IMG/VR virus record: IMGVR_UViG_3300014494_000005
Location: 284,924-348,923 of that record
DNA: 64,000 nucleotides
Reading direction: 5' to 3' (one strand)
From: a virus
Shown here one piece after another: positions 1 to 64,000 of the stretch. A program made the position numbers and the translations under genes. Every line of letters begins with the position of its first letter. Within the stretch, counting starts at the first letter, position 1. The notes beneath the pieces were generated by a model that made no database searches, had not been told where the DNA came from, and was given only the letters and a program-made list of their open reading frames with translations.

Positions 1-87
1 AATGCAGTTGTTGAAAAATTATATGAAAATTCTTTGGTTCGTAAATTACATGATGCTGCACAAATATTACAAAAAGAACTTGAATAA
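1..87 (+). CDS. 3' end of a truncated unknown gene
   Basis: Frame 1 is open from the window edge and ends with TAA at 85-87, giving the last 28 residues of a protein that begins outside the window. The TAA shares its last base with the ATG of the next gene, as in translationally coupled phage genes. The piece is charged and probably helical; no family can be recognised. Confidence 0.6.
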   Translation, partial: NAVVEKLYENSLVRKLHDAAQILQKELE

Positions 88-533
88 TGGAGAATTTTAG
101 TAAAAGGTCAATTAAAGCAATACTTGATAATGATGCTGCATATGCAATATTAGATAATACTGAAGCAGGTGGAAGTACTTGGTGCGCAGGTGGATGCGCA
201 ATACTTGCATATGCACTTAATATCGCCTTTGGACTTCCTATTTATGTAATATATGATTATGACCTTAAACAAATTGACCATTTTGGAGTTAAAACTAAAA
301 ATAACACATTTATTGATTGTGATGGTGAACAAAGAGAATGGCTGAGAAATTTCAAAAGAAAAGAATTATATATGCATCCAAATAAAAAAATAGGAATTCT
401 ACCATATACTCAGAATTTACATAATCTTGATATTGTTATTGATATGAAAGCTAGTAAAAAACTTGCAGCATTATTCAAACCACAACCAGTTGCAGTAAGT
501 AATCAAACCTTACACGAAGGTTTATTTATTTAA
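87..533 (+). CDS. Unknown protein with a possible papain-like Cys-His-Asp arrangement
   Basis: 148 residues. A WCAGGC segment (Cys33, Cys37) starts a hydrophobic helix, followed by DHFGVK (His65) and FIDCDG (Asp77). That order of Cys-helix, His-strand and Asp-strand is what transglutaminase/papain-fold enzymes show, so a small cysteine-peptidase-like fold is possible, but this is inference from spacing only. The start overlaps the upstream stop (TAATG). It heads the + strand gene run to 3293, in which I find no phage-type promoter. Confidence 0.7.
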   Translation: MENFSKRSIKAILDNDAAYAILDNTEAGGSTWCAGGCAILAYALNIAFGLPIYVIYDYDLKQIDHFGVKTKNNTFIDCDGEQREWLRNFKRKELYMHPNKKIGILPYTQNLHNLDIVIDMKASKKLAALFKPQPVAVSNQTLHEGLFI

Positions 534-591
534 ATATTTTCCTTGTATTTCTAATTAATATCAACTATATTTGTTGCTAATTATTTATATT

Positions 592-1005
592 ATGTTAGTA
601 AATTTAGAACATCATTTTACCAATAGAGGTTGGTATTCTGATATACATCCATTTATTTTCATTAGACTTGAAGGTGGTTTTGAAGCATTTTCAGGTAAAG
701 CAAGTGAAACTTGGGAATATAGATGGATAATTAATATTCCAGAAGATGAAGATTTAGGAATACCTGCTGTATTAGTTAAAGGTAATGTTCATGAAACTCT
801 TGATAGTCTTGCAGAAAGAACTTTAGAAAAATTTATAATCGAAGAAGAAAAACAAAAAAATAAACCACAAGAAATTAAAGAAATTCTTGTAGGTGATTTT
901 GTAGATTGGAATCAATATAATCTGGATGAACTTTGTGAATATCTTGATGAAAAATATAGATATAATAGTAGTGGTGAAGCACTGGCAATATTCAAATTAA
1001 TTTAA
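592..1005 (+). CDS. Unknown protein
   Basis: 137 residues from the ATG at 592. An in-frame TTG at 571 would add seven hydrophobic residues, but ATG is preferred. The protein is acidic and aromatic-rich in its first half, has a charged helical stretch around residues 85-100, and no cysteine cluster or membrane segment. Family not recognised. Confidence 0.65.
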   Translation: MLVNLEHHFTNRGWYSDIHPFIFIRLEGGFEAFSGKASETWEYRWIINIPEDEDLGIPAVLVKGNVHETLDSLAERTLEKFIIEEEKQKNKPQEIKEILVGDFVDWNQYNLDELCEYLDEKYRYNSSGEALAIFKLI

Positions 1006-1111
1006 TTTTATAATAAAAATAAAAAGAAATCATCAAATAAAAAAATAAAAGATATTACAAAAAATAAATTATCTCAATATCGAAAAGGTAGTAAAATTAA
1101 TAAAAATATTC

Positions 1112-1462
1112 ATGACAAATCTTAGAAAATCAATCTATTTTTTACAACAAACACTAAGAAAAGATTATAAAGACGATAAGGATTTATTAGAAGCACTTGA
1201 TATATTATATGTTGTTGAAAAAAGACCCAAAACATTACTTAAACTTGAAAAAATTGCCAGTACTTATCACGATAAAGATATCTTTGCGGGAGTTACTGTA
1301 TCAAGAGATTGTCCTATTTGTGAAAAACATATACTTAATTCAGTATGTATTGAATCAGATATATTGGATTATTCAAAAGATTTGTACATTTGTACAGAAT
1401 GCTATATGAAATTACATATGATTTGGAAAGATAAAACCCCAAAAAAAATCTGTCCGGTATGA
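1112..1462 (+). CDS. Small protein with a C-terminal zinc ribbon
   Basis: 116 residues. The N-terminal 65 residues are basic and helical. Two cysteine pairs, CPIC near residue 68 and CTEC near residue 94, form a typical four-cysteine zinc ribbon, suggesting nucleic-acid or protein binding. The TGA stop overlaps the next ATG (ATGA at 1459-1462), so the two genes are probably translated together. Specific role unknown. Confidence 0.7.
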   Translation: MTNLRKSIYFLQQTLRKDYKDDKDLLEALDILYVVEKRPKTLLKLEKIASTYHDKDIFAGVTVSRDCPICEKHILNSVCIESDILDYSKDLYICTECYMKLHMIWKDKTPKKICPV

Positions 1463-1683
1463 AAATAATTAAATTAGATGAAAAAAATCCATACACAGAA
1501 ATATTGTATGAAAAACTTAATAACTTCTTGTATTTTGGTTATGAATATTTACCAATAATATTTCTAAAATCAGTTTATCTGGATGGTGAGAAATTACAAT
1601 TACCACGTTGGATAACCAAAAGATATTTGGATAGTATTGATGAAGGAACACAAAAATTAATGCAAGAATTAAATTGGGAATAA
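1459..1683 (+). CDS. Unknown small protein
   Basis: 74 residues, starting inside the stop of the upstream zinc-ribbon gene. Aromatic-rich with an acidic C terminus; no motif recognised. Its stop is two bases before the ATG of the next gene. Confidence 0.62.
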   Translation: MKIIKLDEKNPYTEILYEKLNNFLYFGYEYLPIIFLKSVYLDGEKLQLPRWITKRYLDSIDEGTQKLMQELNWE

Positions 1684-1685
1684 TT

Positions 1686-1943
1686 ATGAAAATATTAATT
1701 GATGAATTATTAAAATCTGATAGTACACAAGAACAAGCAACAGTGATTATTGATGGCAAAAAATTGCAGGGTTATCAAATCGCCAAACCATTAAACTATG
1801 AAAAAGAATACTGTACTTTTATGGAAAGACTAAAAGCAGCATTACTTGTATTTAAATGTAAAGCAATTGCTGTACAATATTTTAGAGATTTAACTGAAGA
1901 AGAAAAATTTAAATATGTAAAAAATAAAATAAAAAATGAGTAA
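1686..1943 (+). CDS. Unknown small protein
   Basis: 85 residues. I use the ATG at 1686, just after the upstream stop, rather than a TTG at 1674 inside the previous gene. Sequence alternates charged and hydrophobic residues and ends in a lysine-rich helix. Overlaps the next gene by 8 bases. Confidence 0.62.
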   Translation: MKILIDELLKSDSTQEQATVIIDGKKLQGYQIAKPLNYEKEYCTFMERLKAALLVFKCKAIAVQYFRDLTEEEKFKYVKNKIKNE

Positions 1944-2265
1944 ATTAGGATTAGCAAATAAACTATTTTTTCAATGGTTGTTTATAAGACTTACAAAAAA
2001 TACCGATAGACAGGTTTTTAGTTATAATCCTATTAGTTATGATATAATGCCTTATGGAATTGCTTCACAAGGTATTGGTGAAGTAAGAGTTACCGAATGG
2101 TATAGTATCCAATATTGGATGTTACCTCTTACTGGCTGGAAATGTAATTATATCTATTTGGGTAAAAAAAGTCCAAGATATTGGCAAATAACAAAGAAAA
2201 AAATAATAAATAGTAATGTTATTAATAGTAAACCTAGAAGTAAATTTTTTAAATATATAAAATGA
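1936..2265 (+). CDS. Unknown basic protein
   Basis: 109 residues with a strongly basic C terminus and many Trp/Tyr residues. The N terminus (residues 5-20) is hydrophobic and could be a membrane-associated helix. The TGA stop overlaps the ATG of the following small gene (ATGA at 2262-2265). Confidence 0.62.
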   Translation: MSKLGLANKLFFQWLFIRLTKNTDRQVFSYNPISYDIMPYGIASQGIGEVRVTEWYSIQYWMLPLTGWKCNYIYLGKKSPRYWQITKKKIINSNVINSKPRSKFFKYIK

Positions 2266-2435
2266 AAATAGATGGAGTAGAATTAAAAGAAGATGATATG
2301 ATTGTTATTTTAAATCAACCAAATATTTTAGGTAAAACAATTTTTAGTTTTTTATATAAGTTTTTATTAAAAAGACGTAGACAGACTGAAAATGGTATAT
2401 ATGTCGTAACTAAAATAGGAAATAATGATAACTAA
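2262..2435 (+). CDS. Unknown 57-residue protein
   Basis: Short open frame with ATG overlapping the previous stop and its own TAA overlapping the next ATG at 2425. Both junctions argue that it is translated. It has an acidic N terminus, then a hydrophobic and very basic stretch (FLLKRRR near residue 37). No family recognised. Confidence 0.55.
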   Translation: MKIDGVELKEDDMIVILNQPNILGKTIFSFLYKFLLKRRRQTENGIYVVTKIGNNDN

Positions 2436-2661
2436 ACAAGAAGTACGAACATTTAGAATTGATAAAAAATGTCCGAAGTGTGATATAGGTAATATGATTG
2501 CAACAGGTACTCGCTATACTACAAATGTAACTCAAGTTCAACATAGATGTAATAATTGCAGTCATGAATGTAGTTATATCAATCAATCATATCCATTGTA
2601 TAGCCATGAAAATATTGGTGAAATAACATTATTAATAGATGATACTGAAGAAGTACAATAA
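2425..2661 (+). CDS. Zinc-ribbon protein, paralog A
   Basis: 78 residues. CPKC at residues 16-19 and CNNC near residue 42, followed by another Cys, form a zinc ribbon. It is clearly related to the next gene: both begin with a K-x-E-V-[RK]-T-[FI]-R-[IV]-D stretch followed by a CPKC pair, so the pair is a tandem duplication. Possibly a nucleic-acid-binding adaptor; role unknown. Confidence 0.72.
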   Translation: MITKQEVRTFRIDKKCPKCDIGNMIATGTRYTTNVTQVQHRCNNCSHECSYINQSYPLYSHENIGEITLLIDDTEEVQ

Positions 2662-2663
2662 TT

Positions 2664-2906
2664 ATGGAAGTAAAAAATGAAGTTAAAACAATAAGAGTGG
2701 ATTTCTTGTGTCCTAAATGTGAAAAAGGTTTTCTTAGACCTACTGGAAATGTCTTAACAACTTATCCAGCACAATATCCACCACAATATCCACATAAATG
2801 TAATAATCCTGATTGTGATTATGTACAAACTTTTGGTAATGTATATCCGTATGTAATACATGAACCTATTAATTTACTTACATTATTAGGAAAAAAATAT
2901 GGTTAA
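2664..2906 (+). CDS. Zinc-ribbon protein, paralog B
   Basis: 80 residues, CPKC at 17-20 and a second knuckle CNNPDC near residue 47. Between the knuckles lies a short repeat, AQYPPQYP, not present in paralog A. Starts two bases after the stop of paralog A. Tandem duplicate that has diverged in the loop between the zinc knuckles. Confidence 0.72.
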   Translation: MEVKNEVKTIRVDFLCPKCEKGFLRPTGNVLTTYPAQYPPQYPHKCNNPDCDYVQTFGNVYPYVIHEPINLLTLLGKKYG

Positions 2907-3063
2907 TCTCAAAAGAATAGAAAGATTTCAAAAAGGTATTGAACTATTTGGATATGATTCGGATTTTCGTAAAGAAATTGAAAATCTAATGAATGAAGTT
3001 CCTATTGATAGACAAAAACTTGATGATTGCTTTGACAAATACAATATTTCAAAAGAAAAATAA
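2899..3063 (+). CDS. Unknown 54-residue protein
   Basis: ATG overlaps the end of paralog B and the TAA at 3061-3063 is two bases before the next ATG. The product is charged, helical and without cysteines. Supported mainly by its fit in the overlapping gene run. Confidence 0.55.
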   Translation: MVNLKRIERFQKGIELFGYDSDFRKEIENLMNEVPIDRQKLDDCFDKYNISKEK

Positions 3064-3065
3064 TA

Positions 3066-3293
3066 ATGGATAATTTAAATATTGAATGTGAATATTATCC
3101 CTGTCATAAAAAAATGGAAGATTGTACTTTCTGTTATTGTCCTTTCTATCCATGTTATAATCAAGATTATGGAAAATTTATAAGAATTAAGAAAAAAAGA
3201 GTCTGGGATTGTAGTAATTGTACTTGGATTCATGAAAGCGAAACCGTGGATTGTATTTATGAATTTATAAAACAAAAATTTAACCTACCTTAA
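3066..3293 (+). CDS. Cysteine-rich small domain protein
   Basis: 75 residues. The pattern C-x-YYPCH, then DCTFCYCPFYPCY, then a CSNC knuckle matches the 'cysteine-rich small domain' family (PF04071 type), found widely in bacteria and presumed to bind metal. Biochemical role is not established. It is the last gene of the tight + strand run before the metallopeptidase. Confidence 0.8.
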   Translation: MDNLNIECEYYPCHKKMEDCTFCYCPFYPCYNQDYGKFIRIKKKRVWDCSNCTWIHESETVDCIYEFIKQKFNLP

Positions 3294-3394
3294 TATAATG
3301 ATTGTTATGATTCGAAACAATGAGGTCCGATTCCGTTTGATTCCTAATAAGGTTATATAATATTTCAATAGTCTATATATTATAGAAAATAAAT

Positions 3395-4150
3395 ATGAAT
3401 AATAAATATATAATTATTATATTGTTATTTGTGTTGCAAATATTATCAGCACAACAACTAAATTATAAACATGGTAAACCAACTACTAAAGGTATTTGTG
3501 AATATGTTGATAATAATATTGATAGTATTATAATTGAATTTGAGAAATTTGTTGATGATAGTATCTATAATGTCTATATTGCAACCGATGACCTTAGTGA
3601 ATATTATGAAAGAGATGGTTTGGAATTAGGAGAATTTAATGCACCTAATTCAATTGTCATTACTAATCAAATAATATTTTTTGATTATGAATTAAAATAC
3701 TTATCATGGTGGAAAAAAATTAATATCAGCGAATCTAATCAATTTGTAAAAGCAACTATTTTGCATGAACTTATGCATGATTATTTTTATATTGTAATAC
3801 AGAAAACAAAAAAATTACAATCAATACAATTGGACTATCTGAATGGTATTCATATGTGTCCTATTAATAGTGGTGCAGTTTTTATTGAAGAAGGTATTTG
3901 TGAATATCTTGTGGAAAAAATGGGTCAAATGATATGTGATGATGATTATAAAAATTATAATAACGATTCTATATCAAAATATTTTAATACTTATTATGTC
4001 AAATATCATATGAGTAGATTGTTTGTAAAACCAATTGTTGATAAATTTGGTTTTGGAAAAGCAATTGAAGTCCTTGTTACTAATAAACCACCAAGTATTG
4101 ATGAAATCCAATATCCGAATAAGTTCTATAATAGATTAAAAATTTTTTAA
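3395..4150 (+). CDS. Secreted zinc metallopeptidase (HExxH)
   Basis: 251 residues. Residues 1-20 form a signal peptide (hydrophobic core IIIILLFVLQIL, cleavage likely after LSA-Q). HELMH at 124-128 is the zinc-binding and catalytic motif, and FIEEG (Glu165/166) downstream is a good candidate for the third zinc ligand, making it gluzincin-like. It should act in the periplasm, at the surface or after lysis. A 100-bp gap separates it from the small-gene run, so it may have its own promoter. Substrate unknown; a cell-envelope or host-protein target is inference. Confidence 0.85.
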   Translation: MNNKYIIIILLFVLQILSAQQLNYKHGKPTTKGICEYVDNNIDSIIIEFEKFVDDSIYNVYIATDDLSEYYERDGLELGEFNAPNSIVITNQIIFFDYELKYLSWWKKINISESNQFVKATILHELMHDYFYIVIQKTKKLQSIQLDYLNGIHMCPINSGAVFIEEGICEYLVEKMGQMICDDDYKNYNNDSISKYFNTYYVKYHMSRLFVKPIVDKFGFGKAIEVLVTNKPPSIDEIQYPNKFYNRLKIF

Positions 4151-4290
4151 TTATAAAAAAATTTTTTATAGAATTTTTTATGGTTTTGTTTTTGGTTAAG
4201 TATCTATATATCAGGAATTTTATTAATATTTTTTTAAAATAATTAAATATTTATAGAATTATTTTAACCTATGTGAAGATAGTCGTGTAG

Positions 4291-4430
4291 CACCCCCACC
4301 GTCCAGAGGGGGTGTAAACAGGGGGTTATAGGAGGGGGGGATACGGGGGTATATAGGTAGGGGTTAGTTTAGACAGGTTCTAAATAGTAAAGTAATTATA
4401 AAAAGAGGGATGAAATTTACACCCCCCTTT
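4291..4430 (+). other. G-run island between converging genes (possible G-quadruplex)
   Basis: In an otherwise AT-rich genome, the + strand carries G runs at 4308-4312, 4321-4325, 4334-4340, 4345-4349 and 4360-4363, with loops of 4-10 nt. CACCCCC (4291-4297) can pair with GGGGGTG (4308-4314), and a C run lies at about 4424-4429. The island sits between a + gene ending at 4150 and a - gene ending at 4438. It could block both transcripts, mark an origin, or form a quadruplex. No gene found in it. Confidence 0.6.
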
Positions 4431-4437
4431 AGTTTTC

Positions 4438-4959
4438 TTATACTATTTCGTAAGTAGTGCCACGAACTTTTAGGCGTTTAATGTTTTCGACCGCAATTTC
4501 TCTATGATAAACTGGTTTATCAACACCCTGATATTTGGCAGGGTCAGATTGTGGAAAATACATCTTAATTAGTGCATTTGGAATAAGGTTAAGCACTGAA
4601 TCAAAGTGAAACGACCTAAAAGTTTGTTGTGCCTTATATGTAAGGTAAAACGTTCCTTTTTCAATATGTTTACTTAAAGCTGTGCTAATACGTTTACCTT
4701 TGCCGTTCCATAAAGGTTGGCTTAAAAATTCTCTTTCTTTACCTTCTCTTTCAAGTTCGTTATTAACAGCATTTTCGTATTTATAACCAATCATGCAGCC
4801 AACATTTGCAATTTTAGTAACATTGCCAAAACGCTGTTTACCTTCTTTTGTTAATTTAGGTTCAGTAACATACTGAATTGAAGCAGGTTGCGCACCATAG
4901 CTCCAATTAGCAAGCATTACAATTAACTGATTTACTGTTATTTTTTTAGTTATTCTCAT
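4438..4959 (-). CDS. Unknown phage protein
   Basis: 173 residues, basic, no cysteine cluster or membrane segment. The C-terminal part ends in a beta-like VRGTTYEIV. It has its own promoter at 4992-5019 and the A-rich leader with AAACCAATTAAAC before the ATG. Function not recognised. Confidence 0.75.
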   Translation of the reverse strand: MRITKKITVNQLIVMLANWSYGAQPASIQYVTEPKLTKEGKQRFGNVTKIANVGCMIGYKYENAVNNELEREGKEREFLSQPLWNGKGKRISTALSKHIEKGTFYLTYKAQQTFRSFHFDSVLNLIPNALIKMYFPQSDPAKYQGVDKPVYHREIAVENIKRLKVRGTTYEIV

Positions 4960-4991
4960 TTTGTTTTATGTTTAATTGGTTTATGAATGAG

Positions 4992-5019
4992 TATACGTAC
5001 AATGTTGAAAATAGTTACA
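4992..5019 (-). promoter_or_regulatory. Phage sigma-type promoter for the 4438-4959 gene
   Basis: On the minus strand TGTAAC (5014-5019), exactly 16 bases, then CGTATA (4992-4997). Confidence 0.8.
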
Positions 5020-5033
5020 GTTATTATTTAAAA

Positions 5034-5306
5034 TTAAAAATTATTTGTTTTATTATGTTCAATTAGTTCACTATCTTGTGAACCATTTTTGACCATTAAA
5101 TCAAATTTAATTTTTGCTTTATCGAATGTTTTATATAAACCATTTGAACAAAAAGGGTTTTTAGTAGTTTCGTACACAGCATAAGAAATTCCATTTTTGT
5201 AAGGTTTATTTAATCTTATTAGATTAACAAAACTACCATTTTTGAAATTTGCATATTCAATAAGAGGGCTATTAAATACCCTTCGGGGCAATATTAAGTA
5301 ACTCAT
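5034..5306 (-). CDS. Unknown small protein
   Basis: 90 residues, basic, with LPRRVFNSP near the N terminus. No recognised domain. Own promoter at 5340-5367; the next gene downstream also has its own, so this is a monocistronic unit. Confidence 0.68.
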   Translation of the reverse strand: MSYLILPRRVFNSPLIEYANFKNGSFVNLIRLNKPYKNGISYAVYETTKNPFCSNGLYKTFDKAKIKFDLMVKNGSQDSELIEHNKTNNF

Positions 5307-5339
5307 ATTTTTTTATTATTGGTTTATAATTATAAAGAG

Positions 5340-5385
5340 TATACGTAAGAAATAAAAAAAGGTTGCAATTTCTCACAACCTTTTT
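5340..5385 (-). promoter_or_regulatory. Terminator-promoter chimera upstream of 5034-5306
   Basis: Read on the minus strand, AGGTTG (from 5381) pairs with CAACCT (to 5360), followed by a T run: an intrinsic terminator for the 5402-5920 gene. The 3' arm contains TGCAAC (5362-5367), which with CGTATA (5340-5345), 16 bases on, forms the next promoter. Confidence 0.8.
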
Positions 5386-5401
5386 AACATTGTCTTATTG
5401 T

Positions 5402-5920
5402 TTACAGGTATTTATAAAATTCTGAATCTACTTTTATAGTTTCTCTTACTGTTTCCAATTTTTCTTTTAACTCGTGATATTTGTTAAGTTTTGCCTGTTC
5501 TTCATCAAAGTCAAGTACTTTGGTTAAATCTTTGGTTAGGTTATCAAAATCAGTCAAGTTTTTTAGGGTAGTATTATCCATTTCACCCAAGTAAATACTT
5601 TTTTCAAAATACTGGCAGTAATATGTTTTATCTTCATATTTACCACCATTGAAACAAAGTTTAAAATTCAAACAAATTGAATAATTACTTATACTGAAAT
5701 AACAACCCTGATTAGAAGCAAAATCATTATCAGTTAATTTGCAAACATTTGCATTGAAATTAAGAAAATCAATAATAAATTTTGCACTTTTACCGTTCAG
5801 TGTATTGATTTTCTTACCTATGAATTTTTCTAACTGTGGATAGATATGAATTAACTGTTCTAATACTATACGATTTAACTCATTCTTCCCATGTATTTCT
5901 AATTTTAAGTTGGTTTTCAT
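5402..5920 (-). CDS. Unknown protein
   Basis: 172 residues with a helical, charged C-terminal third (residues 130-165, likely coiled coil). Four dispersed cysteines, no zinc-ribbon spacing. Own promoter at 5952-5979 and terminator at 5360-5381. Function not recognised. Confidence 0.72.
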   Translation of the reverse strand: MKTNLKLEIHGKNELNRIVLEQLIHIYPQLEKFIGKKINTLNGKSAKFIIDFLNFNANVCKLTDNDFASNQGCYFSISNYSICLNFKLCFNGGKYEDKTYYCQYFEKSIYLGEMDNTTLKNLTDFDNLTKDLTKVLDFDEEQAKLNKYHELKEKLETVRETIKVDSEFYKYL

Positions 5921-5951
5921 TGCTTTATTGTTTTTATTGGTTTATAAAGAG

Positions 5952-5979
5952 TATACGTACAATATAGAAAATAGTTACA
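5952..5979 (-). promoter_or_regulatory. Phage sigma-type promoter for 5402-5920
   Basis: Minus strand TGTAAC (5974-5979), 16-base spacer, CGTATA (5952-5957). Confidence 0.8.
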
Positions 5980-5982
5980 ATT

Positions 5983-6180
5983 TTACCTTGAATCAGTGAA
6001 ATAATGACCTTGATTATTATAACCAGAAGATTCACAACCCCTTATGGTTGTTTTTAAATGATAAGAAAGACTGTGACAAAAATGAACAAAATTGTTCCAA
6101 TTTAATTCACATACCGAGTATTGTGGTTCTTTATCCCAATTTATGGCATTTGTACCGACTGTATAGTAATATGTTTTCAT
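5983..6180 (-). CDS. Unknown small protein
   Basis: 65 residues, aromatic- and His-rich, no recognised motif. The 3' end of the gene lies against the promoter of the next unit. Preceded by its own promoter and the A-rich leader. Confidence 0.65.
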   Translation of the reverse strand: MKTYYYTVGTNAINWDKEPQYSVCELNWNNFVHFCHSLSYHLKTTIRGCESSGYNNQGHYFTDSR

Positions 6181-6210
6181 TTGCTTTATTGTTTTTGGTT
6201 TATGTATAGT

Positions 6211-6252
6211 TTAACGTAAGAAATAAAAAAAGGTTACAATTTCTTATAACCT
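6211..6252 (-). promoter_or_regulatory. Terminator-promoter chimera upstream of 5983-6180
   Basis: Minus strand hairpin AGGTTA (6252-6247) with TAACCT (6236-6231) followed by T7 terminates the 6263-6463 gene. TGTAAC (6233-6238), 16 bases, CGTTAA (6211-6216) is the promoter of the next gene. Confidence 0.78.
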
Positions 6253-6262
6253 TTTTTACTTA

Positions 6263-6463
6263 TTATCTTTGTTTGAATTTACCGTCATCAATCCAGATAA
6301 TTAAATGGTCATCTGTTGGGACTAACATAATATGATAACCTTTAGATAAGATTATTTCTATAATGATATTACGCATATCAACTGAATAGTCAAATTCTGT
6401 ATTTCTTTCGTATGGCAGGTCATCAAATTTAGTACGCCAATATGATACAATTATTTTTTTCAT
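6263..6463 (-). CDS. Unknown small protein
   Basis: 66 residues with alternating acidic and hydrophobic stretches (HLIIWIDDGKF at the C terminus), possibly a small beta fold. Transcribed divergently from the 6656 gene through its own promoter. Confidence 0.68.
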   Translation of the reverse strand: MKKIIVSYWRTKFDDLPYERNTEFDYSVDMRNIIIEIILSKGYHIMLVPTDDHLIIWIDDGKFKQR

Positions 6464-6495
6464 TTTCTTTTTGTTTTTATTGGTTTATGTATGGT

Positions 6496-6603
6496 TTAAC
6501 GTAAGAAATTAAAAAAGGTTACATTTGCCAGTAAATATAATATTATGGTAAATGTTCTAAAATATATTTATTTTTTGTAACCTTTTTAAATAAAATACGT
6601 TAA
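6496..6603. promoter_or_regulatory. Divergent promoter pair
   Basis: Minus strand: TGTAAC (6518-6523), 16 bases, CGTTAA (6496-6501), reading into 6463. Plus strand: TGTAAC (6576-6581), 16 bases, CGTTAA (6598-6603), reading into 6656. The two -35 regions form 12-bp inverted arms (6512-6523 and 6576-6587) about 50 bases apart, so the region can also form a long hairpin. Confidence 0.8.
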
Positions 6604-6655
6604 ATACTATATATTTCACAAAATTTTATTTATTCATTAAAAACCAAAAAGCAAA

Positions 6656-7324
6656 ATGAAAAGAACTAAAAGTGAATTATTGAGTAACACTAAAGACGTA
6701 AAAAACTCAAAGTTTATTGATAACAATACATTAAGTATTGAATATCAAAATGGAATCAAAGCAATACGCTTGCATAATACTGATATTGTCACAATAAAAG
6801 ACAATATGTATATTCTTAATTCTGGTGGCTGGCGTACACCAACAACTAAAGACAGAATTAACAAATATTCACCTGCCAGAATCAGTCAAAACAACGGTCA
6901 ATGGTTTATTAAAGGCTTTTTATTTTACGATGGAATTGAAATTAATCAATCCGGTGACATTGTTTCCAAAAAACTTGAATCTGACAATGATAAAGTTAAT
7001 AAGATGAAAAAGAAAATTTCAGATTATTGTAATCTTGTTACTAAAGAAAATCTGCCTTTACCTTCCTCTGGTGACTGTTGGGATTGTGCATTTATTTCAA
7101 AAGATGGTAAAACAATGGGAGAACTTTCAAATAGCACTCATTTATTAAATCATCTTGACGAAAAGTATTTGCATGGTAGTATTTTAGTTAATGCAATGAG
7201 AGAAACCGGATATAATGACCAGCAAATCGGTTTTCATTACTCAGCAAAATTGTATACTACTTTTAGACGTGCATTAAGAAAGTATTTGCAAAAAAGATTA
7301 ATTGCTAACATAGCAATAAGATAA
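6656..7324 (+). CDS. Unknown phage protein
   Basis: 222 residues. The first 110 are basic and strand-rich with a GGW segment (GGWRTP near residue 57). The second half has PLPSSGDCWDC (about residue 140), a small Ser/Cys-rich motif also seen in other phage hypotheticals as far as I recall, then a helical, very basic C terminus. DNA binding is plausible from the charge. ATG follows the AAACCAAAAAGCAAA leader. Confidence 0.72.
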   Translation: MKRTKSELLSNTKDVKNSKFIDNNTLSIEYQNGIKAIRLHNTDIVTIKDNMYILNSGGWRTPTTKDRINKYSPARISQNNGQWFIKGFLFYDGIEINQSGDIVSKKLESDNDKVNKMKKKISDYCNLVTKENLPLPSSGDCWDCAFISKDGKTMGELSNSTHLLNHLDEKYLHGSILVNAMRETGYNDQQIGFHYSAKLYTTFRRALRKYLQKRLIANIAIR

Positions 7325-7341
7325 TGTCCAATGTACATAAT

Positions 7342-7386
7342 AAAAGGTTACAATAAAATGTAACCTTTTATATTTTTTTACGTTTA
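7342..7386 (+). promoter_or_regulatory. Terminator-promoter chimera before 7417
   Basis: AAAAGGTTACA (7342-7352) pairs perfectly with TGTAACCTTTT (7359-7369). The 3' arm doubles as the -35 (TGTAAC 7359-7364); CGTTTA follows at 7381-7386 after 16 bases. Confidence 0.82.
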
Positions 7387-7416
7387 ACTATTATAAACCA
7401 ATAAAAACAAAGCAAA

Positions 7417-7629
7417 ATGGAAGTACCTAATATTATTACTGGAATTGACTGGAAGTTATTAAGAAAACAAAAAAGATTATTACTTCAAGTCATAAATAAT
7501 GATAATGTAAATTTTAAAGAAAAGGAAGCATTAGAAGGTATTTTAAATCTTATTGATGCAATACAGGATTATGCTGTTGATGATGCACAAATAGTCACAG
7601 AAATTGAGGTTTTCGGTAAGTTAAAATAA
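7417..7629 (+). CDS. Unknown small helical protein
   Basis: 70 residues, mostly helical, basic N half and acidic C half. Monocistronic, directly upstream of the sigma factor gene but separated from it by a weak promoter. A co-regulator role cannot be shown from sequence. Confidence 0.68.
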   Translation: MEVPNIITGIDWKLLRKQKRLLLQVINNDNVNFKEKEALEGILNLIDAIQDYAVDDAQIVTEIEVFGKLK

Positions 7630-7644
7630 TACTAATAAAATCAT

Positions 7645-7673
7645 AATAACTATTTTCGTTCAATGTACGTAAA
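7645..7673 (+). promoter_or_regulatory. Degenerate phage-type promoter before the sigma gene
   Basis: AATAAC (7645-7650) and CGTAAA (from 7668) are spaced 17 rather than 16 and both boxes deviate. This may mean the sigma gene is expressed differently from the regulon it is proposed to control. Confidence 0.45.
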
Positions 7674-7704
7674 CGAATTATTATAAACCAAAAAACACAA
7701 AGTA

Positions 7705-8271
7705 ATGATAAATTTTGAAACAATTTACAATGAGAACTATAATAATGTATTGAATTACATTAATAGTAAGATTAAAGACAGATTAACAGCCGAAGACCTA
7801 ACTGCAGAAGTGTTTGAAAAAGTGTACAAACATTTAGAAAGTGGTATTTCAGGTGCTTTTAATTCTGAAAAAGCAAAATTCAATACTTGGTTAATGGCAA
7901 TTACTAATAATCATCTTATTGACCATTTTCGCAAAACTGCAAATGATAACCGGGTTCAGAATGTCAGTGATTTTGTTAATGAAGAGGGTGATGAAATATT
8001 TCAATTTGTTGGTAGTAAAGACAGCGAAACCGATTTTGATATTAATGAAATTGAGCTTAAAAACAGACTTGACAAAGCATTTGATTCATTAAAACCTAAA
8101 TACAAAAGGGTTGCTGAATTATATTTCCGTAAGGAAATGAAATACATTGAAATTGCTGAAATGTGCCAGATTCCAATAGGTACGGTTAAAGCTACAATAA
8201 TGAGATGCAGGGAGATGTTACAAGCAGAATTAAAGAGTTTGCACAATGTTCGTAAAGTAGTAATGGCATAA
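7705..8271 (+). CDS. ECF-type RNA polymerase sigma factor
   Basis: 188 residues, normal length for an extracytoplasmic-function (group IV) sigma. Region 2 spans about 4-76 and contains FNTWLMAITNNHLIDHFRK (59-77 area), the 2.3/2.4 segment that melts and reads the -10. Region 4 spans about 122-180, with the helix-turn-helix IEIAEMCQIPIGTVKATI that reads the -35. There is no region 1.1 or region 3. It should redirect host RNA polymerase to phage genes. The window holds 35 promoters whose AAC and CGT cores fit ECF recognition, making this the obvious candidate regulator; that link is inference. No anti-sigma gene recognised beside it. Confidence 0.92.
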   Translation: MINFETIYNENYNNVLNYINSKIKDRLTAEDLTAEVFEKVYKHLESGISGAFNSEKAKFNTWLMAITNNHLIDHFRKTANDNRVQNVSDFVNEEGDEIFQFVGSKDSETDFDINEIELKNRLDKAFDSLKPKYKRVAELYFRKEMKYIEIAEMCQIPIGTVKATIMRCREMLQAELKSLHNVRKVVMA

Positions 8272-8299
8272 TGTAACCTTTTAGGGTAATGTACGTATA
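8272..8299 (+). promoter_or_regulatory. Phage sigma-type promoter before 8331
   Basis: TGTAAC (8272-8277) directly after the sigma gene stop, 16 bases, CGTATA (8294-8299). Confidence 0.82.
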
Positions 8300-8330
8300 C
8301 TTATTATAAACCAATAAAAACAATAAAGCA

Positions 8331-8513
8331 ATGGAACGTAAAAATTGGATTGTTCGTTATTATGACAAAAAAGATGTTTTAATTAGTTCACATATAATTA
8401 AAGACAGAACCGACCACGAAGCCGAAAATGAAGCAATGGCAGATATGCCAGATAATTGTGATGATTGGTCAATGATTTCAGAAGAAGAAAATAAAAAATT
8501 GAGACCCAAATAA
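8331..8513 (+). CDS. Unknown small acidic protein
   Basis: 60 residues. Begins with NWIVRYYDKKDVLISSHII, a likely beta hairpin, then an acidic helix. First gene after the sigma factor, with its own promoter and leader. No family recognised. Confidence 0.68.
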   Translation: MERKNWIVRYYDKKDVLISSHIIKDRTDHEAENEAMADMPDNCDDWSMISEEENKKLRPK

Positions 8514-8562
8514 CAATTGTTCAATGTACATAAGTTACAAAACCAAAATAAACAATAAAGCA

Positions 8563-8748
8563 ATGCCAAATAAAAATGTTGTTAACGTATATCAAAAACC
8601 ATTAACCAATGAAGATTTTGAAGGACAAGCAGCTTTGATAAAGAAAGAAGATAATGTACAATCAAAACAACCCGGATATGAATATTGGTATGTACGTTTT
8701 CTTGATGAAGAAGCAAAAGTATTGAGATTAGTTAATATGAATTGTTAA
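8563..8748 (+). CDS. Unknown small protein
   Basis: 61 residues from the ATG at 8563, which follows the CAATAAAGCA leader. An upstream ATG at 8524 lies within the leader and is rejected. The segment YEYWYVRFLDEEAKVLRL resembles the N-terminal strand pair of the 8331 protein, so the two may be distant relatives. Confidence 0.66.
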   Translation: MPNKNVVNVYQKPLTNEDFEGQAALIKKEDNVQSKQPGYEYWYVRFLDEEAKVLRLVNMNC

Positions 8749-8770
8749 ACCGGGTCAATGTACATAATAA

Positions 8771-8812
8771 AGGGTTGCTAATAATGCAACCTTTTTTAAT
8801 TTACTGCGTATA
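8771..8812 (+). promoter_or_regulatory. Terminator-promoter chimera before 8842
   Basis: GGTTGC (8773-8778) pairs with GCAACC (8786-8791), followed by T6. TGCAAC (8785-8790), 16 bases, CGTATA (8807-8812). Confidence 0.83.
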
Positions 8813-8841
8813 CTCACTATAAACCAATAAACAATAAAGTT

Positions 8842-9087
8842 ATGACGACAAAAACAGCAGTAAGACCTTTGTACGAAATTGCAGAGGAAATCCGTAAAGA
8901 TTGGAAACCTGTAAACTATGCAGCTAAACCATATCTTGAAGCAATGTACAGCTTAAACAAAATTACTGACAATTACATTATGGATACTGGTAAAAGCATT
9001 GTAGCATATTTCCTTTGTAATGCAAGTTCTTGGAGAGGTGACGTTGCCAAACGTGTCAAAGCTGAATTGAATAAAATGATTAAGTAA
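8842..9087 (+). CDS. Unknown small phage protein
   Basis: 81 residues, basic, with a central helix-rich region (AAKPYLEAMYSLNKI) and a Trp-containing C-terminal helix. Compact single-domain protein without metal-binding residues. Complete single-gene unit flanked by two terminator-promoter cassettes. Confidence 0.7.
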   Translation: MTTKTAVRPLYEIAEEIRKDWKPVNYAAKPYLEAMYSLNKITDNYIMDTGKSIVAYFLCNASSWRGDVAKRVKAELNKMIK

Positions 9088-9108
9088 TTAATCGATGTAC
9101 AATAAAAG

Positions 9109-9147
9109 AGGTTGCTAAATGCAACCTTTTTTATTTTATTGCGTATA
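9109..9147 (+). promoter_or_regulatory. Terminator-promoter chimera before 9177
   Basis: AGGTTGC (9109-9115) with GCAACCT (9121-9127) and T6. TGCAAC (9120-9125), 16 bases, CGTATA (9142-9147). Confidence 0.83.
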
Positions 9148-9176
9148 CTCATTCATAAACCAAAAACACAATTACA

Positions 9177-9665
9177 ATGAAAATAATTAACGGTAATTTT
9201 AAAGAAATTGATTATCCGGTTGGTGACCATATTCAAGAAAATATTCCCATTATTAATAATATGGGTATTAGAATTAAATCTATTTTAATTGAAAAGAAAT
9301 TAGAAAGTGATGACCAAATTAATCTAATTTGTAGTGGTAGTTCTGGTGCTATTATATCTTCAATTATAGCAACAATTCTTTATAAAGATTTTAAAGATGT
9401 TAATATTCGTCATATAAAAAAAGACGGTGAAAGTAGTCATGCAGCAGATAATTATAAATCTCATTTTTATAGTAGTTATTTTAATGGCTTTAATATTATA
9501 GTTGACGATTTTATTTGTAGTGGTGACACAATGAAACGTATCTTTAGTAAAATACGTGACGATATTCAAATTGATATAATTGCTATTAGTAAAATTAATA
9601 ATGGTTGTGAAAAAGTTATTAATTTTTTTAAAGAACAAAAAGTTAAGATATTATTAAGAGATTAA
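9177..9665 (+). CDS. Phosphoribosyltransferase-like protein, copy 1
   Basis: 162 residues. GSSGA (54-58) fits the pyrophosphate loop and IIVDDFICSGDTM (around Asp110-Asp111) fits the PRPP-binding loop of type I phosphoribosyltransferases, with hydrophobic strand, two acids, then Ser/Thr-Gly-x-Thr. Both key segments are intact, so PRPP binding is likely, but no base-recognition hood is identifiable. Possible roles are nucleotide salvage or a regulatory PRPP-binding protein. The next gene is a close paralog under a separate copy of the promoter. Confidence 0.82.
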   Translation: MKIINGNFKEIDYPVGDHIQENIPIINNMGIRIKSILIEKKLESDDQINLICSGSSGAIISSIIATILYKDFKDVNIRHIKKDGESSHAADNYKSHFYSSYFNGFNIIVDDFICSGDTMKRIFSKIRDDIQIDIIAISKINNGCEKVINFFKEQKVKILLRD

Positions 9666-9693
9666 TGTAACCTTTCTAACTAAAGTCCGTATA
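9666..9693 (+). promoter_or_regulatory. Phage sigma-type promoter before 9725
   Basis: TGTAAC (9666-9671) just after the stop, 16 bases, CGTATA (9688-9693). Confidence 0.82.
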
Positions 9694-9724
9694 CTCATAT
9701 ATAAACCAAAAAAACAATAAAGCA

Positions 9725-10201
9725 ATGAAAACAATACACGCAGATTTTACAACAATAAAATATCCTGTTGGTGACTATATTCAATACAATATTCCAATTA
9801 TTAAGTATATGGGAGATAAAATCAAATTAATTCTAATTGAAAAGAAATTAAATACCGATGCACAAATTAATTTGATTTGTAGTGGTTCATCTGGTGCTAT
9901 TATTGCTTCAATTATTGCAACAATTCTTTATGATAAATTTGAAAAGGTATGTATTCGTTACATAAAAAAAGATGGTGAAAATAGTCATGGATTTAGTTAT
10001 ATGTGTAGTGAATGGTTTAAAGGTTTTAATATTATTGTTGATGATTTTATTACTACTGGTGCAACAATGAAATATATTTTTAATAAAATCAATAATAATA
10101 CTAAAGTTGATTTAATTGCTGTTAGCGAAATTGATTGTGATTGGCTTAATAGTATTAATTATCTTAGAAAAAAGAAAGTTGGAATTTTATTAACTAAATA
10201 G
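9725..10201 (+). CDS. Phosphoribosyltransferase-like protein, copy 2
   Basis: 158 residues, colinear with copy 1: same N-terminal layout, GSSGA loop near 53-57, and IIVDDFITTGATM as PRPP loop. The loop here (TTGAT) is closer to the classical T-G-x-T form than the CSGDT of copy 1. Divergence is concentrated after the ICSGSSGAII core, between HIKKDGE and the PRPP loop. Tandem gene duplication including the promoter and leader. Confidence 0.82.
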   Translation: MKTIHADFTTIKYPVGDYIQYNIPIIKYMGDKIKLILIEKKLNTDAQINLICSGSSGAIIASIIATILYDKFEKVCIRYIKKDGENSHGFSYMCSEWFKGFNIIVDDFITTGATMKYIFNKINNNTKVDLIAVSEIDCDWLNSINYLRKKKVGILLTK

Positions 10202-10227
10202 TAACTTTTTTACTTAATGTCCGTATA
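10200..10227 (+). promoter_or_regulatory. Phage sigma-type promoter before 10258
   Basis: AGTAAC (10200-10205) overlaps the stop of the previous gene; 16 bases; CGTATA (10222-10227). Confidence 0.78.
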
Positions 10228-10257
10228 CTCATTATAAACCAATAAAAACAAAAAGCG

Positions 10258-10611
10258 ATGAATCAAATTAATGAAAAAATTGATTATCAGAAAATCACAA
10301 AGAGTTGCAGAAATCTGAATGTAAAAGAACTTATGCAATTACTTCATATTAACGTTTCGATTTTCTGGTCATGGGGTGCTCATGCCTTCATAGTTGACGA
10401 CAAACGCAATACCAGAATGTTTAGAATGGCTGTGCAAGGAAATCATCATAACGGTCATGTATATATCTTTGTAAATGGTTTGGATTTATTTGATGTTTAT
10501 CTAACCACATTGCAGGGAACTATTAAGGACAAAATTGAAGGATTGTACTTTGACCAATTAGTTGAATGGATTGACGAGAAAATTGAAAAAATTCCTGCTT
10601 ATTCACATTAA
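10258..10611 (+). CDS. Unknown phage protein
   Basis: 117 residues. Contains FWSWGAHAF near residue 40 and a strand-rich middle (GHVYIFVNGLDLFDVYL), ending with an acidic helix. Looks like a compact globular protein; I recall similar phage hypotheticals but no function. Followed by a strong terminator at 10617. Confidence 0.72.
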   Translation: MNQINEKIDYQKITKSCRNLNVKELMQLLHINVSIFWSWGAHAFIVDDKRNTRMFRMAVQGNHHNGHVYIFVNGLDLFDVYLTTLQGTIKDKIEGLYFDQLVEWIDEKIEKIPAYSH

Positions 10612-10616
10612 GAAAT

Positions 10617-10640
10617 AAGGGACAGATTGTCCCTTTTTTT
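10617..10640 (+). terminator. Intrinsic terminator after 10258-10611
   Basis: AAGGGACA (10617-10624) pairs perfectly with TGTCCCTT (10628-10635), loop of 3, then T5. Confidence 0.85.
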
Positions 10641-10651
10641 GTCCCTTATAA

Positions 10652-10679
10652 TGTAACTTTTTTATTTAAAATTCGTATA
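10652..10679 (+). promoter_or_regulatory. Phage sigma-type promoter before 10702
   Basis: TGTAAC (10652-10657), 16 bases, CGTATA (10674-10679). Confidence 0.82.
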
Positions 10680-10701
10680 CAATTATATAAAAACAAAAGC
10701 A

Positions 10702-10920
10702 ATGTTAAAACCAATTGACATAGGAACGTTAATAAGAACGCCAGTTAGTGAATTACAAAAACACGTAGTTGAATTATTTCATAATACCGATGAATATAAA
10801 ACCGAAGTTATTATAAATGGTGGTGAGATATTATATTCACCTTGTGGAATGTTCATTTATCTTTATAATGAAAATCTGGATACATTAAATTGGATGTTAG
10901 AACTTGGTATATTAAATTAA
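10702..10920 (+). CDS. Unknown small protein
   Basis: 72 residues, begins LKPIDIGTLIRTPVSELQ, mixed alpha/beta in appearance. Own promoter and leader (AAAACAAAAGCA before ATG). Its stop abuts the next promoter. Confidence 0.66.
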   Translation: MLKPIDIGTLIRTPVSELQKHVVELFHNTDEYKTEVIINGGEILYSPCGMFIYLYNENLDTLNWMLELGILN

Positions 10921-10922
10921 AC

Positions 10923-10950
10923 TGTAACATTTTTGTATATTGTCCGTATA
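10923..10950 (+). promoter_or_regulatory. Phage sigma-type promoter before 10971
   Basis: TGTAAC (10923-10928), 16 bases, CGTATA (10945-10950). Confidence 0.82.
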
Positions 10951-10970
10951 ATAAACTAAAACCAAAAGCA

Positions 10971-11339
10971 ATGGAAAAAATAGAAATTACAATCAGTCAG
11001 GAATTAACTCCGCAAGATATCAATGATATTGTTAGTACAGCATTAGAAGGTGGTATTAATTACTGGTGCGGTGGAGCAATTATTAAAGATGTACCCGCAA
11101 AAGCAGAAGGAAAATATGATTTTGCAAGTGATGTTATTTCAGTTGGTGGAACGCTTGAATTATACGATGCAGAAAGTCCTGACAGATGGGAACTAAATCT
11201 TGAAAAATTATTAAATGGAATTAAAATGCATTGTACAAAAATTGGTAAAACTCCATTAGAACTAATGGATGATTATGATGCCTGTGATGCTGATTGCATT
11301 GTACAATATGCAGTAATGGGAGAAATAGTATTTGGCTAA
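10971..11339 (+). CDS. Conserved phage protein of unknown function
   Basis: 122 residues from the ATG at 10971, which follows AAACCAAAAGCA; an upstream ATG at 10890 lies in the previous gene and across the promoter and is rejected. Features: NDIVSTALEGGINYWCGG near the N terminus, GGTLELYDAE in the middle and a DYDACDADCIVQYAVMGE end. I recall this layout in hypothetical phage and mobile-element proteins, role unknown. Confidence 0.75.
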   Translation: MEKIEITISQELTPQDINDIVSTALEGGINYWCGGAIIKDVPAKAEGKYDFASDVISVGGTLELYDAESPDRWELNLEKLLNGIKMHCTKIGKTPLELMDDYDACDADCIVQYAVMGEIVFG

Positions 11340-11383
11340 AAATATAATCATTAGTTTTGTTTCATTGTCTTTATATTGGTTTG

Positions 11384-11424
11384 CCCCTGTGCTTCATTTA
11401 ACCAGAATGACACAGGGGTTTTTT
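11384..11424 (+). terminator. Intrinsic terminator after 10971-11339
   Basis: CCCCTGTG (11384-11391) and CACAGGGG (11411-11418) are perfectly complementary, followed by T6. The stem is GC-rich for this genome. It also lies at the 3' end of the minus-strand gene at 11423. Confidence 0.85.
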
Positions 11425-11719
11425 ATGCTTCATATTTTAAGATATAATTTTGTATTTCGTGGTTACTTAAATGTACAGTTTTTTGTTTGTGTTTACTGTC
11501 ATTAATAATTGTAATGATAAATTCGTTCTTCAATGTACTATAAGTAATTTTTAGTATCCTATCATACCAAAAATTAAAGTTTTCGATATTGTACTTAATA
11601 TCTAAAACTGTGCTAATCATAGTTTTTAGTTCGTTCATCATAGTATAGTGTTTGTTCATTACATAATTACTACATTTCGTCACAAATTCCAAATAAAAGT
11701 AGATGATAGAAATCATCAT
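11423..11719 (-). CDS. Unknown protein, isolated on the minus strand
   Basis: 98 residues from the ATG at 11719; a TTG at 11752 would extend it. Met-, Tyr- and Ile-rich with an acidic/basic helical character. It is the only minus-strand gene among + units here, and no promoter of the phage type was found for it, so expression is uncertain. Confidence 0.5.
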   Translation of the reverse strand: MMISIIYFYLEFVTKCSNYVMNKHYTMMNELKTMISTVLDIKYNIENFNFWYDRILKITYSTLKNEFIITIINDSKHKQKTVHLSNHEIQNYILKYEA

Positions 11720-11768
11720 TTTATATGTTTCTTTAGCTATAATAATGTACAAGTTTTATTTAAAATAA

Positions 11769-11796
11769 CGTAACCTTTTTAATTAAAAACCGTATA
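11769..11796 (+). promoter_or_regulatory. Phage sigma-type promoter before 11825
   Basis: CGTAAC (11769-11774), 16 bases, CGTATA (11791-11796). Confidence 0.78.
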
Positions 11797-11824
11797 TACT
11801 AATGTACTAAAAATAAAACATATT

Positions 11825-12133
11825 ATGGAAAATCTAAATGAAAAACAACAATTAATTTCTTTATGTTATAAAGAAGTTAAACCAAATAATTTTGTTAAAA
11901 CAATTGGTTTTCATTTACTTCATTATAATATGGAAACTAAAAAATGGAGTAATTATTTTTTAGGTAAAAATGACCAAATTTGTATATGGCAGACTGTTAA
12001 ATATGAACAAACAGAATTTAGTACTTTATCTGCATTTCTTAGATACACAGAATGTTTTACAAAAACTACATTTTATAATACAGATACAGATTTTTCTATT
12101 TTAACACTTCTTGAAGTTTTTTCTAATATGTAA
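11825..12133 (+). CDS. Unknown protein
   Basis: 102 residues, aromatic-rich, strand-forming pattern. No recognised motif. Single-gene unit between two promoters. Confidence 0.68.
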   Translation: MENLNEKQQLISLCYKEVKPNNFVKTIGFHLLHYNMETKKWSNYFLGKNDQICIWQTVKYEQTEFSTLSAFLRYTECFTKTTFYNTDTDFSILTLLEVFSNM

Positions 12134-12135
12134 AT

Positions 12136-12163
12136 TGTAACCTTTTTAAATAAAATCCGTATT
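12136..12163 (+). promoter_or_regulatory. Phage sigma-type promoter before 12194
   Basis: TGTAAC (12136-12141), 16 bases, CGTATT (12158-12163). Confidence 0.8.
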
Positions 12164-12193
12164 ATCTACATAAACCAATAAAAACAGAAAGCA

Positions 12194-12754
12194 ATGGAAG
12201 CAGTTAAAACAATTCAGTACAAAAATCACATTATTAATATCATTCCAGATGAATTTTATAATAGTGATACTATGCTTGGCGAAGATGAAGAAGTATTTTT
12301 GCTTTATTATCACAGGGACTTCTACATTAAAAAAGATGGTTTTCCTGAACCTAAATCAAATGAAGATATTAAAGCATTGAAAAAAGATTATTTCTTATTT
12401 ATTGTCTATGCTTATATTCATTCAGGCGTTTCATTATCACTTGGCAATGATACATATCCTTTCAATGACCAGTGGGACGTTTCAAATTGTGGTTATGTTT
12501 TAATTAAAAAAGATTCTGGTATTGATAAACCCAGAGAAGCAGCACAATCATTGATTGATGAATATAATGATGTATTGTCCGGCAATGTTTATGGTTATCA
12601 AGTTACTTTTAATGATGAAGTAACTGATAGCTGTTGGGGTTTTGTTGGTGATATTGACAAGTCTGGCATTATTGATGAAGCAAAAGGAATTATTGATTAT
12701 AATGTTGAACACAATAAGGAAAAATTTGCTGAACAATTGACATTGGAATTATAA
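12194..12754 (+). CDS. Unknown acidic protein
   Basis: 186 residues, acidic, with SLSLGNDTYPFNDQWDVSNCGYV in two adjacent strands around residues 78-100 and an acidic helical C terminus. No catalytic motif identified. Own promoter; terminated by the hairpin at 12782. Confidence 0.72.
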   Translation: MEAVKTIQYKNHIINIIPDEFYNSDTMLGEDEEVFLLYYHRDFYIKKDGFPEPKSNEDIKALKKDYFLFIVYAYIHSGVSLSLGNDTYPFNDQWDVSNCGYVLIKKDSGIDKPREAAQSLIDEYNDVLSGNVYGYQVTFNDEVTDSCWGFVGDIDKSGIIDEAKGIIDYNVEHNKEKFAEQLTLEL

Positions 12755-12781
12755 AACAACATTGTTCAATGTACATAAAAG

Positions 12782-12821
12782 AGGTTGCTATAATGCAACC
12801 TTTTTAATTAAAATCCGTATA
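12782..12821 (+). promoter_or_regulatory. Terminator-promoter chimera before 12854
   Basis: AGGTTGC (12782-12788) with GCAACCT (12795-12801) then T run. TGCAAC (12794-12799), 16 bases, CGTATA (12816-12821). Confidence 0.83.
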
Positions 12822-12853
12822 CTATTATTATAAACCAAATAAAACAAAACAAA

Positions 12854-13192
12854 ATGGAAAAGATAATAACTAATAAAATTTTGACAATAAAGGCATACAT
12901 AGCATTTGCTGAATTTGTTGCAAAACCTGAAAATCTAAATTCATTAATAACCAAATTGGAATTAATTGAAAAAGAAATTAAACGAGGTAAAAATACCGAT
13001 AAAGGTTTATGGTTTAGATTTTTTAAAGGTGATACTGCAGCCACAACAATTGATAATTTGAAAGATACATTTGAAATCGAAACGCCAATGTACATAAGTA
13101 GTACTTCAACAGCCAAAAAAAATAAAGAATATATGATTGAAAATATTTGTATTGCTTTAAATGAAGTATCTTTACAATTATATTATTCATAA
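12854..13192 (+). CDS. Unknown protein
   Basis: 112 residues, largely helical and lysine-rich. Includes LWFRFFKGDTAATTIDNL in the middle. No domain recognised. Confidence 0.68.
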   Translation: MEKIITNKILTIKAYIAFAEFVAKPENLNSLITKLELIEKEIKRGKNTDKGLWFRFFKGDTAATTIDNLKDTFEIETPMYISSTSTAKKNKEYMIENICIALNEVSLQLYYS

Positions 13193-13194
13193 AT

Positions 13195-13222
13195 CGTAAC
13201 TATTTTAAATAAAATCCGTATA
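13195..13222 (+). promoter_or_regulatory. Phage sigma-type promoter before 13270
   Basis: CGTAAC (13195-13200), 16 bases, CGTATA (13217-13222). Confidence 0.78.
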
Positions 13223-13269
13223 CTCATTATAATTAAGTTACAAGTATAAACCAATAAAAACAAAAAGCA

Positions 13270-13803
13270 ATGGGACAATATTACAAACCAGTGAATTTAG
13301 ACAAAAAGAAATTTGTTTATTCACACGACTACGGAAACGGTCTTAAATTAATGGAACATTCTTGGATTGACAATGATTTTGTTGCAATAGTTGAAAACCT
13401 TATTAAAAAAGGTGGCGACTGGTACGGCAATAGAATTGTTTGGGCAGGTGACTACGCTGAAAATGAACCAAAAAGAGAACACAATCTTTATCACATTGTT
13501 GGTGAAAATAAAATCACTCCCAATACAAAAAGAAATCCAAAACTCCGGTATTTAAAAAACTTAGATACAAAAGAATTTGTCAATCTCAGCAAAGTACCTG
13601 TAAGTGACGTTTATAACAATTTTAAATTCAGGATTCACCCTCTACCATTATTAACTTGTGAAGGTAACGGACAAGGTGGTGGCGATTACTTTGGCGAAGA
13701 TAAAAACAAATTGATTGGAAAATGGGCAAGAAACAGGGTTACAATACAATCACATAAACCCAAAGATGGAATTGAAATTGTTTTTGATTTGATTGAAAAA
13801 TAA
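13270..13803 (+). CDS. Conserved MGQYYKPVN-type protein of unknown function
   Basis: 177 residues. The N terminus MGQYYKPVNLDKKKF followed by VYSHDYGNGLKLMEHSW is, to my knowledge, a widely conserved opening of a hypothetical family found in bacteria and phages. The rest has GGDWYGNRIVWAGDYAE and a Gly-rich GNGQGGGDYFGE loop near residue 138. Likely a globular enzyme or binding protein; no function is established. GC content is a little higher than its neighbours. Confidence 0.82.
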   Translation: MGQYYKPVNLDKKKFVYSHDYGNGLKLMEHSWIDNDFVAIVENLIKKGGDWYGNRIVWAGDYAENEPKREHNLYHIVGENKITPNTKRNPKLRYLKNLDTKEFVNLSKVPVSDVYNNFKFRIHPLPLLTCEGNGQGGGDYFGEDKNKLIGKWARNRVTIQSHKPKDGIEIVFDLIEK

Positions 13804-13827
13804 TCATTGTTCAATGTACATAAAAAG

Positions 13828-13855
13828 AGGTTGCTAATAATGCAACCTTTTTTAT
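13828..13855 (+). terminator. Intrinsic terminator after 13270-13803
   Basis: AGGTTGC (13828-13834) with GCAACCT (13842-13848) and T6. Here the built-in TGCAAC is 21 bases from the nearest CGTATA, so the active promoter is the separate one at 13876. Confidence 0.82.
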
Positions 13856-13875
13856 TTAAAATATATTCGTATATT

Positions 13876-13903
13876 TGTAACTATTTTATTTAAGATTCGT
13901 ATA
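13876..13903 (+). promoter_or_regulatory. Phage sigma-type promoter before 13932
   Basis: TGTAAC (13876-13881), 16 bases, CGTATA (13898-13903). Confidence 0.82.
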
Positions 13904-13931
13904 TACTAATATAAACTAAATAATAAAAATC

Positions 13932-14828
13932 ATGAGCAGACGAGTTAAAAAAACCAAAGTAGGTGCAACAGTTTGTACCATTGGCGACCTTCAATTTGAT
14001 GTTGAAATTCGCAACGAAACAATGACATGTAATAAAGAATATAGCCGTAAGGTTATAGGACAAATTAATGGCAGTGATTTTCTTTTAAATCAGTGTTCAG
14101 ACATTTACACCTTGGTGAAAAATACTGACATATTCCCAAACATTGAAAAGGTGTTAAATGATAATAATATCAAATTCAGTGTAACATATTCTCACATTAA
14201 CAACGTCAGATTTTATGCTGACTATATCATTGAAGACCAACGTTATTCTTATCACATGAATGGCACAACCGATTATGTTAAACCAATGTTAAGAGTTCAA
14301 CATTCTTACAATGGATTAACTAAATACAGAATTGTTTTCGGTTATTACCGCCTTGTTTGTACCAATGGAGCTACTATTCCAGTAGAACAAATGAAAAATT
14401 TCAATCTTTGTATTGTTGGAAAACATACTTTATCAATTGAACGTAGCTTTAATGAACTTGATAAAATGTTGAAGAACTTTGCTGTCAATGCAAAACAGAT
14501 AACCGAAGAAATAACTGCAAAGTACGAGTTACTTGGTGGTCGTATGGTTACCAAACTTGAAGACCGGGTAAAAGAAGTATTGAACGCTGTTAAAATACCA
14601 ATAGTTGATAATTCAAAGTTTAGTACATTGAATTACATTATAGGTAAAGCAAAAAATGAAGCAGATGACAGCGTTGGAAATCTTGGCTATCATGGAGTAG
14701 TAAACGATTTTCTTGTGTATAATGCAATTAATCAATACTTAAATGATAATAGTCGTAATATTGCCGTTCCTGAAAAACGTATGGAAACAGATTCAAAAGT
14801 ATTTGAATATATGCTTGAAAATGCTTAA
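13932..14828 (+). CDS. DUF932 family protein
   Basis: 298 residues. FGYYRLVCTNGATIPVEQ near residue 136 is the signature of DUF932, a family common on phages and plasmids, followed by the usual long helical segment (residues 160-220) and a variable C terminus. Molecular function is not established; members are often early or accessory plasmid and phage genes. The sequence is intact and of normal length. Own promoter; ends in a terminator whose loop carries the next -35. Confidence 0.83.
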   Translation: MSRRVKKTKVGATVCTIGDLQFDVEIRNETMTCNKEYSRKVIGQINGSDFLLNQCSDIYTLVKNTDIFPNIEKVLNDNNIKFSVTYSHINNVRFYADYIIEDQRYSYHMNGTTDYVKPMLRVQHSYNGLTKYRIVFGYYRLVCTNGATIPVEQMKNFNLCIVGKHTLSIERSFNELDKMLKNFAVNAKQITEEITAKYELLGGRMVTKLEDRVKEVLNAVKIPIVDNSKFSTLNYIIGKAKNEADDSVGNLGYHGVVNDFLVYNAINQYLNDNSRNIAVPEKRMETDSKVFEYMLENA

Positions 14829-14849
14829 GCAATGTACAAAAAAAAATGA

Positions 14850-14885
14850 CCTTGTATTGTAACAAATGCAGGGTTTTTTCGTATA
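14850..14885 (+). promoter_or_regulatory. Terminator-promoter chimera with the -35 in the loop
   Basis: CCTTGTATT (14850-14858) pairs with AAATGCAGG (14864-14872, with G-U pairs), followed by T6. The loop between the arms is GTAAC, the core of TGTAAC (14858-14863). CGTATA (14880-14885) follows after 16 bases, immediately after the U-tract. Confidence 0.75.
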
Positions 14886-14904
14886 ATAATTATAAAACAA
14901 AATA

Positions 14905-15078
14905 ATGGATAAAGAACTTGATGCACTTATGTTTGCAGTAAATGAGAAAGCAAATAAATCGAATGAAATTATGAATCAAAGTACTAGTGACATTGAAGAA
15001 TATAATTTTCATAAAGGTCAGTTTCAAGCATATTCAGAAGTTTACACTATGCTCGATAATATTAGGCAATCTTTGTAA
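14905..15078 (+). CDS. Unknown 57-residue protein
   Basis: Open frame with its own promoter (14858-14885), acidic and helical, ending in MLDNIRQSL. Its TAA stop lies inside the TGTAAC of the next promoter. Confidence 0.65.
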   Translation: MDKELDALMFAVNEKANKSNEIMNQSTSDIEEYNFHKGQFQAYSEVYTMLDNIRQSL

Positions 15079-15101
15079 CATATTGTCCAGAATTTCGTAT
15101 A
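15074..15101 (+). promoter_or_regulatory. Phage sigma-type promoter before 15133
   Basis: TGTAAC (15074-15079), 16 bases, CGTATA (15096-15101). Confidence 0.82.
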
Positions 15102-15132
15102 ATTATTATAAACCAATTAAAAAAATAAAGCT

Positions 15133-15390
15133 ATGTTACTACAAACCGAAGACAATAAAAAAATGTACTTAGTTCAATTAACCGATTTTAATGGAAATGA
15201 AATTGGATTGTACTTAGTTCCTGAGAATGTACCGCAAACTCAATTTGAAGAAGAAATTGAAAAGTATGGTGACCAAAGTGAATTTGATGAAAACAACGAA
15301 TTGGGTGTTGTAAGAGTTTTCGCAGAAGAAAGTATTTTGAGTGTTGTAAGAATTTTCGCAGAAGAAAGTATTGTTGATGTTGATTTTTAA
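15133..15390 (+). CDS. Unknown acidic protein with an internal duplication
   Basis: 85 residues. The C terminus repeats a 12-residue unit, VVRVFAEESIL(S) then VVRIFAEESIV(D), encoded by a 36-bp near-identical direct repeat (about 15306-15377). The rest is acidic. Recent internal duplication; function unknown. Confidence 0.72.
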   Translation: MLLQTEDNKKMYLVQLTDFNGNEIGLYLVPENVPQTQFEEEIEKYGDQSEFDENNELGVVRVFAEESILSVVRIFAEESIVDVDF

Positions 15391-15402
15391 AACATAAAGC
15401 AA

Positions 15403-15674
15403 ATGAAAAAAGGTTTTAAAATAGGTGACAAAGTATATTGGAGACTAATGATGGTAATATTATAAGCAGATGGTCAAGTAATAGAGACGATGGTAAAGAT
15501 ACTGTCTTTCTTGAACTTAATTTAAAACGAGAATTTAAAATTGATAGTATATTATTATTTCTTGGTAACTATAAACAAACGTATAATCTGTATATATCAT
15601 CTGCAGATACAAGCAATATGATATTAATAGGTAGTGAAAAACATACTCCAATTCCTGTGTATATAAAACATTAA
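15403..15674 (+). pseudogene. Frameshifted gene with a discoidin-like fragment
   Basis: An ATG at 15403 with the usual leader starts KKGFKIGDKVYW, then the frame closes at 15465. A second frame, open from 15438 to 15674 without its own ATG, continues with DGNIISRWSSN, FLELNLKREFKIDSILL and YNLYISSADTS. That resembles the core of F5/8 type C (discoidin) carbohydrate-binding domains, cut short. Most likely one gene split by an indel near 15440; a programmed shift cannot be excluded. Confidence 0.5.
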
Positions 15675-15680
15675 AAAACA

Positions 15681-16019
15681 ATGGATGATATTAATGATTT
15701 TCTTGAAAACGAAAAAAATAATTTAGCTTCCAGTATTCAAAAATTTCTTGACTACAAATATAGAGACACAGTAAAAAAAGAAATTGGTGATAGAATTAAT
15801 GTAGTTGATTTTTCAAGTGTAACTCATGTAAACGGTGATGAACTTGAACCCGAAGAATATGATACAGATGATAATATACAAACATTTATGGTTATCGAAA
15901 CTAATCAAAAATATCAATTCCGGTCTTGTCATAAAACATATTCTCAAAACTTAATTATTGTTAATCTTAAAGATAAAAAACAATATAGAGTTAATTCTAG
16001 TCATGTAAAACTATTATGA
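15681..16019 (+). CDS. Unknown acidic protein
   Basis: 112 residues, helical acidic N terminus, strand-rich C terminus (QNLIIVNLKDKKQYRVNSS). It has no promoter of its own, so it is read from the 15074 promoter with the two genes before it. Confidence 0.66.
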   Translation: MDDINDFLENEKNNLASSIQKFLDYKYRDTVKKEIGDRINVVDFSSVTHVNGDELEPEEYDTDDNIQTFMVIETNQKYQFRSCHKTYSQNLIIVNLKDKKQYRVNSSHVKLL

Positions 16020-16020
16020 T

Positions 16021-16341
16021 ATGAACAAAAGAAATGCTATTATAGGTATCAAAGATATCATTAAGAAATATGGTGAAACTACCTCAATATATCTTAAGCT
16101 CAAAATTGAAGATAAACCTTGCTTAAGTTTAATTGTTAAAGGTAAAGAAATAAAATGTATATTTGTCGAATTGTATAATAAAGATAGTGTTACTGCTATT
16201 ACCAATATTAATGGTTATTTTAAAGAAAGTAATATTATTCCTTATGAAAATATTCCTGAACCAATATTAAATCAAATACTGAAACTATTAAAACATTACG
16301 AAAAAAGAAAAGTAGGAAATAAATACTTTGATATTTTGTAA
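16021..16341 (+). CDS. Unknown protein
   Basis: 106 residues, basic. Begins one base after the upstream stop. Pattern suggests two strands (CLSLIVKGKEIKCIFVEL) between helices. Its stop overlaps the promoter of small RNA copy 1. Confidence 0.66.
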   Translation: MNKRNAIIGIKDIIKKYGETTSIYLKLKIEDKPCLSLIVKGKEIKCIFVELYNKDSVTAITNINGYFKESNIIPYENIPEPILNQILKLLKHYEKRKVGNKYFDIL

Positions 16342-16364
16342 CATTTTTAATTAAAATCCGTATA
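16337..16364 (+). promoter_or_regulatory. Phage sigma-type promoter of small RNA copy 1
   Basis: TGTAAC (16337-16342), 16 bases, CGTATA (16359-16364). No gene starts downstream on this strand until 16912. Confidence 0.82.
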
Positions 16365-16370
16365 ATCATA

Positions 16371-16461
16371 TATAACATTTAAATAACTGATAGTTGTAAC
16401 TGGAAACAGGGACCGAGTAGACCGAAGAGTGCACTGAACTCAGATGTTAGAATCGTTCTAA
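16371..16461 (+). ncRNA. Candidate small RNA family, copy 1
   Basis: Shares a fixed plan with 21517 and 23248: a short hairpin (CTG-GAAA-CAG here), GAGTAGAC (16415-16422), exactly 24 nt, then the inverted repeat TTAGAATCGTTCTAA (16447-16461). GAGT of the first block can pair with ACTC at 16440 or so, upstream of the repeat. A longer outer stem AACATTT with AAATGTT (near 16377 and 16487) is possible. No open frame. Family unknown to me. Confidence 0.6.
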
Positions 16462-16508
16462 ATAATAATTGTCGAAAATGTTTAATATGTAGACAATTAA
16501 AGAAATAA

Positions 16509-16769
16509 TTATATATTTTTTCTAATATTTATATGATTTAATACTTCTATTAATAAAGGATGTTTATAATTTATAATATATGGTTTATCTCGTAAATAAT
16601 TAACATCAACTATTGGTGCACCATATTCATTATCAGTTTCAAATGGAATGTTTTCTTTTTTTAATAACTCAATATATCCCTTTTGTTGTTCAAGTAATGC
16701 TAATTCTAATTCATTTCCAATTTTAACTAAATCTGCATAATAATCAAAATCAATACTATATTGTTTCAT
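16509..16769 (-). CDS. Unknown protein
   Basis: 86 residues, helical N half, no motif. Lies between small RNA copy 1 and a nuclease gene. It has no TGTAAC-type promoter; instead GTATTTATC lies 21 bases upstream of the ATG (minus strand, about 16790-16799), as before several mobile genes here. Confidence 0.6.
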   Translation of the reverse strand: MKQYSIDFDYYADLVKIGNELELALLEQQKGYIELLKKENIPFETDNEYGAPIVDVNYLRDKPYIINYKHPLLIEVLNHINIRKNI

Positions 16770-16911
16770 ATTTTTATATTTTAAGTAAAGATAAATACTT
16801 TAAATATAAAATCCTATTCTTTTTTCTTTTTATTTTATTCTATTTGCATTGTACTATATATTGTGTAGTAATATGAAAATATTTACTATTTTTGTATTAA
16901 AATAATAATGT

Positions 16912-17421
16912 ATGAGTATTGAAAATAAAAATGAAAAGCGTAGACAATATTATGCTAAAAATAAAGAAAAAATAATTAAACAAGGAAAACAATGGCGTAT
17001 TAATAATAAAGAAAAGGTTAAAAATAATAAAAGACGATATTATTTAAAAAATAGAGAAAAAATTAAACAACAATGGATTGATAATAAAGAAATTCATAAA
17101 GAATATTATCTTAAATATTGGGACAGATATAAACAATATCGTATTGATAATAAAAAGAAAATAAAAGAAAGTGCAGTAAATAGAATTTATAAAATAACAC
17201 CAGAAAAACAAAACGAATTATATGTTAAACAAAATGGTTGTTGTGCTATATGTGGTATACCAGAAGATAAATTAAACTATTTTTTATCTATTGACCATAA
17301 TCATAAAACTAAAAAAGTAAGAGGATTGTTATGTCATACTTGTAATAGAGGCATTGGATTACTTAAAGATAATATTAATATATTACAAAAAGCAATTGAT
17401 TATATAAAAAATAGTAAATAA
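16912..17421 (+). CDS. Endonuclease VII-like HNH nuclease with repetitive basic N terminus
   Basis: 169 residues. Residues 1-95 are a very basic, Lys/Asn/Arg/Tyr-rich repeat-like helix region built of variants of YYxKNKEKIK, likely for DNA binding. From residue 109 come CCAICG, DHNHKTKKVRGLLC and HTCNRGIGLL, the zinc-binding and catalytic layout of the recombination endonuclease VII family (T4 gp49 type, PF02945). Could be a junction-resolving enzyme, but solitary placement and paralogs suggest a homing-type mobile nuclease. A Bacteroidota-like -7 box TATTTTTG lies upstream. Confidence 0.88.
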   Translation: MSIENKNEKRRQYYAKNKEKIIKQGKQWRINNKEKVKNNKRRYYLKNREKIKQQWIDNKEIHKEYYLKYWDRYKQYRIDNKKKIKESAVNRIYKITPEKQNELYVKQNGCCAICGIPEDKLNYFLSIDHNHKTKKVRGLLCHTCNRGIGLLKDNINILQKAIDYIKNSK

Positions 17422-17422
17422 T

Positions 17423-17450
17423 TGTAACATTTTTGGTTTAAATCCGTAAT
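17423..17450 (+). promoter_or_regulatory. Phage sigma-type promoter before 17480
   Basis: TGTAAC (17423-17428), 16 bases, CGTAAT (17445-17450). Confidence 0.8.
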
Positions 17451-17479
17451 ATAACACATAAACCAAAAAACATACACAA

Positions 17480-18307
17480 ATGAAATTCACTACAATTGCT
17501 CAAACAAAAACAGACACGGGCTTGTCTTATCTTGGTTCTGTTAACAAGAGTGCTAAACTTGCTAAGAACGGCAAAATTTCGCACCAATATACATATAGTA
17601 TCTATTTAGCACCTGCTAATATTTCTGGCTATAATGTATGCAGTCATAGTACGCCTGAATGTAGACTAAATTGTTTACATACTTCGGGGCGAAATGGTAT
17701 GGAAATTCTATCAGGTGTTAAGACAATGACAAATGATTGCCGTATTAAGAAAACCAAATTATTTTATGAACAACCTGAATATTTTATGCAATGGTTAATT
17801 GCTGAATTAGAACGGTATCAAAATAAAGCAAAAAAAGACGGTTATGGATTTAGTGTAAGGCTTAATTGTACTTCGGATATAAACTGGCAAACAGTTTTGA
17901 TAAATAGCAAAAATCTGTTTGAATTGTACCCGGACGTGGTTTTTTATGATTATACAAAAAACCCTGCTAAATTCATCAATAAGCCCAAAAATTATCATCT
18001 AACATTTTCATTTACCGGACGTAATGAAATATCATGTAAAGCATTACTTCAAAAAGGATTTAATATTGCAACAATATTTGATATAAAGAATGAAACAGAG
18101 TTGCCAAAAACATTTATGGGTTTTCCTGTTATTAATGGAGACAAAACCGATTATAGAGTTAATGACCCTAAAGGTATTATCGTTGGATTGAAATTTAAGA
18201 GAATTGCTAACCAAAAAGCAGAAAAGGATTGTTTTGTAGTTAATCCAACAACAGATGAACGTTGTCAGAATGTCAATGTACATGAAAATGAATTGACATT
18301 AGTTTAA
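17480..18307 (+). CDS. GP88-family protein
   Basis: 275 residues. LAPANISGYNVCSHSTPEC followed by RLNCLHTSGRNG (Cys54, Cys61, Cys65) is the hallmark of the 'gene product 88' family first named in mycobacteriophages. Later NCTSDINW and the FSFTGRNE segment also fit. The Cys cluster suggests a metal or Fe-S site; function is unknown. Intact, own promoter and leader. Confidence 0.82.
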   Translation: MKFTTIAQTKTDTGLSYLGSVNKSAKLAKNGKISHQYTYSIYLAPANISGYNVCSHSTPECRLNCLHTSGRNGMEILSGVKTMTNDCRIKKTKLFYEQPEYFMQWLIAELERYQNKAKKDGYGFSVRLNCTSDINWQTVLINSKNLFELYPDVVFYDYTKNPAKFINKPKNYHLTFSFTGRNEISCKALLQKGFNIATIFDIKNETELPKTFMGFPVINGDKTDYRVNDPKGIIVGLKFKRIANQKAEKDCFVVNPTTDERCQNVNVHENELTLV

Positions 18308-18322
18308 AATATATTATCTTTG
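18293..18322 (+). promoter_or_regulatory. Bacteroidota host-type promoter
   Basis: TTG (18293-18295), exactly 19 bases, TATCTTTG (18315-18322) matches the primary sigma consensus of Bacteroidota. It lies inside the end of the GP88 gene and would start transcription just before the ATG at 18340. Confidence 0.65.
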
Positions 18323-18339
18323 TAGTTTATTTTTATAAA

Positions 18340-18540
18340 ATGGCAAACAAAGAGTATAACAAACAATGGTATATTGCAAATAAAGAACATATTAAACAAT
18401 ATAGGATTAATAATTCAGAAAAGATTAAAAATTATATGAAGGATTATTCTGAAAGGAATAAAGAAGCAATAAAATTAAAAAGAAAGAAATATATTAAAGC
18501 AAATAAAGAAAAAATAAAAATACAACAATGGAAAACTTAA
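18340..18540 (+). CDS. Orphan basic N-terminal region of an endonuclease VII-like protein
   Basis: 66 residues made only of the Lys/Asn/Tyr-rich repeats (NKEHIKQYRINNSEKIKNY and similar) that precede the nuclease domain in the 16912 and 22833 proteins. No CxxC or DHDH catalytic part remains. Either a degenerate nuclease gene or a stand-alone DNA-binding fragment. Its end overlaps the next gene by 13 bases. Confidence 0.7.
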   Translation: MANKEYNKQWYIANKEHIKQYRINNSEKIKNYMKDYSERNKEAIKLKRKKYIKANKEKIKIQQWKT

Positions 18541-18854
18541 AACTGTCTTTAGTTAAAACTGTAGAATATAATTTAAAACCCTTTGGTAAGTTCTTAATTA
18601 AATGGAACTGTGGCGAAAAATCAAAACAAAATCCAAACATAATACCATTTAGTGAACTTCATTTTGATTATAATACTGGTATGCCATATACTAAAGAACA
18701 ATACAAAGATATTGTTAAGTATATGAAGGCAAACAAAACTGATATACTAACCGAAAATGGTAAGTATTATACAATATTAAGTGAAAATCTGGTTGAATGT
18801 AAACACGGTAAATTAATTGATTATCGAAATAAATTAGAACTTCAAAATGTTTAA
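18528..18854 (+). CDS. Unknown protein
   Basis: 108 residues. Contains a strand-rich N half with FLIKWNCGEKS and a helical, lysine-rich C half. The ATG overlaps the orphan N-terminal gene, whose insertion may have displaced the original promoter. Confidence 0.66.
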   Translation: MENLKLSLVKTVEYNLKPFGKFLIKWNCGEKSKQNPNIIPFSELHFDYNTGMPYTKEQYKDIVKYMKANKTDILTENGKYYTILSENLVECKHGKLIDYRNKLELQNV

Positions 18855-18873
18855 CCAATAAAAATATAAAGCA

Positions 18874-19407
18874 ATGAAAGAGCCAAAAATAACATTTAAA
18901 AATGTAAAGACTTTTCGAGGTATGGAAGGAATTGGATTAAACGCTGATATCTATATTAATGGTGTTAAATGTATATTTGTAATTGATGAAGCTAATGGTG
19001 GTGAATATAATTACGAAAATTATGAATATAACAATCCAAAAGCTGAACAGGTAAGAGCAAACATTAAATTAATGGACAATTATATTGCCAGTCTACCTGC
19101 AAAAATTTGTACTGATTTTGGTAAATCAATAAGTATTAAAGTTGATAGAGATACTTATATTAATGATAAATTACTTGAAATTGAAGAACAAAAAGCTGAT
19201 AAGAAAATGCAGAAGTTATTTAAAACAGGTATAGTATTTGGTGTACCAAATAGCGGTAAATATCAATACCTGAACTTCAAACGTCCATTGTCCGAAATAA
19301 TGTCAATGATTGTACAGAGACAAATTAATATTGTTAAGAAAGAGTATTGTAAAAATGGTGAACAAATTCTTAACACCAACCTTGCTAAACTCGGATTAAT
19401 TGTTTAA
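18874..19407 (+). CDS. Unknown protein
   Basis: 177 residues. N-terminal strands (VKCIFVIDEANGGEYNYENYEY) followed by helices and a basic region. A-rich leader with AACCAATAAAAATA precedes the ATG but no TGTAAC promoter, so it is probably co-transcribed with the gene before it. Confidence 0.7.
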   Translation: MKEPKITFKNVKTFRGMEGIGLNADIYINGVKCIFVIDEANGGEYNYENYEYNNPKAEQVRANIKLMDNYIASLPAKICTDFGKSISIKVDRDTYINDKLLEIEEQKADKKMQKLFKTGIVFGVPNSGKYQYLNFKRPLSEIMSMIVQRQINIVKKEYCKNGEQILNTNLAKLGLIV

Positions 19408-19443
19408 TATTGTACAAATGTTTAACCAATAAATAATATAATT

Positions 19444-19560
19444 ATGATGTCAATGTTAGCAATTGCAATAATTGCTTGGTGGCATATATGTCTACCATTA
19501 TCAATAATATTAATTGCATTTTGTATTCTAATAATAGTTGTTAATGCAATAGATTATTAA
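19444..19560 (+). CDS. 38-residue membrane peptide
   Basis: Short frame preceded by AACCAATAAATAATATAATT. Nearly all hydrophobic, one long or two short transmembrane segments around WWHI. Typical of small phage membrane proteins; function unknown. Confidence 0.5.
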   Translation: MMSMLAIAIIAWWHICLPLSIILIAFCILIIVVNAIDY

Positions 19561-19614
19561 CACTAATGTCCGCAAGTTGTGCGGTGAATAATAATTATAA
19601 TGTCCGCATAATTT

Positions 19615-19642
19615 TGTAACAATTTAAACCAATGTACGTATA
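19615..19642 (+). promoter_or_regulatory. Phage sigma-type promoter before 19669
   Basis: TGTAAC (19615-19620), 16 bases, CGTATA (19637-19642). Just upstream, CCGCA-AGTTG-TGCGG (19570-19584) forms a perfect small hairpin, and GTCCGCA recurs about 30 bases later. Confidence 0.8.
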
Positions 19643-19668
19643 TCAATGTACACAAAAACATAAACACA

Positions 19669-20130
19669 ATGGGAAAAGTAAAAGAAAAACAAGTACTTAT
19701 TGATGCAGTCATTGCTGACCTTAAGAAAGATTTTGAAGCAGGTGACTACACGGTATTGGAAGAACTATTGTTCATGATACCAAATGAGAACCTCATTCAT
19801 TCTCTACCAGAAGAAGACTGGAAAGAATATGAGAATGTACAAGAAAACGTACATGAGAATGTACAAAATGATAATGATTACTTTCTTGGTATTGAAACCT
19901 ATGACCCAAGAAATTTTAGTGATGAAGAAGTTCGGGAGTTTAAAGAAAAATGGGGTCAATCACACGGAGAACTCTGTGCTGAACTTGGTTATGATGAAGT
20001 CGATACTTCTGAGCTTATTATGATTGATTTCTTCTGGATTGAAGCAGATAAAAAATGGTATAATATTGCTGCCTCAATGTACACCGATAGAGAACAAGAA
20101 ATTGCTAATTACTTAAGACTTGGTAAATAA
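19669..20130 (+). CDS. Unknown acidic protein
   Basis: 153 residues. Begins GKVKEKQVLIDAVIADLKKDF, continues with YTVLEELLFMIPNENL, and has a small repeat NVQENVHENVQN (residues 62-73) that arises from repeated AATGTAC words at DNA level. The rest is acidic and aromatic. I recall similar phage hypotheticals; no function known. Confidence 0.74.
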   Translation: MGKVKEKQVLIDAVIADLKKDFEAGDYTVLEELLFMIPNENLIHSLPEEDWKEYENVQENVHENVQNDNDYFLGIETYDPRNFSDEEVREFKEKWGQSHGELCAELGYDEVDTSELIMIDFFWIEADKKWYNIAASMYTDREQEIANYLRLGK

Positions 20131-20149
20131 TAATTAAAAACTTTATAAT

Positions 20150-20317
20150 ATGAATACATATCTTATTCTTTCATTTATTTTATTCCTGATATTAGGAATA
20201 TGTTGGACTAAAAGTAATTTCCTAAACCTTATAGTTAAAATTCTCTTATTTGGTATGGGAATTGTTGGACTTTTCTTGTGGTTACAATTAAATGGCTACA
20301 TTATAAAGATACATTAA
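20150..20317 (+). CDS. 55-residue membrane protein
   Basis: Two hydrophobic segments (about residues 4-20 and 28-46) flank a short KSN loop. No promoter between it and the preceding gene. Small phage membrane protein of unknown role. Confidence 0.55.
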   Translation: MNTYLILSFILFLILGICWTKSNFLNLIVKILLFGMGIVGLFLWLQLNGYIIKIH

Positions 20318-20329
20318 TATACTAATAGA

Positions 20330-20422
20330 ATGTCCGTTCCATATTGTACAATAGGTATAATATTATTAATACTGTTTTGTATTGTACATGAAACATATTT
20401 AAAATATAAAAAGAAACACTAA
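20330..20422 (+). CDS. 30-residue membrane peptide
   Basis: One transmembrane segment followed by a basic tail (YLKYKKKH). The stop overlaps the terminator hairpin that begins at 20421. Very short, so support is limited. Confidence 0.35.
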   Translation: MSVPYCTIGIILLILFCIVHETYLKYKKKH

Positions 20423-20450
20423 CCTTTTGTATTTATACAAAAGGTTTTTT
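20421..20450 (+). terminator. Perfect hairpin plus T6 directly against a start codon
   Basis: AACCTTTTGTA (20421-20431), loop TTTA, TACAAAAGGTT (20436-20446), then T run to 20450, and the ATG of the next gene at 20451 with no spacer. Acts as an intrinsic terminator, or as an attenuator that also hides the translation start. Confidence 0.75.
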
Positions 20451-20822
20451 ATGAATGTACTAAACCAGAATGTACTTGATAACTATGTTTCTTATTTAAA
20501 AAATAATAAATATAAGAATGTACTGCAGGAATTAAAACTTGATTATGATAGTGAAAATGGTACTGATTTCATCTTCCTGCTTTTAATTAAAATCAAACGA
20601 CATGAACATAATAAAGGTTGGGGTTCAAAAGTTCTTAAAGATATTGTACAAGTAGCTAATAAATATAATGTACAAGTCAGACTTTGGATAACAGCTATCT
20701 ATGGAATGAATTTAAATAGATTAATGAAATTCTATATGAAACAAGGTTTTGTCTTAGACCACGATGATTATATGATATACACACCAAAAAAAATTAGAAA
20801 AAATTGTAACAAATTAGAATAA
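20451..20822 (+). CDS. GNAT-family acetyltransferase-like protein
   Basis: 123 residues from the ATG at 20451. Core pattern: strand LLLIKIKRHEH, then NKGWGSKVLKDIVQVA (acetyl-CoA-binding loop and helix), then a strand, then NRLMKFYMKQGFV, the usual terminal helix of GNAT enzymes. Shorter than typical (about 150), with a reduced N terminus. Substrate unknown; phage GNATs can modify host proteins or polymerase. The start sits right after a terminator hairpin. Confidence 0.72.
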   Translation: MNVLNQNVLDNYVSYLKNNKYKNVLQELKLDYDSENGTDFIFLLLIKIKRHEHNKGWGSKVLKDIVQVANKYNVQVRLWITAIYGMNLNRLMKFYMKQGFVLDHDDYMIYTPKKIRKNCNKLE

Positions 20823-20832
20823 TATTCGTATC
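20805..20832 (+). promoter_or_regulatory. Phage sigma-type promoter before 20856
   Basis: TGTAAC (20805-20810) inside the 3' end of the GNAT gene, 16 bases, CGTATC (20827-20832). Confidence 0.78.
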
Positions 20833-20855
20833 ATTGTACATAAATTAGAAAAAAT

Positions 20856-21059
20856 ATGACAACAACATTAACAATAATCTTATACATATTTCTTTATCTT
20901 ATTGTTGGAAGAATATATACTAATCTCATGAAAAGTGATGAGTATGAAAATGCAGTTATTACTATCTTCTATCCAATAATAATCGTATGGAAAATTGCAA
21001 TGAGTATTGCTGATAATATAACAAACATTTTATTTAAAAAAAGTTCTAAAGATATTTAA
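20856..21059 (+). CDS. Small membrane protein
   Basis: 67 residues. Hydrophobic segments at about 3-20 and 36-50 separated by a charged loop (NLMKSDEYEN), basic C terminus. Probably two-pass inner-membrane protein of unknown role. Confidence 0.65.
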   Translation: MTTTLTIILYIFLYLIVGRIYTNLMKSDEYENAVITIFYPIIIVWKIAMSIADNITNILFKKSSKDI

Positions 21060-21060
21060 G

Positions 21061-21348
21061 AAACAAAATGCCAACCGTAGTCTGACTGAAAATGATTTAC
21101 TATAGCTAAGTTGTCAAGTAAGTAGATGGTAGTCTTCGGACGGGAATTGAACTGTATTGTGGAGTAACGCACTCCAAAAGAGTAAGGCAGCTTAACGAAC
21201 TGCATACAGTGATGATATTCTTACGGCAATGGTTATTCGATGAGTGAGTTGCTACACTCCAAATTGCAATCGAGTAGAAAAACCCCTGTTATTCCCTGAA
21301 ACTGCACTTAGTACAGATATAAAAAGGAATTGCGGGGGTTTTTCCTTT
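21061..21348 (+). ncRNA. Candidate structured RNA with crossing helices
   Basis: No open frame of note. Visible helices: GTC-TTCG-GAC tetraloop hairpin, GGAGT-AACGC-ACTCC, GCAG..CTGC and GAGTG..CACTC. GCAAT pairs with ATTGC while TCGAT pairs with ATCGA in crossing order, i.e. a pseudoknot around the GAGTG hairpin. It ends with AACCCC..GGGGGTTTTT (about 21279-21348), a terminator. GC is raised. It is not a tRNA and I could not match it to tmRNA, RNase P or 6S RNA. Confidence 0.55.
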
Positions 21349-21367
21349 TAAAATACTTGATAAATTC

Positions 21368-21405
21368 AAAAAGTTGTTGTAGCTTTACAGCAGCTTTTTG
21401 TTTTT
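21368..21405 (+). terminator. Intrinsic terminator
   Basis: AAAAAGTTGTTGTA (21368-21381) pairs over 14 positions, with two G-U pairs, with TACAGCAGCTTTTT (21386-21399), loop of 4, followed by GTTTTT. Confidence 0.8.
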
Positions 21406-21416
21406 AGTGTTGTTCA

Positions 21417-21475
21417 AACCACCTGCTTTTATTTCATCTTTCATAAGTTAATTATTTTGCAGGTGGTTTTTTTAT
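21417..21475 (+). terminator. Second intrinsic terminator in tandem
   Basis: AACCACCTGC (21417-21426) and GCAGGTGGTT (21459-21468) are perfectly complementary with a 32-nt loop, followed by a T run. Together with the one at 21368 and the RNA's own end this makes three stops in under 200 bases. Confidence 0.78.
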
Positions 21476-21482
21476 TTAATAT

Positions 21483-21510
21483 TGTAACATTTTTAATTAA
21501 AATCCGTATA
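21483..21510 (+). promoter_or_regulatory. Phage sigma-type promoter of small RNA copy 2
   Basis: TGTAAC (21483-21488), 16 bases, CGTATA (21505-21510); identical over the whole element to copies 1 and 3. Confidence 0.83.
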
Positions 21511-21516
21511 ATATAT

Positions 21517-21598
21517 TAATAAAAGGGTTGACATACCATTGTATGTTGAGAGAGTAGACTTCAACCTACCTATAACTCTGTTGTTAGAATCATTCTAA
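21517..21598 (+). ncRNA. Candidate small RNA family, copy 2
   Basis: GGTTGA pairs with TCAACC across an inner hairpin CATAC-CATT-GTATG. GAGTAGAC is at 21552-21559, followed by exactly 24 nt and the inverted repeat TTAGAATCATTCTAA (21584-21598). AGAGAGT before the first block can pair with ACTCT at about 21574, crossing the GGTTGA stem, so a pseudoknot is possible. Confidence 0.6.
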
Positions 21599-21611
21599 AT
21601 AATATAATATT

Positions 21612-21639
21612 TGTAACATTTCCTGAAGATATCCGTATT
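21612..21639 (+). promoter_or_regulatory. Phage sigma-type promoter before 21657
   Basis: TGTAAC (21612-21617), 16 bases, CGTATT (21634-21639). Confidence 0.8.
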
Positions 21640-21656
21640 ATAAAGAAAACACAATT

Positions 21657-22676
21657 ATGGAAAAATTACCCACATTACATTTTCTACCATTAAATCAAGA
21701 CCAGAAAGATTTGATTATTTCAATTATAAATCATTTTGGTACTGCTCAACATCCGATTTGCAATAATACTACTATAGATGGTTTTATGGTCTCTTATTTG
21801 AAAGAGATTATTAATAGTAAGAAATTCAAAAAATCAATAAGTAATTTATCTGAAAACGGTAAAAGAATTTTAGCTGAAATTGAAGAAATAATATATCTTA
21901 ACCAAAAAAACACAATGAAAACAAAAACAAATTGGTCATCTCCAAAAACAAATATCTTTGCTGGTATAAATGACTTGCGCAAATGCTTTGCCAGTGGTTA
22001 TAAAGCCAGACTGGTCAGAGCACGTAATGAAGACTGTCAGCATCCTATTACGGAAAAAGCATATCCTAATGACTTCAGAAGCTACGAATTCTCTATAGGT
22101 TATATCAGTAATGTAAATAAAATAAAGTCTGAAGAAATAATGTATAATGAATTCGAAAAAAGTCTCAGTCTTAATTATATCAATTGTTATGGAACTACTG
22201 AAGCAAAAAATCGATATTACCAAACTGGTATATTAAGTAAAGACAATTTTCATACACAGGGTTGTTCTCATCTGGTACATGTAGATGACTATATTAAATT
22301 CCTTGAAAAATCAGGAGACCTTGACCGTGCACAAATGTACAAGAAACAATATAGAATACCTGAATATGGAAATACTGCACACTTCTTCGATTTCTATAGA
22401 TTAAAAAATGGTTATCATGATTGGAATGTGAAAAAATTTAAACGTAAACTCTGGGTTGTTGAAATGCTTAATGAGAAAGAACCTCAACCCCAGATTTCTA
22501 TAATGATGAAAACAATAATTAAAATTATTAATGTACTGGTATATCCTCTGAAATACATTCCCCAGAGGTCAGTACTGCGTATGAAAGAATATAATGTTCA
22601 TACATTCAGAGTTGGAGATGTAACAAATGGGTTCTGTGTTGAATTCCATATACCAAAGAAGTTCAGTTTTAAATAA
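21657..22676 (+). CDS. Unknown protein, possibly two joined modules
   Basis: 339 residues. Residues 1-85 are helical. At residue 87 a Met is preceded, at DNA level, by AACCAAAAAAACACA, which looks exactly like the leader used before real start codons here, so an internal start (21915) or an old gene fusion is likely. The rest is mixed, with a hydrophobic segment near residues 285-300. No domain recognised. Confidence 0.7.
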   Translation: MEKLPTLHFLPLNQDQKDLIISIINHFGTAQHPICNNTTIDGFMVSYLKEIINSKKFKKSISNLSENGKRILAEIEEIIYLNQKNTMKTKTNWSSPKTNIFAGINDLRKCFASGYKARLVRARNEDCQHPITEKAYPNDFRSYEFSIGYISNVNKIKSEEIMYNEFEKSLSLNYINCYGTTEAKNRYYQTGILSKDNFHTQGCSHLVHVDDYIKFLEKSGDLDRAQMYKKQYRIPEYGNTAHFFDFYRLKNGYHDWNVKKFKRKLWVVEMLNEKEPQPQISIMMKTIIKIINVLVYPLKYIPQRSVLRMKEYNVHTFRVGDVTNGFCVEFHIPKKFSFK

Positions 22677-22761
22677 AAATATTTTTCGCTCCGTTCTTGG
22701 AGCAACATTGTGTTTTGGTTTTTTTGGTTGATGTTTAATGGAGTTGTGACCCATTAAGCTG

Positions 22762-22793
22762 CCTCAGTGAAATTATATTCACTGAGGTTTTTT
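22762..22793 (+). terminator. Intrinsic terminator
   Basis: CCTCAGTGAA (22762-22771) pairs with TTCACTGAGG (22778-22787), then T6. Separates the 21657 gene from the nuclease at 22833. Confidence 0.85.
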
Positions 22794-22832
22794 ATAAAAA
22801 TCTTTGTATTTATATGAAATTAATAGATTTTT

Positions 22833-23210
22833 ATGAGAACAAAAGAAGAAATATTAGAATATAATAAACAATATAAATTAAGAAATAAAGATAAGGTTGC
22901 AAAACATTGCGCAAAATATTATCAATTACATAAAAAAGAAATAAGTAAACGTTCAAGAATTGCTACAATAAAAGAACATGGATTAACATTAGACCAATAT
23001 GATGTTATTTTTAATAAACAGAATGGTAAATGTGTTATTTGTGGCAGACATCAAAGTGAATTAAAATTAACATTAGCTGTTGACCATGACCATATATCTG
23101 GTAAAGTAAGAGGATTATTATGTAATACCTGTAATCGTGGTATTGGTTATCTTCATGATGATATTAATTTATTAGAAAAAGCAATTCAATATATAAAAAC
23201 TAATCGTTGA
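22833..23210 (+). CDS. Endonuclease VII-like HNH nuclease
   Basis: 125 residues. Short basic N terminus of the same type as the 16912 protein (one repeat block), then CVICG (67-71), DHDHISGKVRGLLC and NTCNRGIGYL: the zinc and catalytic residues of the recombination endonuclease VII family. It follows a terminator, has GTATTTATA at 22806-22814 instead of the usual promoter, and is followed directly by small RNA copy 3. Confidence 0.88.
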   Translation: MRTKEEILEYNKQYKLRNKDKVAKHCAKYYQLHKKEISKRSRIATIKEHGLTLDQYDVIFNKQNGKCVICGRHQSELKLTLAVDHDHISGKVRGLLCNTCNRGIGYLHDDINLLEKAIQYIKTNR

Positions 23211-23213
23211 TTT

Positions 23214-23241
23214 TGTAACATTTTTAATTAAAATCCGTATA
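23214..23241 (+). promoter_or_regulatory. Phage sigma-type promoter of small RNA copy 3
   Basis: TGTAAC (23214-23219), 16 bases, CGTATA (23236-23241). Confidence 0.82.
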
Positions 23242-23247
23242 ATATAT

Positions 23248-23329
23248 AATAATAGTTGTAACAGGATTGTACGCCTGAGACCAAGTATACTGATTAGTGC
23301 CTTTATGAATGTACGTAGAATCATTCTAT
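23248..23329 (+). ncRNA. Candidate small RNA family, copy 3
   Basis: Hairpin CAGG..CCTG, then AAGTATAC (23283-23290; GAGTAGAC in the other copies), exactly 24 nt, then GTAGAATCATTCTAT (23315-23329). In the last block both ends differ from copies 1 and 2: the outer T..A pair becomes G..T. The 5' part AGTTGTAAC matches copy 1. Confidence 0.58.
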
Positions 23330-23409
23330 ATAATGTACATGAATAGATTGTCCATGAATGATTGTACACTTAAGCCATTGTACGACCATAATGTAAATTA
23401 TATCAACTA

Positions 23410-23955
23410 TTATTGATTGATGAATTGTTCATTCTTTTTCTTTACAGTAATTTCATATCCAAGAACATTTAACACTTTTTTAATATTATAAAATCTTGCT
23501 TTTTTATTACCATTTTCAATCATACTTAAAGTAGGTCTACTAATTTTTGCCATTTTACATATATCTTCCTGACGAAGATTTTGATAATTTCTACTTTCTT
23601 TAATTGTTTTACTAATTATTTGTATATCTGCATCTTCAAATATATATTCTTTTTTACTTATAATATTATCTGCATGATTATGTGCAACATTTAATAAATA
23701 ACATCCCTCATCTATTGATTTTTTTATCCATTCTTTTTCTTTTTCATCAAGATTATTTTCATCACATTCTTCCAGTATTTTAATAACTGGTTTATATCCT
23801 AATATTTTTAATTGGAAAACCCATTCATTAATTTTTTCAGAATGTGATTCAGTCATGTGTTGCTTGGGTCTTATCATATATTTACTACTCTTTCCTATAT
23901 AATGTAAATTATTTGTAAAGGGACAATAAAGACCATAAATTAAATTTTTATTCAT
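23410..23955 (-). CDS. GIY-YIG nuclease with C-terminal helix-turn-helix
   Basis: 181 residues. Residues 4-90 form a GIY-YIG domain: LIYGLYCP and LHYIGKS carry the two signature motifs, with Arg, His and Glu positions following. Residues 115-165 form an XRE-type helix-turn-helix (LRQEDICKMAKISRPTLSMIE), presumably DNA targeting or autoregulation. This fits a freestanding homing endonuclease. GTATTTATA lies 13 bases before the ATG (minus strand, 23969-23977). Confidence 0.88.
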   Translation of the reverse strand: MNKNLIYGLYCPFTNNLHYIGKSSKYMIRPKQHMTESHSEKINEWVFQLKILGYKPVIKILEECDENNLDEKEKEWIKKSIDEGCYLLNVAHNHADNIISKKEYIFEDADIQIISKTIKESRNYQNLRQEDICKMAKISRPTLSMIENGNKKARFYNIKKVLNVLGYEITVKKKNEQFINQ

Positions 23956-24285
23956 ATTAATATTTTAATATAAATACTGCCGTAAAATATATTTTCTATT
24001 TGTAAAGTATAGTTTACATTATAAAATATTATAATTTATTATAAATCAGGTTTTGGTAAAAATTAATGAGGGTCGAACGATGGTTGCGTGGGACATACAA
24101 AACTACCATTATTATATACTTTTCCTACCACATTTTCCCATTTTCTCCCACAATCTACCACAGCAATTTATTAGTCATTGTTTAACATCTTAATAATCAA
24201 TACTGCTAAATCTCAATAAAAACGCTTAAAATAGCAACATTAAAATAATTAAAGTACGTATAACTCCAAGTTATTGTACATATAT
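23956..24285. other. Intergenic region between the GIY-YIG gene and a minus-strand operon
   Basis: About 330 bases without an open frame. A short more GC-rich stretch (about 24065-24100, with GGTCGAACGATGG and GCGTGGGAC) stands out, followed by pyrimidine-rich sequence with three CCCA/CCAC clusters. No hairpin terminator, promoter of the phage type or repeat was identified. Confidence 0.5.
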
Positions 24286-24537
24286 TTAAAACACATAAAA
24301 TTCCGGCAAAATACCTAAATAATAATATTTACCATTCACAATAGAAACAGTCATATAATAAAACATATCATCTTTTTCATATTCTGCTTCTCCACACTGA
24401 ATAAAACCATTTAAATTACATTTAGGTACAACAATACTGCCTATAGATAAATATAATTCTTCATCAATTTGACAAGGTTCTATTAGGTATTCATTTAAAT
24501 TCAATTTAGATTTTTCCCATGCTTTAAATTTTTTCAT
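24286..24537 (-). CDS. Unknown small protein
   Basis: 83 residues, two dispersed Cys, strand-rich C terminus (GKYYYLGILPEFYVF). Last gene of the minus-strand operon 28561 to 24286; overlaps the gene before it by 14 bases. Confidence 0.66.
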   Translation of the reverse strand: MKKFKAWEKSKLNLNEYLIEPCQIDEELYLSIGSIVVPKCNLNGFIQCGEAEYEKDDMFYYMTVSIVNGKYYYLGILPEFYVF

Positions 24538-24931
24538 AATTTACTTTTTTCAAAAACATTTTAAACTTTTTACCACCAGACTTAAATTCAACATAACTAT
24601 TTTCAGCAGGTAACATTTCCAATACAAATTTATCATTATTACCATTTATTACTTTAATTGCTTCAAGGGGTTCATCATCATCGAATTGAATAAATAATTT
24701 CAGTTCTTTATTCTCTTTGATTTCAAAAAATTCTTCAAGACCATCAATATTAAAAATATGTTCTTCATTTTCATCATTAAGAATAGTTATACTACCATAT
24801 TTGACATCTATTGGATGATAATTTTTATCAATAGTTAATGTAGGTCTGTTATCTTTTAACATTCTGCATTCATCAATAGCGATTAATGAATACTTATTCC
24901 AGTCAACATTTATAATATCAGTTGTTTTCAT
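24524..24931 (-). CDS. Unknown protein
   Basis: 135 residues, acidic, with regularly alternating strands (YGSITILNDENEEHIFNIDGLEEFFEI) and a basic C-terminal tail, suggesting a beta-rich fold. No motif recognised. Confidence 0.68.
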   Translation of the reverse strand: MKTTDIINVDWNKYSLIAIDECRMLKDNRPTLTIDKNYHPIDVKYGSITILNDENEEHIFNIDGLEEFFEIKENKELKLFIQFDDDEPLEAIKVINGNNDKFVLEMLPAENSYVEFKSGGKKFKMFLKKVNYEKI

Positions 24932-25272
24932 TATTTAATTTTTTTAAAGATTGTTTCTTTATTTGTCACCAATAATCTTTCGTTAATACATTTAATTTGC
25001 CATTCATTATTTAATATTTCTATTTCATTTTCCAATATTTTTATTTTTTCCAGATATTCAATACCAAAATACCAACATTTAGAGCAATAGACGGTTCTAC
25101 AATCACCACCATTATATTCTTCATGTGCAACACAATTATTACATAAGTCTTTACCACACATTTCACATTTTGCATTGGAACAAGCCATACTATTTTTTAT
25201 TTCAATTCCGCAGTCATCGCAATGTTTATGATAGACTATAATTTCTTTTGTACTTTTTTCTTCTTTTATCAT
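24931..25272 (-). CDS. Multi-zinc-finger small protein
   Basis: 113 residues. CDDC (near 18), CSNAKCEMC (31-39), CNNC and CSKC give at least two zinc sites in the first 70 residues, followed by a helical tail. Looks like an adaptor or nucleic-acid-binding protein. Part of its coding DNA (25194-25231) is duplicated at 25672-25709. Confidence 0.72.
   Translation of the reverse strand: MIKEEKSTKEIIVYHKHCDDCGIEIKNSMACSNAKCEMCGKDLCNNCVAHEEYNGGDCRTVYCSKCWYFGIEYLEKIKILENEIEILNNEWQIKCINERLLVTNKETIFKKIK
25194..25231. repeat. 38-bp dispersed repeat, copy 1
   Basis: Matches 25672-25709 with one mismatch (G/A). Here it encodes the H-K-H-C-D-D-C-G-I-E part of the zinc-finger protein. Confidence 0.85.
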
Positions 25273-25278
25273 AATTAT

Positions 25279-25641
25279 TTAATCAATTTTAATATTCTTT
25301 TTTTCTGCAAGTTTTCTCAATACTTTGGCTCTATAACGATATGCACTTAAGAGTTCTTCAGGAGTACTGGCAGAACCTATTTTTAGATATGATTTTGAAA
25401 TTTTTTTGTTATAATCAACACAACCGCCTTCTTTTTCATAAACGCATTTAAAACATACTGTATCTACTTTAAGGCATAGTGTACATTTTTTTACATGGCC
25501 ATAACCAGTTAATCTTGTTTTTAATAAAGAAAATACAAAATACTTTTTCTTTTTTTCTAAAATTTCTTTCAGAGTAATAGTTTCATATCTATGAATTAGA
25601 TTAATAAATTCATCAATATTTTCAGCATTATTATTTTTCAT
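25279..25641 (-). CDS. Unknown cysteine-containing protein
   Basis: 120 residues. Cys residues in the CTLC, CFKC and GGCVD segments (about 56-75) could bind one zinc. Both ends are helical and lysine-rich. Gene lies in the minus-strand operon with 6-base spacing to its neighbour. Confidence 0.68.
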   Translation of the reverse strand: MKNNNAENIDEFINLIHRYETITLKEILEKKKKYFVFSLLKTRLTGYGHVKKCTLCLKVDTVCFKCVYEKEGGCVDYNKKISKSYLKIGSASTPEELLSAYRYRAKVLRKLAEKKNIKID

Positions 25642-25671
25642 AAGTTTTAATTAAATAAAATAGTATATTTA

Positions 25672-25709
25672 TTTTTATTTCAATTCCACAGTCATCGCAA
25701 TGTTTATGA
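25672..25709. repeat. 38-bp dispersed repeat, copy 2
   Basis: Second copy, overlapping the 3' end of the 25675-25878 gene and read there in a different frame (INIAMTVELK). Indicates a short duplication that replaced that gene's original end. Confidence 0.85.
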
Positions 25710-25878
25710 AAAGAATTACAATAATAACAATACCAATTACATACACAGAAATTATATCAACATTATTTCTTAAATATTTTTTATATTTCTTTGTAGGTAA
25801 TTTAAAATGCCAGAGGATATACAATACATAAAGTATTGCAATACCAATCCAACCGAAAAATCTAACTAAGTATTTCAT
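25675..25878 (-). CDS. Small membrane protein
   Basis: 67 residues, hydrophobic segments at about 8-24 and 43-60 with a basic loop (KLPTKKYKKYLRN) between. The last residues come from the 38-bp repeat, so the natural C terminus may be lost. Confidence 0.65.
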   Translation of the reverse strand: MKYLVRFFGWIGIAILYVLYILWHFKLPTKKYKKYLRNNVDIISVYVIGIVIIVILFINIAMTVELK

Positions 25879-25889
25879 AATATCTGTTT

Positions 25890-26330
25890 TTATTCGTGAA
25901 ATATATATTGAAAATTTTCTTTATAATCTCGTTTATCAGCACGTTCTTTTACAAGCGATGGATTATTTAATGACATATAATATTCATTTTTTCCTAATCC
26001 AACTATGTGTGCAGTTAAATCCCAAAATCCATCATCACCAGTTCCCCATTGTATTGTAATTGATGTTAATTTATCAACCAAAATACTTCTTTTATTTTTT
26101 ACAAACTCTTTAAGTTGTCTTATTTGTTCTGGTGAATAATTATTTTTTAGCCATTCACCTTTTTCTTTATATGAATATCCACCAACAGAGTTCCATTGTA
26201 ATTTATTAATCATTTCCCAATATACGTCTTCATTTTCAGACATAATTACATTTTCTGATTGTTGTAATTGTTCAACATAATCTTGAATTGTTTTAACTGC
26301 TTTTAAAAAATCTTCTTTGTATAAAATCAT
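25890..26330 (-). CDS. Unknown protein
   Basis: 146 residues, helical N half with coiled-coil character, then WGTGDDGFWDLTAHIVGLG, a strand pair. No catalytic signature. Part of the minus-strand operon. Confidence 0.7.
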   Translation of the reverse strand: MILYKEDFLKAVKTIQDYVEQLQQSENVIMSENEDVYWEMINKLQWNSVGGYSYKEKGEWLKNNYSPEQIRQLKEFVKNKRSILVDKLTSITIQWGTGDDGFWDLTAHIVGLGKNEYYMSLNNPSLVKERADKRDYKENFQYIFHE

Positions 26331-26408
26331 AGAATTGTATTATTAATAATATTATTTTTATGTAAATCTATCACCTCTCGGCAATCTTTTTTTCTTCTTT
26401 AATTATAA

Positions 26409-26753
26409 TTAATCTTTATTTAATACTGCAATATTTTTATTAAATCCCTCTTGTTGTTCTTTAAAATACTGTTCCCATGTTATACCGCATAGTCTCTGGT
26501 ATTCTCTTGTATTTTCAATTAATTCTTTTTTTGTTTTTCCCGAAGCAATAACACGTTCTTCCACGTAATTAAAATCAATTCTTTCACCATCTTGATTAGT
26601 CCATTGATTTTGTTTATCATCTGCTGTATTGCGATTAAAACCAATAATTAAATACATTTTACCTTTTTCTAAAGGTTTACTTATTCTTGCAGTATCACAT
26701 TTAACTATTTCTCTGCAGTCCTGAATAAGTTTATCGTAGTTAATTTCTTTCAT
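26409..26753 (-). CDS. Unknown protein
   Basis: 114 residues, mixed, Lys/Glu-rich with GKMYLIIGFNRN near residue 30. Start overlaps the stop of the upstream gene (ATG/TGA). About 75 bases between this gene and the next are non-coding. Confidence 0.68.
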   Translation of the reverse strand: MKEINYDKLIQDCREIVKCDTARISKPLEKGKMYLIIGFNRNTADDKQNQWTNQDGERIDFNYVEERVIASGKTKKELIENTREYQRLCGITWEQYFKEQQEGFNKNIAVLNKD

Positions 26754-26992
26754 GTTGTTATCACTTTAAATTTATTATAATCCTGAATTACTTTATCAAT
26801 AAATTCAGCTTTTTCTTTATTAGTACCTTTAACATTTAATATTAAATCTTTTGCAAATATTAACGATTTTTTTGCATGAAAAACTGCAGTATTAAAATCT
26901 GATTCATCTCTTAAACCACCAATTATATGTTCTTCCAATAATAAATTGGCGCAATAATTTATGTGATAATCTTTTATAATTTTCTTATTCAT
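26750..26992 (-). CDS. Unknown small helical protein
   Basis: 80 residues, helical, His- and Lys-containing N terminus. Overlaps the next gene by four bases. Confidence 0.65.
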   Translation of the reverse strand: MNKKIIKDYHINYCANLLLEEHIIGGLRDESDFNTAVFHAKKSLIFAKDLILNVKGTNKEKAEFIDKVIQDYNKFKVITT

Positions 26993-27063
26993 GATTTATT
27001 AATTTTTTAATATATATTCTTTTAAATATTTTGGATTTTTTTGCCATTTATTTCCAATCTTCA

Positions 27064-27297
27064 TTAACTACTTTGTATTCCATTTTTATAATTATATAAT
27101 AATTTTAATAATTCAGGATTATTTTTACAAAGTCTCGAATGACTTAACATCATTGGTATATCATCTTTGCACCATTTGCAAACAAAAGAAGTATCACTTT
27201 TTTGAATCCAATAATGTGAATCACTTAACCAATCATACATTTGAATTTCAAATTCATTTTCTTCCGAAATAATCGGTTTTGGTAATAATTTTATCAT
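27064..27297 (-). CDS. Small protein with a C2HC-like zinc finger
   Basis: 77 residues. CKWC (41-44) followed by H and C at about 53 and 58 gives a C-x2-C-x8-H-x4-C pattern compatible with a single zinc finger. Acidic N terminus. Role unknown. Confidence 0.68.
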   Translation of the reverse strand: MIKLLPKPIISEENEFEIQMYDWLSDSHYWIQKSDTSFVCKWCKDDIPMMLSHSRLCKNNPELLKLLYNYKNGIQSS

Positions 27298-27300
27298 AAT

Positions 27301-27594
27301 TTATAATTTTATTTCTTTTAATAAATTTAATGTATCATCTGAAAGACTTTCTTTTTTTGCTATACAGACTGCTACACATGGTGTTTCTCCAAATGCTAAA
27401 TGACTTATATCTCCAGCATTTTTAAATGCATTTGCAGCTAATCCAAATTGAATCTTTTTAACATTTCTTTTTGCATTAACACTGACATTTCCTACAAGAT
27501 TAGAAGTAAAGACAACATATTCGTCATCATCAATTTGTTTATTAAGCCATTTCATAAAATGGTCTTTTGTGTAGATATAAGTATCTCTATCCAT
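27301..27594 (-). CDS. Unknown small protein
   Basis: 97 residues. Alternation of strands and helices (VVFTSNLVGNVSVNAKRNV, then an Ala-rich helix). No family recognised. Three-base gap to its neighbour. Confidence 0.67.
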   Translation of the reverse strand: MDRDTYIYTKDHFMKWLNKQIDDDEYVVFTSNLVGNVSVNAKRNVKKIQFGLAANAFKNAGDISHLAFGETPCVAVCIAKKESLSDDTLNLLKEIKL

Positions 27595-27607
27595 TTTGAT
27601 ATATATT

Positions 27608-27817
27608 TTAATATTTTAATTTTTTATATGTTAATACTCTATATGAATAATATTTATTTATTTGTCCATCACCTCGTTGAGTATAAAAAAAATCACCTTT
27701 TTTATTAAACCTACCCACTAATTGGGTTGTATAATCTCGTACTATAAACATATACATTTCATCTTTTTCACTACAGAAAGTATTTTCTATTTCTTTCATG
27801 TTTTTATCTTCATCCAT
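27608..27817 (-). CDS. Unknown small protein
   Basis: 69 residues with MYMFIVRDYTTQLVGRFNKKGDFFYTQRGD, a probable beta sheet of two or three strands. Within the minus-strand operon. Confidence 0.65.
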   Translation of the reverse strand: MDEDKNMKEIENTFCSEKDEMYMFIVRDYTTQLVGRFNKKGDFFYTQRGDGQINKYYSYRVLTYKKLKY

Positions 27818-27823
27818 ATAATT

Positions 27824-28102
27824 TTATTTTAAATCTGATTTATTCTCCAAAAATTCAATTGCATCTTTTAATGGTTGATAATTATTTGTGGTGAGAATAA
27901 TATCATCCCAATTACCATATTTACATTTATAACCACAGATGTATTTAATAGCAATCCAAATTCTTTTAATGAAATTCTTATAAGTTTTTAAATGAATTTG
28001 TAAATAAACCATTCTTATATCTCTAAATTCATCATCTTTTATAATAATTATTTGATGTTCAGGAGAACCGCATTCACATAGTATTAAATTTTCTTTTTCC
28101 AT
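27824..28102 (-). CDS. Unknown small protein
   Basis: 92 residues. N terminus CECGSPEHQIIIIKDDE is Cys/His-bearing; the middle is basic and amphipathic (NFIKRIWIAIKYICGYK). Could be membrane-associated or DNA-binding. Not recognised. Confidence 0.66.
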   Translation of the reverse strand: MEKENLILCECGSPEHQIIIIKDDEFRDIRMVYLQIHLKTYKNFIKRIWIAIKYICGYKCKYGNWDDIILTTNNYQPLKDAIEFLENKSDLK

Positions 28103-28126
28103 AATATTATCTTTATTAATTAAATA

Positions 28127-28561
28127 TTATAAACAATAACCTTTATCTGCCCACCATTCCAATAAATCAGGTTGTGTAAGTTTATAAAGTTCATTATTGC
28201 ATTCCATTTTTAAAACCATTTGATTATATGCTGCATAAGCAGTTATACAAGTTTCGCCACAAAATCCTACTTTTTTGGATAAATATTCTAAGAATTCACT
28301 TGCTAATTCTGGTAAATCTTCCATTGGTATTTCCATCATTTTTATCGCCACATCTACCGCACGGTCACTACCAATAACAACATTTGATTGTGAGCTTTGT
28401 GGTTTATTTATTCCTAACAACAATTGATTATATGCTTCATCCAAAGCACTAATAAAATGGTATTCCTTTAAAGTTTTAATTGTTTCGCATTCAATAATTG
28501 TTGTACCAATTACATTACCTTCCTTGTCAATGATTTCCATTTTTACTTTACAATTTTTCAT
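28127..28561 (-). CDS. Unknown protein, first gene of a minus-strand operon
   Basis: 144 residues. Strand-rich N terminus (KVKMEIIDKEGNVIGTTIIECE), then helices with four Cys in the second half (GFCGETCITAYAAY, then two more). No motif recognised. A -7 box TATATTTG lies about 25 bases upstream. Confidence 0.68.
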   Translation of the reverse strand: MKNCKVKMEIIDKEGNVIGTTIIECETIKTLKEYHFISALDEAYNQLLLGINKPQSSQSNVVIGSDRAVDVAIKMMEIPMEDLPELASEFLEYLSKKVGFCGETCITAYAAYNQMVLKMECNNELYKLTQPDLLEWWADKGYCL

Positions 28562-28583
28562 AATTTTATATTATTTTCTCATG

Positions 28584-28610
28584 CAAATATATAAAAAAAT
28601 CTCATATCAA
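28584..28610 (-). promoter_or_regulatory. Host-type promoter candidate for the 28561-24286 operon
   Basis: Minus strand TATATTTG (28584-28591) fits TAnnTTTG; the nearest TTG (28608-28610) is 16 rather than 19 bases away, so the match is partial. Confidence 0.4.
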
Positions 28611-28640
28611 CATCTATTATTTAAATTATTTTTATATATT

Positions 28641-28668
28641 TGCAACAATTTTAATTAATATTCGTATT
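28641..28668 (+). promoter_or_regulatory. Phage sigma-type promoter before 28712
   Basis: TGCAAC (28641-28646), 16 bases, CGTATT (28663-28668). A host-type TATATTTG overlaps its -35. Confidence 0.78.
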
Positions 28669-28711
28669 ATTACATACATAGCAAATATTTAAATTTATAA
28701 AACTAAAAAAT

Positions 28712-29329
28712 ATGTTTAAAAAATGTAAGGTATTTATGCTTCCTACTGATGAAAAAAGCAAATTATTTATTGGTAAAATATCCGGTCAATTACATGATTT
28801 AGCTATTGCTGATAATGATGAATCCACAATTAATCAACATCTTTATATTATTTCAGATGAAGAAATAAAAGAAAGTGATTATGTATATGAAAATAATTTA
28901 AATAATAATCATATATATCAAGTATATAAAAGAAACGATGAACTTGGAATTTTTAGATTTCAAAATGTTTGGATTAAATTAAATAAATCTGGTTGTAAAA
29001 AGGTTATTGCTACAACAGATAAATCATTAAATCTTCCCGAACCTTCTCAATCATTCATTCAAAAATATATATCTGAATATAATAAAGGCAATATTATAAC
29101 TGAAATTTTGGTTGAATATGAAGAAATTGTAAAACCGAAAAATTGTTCTGACTTTTATAATGAATGTTTTATTAATGTTGATTCTAAAAATAACACCATC
29201 ACTATTAAAAAAGTAAAGAATTGTTGGAATAGAGAAGAAGTGATTAAATTACTTGATGATTTTGATACTGATTTTGGAGATACAACAAAAGAACAATTTA
29301 ATAAATGGATTGAAGAAAATTTATATTAA
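28712..29329 (+). CDS. Unknown protein
   Basis: 205 residues. N-terminal strands (CKVFMLPTDEKSKLFIGKISG), a middle with YQVYKRNDELGIFRF, and an acidic helical C terminus (WNREEVIKLLDDFDTDFG). Layout resembles small globular phage proteins; no function recognised. Confidence 0.7.
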   Translation: MFKKCKVFMLPTDEKSKLFIGKISGQLHDLAIADNDESTINQHLYIISDEEIKESDYVYENNLNNNHIYQVYKRNDELGIFRFQNVWIKLNKSGCKKVIATTDKSLNLPEPSQSFIQKYISEYNKGNIITEILVEYEEIVKPKNCSDFYNECFINVDSKNNTITIKKVKNCWNREEVIKLLDDFDTDFGDTTKEQFNKWIEENLY

Positions 29330-29334
29330 ATAAT

Positions 29335-29409
29335 ATGAATAACAAAATCTTTACACCTGAATTTCTAAAAGAAATTGGATTTATTTTAGTTTATGAAAAA
29401 GATAAGTGA
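29335..29409 (+). CDS. 24-residue fragment, possibly a truncated gene
   Basis: ATG six bases after the previous stop; FTPEFLKEIGFILVYEKDK then TGA overlapping the next gene's start. The sequence reads like the N terminus of a longer protein, so it may be a remnant. Confidence 0.3.
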   Translation: MNNKIFTPEFLKEIGFILVYEKDK

Positions 29410-29626
29410 ATATAAGCCAAATAAACCCTATGGTTGTGCAGTAGATAAAATAGGTATGACACATATATATTGGAATGAAGAAGGCAATTCTTGTACATAT
29501 TCAGGTAAGAAATTAGAACCAAATGTATCAATGTCAATTCGTAAAGATGCTGATACAAGATATGCTTTTAATGGATATGTTTTTAATCAAGATGATGTTC
29601 GTAGGTTATTAAAACTTACTTACTAG
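29393..29626 (+). CDS. Unknown small protein
   Basis: 77 residues, strand-rich, with YGCAVDKIGMTHIYWNEEGNS and a C-terminal helix (NQDDVRRLLKL). Overlaps the preceding fragment. Not recognised. Confidence 0.65.
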   Translation: MKKISEYKPNKPYGCAVDKIGMTHIYWNEEGNSCTYSGKKLEPNVSMSIRKDADTRYAFNGYVFNQDDVRRLLKLTY

Positions 29627-29647
29627 TTCAACTAAAATTCGTGATAG

Positions 29648-29973
29648 ATGTTTTATGTAGGTGGTCATAAAGTATATTTAGATAAACTAGAACCAAATGT
29701 TTGGAGATATTCTGATACGAATGCTTTTGTAAAAGATGAATGGAAATTTAGAAAATGTCCTAGATGTAATGAACCACCAACAAAAGATGGTCATGATGCT
29801 TGTATTGCATTGCTTGTTGCGGTCATGGCATAGGTAATGGTCAGAGATATGTTTATTTTGAATCTGGTGAAATAATTCGAGATTCAGACCCAAAATTTAA
29901 AAATATATTAAATGAATTAAGAAATAAACGTAACAATTATTATAATTTTTCGTATATTTGCATAATTAATTAA
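29648..29973 (+). pseudogene. Zinc-binding phage protein split by a frameshift
   Basis: Frame 1 (29648-29833) carries CPRCNEPPTKDGHDACI; a shifted frame continues from about 29812 with ACCGHGIGNGQRYVYFESG and runs to the TAA at 29971-29973. I recall intact phage relatives with a CPRC..DAC stretch, a short linker and an ACCGHG stretch in one frame, so a small deletion (net change of one or two bases modulo 3) near 29805-29812 has broken it here. A programmed frameshift is less likely because the linker is also missing. Confidence 0.65.
29929..29956 (+). promoter_or_regulatory. Phage sigma-type promoter before 29999
   Basis: CGTAAC (29929-29934), 16 bases, CGTATA (29951-29956). Confidence 0.76.
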
Positions 29974-29998
29974 TATAATCTTATTATTTTAAGTCGTT

Positions 29999-31300
29999 AT
30001 GAAGAAAACAATAAAAGATTTTACACCTGAAATTCAAAGTAAAATTCCTGAATACATTACTAAATATACTAAAGGAATTGATAATGGTGAAAGATATTAT
30101 AATTTTAAATTTGAAAATGCTGAAAAACTAATTAATTGGAATTATGAAAAATGTGGTTTTAAAAAACCTGTTGTTTTGGTTGTTGAAAATATTTATGAAC
30201 AACAAATATTTTTTAATTTTATTGTCGCAAATAAAGAAAAGTATTTTCCAATTCTTTATTTGATATATAATCTAAAAAATAATATGAATGACGAAATAAA
30301 AAAATTTATTAAAAATTTAAAAAAGAAAAACAAGGGCAATACACTCTACAATACACTCGACAATACACTCGACAATACACTACGCAATACACTCTACAAT
30401 ACACTCGACAATACACTCTACAATACACTACGCAATACACTCTACAATACACTCGACAATACACTCTACAATACACTACGCAATACACTCTACAATACAC
30501 TACGCAATACACTACGCAATACACTCTACAATACACTCGACAATACACTCGACAATACACTAAAAGTCTATAATAATTTATATTTATTTACAACAAATGT
30601 TTATTCAAATGCTATATTAGCTTGGTGGAAATTTATTAAAGATGAATTTAAAATTGATTGTGGAGAAATTGGAATTACTTTGGATTCTTGGAATGATATG
30701 TATTTAGAATCTGGTGTATATTCAACAATATTTTCTGAATTATTATGTGTTGTTTCAAAATATCCTAAAAAGATATGTAGAGATAATAATAACAATTTAC
30801 ATAATACAAATGGTTTAGCTGTTGAATGGGGATATATTATTGAAGAAACAAAATTTGATTGTTATTATATTCATGGTAGACAAATGCCTAAACAGATTTT
30901 CGAAAAATATCAAAATAATTTATTAACAAAAGCAGATTTTATTAATGAAACTAATGAAGACGTTAGGGGTGGAATATACGAAATAATTGAAAGCAAAGGA
31001 GAGGGTGAAATGATGAAATTTCTTGGAGCAATTGAGGTGGACAGAAAAACGATTAAACATGCAAAAGGAAATGAAGAATTTATATTATATAAAACCAAAG
31101 AAGTTTTTAATGAAGAACAAGATTTAAATGATAAATCTCCTGCAGCTTTGGCTTGGTTAAAAATGACTTGTCCAAGTACAGGACAGAATTATTTAATACC
31201 AACTGATAGTAGTTTTACAAATTGTATTGATGCTGCTAAATATCATAGACCTGATGAAATACCAAAAGAATTAGAATATTTTTGGAATAGTAGAAATTAA
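29999..31300 (+). CDS. DUF6745-like protein with a tetrapeptide repeat tract
   Basis: 433 residues. Residues 1-112 are a basic N domain; 113-188 are 19 copies of N-T-L-x with x = Y, D or R (last one K); the remainder contains AILAWWKFIKDEF, GLAVEWGYIIEET and YYIHGRQMPKQIFEKY, which I associate with the DUF6745 family. Such proteins often carry similar short repeats. Function is unknown. The gene starts after a frameshifted gene and is followed by a partner that, as I recall, is often found beside this family. Confidence 0.75.
   Translation: MKKTIKDFTPEIQSKIPEYITKYTKGIDNGERYYNFKFENAEKLINWNYEKCGFKKPVVLVVENIYEQQIFFNFIVANKEKYFPILYLIYNLKNNMNDEIKKFIKNLKKKNKGNTLYNTLDNTLDNTLRNTLYNTLDNTLYNTLRNTLYNTLDNTLYNTLRNTLYNTLRNTLRNTLYNTLDNTLDNTLKVYNNLYLFTTNVYSNAILAWWKFIKDEFKIDCGEIGITLDSWNDMYLESGVYSTIFSELLCVVSKYPKKICRDNNNNLHNTNGLAVEWGYIIEETKFDCYYIHGRQMPKQIFEKYQNNLLTKADFINETNEDVRGGIYEIIESKGEGEMMKFLGAIEVDRKTIKHAKGNEEFILYKTKEVFNEEQDLNDKSPAALAWLKMTCPSTGQNYLIPTDSSFTNCIDAAKYHRPDEIPKELEYFWNSRN
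30337..30564 (+). repeat. 12-bp coding tandem repeat, 19 units, three unit types
   Basis: AATACACT followed by CTAC, CGAC or ACGC (encoding NTLY, NTLD, NTLR). Order of the fourth residue: Y D D R Y D Y R Y D Y R Y R R Y D D K. The unit is highly conserved at DNA level, implying recent expansion by slippage or recombination. Confidence 0.95.
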
Positions 31301-31379
31301 AAATAATTATAAATAATAGTTAATATTAAAAATAATTAATTATATTTGCTTTTTAAAATTACAAATAAATAATAAAAAT

Positions 31380-31769
31380 ATGAAAAATTTAAATTTCATG
31401 AATCAATTCGCTGGACATCAAGGAGATATCCAAATATTTTCAATAAGTAGACTTCCAAAAGGAATTAAGAAAATTGAAAAAACATTTTTAGCAAAATCGG
31501 AAAAGTCTGGTCATTGCCATGCAATGTGTGGTGATTATAATCTCTATGAATTAGAAAAAGATGGCGGTTTTGTAATTGAAGTAGGAACTGATGGTTGTAC
31601 TTTAAATCATACCAGAGTTGAAAATCTCACGCCTGAATATTGGAATAAAAATCAAATAACTGAAATTGCTGACCATAAACCAACGATTCTTGAAAAAGGC
31701 TTGTATTTCATTGGAATACAAAAAAGAAAGAAACATTTCTCAAAATTATGGGAAAAAGTTATAGATTAG
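31380..31769 (+). CDS. Conserved unknown partner of the DUF6745-like gene
   Basis: 129 residues. AGHQGDIQIFSISRLPKG near the N terminus, SGHCHAMCGDYNLYELEKDGG in the middle, and a final GLYFIGIQKRKKH. His/Cys spacing in SGHCHAMCG hints at a metal site. I recall this type of protein next to DUF6745 genes in other genomes, suggesting a two-protein unit. Preceded by TATATTTG, a host-type -7 box. Confidence 0.7.
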   Translation: MKNLNFMNQFAGHQGDIQIFSISRLPKGIKKIEKTFLAKSEKSGHCHAMCGDYNLYELEKDGGFVIEVGTDGCTLNHTRVENLTPEYWNKNQITEIADHKPTILEKGLYFIGIQKRKKHFSKLWEKVID

Positions 31770-31803
31770 TATAATAAAAAAATCCCAATATTTTAAATTA
31801 TTA

Positions 31804-31831
31804 AAACTCCATAAATTTTATGGAGTTTTTT
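31804..31831 (+). terminator. Intrinsic terminator
   Basis: AAACTCCATAAA (31804-31815) with TTTATGGAGTTT (31817-31828) and a T run. Confidence 0.75.
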
Positions 31832-31866
31832 GTATTGATGTACAGCATTTATATTAAATTCATAAC

Positions 31867-32706
31867 ATGAAATACAATGGCGAATTAAAAATAATTGATA
31901 CACAAGAAAAAGCATATTTACTTGGATTTTTATATGGCGATGGTTGTATTTCATATTCTTTCACTAAATCAAATACAGAATCATTTTCAACCAATTTAAA
32001 TATTAGTGAAATTGATGTTGAAACTATTTTAAATTTAAAAGAATGTTTTCCTTTTTTTAATTTTAATATGGGATATTGTAATAAACATAATAAAAATCAT
32101 AATAAACAAGTGGTAATAAGAAAATTATCTAAAGAATTATATAATGACCTTATGTTACATGGTATGTATCCAAGAAAATCGTTTGAAAATGCACCAAAAT
32201 TAAAAATTCCTAATATTGATGATAATTTAATGTCTCATTTTATTAGAGGATTTTTTGATGCTGATGGTACTGTATGTAACATAGCAAAAAGAAAAAATTT
32301 AATATATATTGGATTTTCGTCAGTAGCATATAATTTTCTAAATGAAATTAATTTATATTTAAAAAATAAGAATATTAATTCGTGGAAAATAAGTTCAGTT
32401 ATTCCTAAAATTAAAAATAGACAAATTTGTTATAATTTAATATTTCATAAAACTTTTGAAATACTTAAATTGATTAATTTTATGTATAAAGACGCTAATA
32501 TTAGTTTAAAAAGAAAGGCAAATAAATGTTTACAATATAAACCCATTAATAAAGTTATTGATAGAAATATTACTTGTCCTAAATGTAATAGTAATAAAAC
32601 TTGGTCACATGGAATCAGAAATAAATCAAACGAATATTTATGTAAAAATTGCGGAAAATATTTTCGAATAAAACAAAAACTTAATCAATATTTTGTAACA
32701 TATTAA
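31867..32706 (+). CDS. LAGLIDADG homing endonuclease
   Basis: 279 residues. Two LAGLIDADG helices: AYLLGFLYGDGCI (about 17-29) and HFIRGFFDADGTV (about 122-134), each with the catalytic Asp. C-terminal CPKC (about 238) and CKNC (about 259) form a zinc finger with WSHGIRNKSNEY between, probably DNA-binding. Freestanding, not in an intron that I can see; its stop precedes the rIIA-like gene. GCATTTATA lies 13 bases before the ATG. Confidence 0.9.
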   Translation: MKYNGELKIIDTQEKAYLLGFLYGDGCISYSFTKSNTESFSTNLNISEIDVETILNLKECFPFFNFNMGYCNKHNKNHNKQVVIRKLSKELYNDLMLHGMYPRKSFENAPKLKIPNIDDNLMSHFIRGFFDADGTVCNIAKRKNLIYIGFSSVAYNFLNEINLYLKNKNINSWKISSVIPKIKNRQICYNLIFHKTFEILKLINFMYKDANISLKRKANKCLQYKPINKVIDRNITCPKCNSNKTWSHGIRNKSNEYLCKNCGKYFRIKQKLNQYFVTY

Positions 32707-32721
32707 TTTATTTTTCGTATT
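32694..32721 (+). promoter_or_regulatory. Phage sigma-type promoter before the rIIA-like gene
   Basis: TGTAAC (32694-32699) inside the end of the homing endonuclease gene, 16 bases, CGTATT (32716-32721). Confidence 0.8.
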
Positions 32722-32766
32722 ATATGTCAAAGAGAAACGTAGTATTAACCAAAAAACGCAAATAAT

Positions 32767-35070
32767 ATGAAATATGGTGTTAATAATTATTCAGATGTTG
32801 AAACACTAACAACAACAGAAGAAAGAGAAATTACATTATCATCAGACTGCCAATCAATTATTTTTCAAATGTTTTCTAAAAATATTTATAGTAATCCTAT
32901 TGGGAGTGTTGTACGTGAAATAACTTCAAATAGTTTTGATTCGCATATCGAAGCAAAAGTCAATGCACCTGTTTTAATTAAAAGAGGTTATGACAAACAA
33001 ACTAATAGTTATTATATTTCTTTTATTGATTATGGGGTTGGTATGTCACCAAAACGTATTGAAAAGGTGTTTTCTGTTATGTTTAATAGTACTAAACGTA
33101 TTGATAATGAACAAATTGGTTGCTTCGGCTTGGGGTCCAAAACCCCTCTGGCTTATAAGCGTAGTACTGGTTTTGGAGAAGGAGAATATGATAATTCTTA
33201 TTCTATTATTACAATATTTAATAAAATTAAATACATATATCAAATATATGAAGGTAAAAATTCTCCTAAAATATCTTTATTGCACAGCGAATCCGTGAAC
33301 GAACACAACGGTACTGAAATTCGTATACCTGTATTAGAGAAAGACCTACAGACATTTGCAAAAGAAATGGTACGTCAACTCTATTATTTTGAAAACGTTA
33401 TTTTTGAAGGTTTTGATAAAGACGAAAGTCATTATGAAGAAACTTTGACAAATGAATATCAAATTATCAGGGGTAAATCTTTCTTATTCAGAGGAAGTGA
33501 ATACAGCGAAAAAATGCACGTATGTTTAGGCAGGGTTGCATATCCGATAGACTATACTGTACTTGGTTTAAGTTCAGGTGATTATTACCTTCCAGTTGCA
33601 GTAAAACTTGAAGTAGGAGAAATAGGTGTAACAGTATCGAGAGAAAGTCTGGATTACAGTGAAACTACGATTAAGATATTAAAGAAGAAATTGGAAGCAG
33701 CAAAGAAAGAAATTATGGAATTAATCACCAAGCAGTATCAGAATGTACAGACATTGGAAGATTACTTTAATGTAAAACATAATTTTGGTGTATTGATTTT
33801 CAGTAATGGTAGCAGTATTAATACTGGCAATCTTATTAAACAATCTGATGTTGATTTCTCAAATTTCAAATACAGTTTTATGAAGATGCCTTCTGACAGG
33901 CATTTGTTTAAGTTCTTTTTCAAGTCTCGTACTTATGGTAAGAAACCCCGCAAAAGTCGTTATAGTAATAATGGTTATGAATTTGACGGTGGTTATGATG
34001 AATTACAAAAGAATAAAAACTTATTATATTTTGAAGATACTTTTGTTCGCAAGATTGTTAAGCAAGCATATTTAAAGTCTTTGTATGAAATGTATCATAT
34101 TATTGAAAAACGCAATATTGCTGATAATTGCTTGCGTCATGAAATTGCTGAACTTTTTAATGTAGCAATTGATAATACTTGTGATGCTAACGGCAAACCA
34201 ATTGCTTATGTTCAGACCTTGCTTGAAATGCAGGAAGAATATTTTGAAATTGTACGCAAGTATGCACAGGATTATGATAAAATAGAAGTACCGGAAGATT
34301 TTGTAATTGACAGAAAGAAAAACTCAATGTCCAAAGACTTACGTAATACAACTATTCCTGTTAAGTTCGTAGGTGGATATTCAAAATACAGAATTAAACT
34401 TGAAAATCTTTTTGATTATAATTGTCCGATTTTCTATGGCAATCAGGGTGATGAAACTAAATTGCATGAAATCTATAGAATATTCACAACATTATTTGGT
34501 GAAGATATTCCAGTTACTTTTTACAGTGATTATGACCATCAGTTTGAAAATAGAAGGTCTGGCAAGTCAAATAAGAAAAGTATAATGTTCATCATATTGG
34601 CTGAAAACAACCTTAAATATATGCAGTATTGCAAGAAAGCATATAAGATAGACCAGTTCTTTCAGAAGATATTGTACAGGAAATCTGATGCTGTTATGCA
34701 GTATTTTCAAACCAATAATATTATCGAAAAATTTCGTAGCATTCAGGAATTATATACAAGCAAATCATTTATCAAAATAGATACCAAATGGGGTAAGAAA
34801 ATAAATGATATAAAAGCCAGTATTGATGCAATTCCTGCAAAAGGTAGAGAAGATAAGATTGGTGGTATTAAACCGTATTTATCTACTTATTTTGACTTGT
34901 CAAATATAAAAATGACTGCAGTACAAAAGAAATTGGAAAAGCAAATTGACGAAGTTCTGGCATTACAGGCAAAGAATGAAAAGGTTTTACAGTACATTAA
35001 TTTACCATATAGAATTGAAAGTCTTGATGATAAATTAATTACCATCTTACAAGTAGTAATGGAATTTTAA
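32767..35070 (+). CDS. rIIA: rIIA-like GHKL ATPase
   Basis: 767 residues. N-terminal GHKL (gyrase/Hsp90) ATPase: SNPIGSVVREITSNSFDSH (N box, about 41-60), DYGVGMS (G1, about 88-94) and GCFGLGSKTPLAY (G2, about 118-130). A middle segment with GVTVSRESLDYSE follows, then a long divergent C half. This is the layout of T4 rIIA and relatives, which affect lysis inhibition and protect against prophage exclusion. The rIIB-like gene lies 2.5 kb downstream rather than adjacent. Symbol by homology only. Confidence 0.85.
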   Translation: MKYGVNNYSDVETLTTTEEREITLSSDCQSIIFQMFSKNIYSNPIGSVVREITSNSFDSHIEAKVNAPVLIKRGYDKQTNSYYISFIDYGVGMSPKRIEKVFSVMFNSTKRIDNEQIGCFGLGSKTPLAYKRSTGFGEGEYDNSYSIITIFNKIKYIYQIYEGKNSPKISLLHSESVNEHNGTEIRIPVLEKDLQTFAKEMVRQLYYFENVIFEGFDKDESHYEETLTNEYQIIRGKSFLFRGSEYSEKMHVCLGRVAYPIDYTVLGLSSGDYYLPVAVKLEVGEIGVTVSRESLDYSETTIKILKKKLEAAKKEIMELITKQYQNVQTLEDYFNVKHNFGVLIFSNGSSINTGNLIKQSDVDFSNFKYSFMKMPSDRHLFKFFFKSRTYGKKPRKSRYSNNGYEFDGGYDELQKNKNLLYFEDTFVRKIVKQAYLKSLYEMYHIIEKRNIADNCLRHEIAELFNVAIDNTCDANGKPIAYVQTLLEMQEEYFEIVRKYAQDYDKIEVPEDFVIDRKKNSMSKDLRNTTIPVKFVGGYSKYRIKLENLFDYNCPIFYGNQGDETKLHEIYRIFTTLFGEDIPVTFYSDYDHQFENRRSGKSNKKSIMFIILAENNLKYMQYCKKAYKIDQFFQKILYRKSDAVMQYFQTNNIIEKFRSIQELYTSKSFIKIDTKWGKKINDIKASIDAIPAKGREDKIGGIKPYLSTYFDLSNIKMTAVQKKLEKQIDEVLALQAKNEKVLQYINLPYRIESLDDKLITILQVVMEF

Positions 35071-35081
35071 TAAAAGTAATT

Positions 35082-35528
35082 ATGGAAACTGTTGTTGCCA
35101 AGATATTCAAAGATTTAACTGATGTTGGTATTAATAAAGCAATGGGATATTTGCCTTTAAATACAATTGTTCAATATGGTAGTGATGTACAGATATTTAT
35201 TGATTGGGCAAATGCTTCAAACCTACATTTTGAATTAGCAAGTGAAAATAAATCTAAGGTTTGGTCTGGAGCATTATTTATTTGGGATGACAAAATGCTT
35301 ACAGAAATACTTGAAAAGTATAAAACAATATTAATGGAAGCAAAAATTCCTACAACTCCCAATGAATATGTTAATCATATTATAAGAAAGACAGTATTTT
35401 ATGATAATTTTCCTCTGGCATTTATTGTAATTGGCTTTACTTTTAATGATAGCAGATTTACTGGCAAGGGTGATAATCTTGAGGAAATTAGTAGGGAATT
35501 TGATAAAATTTATTATAAAAGAAAATAA
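35082..35528 (+). CDS. Unknown protein following rIIA
   Basis: 148 residues, mixed alpha/beta, with hydrophobic strands (FPLAFIVIGFTF) and an acidic helix end. Eleven bases after the rIIA stop, so probably co-transcribed with it. Not recognised. Confidence 0.7.
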   Translation: METVVAKIFKDLTDVGINKAMGYLPLNTIVQYGSDVQIFIDWANASNLHFELASENKSKVWSGALFIWDDKMLTEILEKYKTILMEAKIPTTPNEYVNHIIRKTVFYDNFPLAFIVIGFTFNDSRFTGKGDNLEEISREFDKIYYKRK

Positions 35529-35588
35529 TAAATAGTTTTAATAATATATTCAAAAATAATTTGTATAATTGCATATTATTTAATAATT

Positions 35589-36023
35589 ATGGAAGAAACA
35601 TTAATTTCACTGAAAACAGCTAAATTAGCTAAAGAAAAATTATTCAATATAATAACTAGTAACAAATATCTTAAAGTTGGTGGAGTACAATTTTTATGTG
35701 AATATGACTCGCTTGCTAATAGTTATTATTGTCCTTTATTAAATGACCATATAATTGAATATGATGAATCTATTAATGTCTCTAATCAGTCATTACTTCA
35801 AAAGTGGTTACGAGAAGTACATAATCTTCATGTTATTATTCAACCTGAATTTTATACCACAGGAATAAATTATTGTGTTCAGGTTCTTTGTTATGCACCT
35901 GAATTAGAAGATTGTGAAGACAATAATAAATGCACTGGTATGTATGGTGATAATGGTGAATATCCAACATATGAAGAAGCATTGGAATTTGGGTTACAAT
36001 TAGCATTAAATTTGATTAAATAA
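35589..36023 (+). CDS. Tandem paralog family, member 1
   Basis: 144 residues. Shared family plan: N-terminal LISLKTAKLAKEK, central QSLLQKWLREVHNLHVII, C-terminal YEEALEFGLQLALNLIK, with a variable loop in between. Function unknown; the conserved ends look like a small dimerising fold. First of four copies in a row. Confidence 0.78.
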   Translation: MEETLISLKTAKLAKEKLFNIITSNKYLKVGGVQFLCEYDSLANSYYCPLLNDHIIEYDESINVSNQSLLQKWLREVHNLHVIIQPEFYTTGINYCVQVLCYAPELEDCEDNNKCTGMYGDNGEYPTYEEALEFGLQLALNLIK

Positions 36024-36025
36024 TT

Positions 36026-36436
36026 ATGAAAGAAACATTAATTACACTGAAAACCGCAGTTTTAGCAAATGAAAAAGGTTTTTATGAATATAATGGTTGT
36101 GAATCTTGCTATCACAATAATGAATTGAAAAGATGGTGTTCAATAACAGGATTTTATGAAGATTATATATTAGCACCGACACAGAGTTTGTTACAAAAAT
36201 ACTTAAGAGAAAAACATAACATTTTTGTTTTTATAAATAATGGCTATAATCCTTATTTAAGTTGTGATACAATTATTTTTGAATATCAAATATTTTATAT
36301 AACAAAAAGAAAAGAAAATCAATTTGTTGGAGATAATTGTCATCATTTAGATTCACAAAAAAGAGATTATAATACTTATGAAGAAGCATTAGAAGCTGGA
36401 TTATATCAGGGATTACTTTTAATCAAAAAATTATGA
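36026..36436 (+). CDS. Tandem paralog family, member 2
   Basis: 136 residues. LITLKTAVLANEKGF, QSLLQKYLREKHNIFVFI and YEEALEAGLYQGLLLIKK match the family plan; the variable part has several Cys (CESCYHNN). Starts two bases after member 1 and its TGA overlaps member 3. Confidence 0.78.
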   Translation: MKETLITLKTAVLANEKGFYEYNGCESCYHNNELKRWCSITGFYEDYILAPTQSLLQKYLREKHNIFVFINNGYNPYLSCDTIIFEYQIFYITKRKENQFVGDNCHHLDSQKRDYNTYEEALEAGLYQGLLLIKKL

Positions 36437-36801
36437 GAGAACAATTAATTTCATATAATACTGCAGTATTGGCAAAAGAAAAAGGATTTCCACAAAAACA
36501 ATATTATATCTATGTTATTTCAAAAAATAAAAGAAAAAAACCATATCTAACTGATATAAATGCTTGTCATTTTTCTCCAGAAAGAACTTATTATTCTTCA
36601 ACACAAACATTACTTTCAAAATGGTTAAGAGAAAAACACGATATCATAATCGAGATTCAATTTGATACAATAACATTTGGATATAGAATATTTAATCCAT
36701 TTAAAGTTTCTGATTATTTTACTGATTGGAAATATGATAAATGGAGTTATGAAGAAGCACTGGAAGAAGGTTTATATCAAGGACTATTATTAATTAAATA
36801 A
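36433..36801 (+). CDS. Tandem paralog family, member 3
   Basis: 122 residues, shortest copy. LISYNTAVLAKEKGF, QTLLSKWLREKHDIIIEI, YEEALEEGLYQGLLLIK. Closest to member 2 in the C-terminal motif. Confidence 0.78.
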   Translation: MREQLISYNTAVLAKEKGFPQKQYYIYVISKNKRKKPYLTDINACHFSPERTYYSSTQTLLSKWLREKHDIIIEIQFDTITFGYRIFNPFKVSDYFTDWKYDKWSYEEALEEGLYQGLLLIK

Positions 36802-36803
36802 CT

Positions 36804-37229
36804 ATGAAAGAAGAATTTATTTCTTTGAAAACCGCTAAATTAGTTAAAGAAAAAAGATTTAATATATATGTAAATTCTTATTATATAGAGTATATCAAAA
36901 CACAAAAATCAGACAATCCTTCTTTCAAAATGAAAAAAGGAGAAGTTGAAATAGATTCGAATTATTTTGCTAATGGAGATAATACAACAGGTGATTTTTC
37001 TTGTGATAATTATATTTGTTATGCAAGACCAACACAGGCATTGTTGCAACGTTGGTTAAGAGAAGTACATAACATTAATGTAATTTCTTATCCTTCTGCA
37101 GTTTTTAATAAAAAATATATTTATTTGTTATTATCTGATTTAGAATTAATAGAAGAAGGTGATATAAAATATGATTCTTATGAACAAGCACTTGAAGCAG
37201 GATTATATAAGGCATTATTATTAATTTAA
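36804..37229 (+). CDS. Tandem paralog family, member 4
   Basis: 141 residues. FISLKTAKLVKEKRF, QALLQRWLREVHNINVIS, YEQALEAGLYKALLLI. The long insert between the first two motifs is unique to this copy. A fifth, more distant member lies at 49569-49964. Confidence 0.78.
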   Translation: MKEEFISLKTAKLVKEKRFNIYVNSYYIEYIKTQKSDNPSFKMKKGEVEIDSNYFANGDNTTGDFSCDNYICYARPTQALLQRWLREVHNINVISYPSAVFNKKYIYLLLSDLELIEEGDIKYDSYEQALEAGLYKALLLI

Positions 37230-37233
37230 TTAA

Positions 37234-37449
37234 ATGGAACATATTTTAAGACAAGGAGAAATTGGATTACGACAAGATTTATTAATATATAATAAAGAAT
37301 ATCATCTTTGGAAAAGAGGTAAATATTTAGGTATTGCAACATATACTGATGACCCTAATATTGGAGATTCTTTTTTAAATGGAATAACAAATGATACTAA
37401 TGAAGATTGTTTTCAAGTATATATTGCAGATGAATGGAAATTTGTTTAA
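37234..37449 (+). CDS. Unknown small protein
   Basis: 71 residues; YNKEYHLWKRGKYLGIATYTDDPNIGDSF pattern suggests beta strands. Follows the paralog cluster by four bases, so probably in the same transcript. Not recognised. Confidence 0.66.
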   Translation: MEHILRQGEIGLRQDLLIYNKEYHLWKRGKYLGIATYTDDPNIGDSFLNGITNDTNEDCFQVYIADEWKFV

Positions 37450-37472
37450 AATGAATAATAATTTAATATTTT

Positions 37473-37500
37473 TGTAACATATTCAAATATTATTCGTATC
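37473..37500 (+). promoter_or_regulatory. Phage sigma-type promoter before the rIIB-like gene
   Basis: TGTAAC (37473-37478), 16 bases, CGTATC (37495-37500). A host-like TATTTTTG overlaps the -35. Confidence 0.8.
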
Positions 37501-37542
37501 ATTGCAAAGAGAAACATAATTTATTAACTTAATAAAATTAAA

Positions 37543-38787
37543 ATGAAAAAAATTAATGCTGTCAAGACCGGGAATGTAATAAATTTATCAATTGATGGTA
37601 AATTGCATAAAAAGAACTGTGGTAGTTCCATAGAAGCAGACGAACTGTTCAAGCTCGTATTGATAGCAAAGGAAAATCCCACAGATGAAAATATTAAAAA
37701 TCTCCGTGCATACCTTAACGAAAGAACAAGGGTTGCAATGATGGCAGGTCTGGAAGCAGACAGTGAAACTGGTGAAGTTTATCTTGCAGGTTTCAACACG
37801 CCAATTCCAATGACTTTGGTTGAGGTAATTAAAGAATATCATGAAAATGGTTATCCATTGGATGCAATCATTAATTTCTGGAAGTTATTGATGATTAACC
37901 CCGATTTACGTGTACGTACAAGTCTTTTCGATTTTATTACAACCCATGATTTTGTCCTGACAGACAAAGGTTATATGGTTGTGTACAAAGCAGTGTACAG
38001 AAAAGATGAAAATGTTGACCATTCATTTGAAGAATTCGTTACCAATCAGGCATTGCACGTAAAGAAAAACTGGAAATGTAGTCCGAATAAGTACGTGGTA
38101 TACAAAGATTTTCAGAAAAGTTTTGATGATGATGGTGAAATTGATGATATTGATTATGAAGATTTTACCTATCAGATAACTAAAATAGAAACTGCCGAAA
38201 ACTGGAACGAAAAAGAAAAAGGTATTGAAATTATGGGTAAACTCGGTGAATTATTCTCTGCTATTGTTAATAGTGATAATCAGGAAAGCACCGAAAAGAC
38301 TGCAAAATATACCGATATGCGTACACGCAGCATGAATATTGAACTCGGTGTTCCTGTTCATATGCCACGTCACGAATGTGATAGTGACCCTGCAGTTGAT
38401 TGTTCATATGGACTTCATTGTGGTGCAACAAAGTACGTTGAAACATTCGCAGGTAGTTCAAGTGTAATACTTGTATGTCTTGTTAACCCTGCTCATGTGG
38501 TTGCCGTTCCTGATTATGACCACAGTAAAATGAGGGTTGCCGAATATTTCCCGTTTGCTTTTGCTACATATAATGATGGTAAAATTGACATCATTGAAGA
38601 AGCATATTTTGAAAATGATTATCAGGTATATGAACTCGAAGAACTGGAAAAACAAATTGAATTAATTCAGGCAAATGAAAAACCGATTGAAACTGCCATT
38701 GCTGCAGAAGAAGATGAAAGACCAATGACTGAATTAATGAAAATAATTGAGTCAAGAATTATAGATATTGAAAATTTTAAAGATTAA
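37543..38787 (+). CDS. rIIB: rIIB-like protein
   Basis: 414 residues, with the core organisation of T4 rIIB relatives: SLFDFITTHDFVLTDKGYMVVYKAV (about 127-151), MPRHECDSDPAVDCSYGLHCGA (about 272-293) and a strand-rich end before an acidic tail. rIIB works with rIIA in an undetermined membrane-associated role. GC is higher than in nearby genes. It has its own promoter, so rIIA and rIIB can be expressed separately here. Symbol by homology only. Confidence 0.82.
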   Translation: MKKINAVKTGNVINLSIDGKLHKKNCGSSIEADELFKLVLIAKENPTDENIKNLRAYLNERTRVAMMAGLEADSETGEVYLAGFNTPIPMTLVEVIKEYHENGYPLDAIINFWKLLMINPDLRVRTSLFDFITTHDFVLTDKGYMVVYKAVYRKDENVDHSFEEFVTNQALHVKKNWKCSPNKYVVYKDFQKSFDDDGEIDDIDYEDFTYQITKIETAENWNEKEKGIEIMGKLGELFSAIVNSDNQESTEKTAKYTDMRTRSMNIELGVPVHMPRHECDSDPAVDCSYGLHCGATKYVETFAGSSSVILVCLVNPAHVVAVPDYDHSKMRVAEYFPFAFATYNDGKIDIIEEAYFENDYQVYELEELEKQIELIQANEKPIETAIAAEEDERPMTELMKIIESRIIDIENFKD

Positions 38788-38809
38788 TATTGTGTTTCTC
38801 TAATTTTAA

Positions 38810-38838
38810 ATCCTGTACTATCAATGTACAAGATTTTT
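38810..38838 (+). terminator. Probable terminator after rIIB
   Basis: AATCCTGTAC and GTACAAGATT pair (one mismatch) around TATCAAT, then T4-T5. Confidence 0.6.
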
Positions 38839-38847
38839 TATTATTTT

Positions 38848-38875
38848 TGCAACATAATGTCCAAAATTTCGTATA
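38848..38875 (+). promoter_or_regulatory. Phage sigma-type promoter before 38895
   Basis: TGCAAC (38848-38853), 16 bases, CGTATA (38870-38875). Confidence 0.8.
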
Positions 38876-38894
38876 TTAAATAAAACGAATAACT

Positions 38895-39767
38895 ATGTTT
38901 AAAACAATATCAGATAAAAAACAAAAATTAATTGATGCTAAGAATGCTTCACCATTAATATTTGGAGAAGAAATTAGTGTTAAATATAATGCTGTTAATC
39001 CTTATTTTGATAAAGAAAGAGAAAATCGGACAGTTAATTGTATGATAATTAAAATTCTTAAGAATAAAATTGTTGTTAAACATGTAGATGGTTTTATAAA
39101 TGCGCCAGTATATACAATACAAAAAGATGATATTGTTGGAAGAGAAACACTATATATTGGTGAAAATCCTTTTGATGAAAAATTTGATAGCATAAAAGCT
39201 GTTAATTTCACTCTTGAAAGTATTTTATTTAATTTAAATATTTTGGGTGAAAAAAATAATGATAAATATCATATAAATAATGTTCCAATTACTGAATTAA
39301 ATTGGAATCCTTTTATATTTTTAAAAGACGGAACAAAACAATATTATCAAAGACCATTTGTCTGGACAGTTGCTGATAAACAACTTTTAATTGAATCAAT
39401 ATATCATGGAATTGATTGCGGTAAAATATTGGTTCGAATGAGAAGTTGGAAAGAACTGGAACAAATGCAAAAAAATGGGGAAACTGAACTATCATTCAAA
39501 GACATTATTGATGGTAAGCAAAGATTAAATACCATAAAAGAATTTATGAATAATAAATTTTCCGATAGTTTTGGAAATTGTTATGGCGATTTAAGTTATT
39601 ATTCACAACATAAATTTACAAATCATCAATTGTTCAGTTATGCAGAAATGCCGGAAAATTCAAAAGATGAAGATGTACTACATCAATTTTTAAGATTAAA
39701 TTTTACTGGTATTCCTCAAAGTAAAGAACATATTGATTATGTGAAATCATTAAAATCAAAATTTTAA
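38895..39767 (+). CDS. DUF262 (ParB/GmrSD-like) protein
   Basis: 290 residues. KQYYQRPFVWTVADKQLLIESI (about 150-171) and FKDIIDGKQRLNTIKEF (about 200-216, with the D-G-x-Q-R signature) identify a DUF262 domain, the nuclease-like half found in GmrSD modification-dependent restriction enzymes and in phage proteins. Residues 1-95 form an SH3-like strand-rich N domain. No C-terminal HNH (DUF1524) half, so it may be a nuclease remnant or a regulator. Own promoter. Confidence 0.83.
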   Translation: MFKTISDKKQKLIDAKNASPLIFGEEISVKYNAVNPYFDKERENRTVNCMIIKILKNKIVVKHVDGFINAPVYTIQKDDIVGRETLYIGENPFDEKFDSIKAVNFTLESILFNLNILGEKNNDKYHINNVPITELNWNPFIFLKDGTKQYYQRPFVWTVADKQLLIESIYHGIDCGKILVRMRSWKELEQMQKNGETELSFKDIIDGKQRLNTIKEFMNNKFSDSFGNCYGDLSYYSQHKFTNHQLFSYAEMPENSKDEDVLHQFLRLNFTGIPQSKEHIDYVKSLKSKF

Positions 39768-39792
39768 TATTGTAAAATAAAATAATAAACAA

Positions 39793-40020
39793 ATGAAAAT
39801 ACTATTGGAAGACTATCAAAATAAATTAAAAATAGCAGAAGAATTAGTTGCTGATAATAGAAATAATGGCAGCATTCATGACGAAAAGAGAGCAGAAAGA
39901 TTGCAGACTAAAGCCAGTGAATATCGTGCATTTATTGTCGATATTGAACGTGCAATTGCAAGAGAAGAATCTATAAGACAAAATACGTTATTAGCATTAC
40001 AAGAACTAAATAAATCATAA
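39793..40020 (+). CDS. Unknown coiled-coil protein
   Basis: 75 residues, almost entirely helical and charged, heptad-like. Co-transcribed with the DUF262 gene. Function unknown. Confidence 0.68.
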   Translation: MKILLEDYQNKLKIAEELVADNRNNGSIHDEKRAERLQTKASEYRAFIVDIERAIAREESIRQNTLLALQELNKS

Positions 40021-40024
40021 TTCA

Positions 40025-40327
40025 ATGGAACGTAAAACAGCAAAAGTTTATCGTAAAGAACTTGAATATCTTGAAAGAAACATTGAAAATCTTAAAAAAA
40101 GAATTTCTGAAAGACTATTGGAACTCTGTAAGCAAAATCCAGAAGCACCTGTAGCTATAAAAACAAAATTCGATGGTGGTGATACAATTTTTGCTAAATC
40201 AATTAATAATGCAAATTATATTCAATTTATTAGCGTTGATACTCGGCTTAACTTTATTGAAGTAATTGAAAAATATCTGGAAGAACAGCAACCTTATAAA
40301 CAAACTACAATTGAATTTAATAATTAA
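40025..40327 (+). CDS. Unknown protein with N-terminal coiled coil
   Basis: 100 residues; residues 1-40 helical and charged (RKELEYLERNIENLKKRI), then two strand segments. Starts five bases after the previous stop. Confidence 0.68.
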   Translation: MERKTAKVYRKELEYLERNIENLKKRISERLLELCKQNPEAPVAIKTKFDGGDTIFAKSINNANYIQFISVDTRLNFIEVIEKYLEEQQPYKQTTIEFNN

Positions 40328-40336
40328 TATCATATT

Positions 40337-40456
40337 ATGATAATAATAGCAATATTAAAAGTATCAGCATTTATTGTTTTAATTTGTTTTTTGGGTTTTA
40401 TAGCCGAAAAAATAATTAATAGTATTAGTGATTATATAAATCAAAATAAACAATAA
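40337..40456 (+). CDS. 39-residue membrane peptide
   Basis: Single transmembrane helix (residues 2-22) followed by a polar tail. Fits between flanking genes without overlap. Unknown role. Confidence 0.5.
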   Translation: MIIIAILKVSAFIVLICFLGFIAEKIINSISDYINQNKQ

Positions 40457-40462
40457 CTAAAT

Positions 40463-40738
40463 ATGGATAATCAAGAAATAATTGAAGGCAATGAATTGAT
40501 TGCAGATTTTATGAAATCTTTAAGTCCTGATTTGCATTATCATTCTTCATGGAATTGGTTAATGCCAGTAGTTGAAAAAATAGAAGAATTAGATAATGTT
40601 TATGATGTTGAAATACATCCTAACGGAATTTGTAGTATTTTTTCCGATGAAACTTTTGAAAAAGGTGGTGAAAATACTATTGAAGCACTTTGGCTTACAG
40701 TAGTTAGCTTTATTAAATGGTATAATTTAAATAAATAA
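40463..40738 (+). CDS. Unknown acidic protein
   Basis: 91 residues; SSWNWLMPVVEKIEELDNVYDVEIHPNGICSIFSD is a helix then strands, followed by a C-terminal helix. I recall similar phage hypotheticals. Not assigned. Confidence 0.7.
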   Translation: MDNQEIIEGNELIADFMKSLSPDLHYHSSWNWLMPVVEKIEELDNVYDVEIHPNGICSIFSDETFEKGGENTIEALWLTVVSFIKWYNLNK

Positions 40739-40757
40739 CAATAATTATAATAATAAC

Positions 40758-41123
<366 letters not shown>

Positions 41124-41127
<4 letters not shown>

Positions 41128-41333
41128 GTAGACCAAATTATTTAAACTGTCCAATGACTCCTGAAATTATAAATCATATAAGACAGGAACAAGAAAGATA
41201 TGATAAAAACCCGAAATTATACGAACAGCAGAAAAAAGAGGAACAAGAACTATATTTACAAGAACAAGAAGAAATGATATCTCAGATGAAACAAGAACAA
41301 GAAAGACAAGCAGAAGAATCAAAAAATTTGTAA
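41124..41333 (+). CDS. Unknown glutamine/glutamate-rich coiled coil
   Basis: 69 residues, Gln/Glu/Lys-rich helix over residues 15-65 (EEQELYLQEQEEMISQ). Likely oligomerises. Coupled to the previous gene by ATGA. Its TAA lies in the TGTAAT of the next promoter. Confidence 0.68.
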
Positions 41334-41356
41334 TAATTTCGCTGATTTAACGTATA
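41329..41356 (+). promoter_or_regulatory. Phage sigma-type promoter before 41409
   Basis: TGTAAT (41329-41334), 16 bases, CGTATA (41351-41356); the last clear copy on the + strand. Confidence 0.72.
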
Positions 41357-41408
41357 ATAATTCATAAAAACATTTAGTTTTAGTATTAACCAAAAAAATT
41401 TATACACA

Positions 41409-41789
41409 ATGAAAACAATTAAATCAAAAATTAATGAATTATTGCTGTTATCAGCAAAAAAAATCGAAAGAAAAGATTATTTCAAGGGTTTAAAAGCCAA
41501 AATGGATACACAGGAAGTAATCATGAATGAACTCAAAGCACTGGCAAAAGCAAATAAGACGCTTTTAGGTCGTATTATTAAATTTCCTCGTGCAGATTCA
41601 TATGCATTTTATGTTGTTACAAAAGTAAATAAAAGAAGTGTTCGTATTGACTGGTTGGATTTTTGTGATGCTTGGATTGATGACCGTTGCGGTAAAGCAG
41701 CAATGTTAGGTATTGATTATGCAAGACAACAAATTCATGGTGAAGATGTACTTGATGAAATGTTTTCAAAAAAGAAAGTAATTGCTTAA
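41409..41789 (+). CDS. Unknown basic protein
   Basis: 126 residues; helical basic N half, then FYVVTKVNKRSVRIDWLDFCDAW strands. Probably a small beta-barrel or SH3-like C half, suggesting nucleic-acid contact; this is inference. Ends in a strong terminator. Confidence 0.72.
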   Translation: MKTIKSKINELLLLSAKKIERKDYFKGLKAKMDTQEVIMNELKALAKANKTLLGRIIKFPRADSYAFYVVTKVNKRSVRIDWLDFCDAWIDDRCGKAAMLGIDYARQQIHGEDVLDEMFSKKKVIA

Positions 41790-41796
41790 ATAATAT

Positions 41797-41834
41797 AAGG
41801 TCATTCATTTAAACAATGGATGACCTTGTTTTTT
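41797..41834 (+). terminator. Intrinsic terminator
   Basis: AAGGTCATTCAT (41797-41808) with ATGGATGACCTT (41816-41827), one mismatch, then GTTTTTT. Confidence 0.82.
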
Positions 41835-41938
41835 AAATAACGAAATTGAAATTGTTGAAGGAAAAAATTTTTATTTCTGAAACTAATTATTACTTTTAAC
41901 CATTAAATTATAACTAATATATAAATTTTACTTAAGAT

Positions 41939-42388
41939 ATGCCTAACATAAACTACATAATCGGAGACGCAACACAACCACAGGGAGAAGGTAATAAAAT
42001 ACTATGTCATGTGGTCAATACTTTAGGTTTTTGGGGAAAAGGTTTTGTGATTGCTCTTAGTAATCGTTGGAAAATGCCGGAAGTAGCATATAAATTAAAA
42101 AAGAAATATATTCTTGGTGAGGTTGATTTCGTTCGTGTAGAAAACGATATTGTTGTAGCAAATATGATTGCACAACATGGTATTCGTTCCGCAGGAAATG
42201 ATACACCAATAGATTATAATGCAGTACGTACTTGTTTAAATGCTGTTAATGATATGGCGTTTCGTACTGGTGCAACAATACACATGCCTCGTATTGGCTG
42301 TGGTTTAGCGGGGGGTAAATGGGAAGAAATTGAAAAAATAATAAAACATGTAATGTCTGTTGATGTTTATGTATATGATTTAAAATAA
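41939..42388 (+). CDS. Macro domain (ADP-ribose-binding) protein
   Basis: 149 residues, a single complete macro domain. YIIGDAT (residues 6-12), HVVNTLGFWGKGFVIAL with the ADP-ribose-binding loop, ANMIAQHG, and MPRIGCGLAGGKWEEI (about 116-131) are all present. Macro domains of this type bind or hydrolyse ADP-ribose derivatives such as ADP-ribose-1''-phosphate. In a phage it could reverse ADP-ribosylation by host defence or process tRNA-splicing by-products. Preceded by a 150-bp gap with no recognised promoter. Confidence 0.92.
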   Translation: MPNINYIIGDATQPQGEGNKILCHVVNTLGFWGKGFVIALSNRWKMPEVAYKLKKKYILGEVDFVRVENDIVVANMIAQHGIRSAGNDTPIDYNAVRTCLNAVNDMAFRTGATIHMPRIGCGLAGGKWEEIEKIIKHVMSVDVYVYDLK

Positions 42389-42466
42389 AAACATTCTTAA
42401 AAAGAAAGGAAGAAGTAGATGCTAAAATAGCAAAAAATAACTGTATTATCTCATATCTCAGCAATT

Positions 42467-42883
42467 ATGTTACAAAAAGAAGAGTATATTACTCATGATT
42501 TTAAATTACCAAATCACAGTAATGAACTAAGTAAAGCAACAGATTTCATTGAAAATTTAAAACAGAAAATCGAAAAATTAAAAACTGAAAAATCAATTAA
42601 TGGCAATGTACACACTACAGTATACGAAGAAGTAATTAGAGTATTGGATTATGTAGGTAGATTAAGCATGCCAGCATTTGAAATTGAAGACCGGATGCGT
42701 GAAATGTACATCATGCAATACAAGCATTCACCTCAGTTAGCAAAGAAATTATGGATTGACCATTATGAAAAAATTCATCATCCATATACATTATTAAAGA
42801 ATAGATGTTTTAGATTGCTTGATGAATTAGATGCAATGTACTTTAAGAAGTTTAAGAAACAACCACCTAATTGGAATTATTAA
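42467..42883 (+). CDS. Unknown helical protein
   Basis: 138 residues, almost all helical, with LKQKIEKLKTEKS coiled coil near 30 and a long C-terminal helix rich in Tyr, Lys and Phe. Last + strand gene before the minus-strand operon. Not recognised. Confidence 0.7.
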   Translation: MLQKEEYITHDFKLPNHSNELSKATDFIENLKQKIEKLKTEKSINGNVHTTVYEEVIRVLDYVGRLSMPAFEIEDRMREMYIMQYKHSPQLAKKLWIDHYEKIHHPYTLLKNRCFRLLDELDAMYFKKFKKQPPNWNY

Positions 42884-43012
42884 AATAATCGGGACACAAT
42901 GTCCTGATTATTGTCCAGATAATGTTCGTTTACTATTGTACTGATTTTAATTAAGATTTGTATTGTACACATGGATATAATATCCAAGTTAATGTTCATG
43001 CTTATGTACTAA

Positions 43013-43303
43013 TTATTTTTTAGGATTTAATCTACTTTCTTTAGGAAATGGAGTTTCATCACAATTAAATGTTTCAGTTGCTTTGCTTTTATCAACCATG
43101 ATACCAATTTTATTTTTAGTATCTGATAATATATTATCAATTTCTCCAATATTCAATACAATATTTTCATCATCGGCATCTGAATTTATACTTTTAATAT
43201 CTAATACATATGCACCATTGTTTTTATAAGAGAAGTTAATAATAACGTCCCTATATACTAATTTTCTTTCAGTAATAAAATCGATTATATCTTTGCCCAA
43301 CAT
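43013..43303 (-). CDS. Unknown protein
   Basis: 96 residues, mixed; begins LGKDIIDFITERKLVYRDVIINF. Last gene of the long minus-strand operon that starts at 51968. Not recognised. Confidence 0.66.
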   Translation of the reverse strand: MLGKDIIDFITERKLVYRDVIINFSYKNNGAYVLDIKSINSDADDENIVLNIGEIDNILSDTKNKIGIMVDKSKATETFNCDETPFPKESRLNPKK

Positions 43304-43314
43304 AGTTTTAATTA

Positions 43315-43407
43315 TTATTTTATTTTATTTCTTCGATGAATCCACCAAAGTATACAAATCAATATACAAACAACTATAATGTCTATATCATCATTAGTTA
43401 AATTCAT
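43315..43407 (-). CDS. 30-residue membrane peptide
   Basis: Acidic start (NLTNDDID), one hydrophobic helix (IIVVCILICILWWI), basic end (HRRNKIK): a typical inside-positive single-pass peptide. ATG overlaps the upstream stop. Confidence 0.5.
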   Translation of the reverse strand: MNLTNDDIDIIVVCILICILWWIHRRNKIK

Positions 43408-43586
43408 ATTAAATGTTTTTGTTTAAGTAATTTTAAACATTTTTCACAAGTAACATATTCAGGTATACTTGTTGAATTAGGATAATAGATAGGTATTGCA
43501 AGTTTTTTCTTACAAAGAGTATAAAAATAGAATCTTTCTATATCTCCTTTAGTTAATTTGTGAAAATGTATTTCTTCTTCTTTCAT
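43404..43586 (-). CDS. Unknown small protein
   Basis: 60 residues with VTCEKCLKLLK at the C terminus (one Cys pair) and LCKKKLAIPIYY in the middle. Possibly zinc-binding together with Cys at residue 25. Not recognised. Confidence 0.62.
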   Translation of the reverse strand: MKEEEIHFHKLTKGDIERFYFYTLCKKKLAIPIYYPNSTSIPEYVTCEKCLKLLKQKHLI

Positions 43587-43589
43587 AAT

Positions 43590-43790
43590 TTATTTTGGTA
43601 TCCAATCCCAATGAGTTGGTTTAAGTTCTTTTTTTATTGTTTCATTTTGCTTAATCATCCAATTTCCATTCTTATATATTCCAGTACTTTCCCATCCTTC
43701 ACGTTCTGGTGCTCCAGTTCCAGTTATCATATGTTTTAGTTTAACTCTTATTCCTTCGTGAGGTCTACTATTTTTTAATGAACGCCACAT
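43590..43790 (-). CDS. DUF551-like small protein
   Basis: 66 residues. Starts with a W-x-S-L motif, has GWESTGIYKNGNW in the middle and ends PTHWDWIP, the usual Trp/His/Pro ending of DUF551 proteins, which are common in phages. Function unknown. Similarity judged by eye. Confidence 0.66.
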   Translation of the reverse strand: MWRSLKNSRPHEGIRVKLKHMITGTGAPEREGWESTGIYKNGNWMIKQNETIKKELKPTHWDWIPK

Positions 43791-43801
43791 AATTTTATTT
43801 G

Positions 43802-44863
43802 TTATTCGGATATTTTTTCTCTATTATTATTTTTTAATGCAAATCCGGTTGTTGTTTTTTTATTATATTTTGTACTGGAAATATATTCTCCCATATTTTG
43901 TAATTCTCGAATAGATTCATCCATATCTTTTCCAAAAATAAAAACTGATTTAATTAACTCACCTAGATGTGATAAAGATAGTCCTTCAGTTTTATCCACC
44001 ATTTCCTGAATATTAATTTTTTTCATATCATCATCTTTTATTTTATGTTCGAAGTAATATCTTCTAATATTTGCTTCAGGATGACCGATATAATATCGTT
44101 TATCAAATCTACTTGGTCTATTTAATATTCTTTCTTTTAATCTTTCGGGATAATTAGTACAGCCAAGATAAACAATATTTTGTGATTGATAAAAACCATC
44201 AAGTATATTCAATATTCTTGTTTCATTTTCTTGATATTCAAGTAATCCATCAAGGTCTTCAATTATTGTTAAGATTGGTGTATTTTCTTCTATTATTCTA
44301 AAAAATTTAGTAACTGCATCAAAATAAATTTCCAAATCTCTACTAGATTTAATTGAAAAAACAACTCCTTGTTTAGTATCAATTATCATTTGTGTTAATA
44401 ATGCACCTAAACAAGTTTTACCATTTCCTGCCGGACCGTGAAGTAAAATACCTCTTTTATATGCGAATTTATATTTCTTGAATTTATCTTCATTATCCCA
44501 AAAATATTCCATATCATTTAAAATTTGTTTAAATAATGGATTTGGTAAATTCAGTAGTTCATCCAATTCAAGTTTTTGTTTATTAAAAATATAAACTCCT
44601 CCATTTCCGTCCCAACTTATATCATAAATCCCTGCAGGTAATTTTTTTCTAATTATTAATGGGGAAGTTGGAATATAATTATTATTTTTTGCTTCAATCC
44701 ATTCACAATAATTATCTAAATTAGATGATTTTCTTTCTTCAATTGCATCTATCTTACATTCAATTGCTTCTTCTCTTGTTGGTATGAAAATATCTTCTTT
44801 AGTTTCTTCATATTTATTTTTTTTGGCTAAATCTTTTAATTCTTGAATTCTTTTTTTATCCAT
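43802..44863 (-). CDS. AAA+ ATPase (BCS1-like)
   Basis: 353 residues. Residues 1-125 are a variable N domain. Walker A GPAGNGKT at about 143-150, Walker B LTIIEDLDG at about 197-205, sensor 1 around CTNYPE and an arginine-finger region RPSRFDKR follow, then a small helical lid. The Asp in place of the second acidic Glu (EDLD) is as seen in BCS1-like members. Such ATPases remodel or translocate proteins; the phage target is unknown. A ClpP-like protease lies in the same operon, but this ATPase has no visible ClpP-docking IGF loop. Confidence 0.88.
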   Translation of the reverse strand: MDKKRIQELKDLAKKNKYEETKEDIFIPTREEAIECKIDAIEERKSSNLDNYCEWIEAKNNNYIPTSPLIIRKKLPAGIYDISWDGNGGVYIFNKQKLELDELLNLPNPLFKQILNDMEYFWDNEDKFKKYKFAYKRGILLHGPAGNGKTCLGALLTQMIIDTKQGVVFSIKSSRDLEIYFDAVTKFFRIIEENTPILTIIEDLDGLLEYQENETRILNILDGFYQSQNIVYLGCTNYPERLKERILNRPSRFDKRYYIGHPEANIRRYYFEHKIKDDDMKKINIQEMVDKTEGLSLSHLGELIKSVFIFGKDMDESIRELQNMGEYISSTKYNKKTTTGFALKNNNREKISE

Positions 44864-44892
44864 TTTTATCCATTTTTATTGTTTTTTATTTG

Positions 44893-45111
44893 TTATTCAA
44901 TACCCAGCATTTTGCCAGTAATTGAAAATATTTTATCTTCTACCATTGATAATACTTTACGTTTTTTCTTAAGATATGAAGTATATTGTCCCATGTGATA
45001 AGTATTTTGTTGACTTTCATTCAATAAATAAAATGTTTGAATGCCCTCAATTAATCTTTCTCGATGGTTATTTAATTTTTCTAATTCTGTAAGTTTCTTA
45101 TGTTTTGCCAT
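44893..45111 (-). CDS. Unknown small helical protein
   Basis: 72 residues, basic, helical throughout (LEKLNNHRERLIEGIQ). No motif recognised. Follows the next gene by two bases. Confidence 0.65.
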   Translation of the reverse strand: MAKHKKLTELEKLNNHRERLIEGIQTFYLLNESQQNTYHMGQYTSYLKKKRKVLSMVEDKIFSITGKMLGIE

Positions 45112-45113
45112 AA

Positions 45114-45344
45114 TTATTCTTTATAACAATGCTTACAATATGGATTATCAAAACTATCTGGTGGTAACACATATTCATGTTTACCTGTAGGACTTTTGAT
45201 ACATTCAGGTCTTTTCTCATATTCCAATAAAAAAGCAATAACTTCATCAACAAAATAGACTTTATCTTGTTTCCAAGTAGTTAAGCCAATTTTATTTATT
45301 AGTTCTTCTTCTTTACTTCTTAACCATTTTTCGACATCACTCAT
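45114..45344 (-). CDS. Unknown small protein with Cys/His C terminus
   Basis: 76 residues. Acidic helical N half; C terminus CIKSPTGKHEYVLPPDSFDN followed by CKHC suggests a zinc ribbon formed by C..H..CxxC. Role unknown. Confidence 0.67.
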   Translation of the reverse strand: MSDVEKWLRSKEEELINKIGLTTWKQDKVYFVDEVIAFLLEYEKRPECIKSPTGKHEYVLPPDSFDNPYCKHCYKE

Positions 45345-45362
45345 ATTTTTTCTAATTTTTTA

Positions 45363-45599
45363 TTATTTACAATCAGTTTTGGTTTCAGCAAAACAAGAAA
45401 GAAGCCACATTCCATATTTTTTATCAAGCATTACTCCATGTATAACTTCTGGCATGAACATATTGAATGTATTTGACCATTTACTTGGTGTTTTAACAAC
45501 TTCATGTATTGTGACTTTCTCTCCTAATTTAAGCACTATTCCACCTGCAATATCAATAATATCGTGGCCAACAGTTAATTCATCACCGACTGCAATCAT
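45363..45599 (-). CDS. Unknown small beta-rich protein
   Basis: 78 residues, regular strands (GGIVLKLGEKVTIHEVVKTP), resembles a small barrel. Overlaps the end of the 530-residue gene by 17 bases. Similar beta content to the modules in that neighbour, so possibly derived from it. Confidence 0.66.
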   Translation of the reverse strand: MIAVGDELTVGHDIIDIAGGIVLKLGEKVTIHEVVKTPSKWSNTFNMFMPEVIHGVMLDKKYGMWLLSCFAETKTDCK

Positions 45600-47175
45600 T
45601 TTTAATTTCTTTAGTTTTATTTTCGATTACATTTTTCCATTTAATTGACTTAAATTTGTCATCAATTTTTAATATAACTCCTTTTGAACATATCATTTCA
45701 ACAGTTCCTTCACAAACTTTTCCATGATGTGAAACAATAAAAATATCATGAAGTGTAGTTAATGTTTTTAAAGTTATTGATTTGCAACCAAATTCAACAA
45801 ACTTATCGTTTTCATATATTTCAGCATTATAGCCAGAAATAGTAATATTCCTTTCATTAAAATTTTTTTTTTCTTCTTGTGTTGCATAACGAACAGCATT
45901 GTCATAAACATCTTTACTATTTCTCCATAAAACATCACGAGAAGGAGAATAATAATCTATTGATATGATTTTAAAAATCAATCCTGATTCATATCCTGCT
46001 CCACCATAGTTAATATCACTAGAATTACCAACAGTTTCAAATCCCGGTAAACAAACAACTATATCATCTACTTTATAGTTGGGTTTATTAAATGTTTCTA
46101 TTTCTTCTTGTGTAGCGTAACGAACAGCATTATCAAAAATACCATAACCAACTGTTGGAAATAAAACAGTATAGTCAGGATATTCATCTATTTTTCTAAT
46201 CTTAAAAACCAATCCTGATTCATATCCTGCTCCACCATAAATTTTACCATATGCATTATTATCATTAAATCCCGGTAAACAAACAACAATATCATCAATT
46301 TTATAATGTGGCATGACCACTTTTACTGGAGTTACTTTAGGTTTTAAATGTTTAAATGTTTCTTCAATATGTTTAAGTTCTGCTTCAAGATTTTCTTTTA
46401 ATCCTTTTAATTCATTATAGTTAATTTTTTCACAACCAATTGTTTGAATGATATATTCTATACCTTCATTGTCTTTTAGAATATAACATGTTTCAACATT
46501 CCATGATATAAATTCCTTTACTATTTCAAGAATATCACCATTTTTTGCAATTGGTTTATTTAACCAAAAATGATATTTAGTACAACCCAATTCTTTAGCA
46601 TCTTGACGCTGAGAATAACTTTTTCCAGCATTAATTACTTTTACAAATTCTTTACTTTCCATTGTTTTAGTTTTATTAGCAATATCATTTGTTTCTTTAT
46701 TATAATATAATTCTTTCCATTCATTAAATAATAAAACAGGAAGATGTTTATATTCGTTTGGAATTATATTGAAAATATTGACACCTTCATTAGAATCTCT
46801 TTCAGTATGTTTATATTTTATAACATAATTCCAATGACTCCATCTATTTTTACCACTATTTGGATGTAAAGTATTTACTACTTTAGTGGTTTCTTCCATA
46901 TTTTCGCATTTTACAATATATTCTTGAGGTAATTTATCTAATTTTGGAAGTAATTCGCAAACATCAAGCAATGTTTCTTCACTAAATCCATATTCTTTAC
47001 CATCAATTTCAATTAATAATCCAGTAAAACCAATACAATCTTTTTTATTTTTAACAATACCAACTACTGGATATTTAAAATTTACTCCAATCGGATTATT
47101 ATTAGAAAATTCACTTGACCATGTAATGGGATTTTTATTTATTCTAATTCTATCACCAATATTTAATGTTTTCAT
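45583..47175 (-). CDS. Large protein with a duplicated module
   Basis: 530 residues. Two copies of a module of about 76 residues begin near 289 and 365: each has a [KV]DDIVVCLPGF stretch, then YGGAGYESGL[VI]FKI and ends DNAVRYATQEE. The DNA of the copies is nearly identical in places, so the duplication is recent. The N terminus (GDRIRINKNPITW) and the C-terminal part look like further SH3-like barrels. Probably a multi-barrel binding protein; function unknown. Confidence 0.74.
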   Translation of the reverse strand: MKTLNIGDRIRINKNPITWSSEFSNNNPIGVNFKYPVVGIVKNKKDCIGFTGLLIEIDGKEYGFSEETLLDVCELLPKLDKLPQEYIVKCENMEETTKVVNTLHPNSGKNRWSHWNYVIKYKHTERDSNEGVNIFNIIPNEYKHLPVLLFNEWKELYYNKETNDIANKTKTMESKEFVKVINAGKSYSQRQDAKELGCTKYHFWLNKPIAKNGDILEIVKEFISWNVETCYILKDNEGIEYIIQTIGCEKINYNELKGLKENLEAELKHIEETFKHLKPKVTPVKVVMPHYKIDDIVVCLPGFNDNNAYGKIYGGAGYESGLVFKIRKIDEYPDYTVLFPTVGYGIFDNAVRYATQEEIETFNKPNYKVDDIVVCLPGFETVGNSSDINYGGAGYESGLIFKIISIDYYSPSRDVLWRNSKDVYDNAVRYATQEEKKNFNERNITISGYNAEIYENDKFVEFGCKSITLKTLTTLHDIFIVSHHGKVCEGTVEMICSKGVILKIDDKFKSIKWKNVIENKTKEIKNDCSR

Positions 47176-47184
47176 GTTTTTGAT

Positions 47185-47685
47185 TTATTTAATTTTTCCA
47201 ATAATTTTATATTTACCATCAAGGTATTGCCCATCAATAATTAATTTTTGAGCTTCTTTGCAATTATCAATATATGAACATTCCCATGCAACATCTTGTG
47301 GTCGTTCAATAATTTTTTCGGCTTGTTCTTTAGTATATTTACCCGCTTTAGATATATTAGTAGTATAACCTTTAGAATCAATTGCCCACCATGCTATTGC
47401 ATTACCAACATATCCGTTTTGAATATAATACATTTCTTCTTTTATATCTTGTTTTTTAATAATTGCTTTTTTCTTTTCACAAATTTCTTTTACATCTTCT
47501 CTCATATCAATACCATACCATTCTTTAATACCTTTTGCAACTGCTTCGGCTGTTTCATGGTCACCATTAAGTTCGCATATCTCTGCAACCATAGCTTTGG
47601 GAAATAATTTTCGTTCTGATTCACTATGTGCTTTAACATATCTTAAGAACGTTTTTTCATCCATGTCGCCATTATAATACTTCAT
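47185..47685 (-). CDS. Unknown protein with a recurring phage domain
   Basis: 166 residues. The N half is helical. The C half, YYIQNGYVGNAIAWWAIDSKGYTT followed by KYTKEQAEKII, is a pattern I recall in several phage proteins (short domain sensing or binding role unknown). No catalytic residues identified. Confidence 0.7.
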   Translation of the reverse strand: MKYYNGDMDEKTFLRYVKAHSESERKLFPKAMVAEICELNGDHETAEAVAKGIKEWYGIDMREDVKEICEKKKAIIKKQDIKEEMYYIQNGYVGNAIAWWAIDSKGYTTNISKAGKYTKEQAEKIIERPQDVAWECSYIDNCKEAQKLIIDGQYLDGKYKIIGKIK

Positions 47686-47689
47686 AATT

Positions 47690-48007
47690 TTAATTTTCTT
47701 TAGGTATATATTTTTTCATTAATGATTTATATTTTGGTAAATGAATTAGTTTAACTCTATGGCATAATTCAATAATAACTGCTTCAGCCATTTTCACTTT
47801 AGTTCCTTTTTTTAAATTCTTATTATGAGAATCTACACAAACCAAAGTATAAATTCTATTTATTCCCCATTCATTAGATTTTTCTTCAACACCTTGTGTT
47901 TCCCAAATGCCGTTTGATATTATATGATTAGGAATATCATTCTTATAATAATCAACATCCAGCATCCACAATGTAAGTAATTTTACTTTTGGTTTGGTGT
48001 TATTCAT
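47690..48007 (-). CDS. Unknown basic protein
   Basis: 105 residues, begins LLTLWMLDVDYYKND after a short polar start; GTKVKMAEAVIIELCHRVKLIHLP in the second half. Overlaps the upstream gene by four bases (ATG/TAA). Confidence 0.67.
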   Translation of the reverse strand: MNNTKPKVKLLTLWMLDVDYYKNDIPNHIISNGIWETQGVEEKSNEWGINRIYTLVCVDSHNKNLKKGTKVKMAEAVIIELCHRVKLIHLPKYKSLMKKYIPKEN

Positions 48008-48261
48008 AATTTTATTTTATTATCTTTTGCAAATTGTTCTAAATATTTTTTAACGCTCGTTAGAATTTGTTTTTTTGTTAATTTACTTTCTTTACAAACA
48101 AGTTCTTCACTTATGTTTTTATATAATTCTCTCACTAATTCAAGTAATTCTTTCTCTTTGTTATAGTTCAATTCAAAAGTTAAATCAATTAATTTAGTAG
48201 ATAAATCATCGTTTTCTTTTTCAAGTTCTTCTATCCTATTATTTCTTTCTTCATTTTCCAT
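48004..48261 (-). CDS. Unknown coiled-coil protein
   Basis: 85 residues; first 30 are a strong coiled coil (RIEELEKENDDLSTKLIDL), rest helical and lysine-rich. Not recognised. Confidence 0.66.
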   Translation of the reverse strand: MENEERNNRIEELEKENDDLSTKLIDLTFELNYNKEKELLELVRELYKNISEELVCKESKLTKKQILTSVKKYLEQFAKDNKIKL

Positions 48262-48295
48262 AAATTAAACCTTACTATACAAATAATTATATTAT

Positions 48296-48958
48296 TTACA
48301 TTCCACAACCATGTTCATAAAAAATTATATCATTTTCATTAACACGTTCAAACATTACAAAATTAAATGGAAGTTCAGGAAATTCTTCTAAATATATGTC
48401 AGTATTCCAATTATATACTTTAATTTCTTTTATGTGATAAATTGTTTCAGGTATAAGATATTTTAATGCTCTTTCTCCCTGACAATCATATCCAGCACCA
48501 ACTTTTCCATCTTTCATATAAAGTTTTACTTTAGTGCCTTTTTTGGCATGAATATCCACTTCTTTTTCCATATGGTCAATTACGTCTTGATTAAATGTAA
48601 TTTTTGTATTACCATCAGTAGATTTTAATTCAGGATTTTCTTTTAAAACCTTTGTTAATTTTTTATGAAAATCATTAGTATCTATTGATTCACTTACTAT
48701 AGTTTCAATATTATCTAAATTTTCAATAATGATTTCTGGTTCAGGATAAATCCATTTATCTTGGTCAGGTATTTTAGATTGATTAATAACTTCTGGCTGT
48801 GAATAAGCTAAATCAATAAATTCTCTGACATTACCATTTTCATCAAAGACAAGTTCTTTAGGTATTCTACATATTCTTAATATACAACCTTTGTAATTAT
48901 TAATTCTAATAACAGCACCGTTTGGTTTTAAATCATATTGAATTTCGAGTTTTCTCAT
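48296..48958 (-). CDS. Unknown protein
   Basis: 220 residues, acidic. Contains KGTKVKLYMKDGKVGAGYDCQGERALKYL (about 138-166), probably a small beta barrel, and strand-rich ends. GTKVK recurs in the 47690 protein. Within the long minus-strand operon; a TATCTTTA sequence upstream is one base off the host -7 consensus, so an internal promoter is possible. Confidence 0.68.
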   Translation of the reverse strand: MRKLEIQYDLKPNGAVIRINNYKGCILRICRIPKELVFDENGNVREFIDLAYSQPEVINQSKIPDQDKWIYPEPEIIIENLDNIETIVSESIDTNDFHKKLTKVLKENPELKSTDGNTKITFNQDVIDHMEKEVDIHAKKGTKVKLYMKDGKVGAGYDCQGERALKYLIPETIYHIKEIKVYNWNTDIYLEEFPELPFNFVMFERVNENDIIFYEHGCGM

Positions 48959-49035
48959 AAGTAATATGTTATATTGAAAATTTTTGTAAAGATATGTTTT
49001 TATTTTAAATAAAAAAATTAATTATTAATTAATTT

Positions 49036-49326
49036 TTATTTATATTCAACTTTAATTTTTATTACTGGATTTCCTTGACATTTTGTATGAACAAGTCCAC
49101 TTCCAGAACAAAATGAACAACCTTTTATGATAAATTGTCGTCTTTCATAACGTTGCCATTCCCATACAGTTTTATTACAGATTCTGCATTGTGTAACAGC
49201 AGGAAAACCATAATAGTTTTTATCAGTACAAAGCCAATAAACTCGTCCTATTGGAGCAGATAATATAATTGAAATTACGATACTTCGAAATATTATTTTT
49301 AGTGTTTTTTGTTTAATTTTTTTCAT
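49036..49326 (-). CDS. Membrane-anchored zinc-finger protein
   Basis: 96 residues. One transmembrane helix (about 9-28) with a basic N terminus, then CRICNKTVW and GCSFCSGSGLVHTKC. The CxxCxGxG half-motif is like one zinc half-site of DnaJ. The finger would lie outside the cytoplasm if the N terminus is inside. Role unknown. Confidence 0.7.
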   Translation of the reverse strand: MKKIKQKTLKIIFRSIVISIILSAPIGRVYWLCTDKNYYGFPAVTQCRICNKTVWEWQRYERRQFIIKGCSFCSGSGLVHTKCQGNPVIKIKVEYK

Positions 49327-49579
49327 CTGATTTAAAATTTTTTTGATAATCTTTACAATTCTTTAACCAATTCAATAAGTCTTGATTTCTCTGCCAGTCT
49401 TTATTACCTTCACTGTCTCTGGTAACAAACATGTGTTGATATACTTTACCTTTTTTTGTAAATTTAGCATAATGAAAAAGAAGTTCAATATTAAATTCTT
49501 TTGCTAAATCTACAGTACGTTTAAGTACTGGATAATTTTGAACAGCTTCTTTAATTGATATTGAATATTTACCGTCCAT
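49313..49579 (-). CDS. Unknown small protein
   Basis: 88 residues, basic, with ELLFHYAKFTKKGKVYQHMFVTRDSEG strands and a helical end. Overlaps both neighbours by 11-14 bases. Not recognised. Confidence 0.65.
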   Translation of the reverse strand: MDGKYSISIKEAVQNYPVLKRTVDLAKEFNIELLFHYAKFTKKGKVYQHMFVTRDSEGNKDWQRNQDLLNWLKNCKDYQKNFKSDEKN

Positions 49580-49964
49580 TTAATTTTAGTTTTTTCTGTA
49601 TTAAAATAATTGCTCTTTCCATTCCTCTTATAAGTGCATCATCATAACAATGAAAGTTTGAATGTGTTTCAACGTCTACTGTATTACGAACCAAATAATT
49701 TTTTTCTTGATATTCCGAATTCCAATAAGGTTCAATAATAATATCCAAATCATGAACTTTGGCAATCCATTCACGAGCTTGTTGCCAAAGTGGAGCAGAA
49801 ACATATCCGCCACCACTTGGTGAATTATAGTTTAATAATTTAAATGGACTTCCAGTCATAGTACATGCCATAGTCACTTCATCATAAGCAACAATACTGG
49901 GTTCATCAAAACCCAATTTTTTTAGTTGTTTAGCTATTTCATAACTTACGTATTCAGTTTTCAT
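49569..49964 (-). CDS. Distant fifth member of the tandem paralog family
   Basis: 131 residues. EYVSYEIAKQLKKLGF, LWQQAREWIAKVHDLDIIIEPYW and YDDALIRGMERAIILIQKK match the three conserved blocks of the proteins at 35589-37229, but it is single, on the other strand, and in a different operon. Supports an ancestral gene that was amplified near rII. Confidence 0.76.
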   Translation of the reverse strand: MKTEYVSYEIAKQLKKLGFDEPSIVAYDEVTMACTMTGSPFKLLNYNSPSGGGYVSAPLWQQAREWIAKVHDLDIIIEPYWNSEYQEKNYLVRNTVDVETHSNFHCYDDALIRGMERAIILIQKKLKLNGR

Positions 49965-50251
49965 TATTTTATTTCACTAATTAACAATGAATATACTTTA
50001 TTTGGTGTAAGACCTTTAAATGCAAAAGATTTACATTTACCATTTTTTGCACCAACAGCTTCTCTTACTTGAACAGTGGTTTTTTTACCTTCTGCAAATA
50101 TTGATAGATTTTGGCTATCAATAATTTTTTTCAATTCTTCGATACATTCATCTTGGAAGGTATCACAAACTGTCAAATATTCAGATTTATGACCTTGTTG
50201 TGTAATCATTATTCTCAAAACAGCATCAGGCAATTGTTTATAGAGTCTCAT
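49964..50251 (-). CDS. Unknown small protein
   Basis: 95 residues, mixed, with AVGAKNGKCKSFAFKGLTPNKVYSLL at the C terminus, possibly a beta hairpin. One-base overlap with the next gene. Confidence 0.66.
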   Translation of the reverse strand: MRLYKQLPDAVLRIMITQQGHKSEYLTVCDTFQDECIEELKKIIDSQNLSIFAEGKKTTVQVREAVGAKNGKCKSFAFKGLTPNKVYSLLISEIK

Positions 50252-50325
50252 GATTTAATAATTTGTAGGTTCGTTAATTTCAATCCAATGATTTATTTTT
50301 GGAGTTTTATTTGCAATAACCTAAT

Positions 50326-50457
50326 TCATTTTGTTTTTAATTTAACGTTATTATTATTTTCTTTATTTAAGATTTTCAATAAATCTTCTGTTGAAAATAT
50401 ACCTTTATTTGTTATATGCAAACCCTTTCCTTTTTTAAAAATAACAATTTTTTTCAT
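50326..50457 (-). CDS. 43-residue unknown protein
   Basis: Small frame KIVIFKKGKGLHITNKGIF then a helix; its start overlaps the stop of the upstream gene (ATG at 50457, gene end 50454). About 70 bases after it hold no gene. Basic. Confidence 0.52.
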   Translation of the reverse strand: MKKIVIFKKGKGLHITNKGIFSTEDLLKILNKENNNNVKLKTK

Positions 50458-50753
50458 TTTATATTATTTTTATGTTTATTTGCAATATCTTCATAAGATG
50501 TATTAAGTTCTTCGCAAGTACGATATGCCCAATCTTTAAGTATTGTAGCATCACTATAATCTAACCAGAATAAATGTAGAAAACGTATTTGAATTACATA
50601 TTTGGTTATTGGCGAACCTATGATTTGATTTTCTACAACTACTTTAACTCTATATTTTTTAGTTTTGTTTGCCATATTAGTAGGAAATATAACTTTCATT
50701 ATCTTTTTCAAGTTCTTCCCATGTTCCACCCATAATTCAACAGGTATTTTCAT
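50454..50753 (-). CDS. Unknown basic protein
   Basis: 99 residues, basic, strand-rich middle (KYRVKVVVENQIIGSPITKYVIQIRFLH region) and an acidic helical C terminus. Not recognised. Confidence 0.66.
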   Translation of the reverse strand: MKIPVELWVEHGKNLKKIMKVIFPTNMANKTKKYRVKVVVENQIIGSPITKYVIQIRFLHLFWLDYSDATILKDWAYRTCEELNTSYEDIANKHKNNIK

Positions 50754-50767
50754 TACATTAATTTTAT

Positions 50768-51133
50768 TTAAAAACCAACAACTTTAATTTTATTAAATCT
50801 ATTAATTGCATTTTGTATTGTTGCATTTTTCTTTTGGGCTTTTCCAAGTGCAATTATGCTGTCAGCTTCCAACATAGCTAAATATATATCAACATCTCTT
50901 TCAATTGCAATACTTAATACTTCGGATGTCATGTGTGAACATTCACAAATACCATCATATACTTCATTGCTTACTATATCTACAATTGAATATGAAACTT
51001 CATCATCGGGTGTTGAACTTATACCTCTATCGCCCTTTTCTCGTGAATTACCAACATCTTGTATAAATCCATAAGAATTAGTATCGCAATTAAATACTAA
51101 GTTTCCGTTTTTAATTTCTTCTTTTTTTAACAT
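50768..51133 (-). CDS. Unknown protein downstream of ClpP
   Basis: 121 residues; acidic loops with GDRGISSTPDDEVSYSIVDIV and CECSHMTSEVL, then helices. Starts six bases after the ClpP-like gene, so co-expressed with it. No family recognised. Confidence 0.68.
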   Translation of the reverse strand: MLKKEEIKNGNLVFNCDTNSYGFIQDVGNSREKGDRGISSTPDDEVSYSIVDIVSNEVYDGICECSHMTSEVLSIAIERDVDIYLAMLEADSIIALGKAQKKNATIQNAINRFNKIKVVGF

Positions 51134-51138
51134 AATAA

Positions 51139-51747
51139 TTAAATTACTTCATCAACTAATTTATATTTTTCACAAGTTTCTGCATCCCACCATAAATCAT
51201 GGTCTAATATCTTATCAATTTCGGTTTCTGGAACTTCTGTATATTGAGCATAAACTCTTTTAATCATTTTCATTATTTCATCACTATTCTTCATATCATC
51301 TTGAAGGTCTCTGTATTTTCCATAAAGACCAGATGATAATTGATGAATAAGCATATAAGAATTTGGTGTCATTTTTCTCAGAGTACCAACAACAGAAAGA
51401 AATGTTGCTGCACTTGCAACACCACCTTCAACAATGGTAATAATATCTACATATTTTTTTAGTCTTAATATAGTATCCATTGATGAGATACCCGCAAAAA
51501 TATATCCACCATAACTACTTATATGTAAGTAAATTTTTGGTCTTCCAAAATCATTTTTTAATGATATACAGAGTAATTCATCTGCTTTATCTTGTAATGC
51601 TTTGTTTAAATCCAAAGTAGATTTAGCATCAACATCACAATAATAATAAATATGATTTGATTCTAATTTAATAATAACTGGTTTTTCTTCAGCACATTCA
51701 TTTTTTTTAATAGCTAATTCAGCTAATGACCATTTTTTTTCCATCAT
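51139..51747 (-). CDS. ClpP-like serine protease
   Basis: 202 residues, normal ClpP length. IYLHISSYGGYIFAGISSMD (about 72-91) is the substrate-strand region; GGVASAATF holds the nucleophile Ser112; MLIHQLSSG gives His135; DHDLWWDAE near 182-190 is in the position of the catalytic Asp, and YKLVDEVI ends as in ClpP. Acts as a cytoplasmic tetradecameric peptidase in bacteria; phage homologs often serve in head maturation or with host ATPases. No head genes are nearby, so a regulatory role is possible. Confidence 0.9.
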   Translation of the reverse strand: MMEKKWSLAELAIKKNECAEEKPVIIKLESNHIYYYCDVDAKSTLDLNKALQDKADELLCISLKNDFGRPKIYLHISSYGGYIFAGISSMDTILRLKKYVDIITIVEGGVASAATFLSVVGTLRKMTPNSYMLIHQLSSGLYGKYRDLQDDMKNSDEIMKMIKRVYAQYTEVPETEIDKILDHDLWWDAETCEKYKLVDEVI

Positions 51748-51794
51748 AATGTTTTTAAATTTATAATTTATATAATTCTTATTATATATTATTT

Positions 51795-51968
51795 TTATAT
51801 TTCATGAAATAAATCAATAAGAAAAATAATACCTTCTGCTCCAAGAATAAATCTCGAAAAACCATTCCAATTCGCTGGATGATATGACCAATTACATAAA
51901 ACTAAAAATCCAAATGTCATTATAAGAATTATTAGCCATTTAATTGAAAACTTAAACATTCTTTTCAT
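51795..51968 (-). CDS. 57-residue membrane protein, first gene of operon
   Basis: Two hydrophobic segments (about 9-26 and 39-54) and a basic N terminus (KRMFKFSIK). It is the first gene after the host-type promoter at 52000. Confidence 0.55.
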   Translation of the reverse strand: MKRMFKFSIKWLIILIMTFGFLVLCNWSYHPANWNGFSRFILGAEGIIFLIDLFHEI

Positions 51969-51999
51969 ATTATTTTAATTTTTATATAAAAATGTTTTA

Positions 52000-52029
52000 C
52001 AAATATAATAACTTTTTAATAATTTTCAG
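52000..52029 (-). promoter_or_regulatory. Host-type promoter for the 51968-43013 operon
   Basis: Minus strand CTG (52027-52029; consensus TTG), exactly 19 bases, TATATTTG (52000-52007). Confidence 0.6.
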
Positions 52030-52030
52030 T

Positions 52031-52060
52031 ATTTATAGATAAATTAAATTATCTATAAAT
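52031..52060. repeat. Perfect 12-bp inverted repeat before tnpB 1
   Basis: ATTTATAGATAA (52031-52042), loop ATTAAA, TTATCTATAAAT (52049-52060). Position 7 bases before the tnpB ATG suggests the left-end hairpin of an IS200/IS605-type element, or an operator. Confidence 0.75.
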
Positions 52061-52067
52061 TGTTAAA

Positions 52068-53216
52068 ATGTTAAAAGCATACAAATATAGAATATTTCCA
52101 AATCAAATCCAAATAAATCTTCTTGCTAATATATTTGGTCAAGTTAGATTTGTTTATAATCTTGGATTAGAAACTAAAATCTGTGCTTATGCAGGAAATA
52201 AAAAGAATATTGATTGTTTTGACCTTATTAAACAAATAAAAGAATTAAAAGATAACGAATGTTATTGGTTAAAGGAAGCACCTTCACAGGCATTACAAAT
52301 GTCTTTAAGAAATTTGGATAATTCATATACTAACTTCTTTAAAGGTAAAGGATTTCCTAAATTTAAGGGTAAGTATGCAAGACAAAGTTTTCAATTACCT
52401 CAAGGTATACATATTACTAAAGATAATAAACAAATTTTCATTCCTAAATTAAAATATGTTGGAATTGATTTAGATAGAGAATTTAAAGGAATTATAAAAA
52501 CCGTAACAATAAGTAAAACCGTAACTAATAAATATTTTGTATCAATATTAGTTGAAAATGATATTAAAATTCCCAATAAAAAACCAATTATTGATTCAAC
52601 AACTATTGGTATAGATTTGGGAATTAAAGATTTTGCAATAACATCTGATGGAAAGAAATTCGAGAACAAAGATTTCTTTAAATCAAAACAACATCAACTT
52701 AGAATTGAACAACGTTCACTTTCAAGAAAAGTTAAAGGAAGTAACCATTACTATAGGCAAAAAATGGTAGTTGCTTTACTTCATGAAAAGATAAAGAATC
52801 AAAGACAGGATTATCTACATAAAATCAGTAAATCTCTTATTGATAATTATGATACAATATGTCTTGAAGACTTAACTGTTAAAAATATGGTTAAGAATCA
52901 TTGTTTGGCAAGAGCTATATCTGATATGGGTTGGAGTGAGTTTAAAACAATGCTTGAATATAAAGCTAATTGGTACGGAAAGAATGTTATAACTATTGGC
53001 AGATTTGAGCCAAGTAGTAAGATTTGCAGTTGTTGTGGTAATATCAACAAGAATTTAACTCTTAATGATAGAGAATGGACATGTTCAAATTGTAAGACTA
53101 TACATGATAGAGATGTTAATGCTGCGATTAATATAAAGAATTTCGGACTTAGGAACAAGTCTGGCGTTGCGCAAAGTGATGGGATACCATGTGCTTGCAG
53201 CGTAGAAGTTAATTAA
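52068..53216 (+). CDS. tnpB: TnpB RNA-guided nuclease (IS200/IS605 type), classical
   Basis: 382 residues, full length. Basic wedge and recognition regions fill the first 175 residues. Ruv[14 protein letters not shown] with Asp183, Ruv[10 protein letters not shown] with Glu267, zinc finger CSCC (about 319) and CSNC (about 342), Ruv[14 protein letters not shown] with Asp349 are all present, so it should be catalytically active. TnpB cuts DNA using a guide RNA made from the element's right end. No tnpA transposase gene is present. The C-terminal coding end is GC-rich, fitting guide RNA overlap. Preceded by the 52031 hairpin. Confidence 0.93.
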
Positions 53217-53230
53217 TTTTTAATTAATGG
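53090..53230 (+). ncRNA. Candidate guide-RNA (omega RNA) region at the tnpB 1 right end
   Basis: By family knowledge the guide RNA overlaps the tnpB 3' end and runs past the right end. Here a GC-richer stretch (about 53164-53205) is followed by TTAATTAA-TTT-TTAATTAA (53210-53228), a perfect hairpin-forming sequence around the stop. Exact ends cannot be set from sequence alone. Confidence 0.35.
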
Positions 53231-53251
53231 TTCACAATCATAACTTTCATA

Positions 53252-53482
53252 TTATTTTTCTTTAAATGTTTGACAACCTCTGGTATAACAACCAACAAAT
53301 GATATGAACATATTCATTTTGCAATTAATATTACCATCATGATGAACGCAATTAGGACAAATCCAACCATTGGGTTTGGATTGAAGTTGTAATATTTCTT
53401 CAATGGTTATTATTGGTGTATTAATTGCGGTACTTGAATTATTATAATTCACTACTCTATCTGAATTAGTATAATTAATCAT
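53252..53482 (-). CDS. Zinc-binding small protein
   Basis: 76 residues. WICPNCVHHDGNINCK (about 36-51) and GCYTRGC near the C terminus supply Cys/His ligands for a zinc site. TAA/ATG overlap with the upstream gene. The 5' half is Asn/Ser-rich and probably disordered. Confidence 0.68.
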   Translation of the reverse strand: MINYTNSDRVVNYNNSSTAINTPIITIEEILQLQSKPNGWICPNCVHHDGNINCKMNMFISFVGCYTRGCQTFKEK

Positions 53483-54228
53483 TTAATTTTTGATTTAAAA
53501 ATAATTTCAGCATCTTCATATTCTTTACAAACTGCAATAGTTTGTTTACCTTCAATATTACTTTTTACACCATCATGATAATCATGCCATTTACATACCA
53601 CAAAATCATTAGGACTTGTAGTAAAAGTAAAAAAATTTGGAAACCAATTTTTTGCTAAAACAATGGCAATTGTAGTTATATTATCTTGCCACGCTAAGAC
53701 TGTTTTCATGTCTTCAATAATTTTGAAGTTTTCTATATTACCACCATTTCTTTCATGCATACTAATTTTAGTATTACTTTCAATTGGTTTTAATTTTTCT
53801 AATCCTTCTTGTAATTCTTCAAAAGAATAACAAATGTCACCACCATTTTCCTTAGTGAAAGCATGCATTATGTCCCATTTTTCAGGCTCTTCATCAAATA
53901 AAATAAAACAAGGTTTACCTTGCCCTATCATATAACCCAATTCCAAATGACCAGATTTTCCTGCTGGCATAACTAAAACACCCATATTACTTCTGTCTAT
54001 ATGAAACTTATCAAATTCATAAATATGTTTCGCAGCATAATTGCTAAGTGCTTGTTTATGTGTAGTGCCTCTAACTTTTTCAAAATTACGCCAAAAATCA
54101 TCTGCTTCAGGACCGGGCGAGAACCAGTCATCAAAAACTTCAAATCCTAATTCTCTGATTTTATTGGCAATGTGAGGAATTTGGTCATTTTTTAAACTAC
54201 CAATTAAATAAATTATTTTTTTAGACAT
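53479..54228 (-). CDS. Nucleoside 2-deoxyribosyltransferase-like protein
   Basis: 249 residues. KIIYLIGSLKND at the start, VFDDWFSPGPEADDFWR (31-47), then VMPAGKSGHLELGYMIGQGKP with Glu96 match the nucleoside 2-deoxyribosyltransferase fold, where the Glu attacks the N-glycosidic bond. The C-terminal 100 residues are an extra, unrecognised domain (WQDNITTIAIVLAKNW). Possible roles are base exchange in nucleotide metabolism or cleavage of a nucleotide signal; the choice cannot be made here. Confidence 0.8.
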   Translation of the reverse strand: MSKKIIYLIGSLKNDQIPHIANKIRELGFEVFDDWFSPGPEADDFWRNFEKVRGTTHKQALSNYAAKHIYEFDKFHIDRSNMGVLVMPAGKSGHLELGYMIGQGKPCFILFDEEPEKWDIMHAFTKENGGDICYSFEELQEGLEKLKPIESNTKISMHERNGGNIENFKIIEDMKTVLAWQDNITTIAIVLAKNWFPNFFTFTTSPNDFVVCKWHDYHDGVKSNIEGKQTIAVCKEYEDAEIIFKSKIK

Positions 54229-54262
54229 GCTTTTTATTGGTTTATATAAAGTTATTTTAATT

Positions 54263-54289
54263 AAAAAACCCCTGTAATAATTACAAGGG
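54263..54289 (-). terminator. Intrinsic terminator of the 54320-54508 gene
   Basis: Minus strand CCCTTGTAAT pairs with ATTACAGGGG (one mismatch), then T6. The leader TATATAAACCAATAAAAAGC of the next gene begins soon after. Confidence 0.78.
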
Positions 54290-54319
54290 TCAAATATAAT
54301 AAATATTTTTTAATTACAA

Positions 54320-54508
54320 TTATTTTTTCTTATATTTTTTAATAAAATCTTTTATTTCTTTTAATACGGTTGTCATTAATTCTTGATTTGCTTCACCAAC
54401 TTCACTTATGCTACGTAAATGGTCGCCAAATGATGGAAAATTGGCATTATCAACCTCATTTAAGAATACTTGTAGTTCTTCATTGATGATTTGTTTTACA
54501 CTTGACAT
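54320..54508 (-). CDS. Unknown small acidic protein
   Basis: 62 residues, helical, acidic, with a basic tail (KKYKKK). GTATTTATA sits 11 bases before the ATG on the minus strand (54520-54528). No motif recognised. Confidence 0.66.
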   Translation of the reverse strand: MSSVKQIINEELQVFLNEVDNANFPSFGDHLRSISEVGEANQELMTTVLKEIKDFIKKYKKK

Positions 54509-54577
54509 GATAGTTTTTATATAAATACTAATATAAAATATGTTTATTAAAATGTAAATTTTCTGAACTATTATAGT

Positions 54578-54601
54578 ATTTATGTCTATATAGACGTAAA
54601 T
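54578..54601. repeat. 24-bp near-palindrome before tnpB 2
   Basis: ATTTATGTCTAT-ATAGACGTAAAT with one mismatched pair, ending two bases before the ATG. Same placement as the hairpin before tnpB 1 and a similar ATTTAT start, but different centre. Confidence 0.75.
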
Positions 54602-54603
54602 TT

Positions 54604-55845
54604 ATGCAATTAGTAGAACAACATATTATTAAACAAGATAATCAATATTTTAAAGAAATTGATAATCTTTGCTTTCTTTCTAAAAATTTATATAATAGTT
54701 GTTTATATCTTATTCGACAAGAATTTATTCATAATAAAAATAATGTTTTATATGAATTGCATCATCGAATGAAAAATACTGAACAATATTGGGCATTACC
54801 TGCTAAAGTATCATCAAACGTTATTATTGCCGTACAACATAATTTTAAATCGTTTTTTGCTGCGCTAAAAGTATATAATATAAATCCATCTAAATTTACA
54901 TCAAAGCCAAAATTACCTTATTATTTAGATAAAGAAAATGGAAGATTTTTTGTATCATATACTAACCAAGCTATTTCTAAGAAAGTGTTTAAAAAAACAA
55001 ATAAAATTAAATTAAGTAAATCAAACATTGAATTTAAAACCAAAATAAATGATTTTAATGTTATTGATTGTATAAGAATAATACCTAAAATTGGATATTA
55101 TGTTATTGAAGTGGTCTCAACTATAGAGGATATACCAATATTATTGAATAATGATAAATATTCAAGTATTGATTTGGGGGTAAATAATTTAGCCACTGTT
55201 GTTAGTAATATTAAAGAAATTAAACCATATATAATTAATGGAAAACCGTTAAAATCAATAAATCAATATTATAATAAGAAAAAAGCATGTTTACAATCAA
55301 TATTAAGAATTAGAAATAAAAAATATGGTTCAAAGCAATTAAACAAATTAAATTTAAAAAGAAAATGTAAGGTTGATAATTATTTACATAAAGCAAGTAA
55401 AATAATTATTAATGAATTAATTAATAATAACATTAACACATTAATTATTGGTAAAAATAATTATTGGAAAAATGAAAGTAGATTAAATAAAACAAATAAT
55501 CAAAATTTTGTACAAATACCACATAGTAGATTTATAGATATGCTAAAATATAAATGCGAAAGACGGGGTATTAATGTTATGTGTAGAGAAGAAAGTTATA
55601 CAAGTAAAGCAAGTTTTCTGAATTTAGATTATATACCTTCTTATAAAAAGAATGATAAAACAGTGTATGTTTTTAGTGGTTATCGTGAACATAGAGGGAT
55701 ATATAAAATTAAAAATAGTAATATTAAAATAAATTCAGATGTAAATGGCGCATATAACATATTAAGAAAAGCAATCCCAAATGCATTTGCAAATGGGATA
55801 GAGGGTATTGGAGTATATCCAGAAATCATAAATATTTTGAAGTAG
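54604..55845 (+). CDS. tnpB: TnpB RNA-guided nuclease, variant with relocated catalytic Glu
   Basis: 413 residues. RuvC-I SIDLGVNNLATVV (Asp190) and RuvC-III INSDVNGAYNILRKA (Asp379) are normal. At RuvC-II the usual Glu is replaced by LIIGKNNYWKNE (Gly/Lys), and the conserved CREESYTSKASFLNLD (Glu329/Glu330) supplies the acid instead, as known for the rearranged-site TnpB subgroup. There are no CxxC zinc-finger pairs. C terminus NAFANGIEGIGVYP is typical. It is unrelated at close range to tnpB 1, so two separate acquisitions. No tnpA. Confidence 0.9.
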   Translation: MQLVEQHIIKQDNQYFKEIDNLCFLSKNLYNSCLYLIRQEFIHNKNNVLYELHHRMKNTEQYWALPAKVSSNVIIAVQHNFKSFFAALKVYNINPSKFTSKPKLPYYLDKENGRFFVSYTNQAISKKVFKKTNKIKLSKSNIEFKTKINDFNVIDCIRIIPKIGYYVIEVVSTIEDIPILLNNDKYSSIDLGVNNLATVVSNIKEIKPYIINGKPLKSINQYYNKKKACLQSILRIRNKKYGSKQLNKLNLKRKCKVDNYLHKASKIIINELINNNINTLIIGKNNYWKNESRLNKTNNQNFVQIPHSRFIDMLKYKCERRGINVMCREESYTSKASFLNLDYIPSYKKNDKTVYVFSGYREHRGIYKIKNSNIKINSDVNGAYNILRKAIPNAFANGIEGIGVYPEIINILK

Positions 55846-55884
55846 ATAAATTTTATTTACATACTCTTCAACGTGATAACATAA

Positions 55885-56058
55885 TTAATTTTCTTTAGGC
55901 ATTGGTTCGGCTTTACTATCACCTAATATTCATTCAAGAGCATATTTCACACCCTCTTCATAGGACATTCCGTGATACTTACCACCGTTTTTTTCGGCTT
56001 CTACAATTCTGTCAAGTTGTTCATAAACTTGTTTTGTGGTTCTTACTCCAATTGTCAT
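55885..56058 (-). pseudogene. Small gene interrupted by an in-frame TGA
   Basis: ATG at 56058; 42 codons (IGVRTTKQVYEQLDRIVEAE and onward to YALE), then TGA at 55930-55932, then ILGDSKAEPMPKEN and TAA at 55885-55887 in the same frame. The TGA lies where a Trp (TGG) would fit, so one G to A change probably ended the gene early. Confidence 0.6.
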
Positions 56059-56068
56059 ATTTTCGAGA

Positions 56069-56260
56069 TTAAAGTATTGTTGAACTGTATTTCTTAACGG
56101 TTTCATTCTTGCTTTCTTTCAGCGAACCAGTGCAATAATTATAGGCTTTCTTACCATTTTCAATAGTAAAGGTTCTAACCTTGGTAATAGTAGGATTTGA
56201 ACTAAATGCAAAAATTCCTAAAACAACCAATAAAATCGTAAATTTAATAAAATTTTTCAT
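56069..56260 (-). CDS. Small secreted protein
   Basis: 63 residues. Signal peptide 1-21 (FIKFTILLVVLGIFAFSS) and a short basic mature part with one Cys, ending in KKYSSTIL. Has the only TGTAAC-type promoter of the right half of the window. Leader AAAAACGAAAAAG before ATG is shared with the lipoprotein at 62438-62614. Confidence 0.7.
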   Translation of the reverse strand: MKNFIKFTILLVVLGIFAFSSNPTITKVRTFTIENGKKAYNYCTGSLKESKNETVKKYSSTIL

Positions 56261-56296
56261 CTTTTTCGTTTTTAGTTAATACTTGTAACAAATGAT

Positions 56297-56324
56297 TATA
56301 CGAATTATTGATGAAAATGTTACA
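56297..56324 (-). promoter_or_regulatory. Phage sigma-type promoter before 56069-56260
   Basis: Minus strand TGTAAC (56319-56324), 16 bases, CGTATA (56297-56302). Confidence 0.8.
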
Positions 56325-56340
56325 AAAATTAATAAAATTA

Positions 56341-56598
56341 TCACATATCCATTCTTGCATCTTCGGCAATAGATTCTTCATTTTTACACCATTCTCGGCA
56401 TGCATTTTCTACCTCGCTATTACTTCCTTTAATCCATGAAAATTTACATTTTTGATGACAATTTTTACCTATTTCACAGAATGGAACTTTATTCAAATAT
56501 AAAATATCAACACATTCATAACCATGTAAAGTTTCTTATGAAAATTCACATTGATGATGCCCGCAATTTCCAGTTTTTTCTTTATTTTGACAAGCCAT
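56341..56598 (-). pseudogene. Cys-rich gene interrupted by an in-frame TAA
   Basis: From ATG 56598: ACQNKEKTGNCGHHQCEFS, then TAA at 56536-56538, then the same frame continues with GYECVDILY, FCEIGKNCHQKCKFSW and ENACREWCKNEE to TGA at 56341-56343. The Cys spacing on both sides suggests one original zinc or disulfide-rich protein of 85 residues. Confidence 0.62.
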
Positions 56599-56601
56599 AT
56601 A

Positions 56602-56906
56602 TTAATATGATTTAAATAATTTTTTTAATTCTTTTTCTTTCAAATTTAGTTCATTATTTAATTTGTTTAAAGCAATTGTTATAATAGTTTCTAAAGCATC
56701 TTTACTTGCAGTATCGTTTATCCTTACTTCATAATTATCAACTGTAACTGGTATATATCTTCCACCATCTTTATATTCTAAAGCATTTAAAGTCCATTCA
56801 TAATTATGTTTTACACTCTTTAAATAATCAATACTTTTAATTAAAATGAAATTTTTTCAAGATTTTCGTTGTTTTGCTTTGATTTATTATCTACATTTGT
56901 TTTCAT
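56602..56906 (-). pseudogene. Gene broken by a one-base change in an A run
   Basis: ATG at 56906 opens KTNVDNKSKQNNENLEKIS and stops after 21 codons. A frame offset by one resumes with FILIKSIDYLKSVKHNYEW and runs to TAA at 56602-56604 (GRYIPVTVDNYEVRIND in between). Adding one A to the six-A run restores a single frame. Real mutation or sequencing error. Confidence 0.6.
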
Positions 56907-56912
56907 AATATA

Positions 56913-57191
56913 TTAATATAAATTTTCAGAAATAAGTATTGAATCTTCCTCATTTTCACTTGCATCATATCCATATTTAATTTGATTATTTTCTTTAGCT
57001 ATTTTCCATGTTTCACCTCTATTAACAAAACGATTTTCTGAAGTGAGAAAACCTTGTTTTTCTCTAGGTGGTAGTACTGGATTAGAAACTAACTTTTGTA
57101 AGATTGAATAACAATCACTATGTCTATGTCCAGATATTATAGTTCCATTATAATCAATAGCAGCACACAATATAAATTCTTTTTGTTCCAT
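56913..57191 (-). CDS. Conserved phage protein (ILCAAI..SENLY type)
   Basis: 92 residues. FILCAAIDYNGTIISGHRHSDC at the start, QGFLTSENRFVNRGETWKIA in the middle and SILISENLY at the end form a pattern that I recall from many phage and prophage hypotheticals. Function unknown; no membrane segment. Confidence 0.78.
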   Translation of the reverse strand: MEQKEFILCAAIDYNGTIISGHRHSDCYSILQKLVSNPVLPPREKQGFLTSENRFVNRGETWKIAKENNQIKYGYDASENEEDSILISENLY

Positions 57192-57376
57192 TATTCTGCT
57201 TGTATATATCGTTCACCATCAACATAAACATTATGTTTTGGTTGAAAACTATCTTTATATTCGCCATCAATATAATTATCTCTCCACCAGTGTTCAAAAC
57301 GTTCGCCCATTTCATCTGGATGAAGATTATAAAATTGAATATATGCTTTAAATGCTAATTCTTTTGCTGTTTTCAT
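57191..57376 (-). CDS. Unknown small protein
   Basis: 61 residues, aromatic and acidic, with FEHWWRDNYIDGEY. Shares one base with the next gene. Not recognised. Confidence 0.65.
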   Translation of the reverse strand: MKTAKELAFKAYIQFYNLHPDEMGERFEHWWRDNYIDGEYKDSFQPKHNVYVDGERYIQAE

Positions 57377-57377
57377 A

Positions 57378-57569
57378 TTACCATGTATTATAATCAGTTA
57401 TATTTTTTTCTCTATCACCAACTTTAATGGATACACCAATACCTATACCATTACCAAAATCAAATATCATTTTCTTTGATTCATTTTTATATCTCTTAGG
57501 TAATTTAGCAATGAATTTTTCTGCAGCTTTTACCTCATTTTCATTTAATTCAAATTTAGACCTTATCAT
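57378..57569 (-). CDS. Unknown small protein
   Basis: 63 residues; helical N half (FELNENEVKAAEKFIAKLP) then FGNGIGIGVSIKVGDRE strands. I recall similar short phage hypotheticals. Not assigned. Confidence 0.66.
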   Translation of the reverse strand: MIRSKFELNENEVKAAEKFIAKLPKRYKNESKKMIFDFGNGIGIGVSIKVGDREKNITDYNTW

Positions 57570-57572
57570 ATA

Positions 57573-58088
57573 TTATTTAATAATCAAATTAATAATAACA
57601 AGAACAAATGCCATTGTTTCAATCCACCAAGTATAGTTAGGTATACCATTTGTCCACCATTTCATCCAAGATTTATCTAAAAATTTAGGTAATTTTTTGG
57701 GTACAGCTAAAATCGCAAATAATCCCATAATTGCTGGAAGATAATATTGATGATAAGCAACTATCATTGCAATATATCCAAGTGAAATACCACCTGTTGC
57801 ACCAATAATATGTACAGTACCTTCTTGTTCTTCTTTAAATGCAGGTGCTGCGCCAACAAATGCAAGAAATGCTCCGGCAAAAAACATTAAAGGTGTAACA
57901 CTAACACCAAGTATTATCATTGGAAATGCAATACTCCAGATGAATAATGTAAATAATGCTTTATTATTTTCTCTATAGTAACTATCTGAAATACTTGTAA
58001 GTATTCCATATTTAAAATAAACAAATAACCAATAGGTGACAAATACTACAATAATATAAATCAATAAACAAATTTCATAATTTTTCAT
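57573..58088 (-). CDS. Multi-pass membrane protein
   Basis: 171 residues with five or six hydrophobic helices (about 5-27, 45-63, 66-84, 93-113, 117-131, 150-170). FLAFVGAAPAFKEEQEG and HIIGATGGISLG suggest a small pore or sensor-like bundle, but no family is recognised. Confidence 0.74.
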   Translation of the reverse strand: MKNYEICLLIYIIVVFVTYWLFVYFKYGILTSISDSYYRENNKALFTLFIWSIAFPMIILGVSVTPLMFFAGAFLAFVGAAPAFKEEQEGTVHIIGATGGISLGYIAMIVAYHQYYLPAIMGLFAILAVPKKLPKFLDKSWMKWWTNGIPNYTWWIETMAFVLVIINLIIK

Positions 58089-58109
58089 AATATAATTTAT
58101 TAATTTTAT

Positions 58110-58301
58110 TTATATCGGTAAATCTGAATTATTATCACTAACATGTCTTTTAAAATAAAATGTAAAATAATCAGCGTGAGATTTACTTGGAATGACTTGA
58201 ATTAATTCCCAACTTTCACTTCCAAGTTTATCAAGATATTCTTCAATATCTTGATTCATTGCATTAGTAAGGTAAAATTTTTTAACTAAATATTTCCACA
58301 T
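58110..58301 (-). CDS. Unknown small protein
   Basis: 63 residues. Pattern LDKLGSESWELIQVIPSK is typical of a small 'DUF4177-like' strand-helix-strand unit (aromatic start YLVKKFYLTN, G-x-E-G/S-W-E-L core). The similarity is by eye and tentative. Confidence 0.66.
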   Translation of the reverse strand: MWKYLVKKFYLTNAMNQDIEEYLDKLGSESWELIQVIPSKSHADYFTFYFKRHVSDNNSDLPI

Positions 58302-58313
58302 ATATTTTAATTT

Positions 58314-58868
58314 TTAATCTAAATATATTAAACAGCAGTTTTTATATTTTTTGCCTGAAAAACATGGGCATAAATCATTTCTTTGAATCTGTTTTTTTGC
58401 TGGTAATTTATAATTATAATCAACAACATTTTCTTCAATACCATTAAGATGATTAACTTCATGTTGCCAAATTTGTGCTTCAAAACCACCATAAATTTGA
58501 TTTGTATGATGATTACCATCTATATCATCATAACTAACATTGATTGCACGATATCTATCCGCAAGAATTGATTTACCTACCCAAGTAAGACAACCTTCAA
58601 GTTTGGGTTCTATCATTCCAAAATATTTATCAATTTTTGGATTAATAATTAGTTTCCAAGAATTTTCTTTTAAATTTCGAAGAGCAAAGATATTTTGCAT
58701 AAATCTTTGTTCATCTAAGCTACATTGATTTGCTGCCAATCCAACAGCATTATGATGACTACAAGCAAATTCAAGAAATACTTTTAATATTTCGGTATTG
58801 GTTTCGAAATCATGAACAAGTTCAAATACACAAGGGGTTTGTTGATTTGGAATTATTTCAAATTTCAT
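58314..58868 (-). CDS. def: Peptide deformylase with a C-terminal SEC-C zinc motif
   Basis: 184 residues. All three deformylase motifs are present: GLAANQ (43-48), EGCL (91-94, metal ligand Cys93) and QHEVNH (135-140, His136, Glu137, His140). Residues 164-179 form a SEC-C motif, RNDLCPCFSGKKYKNCC, a zinc-binding tag seen at the end of SecA and other proteins. Deformylase removes the formyl group from new proteins; the tag could bring it to ribosomes or SecB. The fusion is unusual. Confidence 0.92.
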   Translation of the reverse strand: MKFEIIPNQQTPCVFELVHDFETNTEILKVFLEFACSHHNAVGLAANQCSLDEQRFMQNIFALRNLKENSWKLIINPKIDKYFGMIEPKLEGCLTWVGKSILADRYRAINVSYDDIDGNHHTNQIYGGFEAQIWQHEVNHLNGIEENVVDYNYKLPAKKQIQRNDLCPCFSGKKYKNCCLIYLD

Positions 58869-58879
58869 GATTTTTTATT

Positions 58880-59095
58880 TTAATATGGATTAACCAATCG
58901 ACTTTCTCTCATTACAAATTCTCCACTTTTATATAATTCATCAGCATATTCTTTATCTGTTGTTACAAACATTAAATTATCTTTAGTTCTATGCATTATA
59001 TAACAAGTACAATTACTTTTAGATTCCAATTGTTTATAATATTCAGTAATTATTTTTTTTGCTTTTAAGTAATCTTCTTTTGATATTGTTTCCAT
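58880..59095 (-). CDS. Unknown small protein
   Basis: 71 residues; helical N half, then CTCYIMHRTKDNLMFVTTDKEYADEL. No zinc spacing. Upstream of the deformylase in the same operon. Confidence 0.66.
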   Translation of the reverse strand: METISKEDYLKAKKIITEYYKQLESKSNCTCYIMHRTKDNLMFVTTDKEYADELYKSGEFVMRESRLVNPY

Positions 59096-59130
59096 AATTT
59101 ATTGATTATTTAAAAATAAGTCACTTAGTA

Positions 59131-59458
59131 ATGAATTTATATAGACCCTAACAATGATAATGCCACTGGCACAGACCTTCCCTTGCACAATGGCAAGGAC
59201 AAAAGCGAAGTCGTTTTCTACCTCTGATTAATTATCCCGAAGGTAACTTAGTCAGCAGTCATGGTGGTTTTGTAAAAATCCCATAGAAAACTTGTTTTTT
59301 CGCAAGGAAAGCGATTTTACCTTTTAATGGAGCACATGTCCCCGTAGAGACATTTGCGAATTAACGTTGTTAATTTTTCATATATTTAAAGAACTCATTA
59401 CTAAGCACAAAGAAGAACAGACTCGGCTTGTGCTCTATCTATTCTTCACCTTAAGTTT
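59131..59458. ncRNA. Candidate structured RNA or regulatory region
   Basis: About 330 bases without an open frame and richer in GC. Visible helices: CCTTGC..GCAAGG, TGCC-ACT-GGCA, TTAAC-GTT-GTTAA, ATGTC..GACAT. On the minus strand GAAGAA (59447-59442) pairs with TTCTTC (59417-59412) and GCACAA (59433-59428) with TTGTGC (59410-59405) in crossing order: an H-type pseudoknot. Strand cannot be decided. It did not match tmRNA, RNase P or an intron core that I know. Confidence 0.45.
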
Positions 59459-60400
59459 TTATTCTTGTTTTGGAAGTTGATTCAAAAATGTATTAATAAT
59501 TTCTTGAAATCTTGGGTCGATTTCAATACGCATACTTGCAATTTCCTTAATACTTGTCTGACGGTCTTTTTCAAATTCAGCTTTAGCTGTATTAAGTGCT
59601 TCATGATGTTTTTTCATTGTAGTATCGTAAGTAAGTTGCAGGTCATTGTTAGTTTTTTCTGCACTATTTTGAGCATCAGCATTAAGTTTGGCAATACGTG
59701 CATTTTCTTCGGTAGTAAGGTTTTTTACTTTTGCTTTGTAATAATTTACCTTTTGTTCAAAGTTACGATGGAGTGCTGCAAGTTCTTCATGAATTTTAAG
59801 AAGTTGTTCAGAAGTATGATGTACTTTTATTTCAACAGGGGTTTTAGTTCCATCACCTTTAATAACCATCCATTCAACTGAAGGTATATTATTAATTTCA
59901 TTGCGTAATCCTGCAAGAATTGACCTTTCATGAATAAATTGACCAATATGTGAGGCATATGCTTCGGCTTCCAGATATTCATTATATTCAGATGCAGTAA
60001 GTTGTTCCCAACCAAATTCTTCATTAACTTGTGATAAAATTACAGGATAAACAAATTTGGGTTTTTCTGGAGTTATACTTTTAAGACCATCGGGTATAGT
60101 ATATGCAATGTTTTTTGCAACATTAAGCAAGTTTTCTTTTGCTTTCATATTTTCCATGAGAAATGCCTGACAAGCATGAAGTTTTGCTTTTTCCTGTAAT
60201 AAAATAACAACATTATCAGGAAGTTTAACACCCTTAACGGTTTCATGGTCTTTACCTTCAACATTTACTGTTTTAGTGTAATTATTTACTGCCATTAATT
60301 GTTTAGCAATTTCAGTAGCTCTTTGATTGCAGAGATTAGAAATTGATTGAGCTTGTGAAAGGCTTAGACCTTTATTCGGAACTAAATTATTTTTCTTCAT
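59459..60400 (-). CDS. Unknown coiled-coil protein
   Basis: 313 residues. N-terminal helices (LSLSQAQSISNLCNQRATEI), a central domain with FGWEQLTASEYNEYLEAEAYASHIG and VEWMVIKGDGTKTPVEIKVH, then a long coiled coil (about 205-295). Codon use is a little more GC-rich than neighbours. Could be structural or a scaffold; not recognised. Own host-type promoter at 60436. Confidence 0.74.
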   Translation of the reverse strand: MKKNNLVPNKGLSLSQAQSISNLCNQRATEIAKQLMAVNNYTKTVNVEGKDHETVKGVKLPDNVVILLQEKAKLHACQAFLMENMKAKENLLNVAKNIAYTIPDGLKSITPEKPKFVYPVILSQVNEEFGWEQLTASEYNEYLEAEAYASHIGQFIHERSILAGLRNEINNIPSVEWMVIKGDGTKTPVEIKVHHTSEQLLKIHEELAALHRNFEQKVNYYKAKVKNLTTEENARIAKLNADAQNSAEKTNNDLQLTYDTTMKKHHEALNTAKAEFEKDRQTSIKEIASMRIEIDPRFQEIINTFLNQLPKQE

Positions 60401-60435
60401 GACTTCAAGTTTTTAGTTAATTAAAATTAAGACTG

Positions 60436-60465
60436 CAAATATAACTATATTTTATTTAAATACAA
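60436..60465 (-). promoter_or_regulatory. Host-type promoter for 59459-60400
   Basis: Minus strand TTG (60463-60465), exactly 19 bases, TATATTTG (60436-60443): a full match to the Bacteroidota primary consensus. Confidence 0.72.
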
Positions 60466-60483
60466 ATTTATTTTAAAAAATAA

Positions 60484-60515
60484 AAAATTCCCCACAATAA
60501 ATGTGGGGAATTTAA
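60484..60515 (-). terminator. Intrinsic terminator of 60519-60896
   Basis: ATTCCCCACA and TGTGGGGAAT pair perfectly around a 5-nt loop, followed on the minus strand by a T run. Confidence 0.85.
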
Positions 60516-60518
60516 TTA

Positions 60519-60896
60519 TTATAGTACTATTACATATTTACCTAACTCACCAATTTTATTGTTCTGATTTCTTTCAGTTATTGATGATTTAAAAAATTTA
60601 GTAGAACCCACCAATAAATTATCTGGTGTCAAATTATCCAAATATGCCCATGAATTGGAAGGATGATTAACAATAATCATATCTTTTACATCATTAGTGT
60701 TTAATCGAATTCTTATCGATTTTTCATTATCCTTAAAATAAGGATGAACACTAATTGCACCAATAGTTGCACCATTTGGTGCAATAAAATAACCTTTAGA
60801 CATAATTGAAGTGAGTACTTCAGTAAGTTTTGTTATACTATTCTCAGTATAACCGTTTTCATGCATAAATGCATGTAATGTGAATAAATTTTTCAT
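60519..60896 (-). CDS. Unknown protein
   Basis: 125 residues, mixed, with GYFIAPNGATIGAISVHPYF in the first half and strand-rich end IGELGKYVIVL. It has a 78-base leader after a TATATTTG box (60974-60981) and a strong terminator, i.e. a single-gene unit. Confidence 0.7.
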   Translation of the reverse strand: MKNLFTLHAFMHENGYTENSITKLTEVLTSIMSKGYFIAPNGATIGAISVHPYFKDNEKSIRIRLNTNDVKDMIIVNHPSNSWAYLDNLTPDNLLVGSTKFFKSSITERNQNNKIGELGKYVIVL

Positions 60897-61047
60897 GTTA
60901 AATTGTTTTTAAGAACAGTGCCGTAATAGCTATCTATTCAGTTAATAATACCAATATGATATTATATTGGGTGCAAATATATAAAAAAATTGGGAAATAT
61001 AAAAATTATTTTAACATATTTTTCGTATTTATATGAAAATATATACT

Positions 61048-61608
61048 ATGACTCTAAATGACGTAAAAACAGGAGATGACTTTTTAGTTAAAGGTAATAC
61101 TTGGCTAAGTAAAATTATATGTGCAGTAATGAAAAAATGGGGTAAAAAGAATGGTTATGATGTCAGTCTTCTTTTTAGTCATGCAGCACAATTTTTATGG
61201 ATTGCAGATGAATTATATTTATTTGGTTCAGTAGATACTGGTTACAGACCAATTTTATTTAAAAACCACTATAATTGGGATACTGATAATTTTGTTGTAA
61301 TGAGACGTAATGTTGAATTAACTGAAGAAGAAATGAAACAAACAATAAATTATTGTTTACATCTTGATACTGTTTCACAAGGTTATCAATATTGGAATTT
61401 CATTCAATGGTTATTACTTGTATATTTAAATATTAATACATTTAAAGATACTGATAGATTTAATTATTGCTATGAATCTGAAAGAAAATGTAGAAAAAAT
61501 TTAAATCCAGACCATTATGGAGATGTTGCTGAAACAAGTATTTTTGATTTATTGTTTGATAAATTTTATGGAATAATTTATAAATCTAAAAACATTGCTA
61601 TTAAATAA
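61048..61608 (+). CDS. NlpC/P60-like (YiiX-type) cysteine hydrolase
   Basis: 186 residues from the ATG at 61048. An ATG at 61033 overlaps the upstream GTATTTATA element, so the later start fits better. VKTGDDFLVKGNTWLSKII, FSHAAQFLWIADELYLFGSV (His) and FNYCYESE (Cys, in the place of the usual CSE) match permuted NlpC/P60 proteins of the YiiX type. Expected to cleave peptide or amide bonds in cell wall or lipids. Could aid lysis. Confidence 0.75.
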   Translation: MTLNDVKTGDDFLVKGNTWLSKIICAVMKKWGKKNGYDVSLLFSHAAQFLWIADELYLFGSVDTGYRPILFKNHYNWDTDNFVVMRRNVELTEEEMKQTINYCLHLDTVSQGYQYWNFIQWLLLVYLNINTFKDTDRFNYCYESERKCRKNLNPDHYGDVAETSIFDLLFDKFYGIIYKSKNIAIK

Positions 61609-61655
61609 TACATATAAGTATTTATTAATAAATAATATTATTTAAAATTTAACAT

Positions 61656-62072
61656 ATGTCAATAAATATAGAACCTGTTTTTGCAAACTCATGGGTTTTG
61701 GGAATGGTTCGTTTAAATACTGGAAATACTGCATCAAATGGTAGTGGTTCAATAACAAAAGTAGTAACTGGTGCTACTAATGGTACTCGTATAGATAAAA
61801 TTACATTTATAAATTCACAATTAATTGCAACTGGTAGTACTGCAATGACAGGCAAAGTCTTCTTATCTAATAATGGCGGTAGTACTTGGTTTTTCTATAA
61901 TGAAATAGCTATTGCAACGGCAACTCGTAGTACAGCAGTTATTGGTGCTAAAAATATAATGATAACTGGTGGTTTATTTCTTCCAAGTGGTGTAATATTG
62001 GGTGTTGCTCAAAGTGTTTATGCTGGTGCAAAAGACCAACAAGATGTTATTGTTGAAGGTGGTAATTTTTAA
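61656..62072 (+). CDS. Probable virion-associated protein
   Basis: 138 residues, beta-rich, low in charge, Ser/Thr/Gly/Ala-rich: GSITKVVTGATNGTRIDKITF, GKVFLSNNGGSTWFFYNEI, then a final DVIVEGGNF. This composition and ending are typical of phage decoration or tail-tip-associated proteins. GTATTTATT is 29 bases upstream. Only candidate structural gene in the window. Confidence 0.65.
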   Translation: MSINIEPVFANSWVLGMVRLNTGNTASNGSGSITKVVTGATNGTRIDKITFINSQLIATGSTAMTGKVFLSNNGGSTWFFYNEIAIATATRSTAVIGAKNIMITGGLFLPSGVILGVAQSVYAGAKDQQDVIVEGGNF

Positions 62073-62330
62073 TTAATTTTTATTTAAAACATAATCAATT
62101 TTATCAACCATATTAATACAATTATTGTGTTTATCAAGTAATGCTACCAATAAAAGTAAGTCTCTACTTTCTTTTAATAATTCAATTATGTTTTTTTGTT
62201 TTGATGTTTCAGATATATAATTTTCGTGTGCTTTCCAACCTTTAAGAAAATATTGTTTAGATGTTTCTTTAGAGTTTTTAATGATATTTTTTATCTCAAC
62301 ATCTGTTAAATTATTTACACTCATTTTCAT
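62073..62330 (-). CDS. Unknown small helical protein
   Basis: 85 residues, helical, Lys/Glu-rich. Converges on the end of the + strand gene with no gap. Start overlaps the next gene by 20 bases. Confidence 0.65.
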   Translation of the reverse strand: MKMSVNNLTDVEIKNIIKNSKETSKQYFLKGWKAHENYISETSKQKNIIELLKESRDLLLLVALLDKHNNCINMVDKIDYVLNKN

Positions 62331-62445
62331 GTGTTTTAAGATAGTTTTGATATTCGGTTTTAGTTAAAAAAACTGTTTCACCATCAGAAGTACTTGCAAT
62401 AATAGCTCCATCTTCATAGGTATTTATTATAAAAAGTTCATTCAT
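62311..62445 (-). CDS. Unknown 44-residue protein
   Basis: Small frame NELFIINTYEDGAIIASTSDG then FLTKTEYQNYL. Its start overlaps the lipoprotein stop and its end overlaps the next start, supporting translation. Beta hairpin plus helix. Confidence 0.55.
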   Translation of the reverse strand: MNELFIINTYEDGAIIASTSDGETVFLTKTEYQNYLKTHENECK

Positions 62446-62614
62446 ATTTGTGATGTCTTATTATGTGATTATCTGATTTTAACAATACATTATAATTATT
62501 ATGTAGATAATGTTTACCTGCCTTTGGTCTATGATGATTTAAATAAGGATTTTTCCTTGTAGTACCACAAGCAATAATTAATAATATTGTAAAAATTAAT
62601 TGTATGTTTTTCAT
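62438..62614 (-). CDS. Small lipoprotein
   Basis: 58 residues. N terminus KNIQLIFTILLIIACGTT is a lipoprotein signal with lipobox and Cys16; the mature part is short, His- and Asn-rich. Expected in the host outer or inner membrane, perhaps in exclusion or lysis. The first codons lie in the 65-bp tandem duplication. Confidence 0.68.
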   Translation of the reverse strand: MKNIQLIFTILLIIACGTTRKNPYLNHHRPKAGKHYLHNNYNVLLKSDNHIIRHHKYE

Positions 62615-62715
62615 TCTTTTCGTTTTTAAATGTTACAAAAAAATAATAAAATTGTAAAAATTAATTGTATGTTTTTCATTCTTTTTGTTTTTAAATGTTA
62701 CAAAAAAATAATAAA
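62586..62715. repeat. 65-bp tandem duplication
   Basis: Units 62586-62650 and 62651-62715 differ at one base (C/T at unit position 36). The unit contains the TGTAAC-like -35 half, the AAAAACGAAAAGA leader and the first codons of the lipoprotein. Confidence 0.95.
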
Positions 62716-62719
62716 ATTG

Positions 62720-63019
62720 TTACAAATTTTTAATCAATTCTTCTAATTTATTTTGATTTTTTTCTTTTGAAAGTTTGTATAATTCTTGAGGAGTGAGAGT
62801 CAATAGTTCTTCAAAGCTATAACGTAGATAATCTTTTTCATTTTCATCATATTCTAATTGATTTTTTGATAACCATATGGGTGAATATTCTTTATCAATA
62901 CTACCCAAATCTTCATTTATCATATGATTATTTACTTCATTTAAATATTTAATACGTTCAGCATTTAACTTAATCCATAGATTACGTTCAGATTCTGATT
63001 TAAAAAAATTTTTTGACAT
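62720..63019 (-). CDS. Unknown helical acidic protein
   Basis: 99 residues, Glu/Lys/Asn-rich helices, with SFEELLTLTPQELYKLSKEKN at the C terminus. Twelve bases after the recombinase gene, hence co-transcribed with it. Not recognised; could be a recombination factor by position only. Confidence 0.66.
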   Translation of the reverse strand: MSKNFFKSESERNLWIKLNAERIKYLNEVNNHMINEDLGSIDKEYSPIWLSKNQLEYDENEKDYLRYSFEELLTLTPQELYKLSKEKNQNKLEELIKNL

Positions 63020-63031
63020 AATTACTTATAA

Positions 63032-63841
63032 TTAAATTGGTAACAAAACTTTATTAAGTAAATTAGTACTCACATGTGTATAAATTTCAGTTGTTTTAGA
63101 ACTACTATGTCCAGCTATTTTTTGAATAACTCTTAAATCTGTTCCTTGCTCTAATAAAGCAGTAAAACAAGAATGTCTAAGTAAATGAAAATGATATTCT
63201 TTACCTATATAATGTTTTACTAATTTATTACAACTCTCAGAAGAATACTGTAAAGAATTATTTTGCCCGTTAAATAAATAAATTTTAGGCTTAAATCGCA
63301 CATAATATTTTCGTAGTATCTCTAATATGTTTCGAGATAATGGAACTATTCTGTCTTTTTTACCTTTTGCTTGTCTAATATTTATAAGCATTCTTTTTGA
63401 ATCAATATCTTCTATCTTTAAATTAATAACCTCACTCACTCTTAATCCAACAGAATACGCTAAAGAAATAATTGCTTTATGCTTTAAATTTTGAATCTGG
63501 TTTATTTTATCGAGCAAAAAATCTCTATCAATTATCTGGGGTAAGTGTTTTTCTTTACGAGGTCTCTGAAAATTAATTTTGTCATATTTTTTATCGAGGA
63601 CCTTTTCATAAAGAAATTTAATTGCATTAATTATCTGATTTTGTTGTGAAATAGAAGTAAAATGATATTTATTAAGATAATTTTGAAAATCATTTGAAAC
63701 TAAATGTTGAGGATACTTATCCACAACAATTAAAAAATTTTCAATATAATAAATATAAATTTCAATAGTATGTCTTGAGTAATTAAAATAATTTAATTTT
63801 TCAAAACAAATCTTTAAAATGTTGATGTATTTATTGTTCAT
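63032..63841 (-). CDS. Tyrosine recombinase (integrase/XerC-D type)
   Basis: 269 residues. Residues 5-88 form the SAM-like core-binding domain. The catalytic set is complete: Arg134 in VGLRVSEV, Lys in QAKGKKDR (159-162), HLLRH with His219 and Arg222, His245 in AGHSSS, Tyr254 in TEIYTHV. Length and short N domain resemble XerC/D and phage integrases. It could integrate the phage, resolve dimers or invert a segment. The inverted repeats just beyond its start are candidate sites. Confidence 0.93.
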   Translation of the reverse strand: MNNKYINILKICFEKLNYFNYSRHTIEIYIYYIENFLIVVDKYPQHLVSNDFQNYLNKYHFTSISQQNQIINAIKFLYEKVLDKKYDKINFQRPRKEKHLPQIIDRDFLLDKINQIQNLKHKAIISLAYSVGLRVSEVINLKIEDIDSKRMLINIRQAKGKKDRIVPLSRNILEILRKYYVRFKPKIYLFNGQNNSLQYSSESCNKLVKHYIGKEYHFHLLRHSCFTALLEQGTDLRVIQKIAGHSSSKTTEIYTHVSTNLLNKVLLPI

Positions 63842-63878
63842 AATTAATTAGTTAAGTAGTAAACTTTATATATTATAG

Positions 63879-63978
63879 TTAGGTGCAAGCGTGGGTCGGC
63901 TGCGCTTGCACACTATTACTATTTTGAACTTGACGAGCTACTTTTAAAAAGTATGCCAGCTAATAAGTTCAATCCTAA
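63879..63978. other. Nested inverted repeats next to the recombinase
   Basis: GTGCAAGCG (63883-63891) pairs with CGCTTGCAC (63903-63911); TTGAACTT (63924-63931) with AAGTTCAA (63965-63972), enclosing AGCT..AGCT and TACTTT..AAGTA; and TTAGG (63879) with CCTAA (63974) outside. GC-rich compared with surroundings. Possible attachment or resolution site; a terminator is less likely as no U-tract follows. Confidence 0.5.
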
Positions 63979-64000
63979 TGCCTGCCAAAATCCGATTTTA

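Follow-up and report, generated by a model that had tools for sequence, protein, structure and literature searches.

Phage homing endonucleases and described TnpB systems

Translation of the T4 homing endonucleases I-TevI, I-TevII, I-TevIII and SegB and of MobE from Aeh1 is late and hairpin-blocked, SegB and MobE being free-standing enzymes (PMC2988022). A subset of such enzymes is controlled by a hairpin that covers the translation start and has a late promoter within its 5' arm, a layout that delays I-TevI, SegB and MobE (PMC2988022, PMC3014915). TnpB of IS200/IS605 was described as a plasmid gene drive that spreads by cutting copies lacking the insertion (PMC11870625), and TldRs, which are phage-encoded, nuclease-dead TnpB regulators, reportedly show that phages can domesticate TnpB (PMC13418256). 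In the IS607 family, the TnpB of ISFba1 uses E290 as catalytic Glu and AGGAG as TAM, and its RNA is separate and lies downstream (PMC11061315), and Fanzor and pro-Fanzor proteins combine the alternative Glu (Ealt) with a DPG motif in RuvC-I (PMC10711439). Many phages have tnpB genes, and lytic phages also retain transposase-free copies.

The 64,000-nucleotide window analysed here is part of a 348,923-base (349-kb) record of a T4-like jumbo phage. An earlier note on this DNA had described two unrelated, full-length tnpB genes without tnpA. Both ORFs (382 and 413 aa) are indeed intact, and neither a Y1 transposase (Y1_Tnp) nor a serine recombinase or serine transposase was found across the 348,923 bases. 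Two tnpBs are present in the window as noted, but the record holds three, since an intact tnpB3 is located outside the window (G000:C1:3340-4611); used as query, tnpB3 gained few extra relatives. "Unrelated" was too strong a word, because the TnpBs are homologous proteins of two IS families, IS200/IS605 and IS607. No DNA similarity of the tnpB region to sequenced phages was found, and a comparison of related phages revealed that tnpB1 and tnpB2 are located in variable intergenic spots. Unlike the plasmid gene-drive TnpB, which resides on plasmids in an active IS, the tnpBs are on a phage without tnpA. As intergenic nuclease genes of a T4-like phage without a transposase, they match T4-type free-standing homing endonucleases in layout.

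Two TnpBs of different transposon origin

tnpB1 (52068..53216, + strand) encodes an IS200/IS605-type TnpB of 382 aa with TnpB domains, the D-E-D triad D183/E267/D349 and a CxxC/CxxC zinc finger (C320/C323 and C339/C342), as had been read earlier. Profile scores were 423.1 bits for NF038281, just below the cutoff of 425, and 353 for NF040570 (cutoff 100). The protein aligned over its full length with ISDra2 TnpB (IS200/IS605; PDB 8bf8, 8h1j) with an E value of 5e-72. Both have the same domain order, triad and zinc finger and an omegaRNA that overlaps the gene at its 3' end but, unlike ISDra2, tnpB1 has no tnpA and no recognisable left-end hairpin, and it carries a phage-type late leader. The TAM is probably TTTAT, with a candidate at 51981..51985 (+) that would mark the left boundary of the element, versus TTGAT in ISDra2; TTTAT-like sequences are also found just outside the left ends of the related loci L004, L005, L013 and L009. 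The right-end palindrome (53209..53227, +) is retained, and at the corresponding position relatives have a palindrome that covaries, but the left-end hairpin present in L004, L005 and L009-L013 was not recognisable. tnpB1 is, therefore, not an autonomous IS200/IS605 element, which would require a Y1 tnpA and a hairpin at each end.

tnpB2 (54604..55845, + strand) encodes an IS607-type TnpB of 413 aa with the residues D190/E330/D379, none of which varies among 25 aligned homologs. Homologs aligned at the canonical Glu position all have Gly there, and TnpB2 has A336 and S337 in place of finger cysteines, in agreement with the earlier reading of an alternative Glu and no zinc finger. Judged from the Ealt position, E330 is the probable catalytic Glu, which would complete the nuclease triad, and the predicted fold is confident (pLDDT 88.6) and TnpB/Cas12f/Fanzor2-like. 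Relocated-Glu, finger-less TnpBs are already common and not new. A serine recombinase TnpA adjoins tnpB in at least 5 phage relatives and in 30 of the 80 bacterial loci of this clade, the IS607 TnpB clade, although tnpB2 itself has none. The IS607 left end and the tnpA region have been lost, so that the original TAM of tnpB2 is not visible in the window; two relatives with IS607 insertions (L030 and L032) have an interrupted ORF that is restored by joining the flanks at TGGTC^guide. Like the ISFba1-type IS607 TnpB (PMC11061315; PDB 8iaz), TnpB2 is IS607-derived and has a TnpB fold, but it differs by the relocated Glu, the TGGTC-like site and a gene-overlapping RNA; neither RAGATH-18 nor any other Rfam RNA was matched, and an ISFba1-type RAGATH-18 reRNA was, therefore, not found. 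With Fanzor and pro-Fanzor (PMC10711439) TnpB2 has in common the relocated RuvC-II Glu beside a YTSK motif and the IS607 origin; unlike in these, its RuvC-I motif is DLG instead of DPG and the zinc finger is missing, so that it does not belong to this group despite its Ealt.

Since the nearest relatives of tnpB1 (80% identity) retain a Y1 TnpA and those of tnpB2 (67% identity) a serine TnpA, both genes are orphans of complete elements. An IS200/IS605 and an IS607 element would have lost tnpA, leaving RNA-guided nucleases. Both genes are under purifying selection with low dN/dS, which for tnpB1 amounts to 0.09-0.17 versus relatives. It is, therefore, very improbable that they are decaying relics without present function: the loss of tnpA and of the left ends and an isolated right-end-like sequence near tnpB3, which suggests decay of another copy, would fit such relics, but the full-length ORFs, invariant catalytic residues and low dN/dS speak against them, as do the covarying RNA and the leader with motif and hairpin described below.

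Predicted guide RNAs and their guides

The predicted omegaRNA scaffold of tnpB1 (53131..53235, +) overlaps the gene's 3' end and has GGTTCAC as its last bases. Its conservation is strongly supported by covariation: 98.5% of the cells were paired, 10 pairs had changed on both sides and the covariation score was reached by 0 of 500 shuffles. Similarity among relatives stops sharply at GTTCA(C/T), followed by the predicted guide AATCATAACTTTCATATTAT (53236..53255, +); an omegaRNA at the 3' end with a guide from the flanking DNA is typical of an IS200/IS605 TnpB. A further GTTCAC-linked palindrome (G000 51296), within an intact ORF of 1044 aa, was not considered further. For tnpB2, conservation of the putative scaffold is moderately supported. 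The omegaRNA region (55765..55866, +), whose RNA start is uncertain, has the conserved end TACTC and contains ATAGAGGG at 55798-55805 and a covarying stem at 55803-55820. TAGAGGG was invariant in 14 aligned sequences, and three homologs retain ATAGAGG in a different reading frame. Relatives diverge after ACTC, and the predicted guide is TTCAACGTGATAACATAATT (55867..55886, +).

The guides correspond to the DNA flanking the element and are different in every relative, which favours targeting of the element's own empty site and argues against fixed host loci. The match to related phages lacking the insertion that the earlier note had proposed as a check was not obtained, since an exact search of 2.9 million viral contigs with both guides gave self copies only (in a near-identical record) and no empty target allele for either guide. 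Inside the phage, the best matches had 2 (guide 1) and 3 (guide 2) mismatches in 16, which is not meaningful because the DNA is so AT-rich. The syntenic phage L065 has no clean empty site; at both spots it has different small genes instead, which leaves no simple junction.

These data bear on the idea that the TnpBs are domesticated effectors which act against the host or other phages by a fixed guide, as a TldR-like regulator or in inter-phage defence. In TldRs the catalytic residues are inactivated. tnpB1 and tnpB2 are, like TldR, phage-encoded TnpB relatives without a transposase, but their triads are intact and their guides follow the insertion site, so that they are not TldRs. We consider domestication improbable: the genes are intact, have their own putative promoter on a phage and could follow the TldR precedent (PMC13418256), but their guides depend on the location and no non-self exact match was found in the viral contigs.

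A late-promoter-like leader and a proposed homing model

In the 60-nt upstream regions of 437 ORFs, the motif GTATTTAT was found 71 times, with 2.7 expected; it precedes portal, terminase, gp25 and baseplate genes. The classic T4 late promoter TATAAATA was not enriched in sense orientation (19 versus 17.5). GTATTTAT thus appears to be the phage's own late-promoter-like motif, "late" being judged only from the genes it precedes. Upstream of tnpB1 it is located at 52029..52036 (+), within the 5' arm of the leader hairpin (52031..52060, +) with perfect 12-bp arms (52031-52042/52049-52060; shuffle p ~0.002), and upstream of tnpB2 at 54576..54583 (+), with a hairpin (54578..54601, +) of 10-bp arms with one mismatch (54578-54587/54592-54601; shuffle p ~0.012). 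The start-proximal palindromes beginning ATTTAT that were reported earlier are, therefore, beyond chance. In all three tnpBs, a hairpin with GTATTTAT as its 5' arm ends near a start codon without evident Shine-Dalgarno sequence, and they take ranks 2, 3 and 9 for the hairpin among the 71 motif genes. Hairpin genes were enriched in nucleases (p = 0.0017, with gene classes assigned after a first look); without the TnpBs the enrichment was weak (one threshold gave p = 0.03 and others 0.12-0.18). A hairpin rule for all nuclease genes of the phage was rejected, since only 8 of 16 motif-bearing nuclease genes reached p <= 0.05.

Hairpins resembling the tnpB1 leader, with different arm sequences, were found in L007, L008 and L010; tnpA-bearing relatives lacked them, and in 80 bacterial relatives they were as frequent as expected by chance. 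The palindrome was rejected as a transposon left end, since in relatives the left-end hairpin is a distinct one, located more upstream and matching the right end, and since the motif occurs genome-wide; as judged from these comparisons, it is a promoter/start-codon hairpin. The sequence arrangement thus resembles that of the T4 homing endonucleases, with nuclease genes of a T4-like phage preceded by a hairpin whose 5' arm contains a late-promoter-like motif. The tnpBs differ from the T4 set in that an RNA-guided TnpB takes the place of a protein-guided GIY-YIG or HNH enzyme, in the motif (GTATTTAT, not TATAAATA) and in the start codons without evident Shine-Dalgarno sequence.

A rival reading is that of ordinary non-autonomous IS elements, tnpB-only and mobile with a transposase in trans, whose TnpB guards against excision loss and whose phage is a passive carrier. 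The retained right-end palindrome of tnpB1 is in line with such elements, as are the tnpA-less copies L015 and L016, which are 94% identical in different flanks, and L009-L011 and L013, which keep both end hairpins with no transposase in the record. However, the left-end hairpin is missing from tnpB1, tnpB2 no longer has its IS607 left end or the tnpA region, a transposase is absent from the record and the common late leader is left unexplained. We regard passive carriage as rather unlikely.

We lean towards the view that tnpB1 and tnpB2, together with tnpB3, persist in this T4-like jumbo phage as free-standing, late-expressed homing endonucleases. By analogy, a putative late-gene switch like that of the T4 homing endonucleases suggests that the tnpBs may now be self-propagating homing genes. 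Early or middle read-through mRNA would fold the leader hairpin and be translated poorly, and late mRNA, which would begin within the hairpin, would be translated. The 3' end of the tnpB mRNA would then serve TnpB as guide RNA, TnpB would cut the empty allele in a co-infecting relative and recombination would copy the tnpB allele across. The empty alleles would be approximately TTTAT-AATCATAACTTTCAT for tnpB1 and TGGTC-TTCAACGTGATAAC for tnpB2, and the sequences to expect in close relatives are predicted to be TTTATAATCATAACTTTCAT and TGGTCTTCAACGTGATAAC. The earlier note had taken retention of the nucleases as a sign of a benefit. Homing fits this: intact genes under purifying selection, without a transposase and in variable intergenic spots, have conserved scaffolds and T4-like leaders; the suggested attack on host loci found no support, as guides vary by site, exact matches in viral contigs were self copies only and the phage has no close second match.

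The broader proposal, that RNA-guided nucleases of two independent transposon families have become transposase-free, late-switched homing endonucleases of T4-like jumbo phages under the same late-promoter-in-hairpin control as the classic T4 enzymes, is more tentative. With the inferred TGGTC site and mapped RNA ends, both enzymes would be straightforward to assay. If the shared late leader is true, the tnpBs would join the regime of the T4 homing endonucleases, which makes their retention testable, and SegB and MobE would have an RNA-guided counterpart in nature.

The TnpB genes and their RNA signals

The window is the end (64 kb) of a virus record of 348,923 bases. This is a T4-like jumbo phage, as its T4-type genes for rIIA/rIIB, portal, terminase, gp25 and baseplate show. 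The earlier note had placed two TnpB ORFs in the window, and these were recovered at 52068-53216 (tnpB1, 382 aa) and 54604-55845 (tnpB2, 413 aa), both assigned to TnpB by Pfam and NCBIfam. A third gene, tnpB3, is located outside the window (G000:C1:3340-4611), and neither a Y1 transposase nor a serine recombinase was found across the record. tnpB3 (589-1860 of its locus, L001) is intact, IS200/IS605-like and identical in three further records; upstream of it lies an isolated right-end-like sequence, CCTAATTATGGGTGGTTCAC (L001 ~140-163; G000 ~2891-2914), which may be what is left of a fourth element.

TnpB1 aligns with ISDra2 TnpB from end to end and, as claimed before, has the standard triad (D183, E267, D349) and a four-Cys finger. 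A divergent Y1 TnpA accompanies its nearest non-identical relatives, in the phage loci L004 (80%) and L005 (78%). Similarity among the relatives ends sharply after GTTCA(C/T), where flanking DNA starts, and the ~100 nt before this end form a structure with 98.5% of cells paired; both sides changed in 10 of 22 pairs, and the covariation score was reached by 0 of 500 shuffles. This region is the omegaRNA scaffold, with a predicted guide start at 53236.

The relocated Glu and missing zinc finger of TnpB2 were borne out: D190, E330 and D379 are unchanged across 25 homologs, Gly stands where the canonical Glu would be and the finger cysteines are gone. Its AlphaFold model (pLDDT 88.6) matches structures of Cas12f, TnpB and Fanzor2. 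Because an IS607 serine TnpA is encoded directly upstream in at least five phage relatives and in 30 of 80 related bacterial loci (mostly Cyanobacteria and Chloroflexi), tnpB2 is taken to be IS607-derived, and the relocated-Glu, finger-less type is widespread. In each of the phage loci L030 and L032 the flanks rejoin an interrupted ORF precisely at TGGTC^guide, which defines both element ends and a probable TAM. The ORF in L032, from a 325-kb T4-like phage, encodes a dCMP deaminase and is split at the conserved STKVGA motif by a complete IS607 element (tnpA and tnpB; 3200-5600). TAGAGGG is unchanged in 14 aligned sequences, three homologs retain ATAGAGG in another reading frame and the stem that follows carries compensatory changes; taken together, these features mark an RNA signal at the 3' end of tnpB2. 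Elsewhere, the TnpBs of a 380-kb record (G018, L034) have in-frame TAG codons, which suggests a recoded phage, and in a 188-kb record (G013, L019) 14 TnpB matches are accompanied by one Y1 transposase.

A promoter-like motif and leader hairpins

GTATTTAT, which includes the ATTTAT spotted earlier, was observed 71 times genome-wide within the 60 nt that precede ORFs (2.7 expected), mainly 20-30 nt ahead of the ATG. Since it stands before the portal, terminase and gp25 genes and that of one baseplate protein, this motif most likely serves as the late promoter of this phage. This strong promoter-like motif of the phage lineage has a sense opposite to that of T4's TATAAATA; a second octamer, CGTATACT, is also enriched upstream of genes in the record (10 vs 0.1 expected).

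The start-proximal palindromes with ATTTAT, noted before at both window genes, proved to be hairpins with GTATTTAT as 5' arm. All three tnpBs share this arrangement, the 3' arm ending at most ~8 bases from the start codon, and the arms of tnpB3 are perfect over 10 bp. When the 71 motif genes are ranked by leader hairpin, tnpB1 comes 2nd, tnpB3 3rd and tnpB2 9th (probability that the top nine would include all three by chance, 0.0015). Nucleases make up 8 of the 14 motif genes whose hairpin has p <= 0.05 (three TnpB, GIY-YIG, Vsr-like, LAGLIDADG and two endonuclease-VII-like) vs 8 of the remaining 57 (p = 0.0017), with nuclease classes set after a first look and all but a few motif genes scanned; minus the TnpBs p was 0.029, with no significance at other hairpin thresholds. 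In phage relatives, near-copies L015 and L016 included, significant leader hairpins occur in 8 of 13 tnpBs with upstream TATTTAT vs 1 of 35 without, and in 0 of 7 accompanied by tnpA. The 80 bacterial tnpB2 relatives lack the motif and have hairpins at chance level (2/80).

The palindrome could have been a transposon left end. This was ruled out by the phage loci L009-L011, which have a separate left-end hairpin farther upstream, matching their own right-end palindrome; L010 has a start-proximal hairpin besides, and weaker ones occur in L009 and L011. This hairpin next to the start codon is thus a feature of its own.

Insertion sites and proposed spread

No empty allele for the tnpB1 and tnpB2 guides was found among viral contigs. 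The nearest syntenic phage (L065) carries other genes at both spots, with no clean junction, which marks them as variable loci. In its first 147 codons the gene between the two tnpBs (53479-54228) is 96% DNA-identical to L065, and it has a 100-residue C-terminal extension missing there, in a region that is otherwise 83-89% identical. Other nuclease genes of the window (31867-32706, 22833-23210, 23410-23955) include an HNH-type endonuclease adjoining rIIA, an endonuclease-VII-like gene and a weak GIY-YIG match that has a helix-turn-helix domain; many nuclease families occur in this one genome. A 530-aa ORF (45583-47175) contains a ~226-base direct repeat, 76% identical (45852-46305).

Related tnpA-less copies occupy different flanks, and movement by a transposase acting in trans is therefore the main rival to homing. 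Phage TnpBs, relocated-Glu TnpBs and homing-like TnpB retention are already known; for transposase-free phage TnpBs of two IS families with a T4-type late leader no paper was found, in a search that missed most subscription journals.

Anatomy, conservation and selection of the phage tnpBs were established here. Their leaders share, at sequence level, the anatomy of those of I-TevI, I-TevII, I-TevIII and SegB of T4 and MobE of Aeh1, where promoters are so placed that a hairpin covering the start of translation forms in early read-through transcripts and cannot form in late mRNA (PMC2988022; PMC3014915). Promoter activity and translation control of this kind may also govern the tnpBs. In the most likely reading, TnpB, complexed with its own 3' RNA, would cleave the allele that lacks the insertion when a relative infects the same cell, and tnpB would be copied into that allele by recombination. 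Such homing would resemble the spread of IS elements through plasmids, which TnpB drives (PMC11870625).
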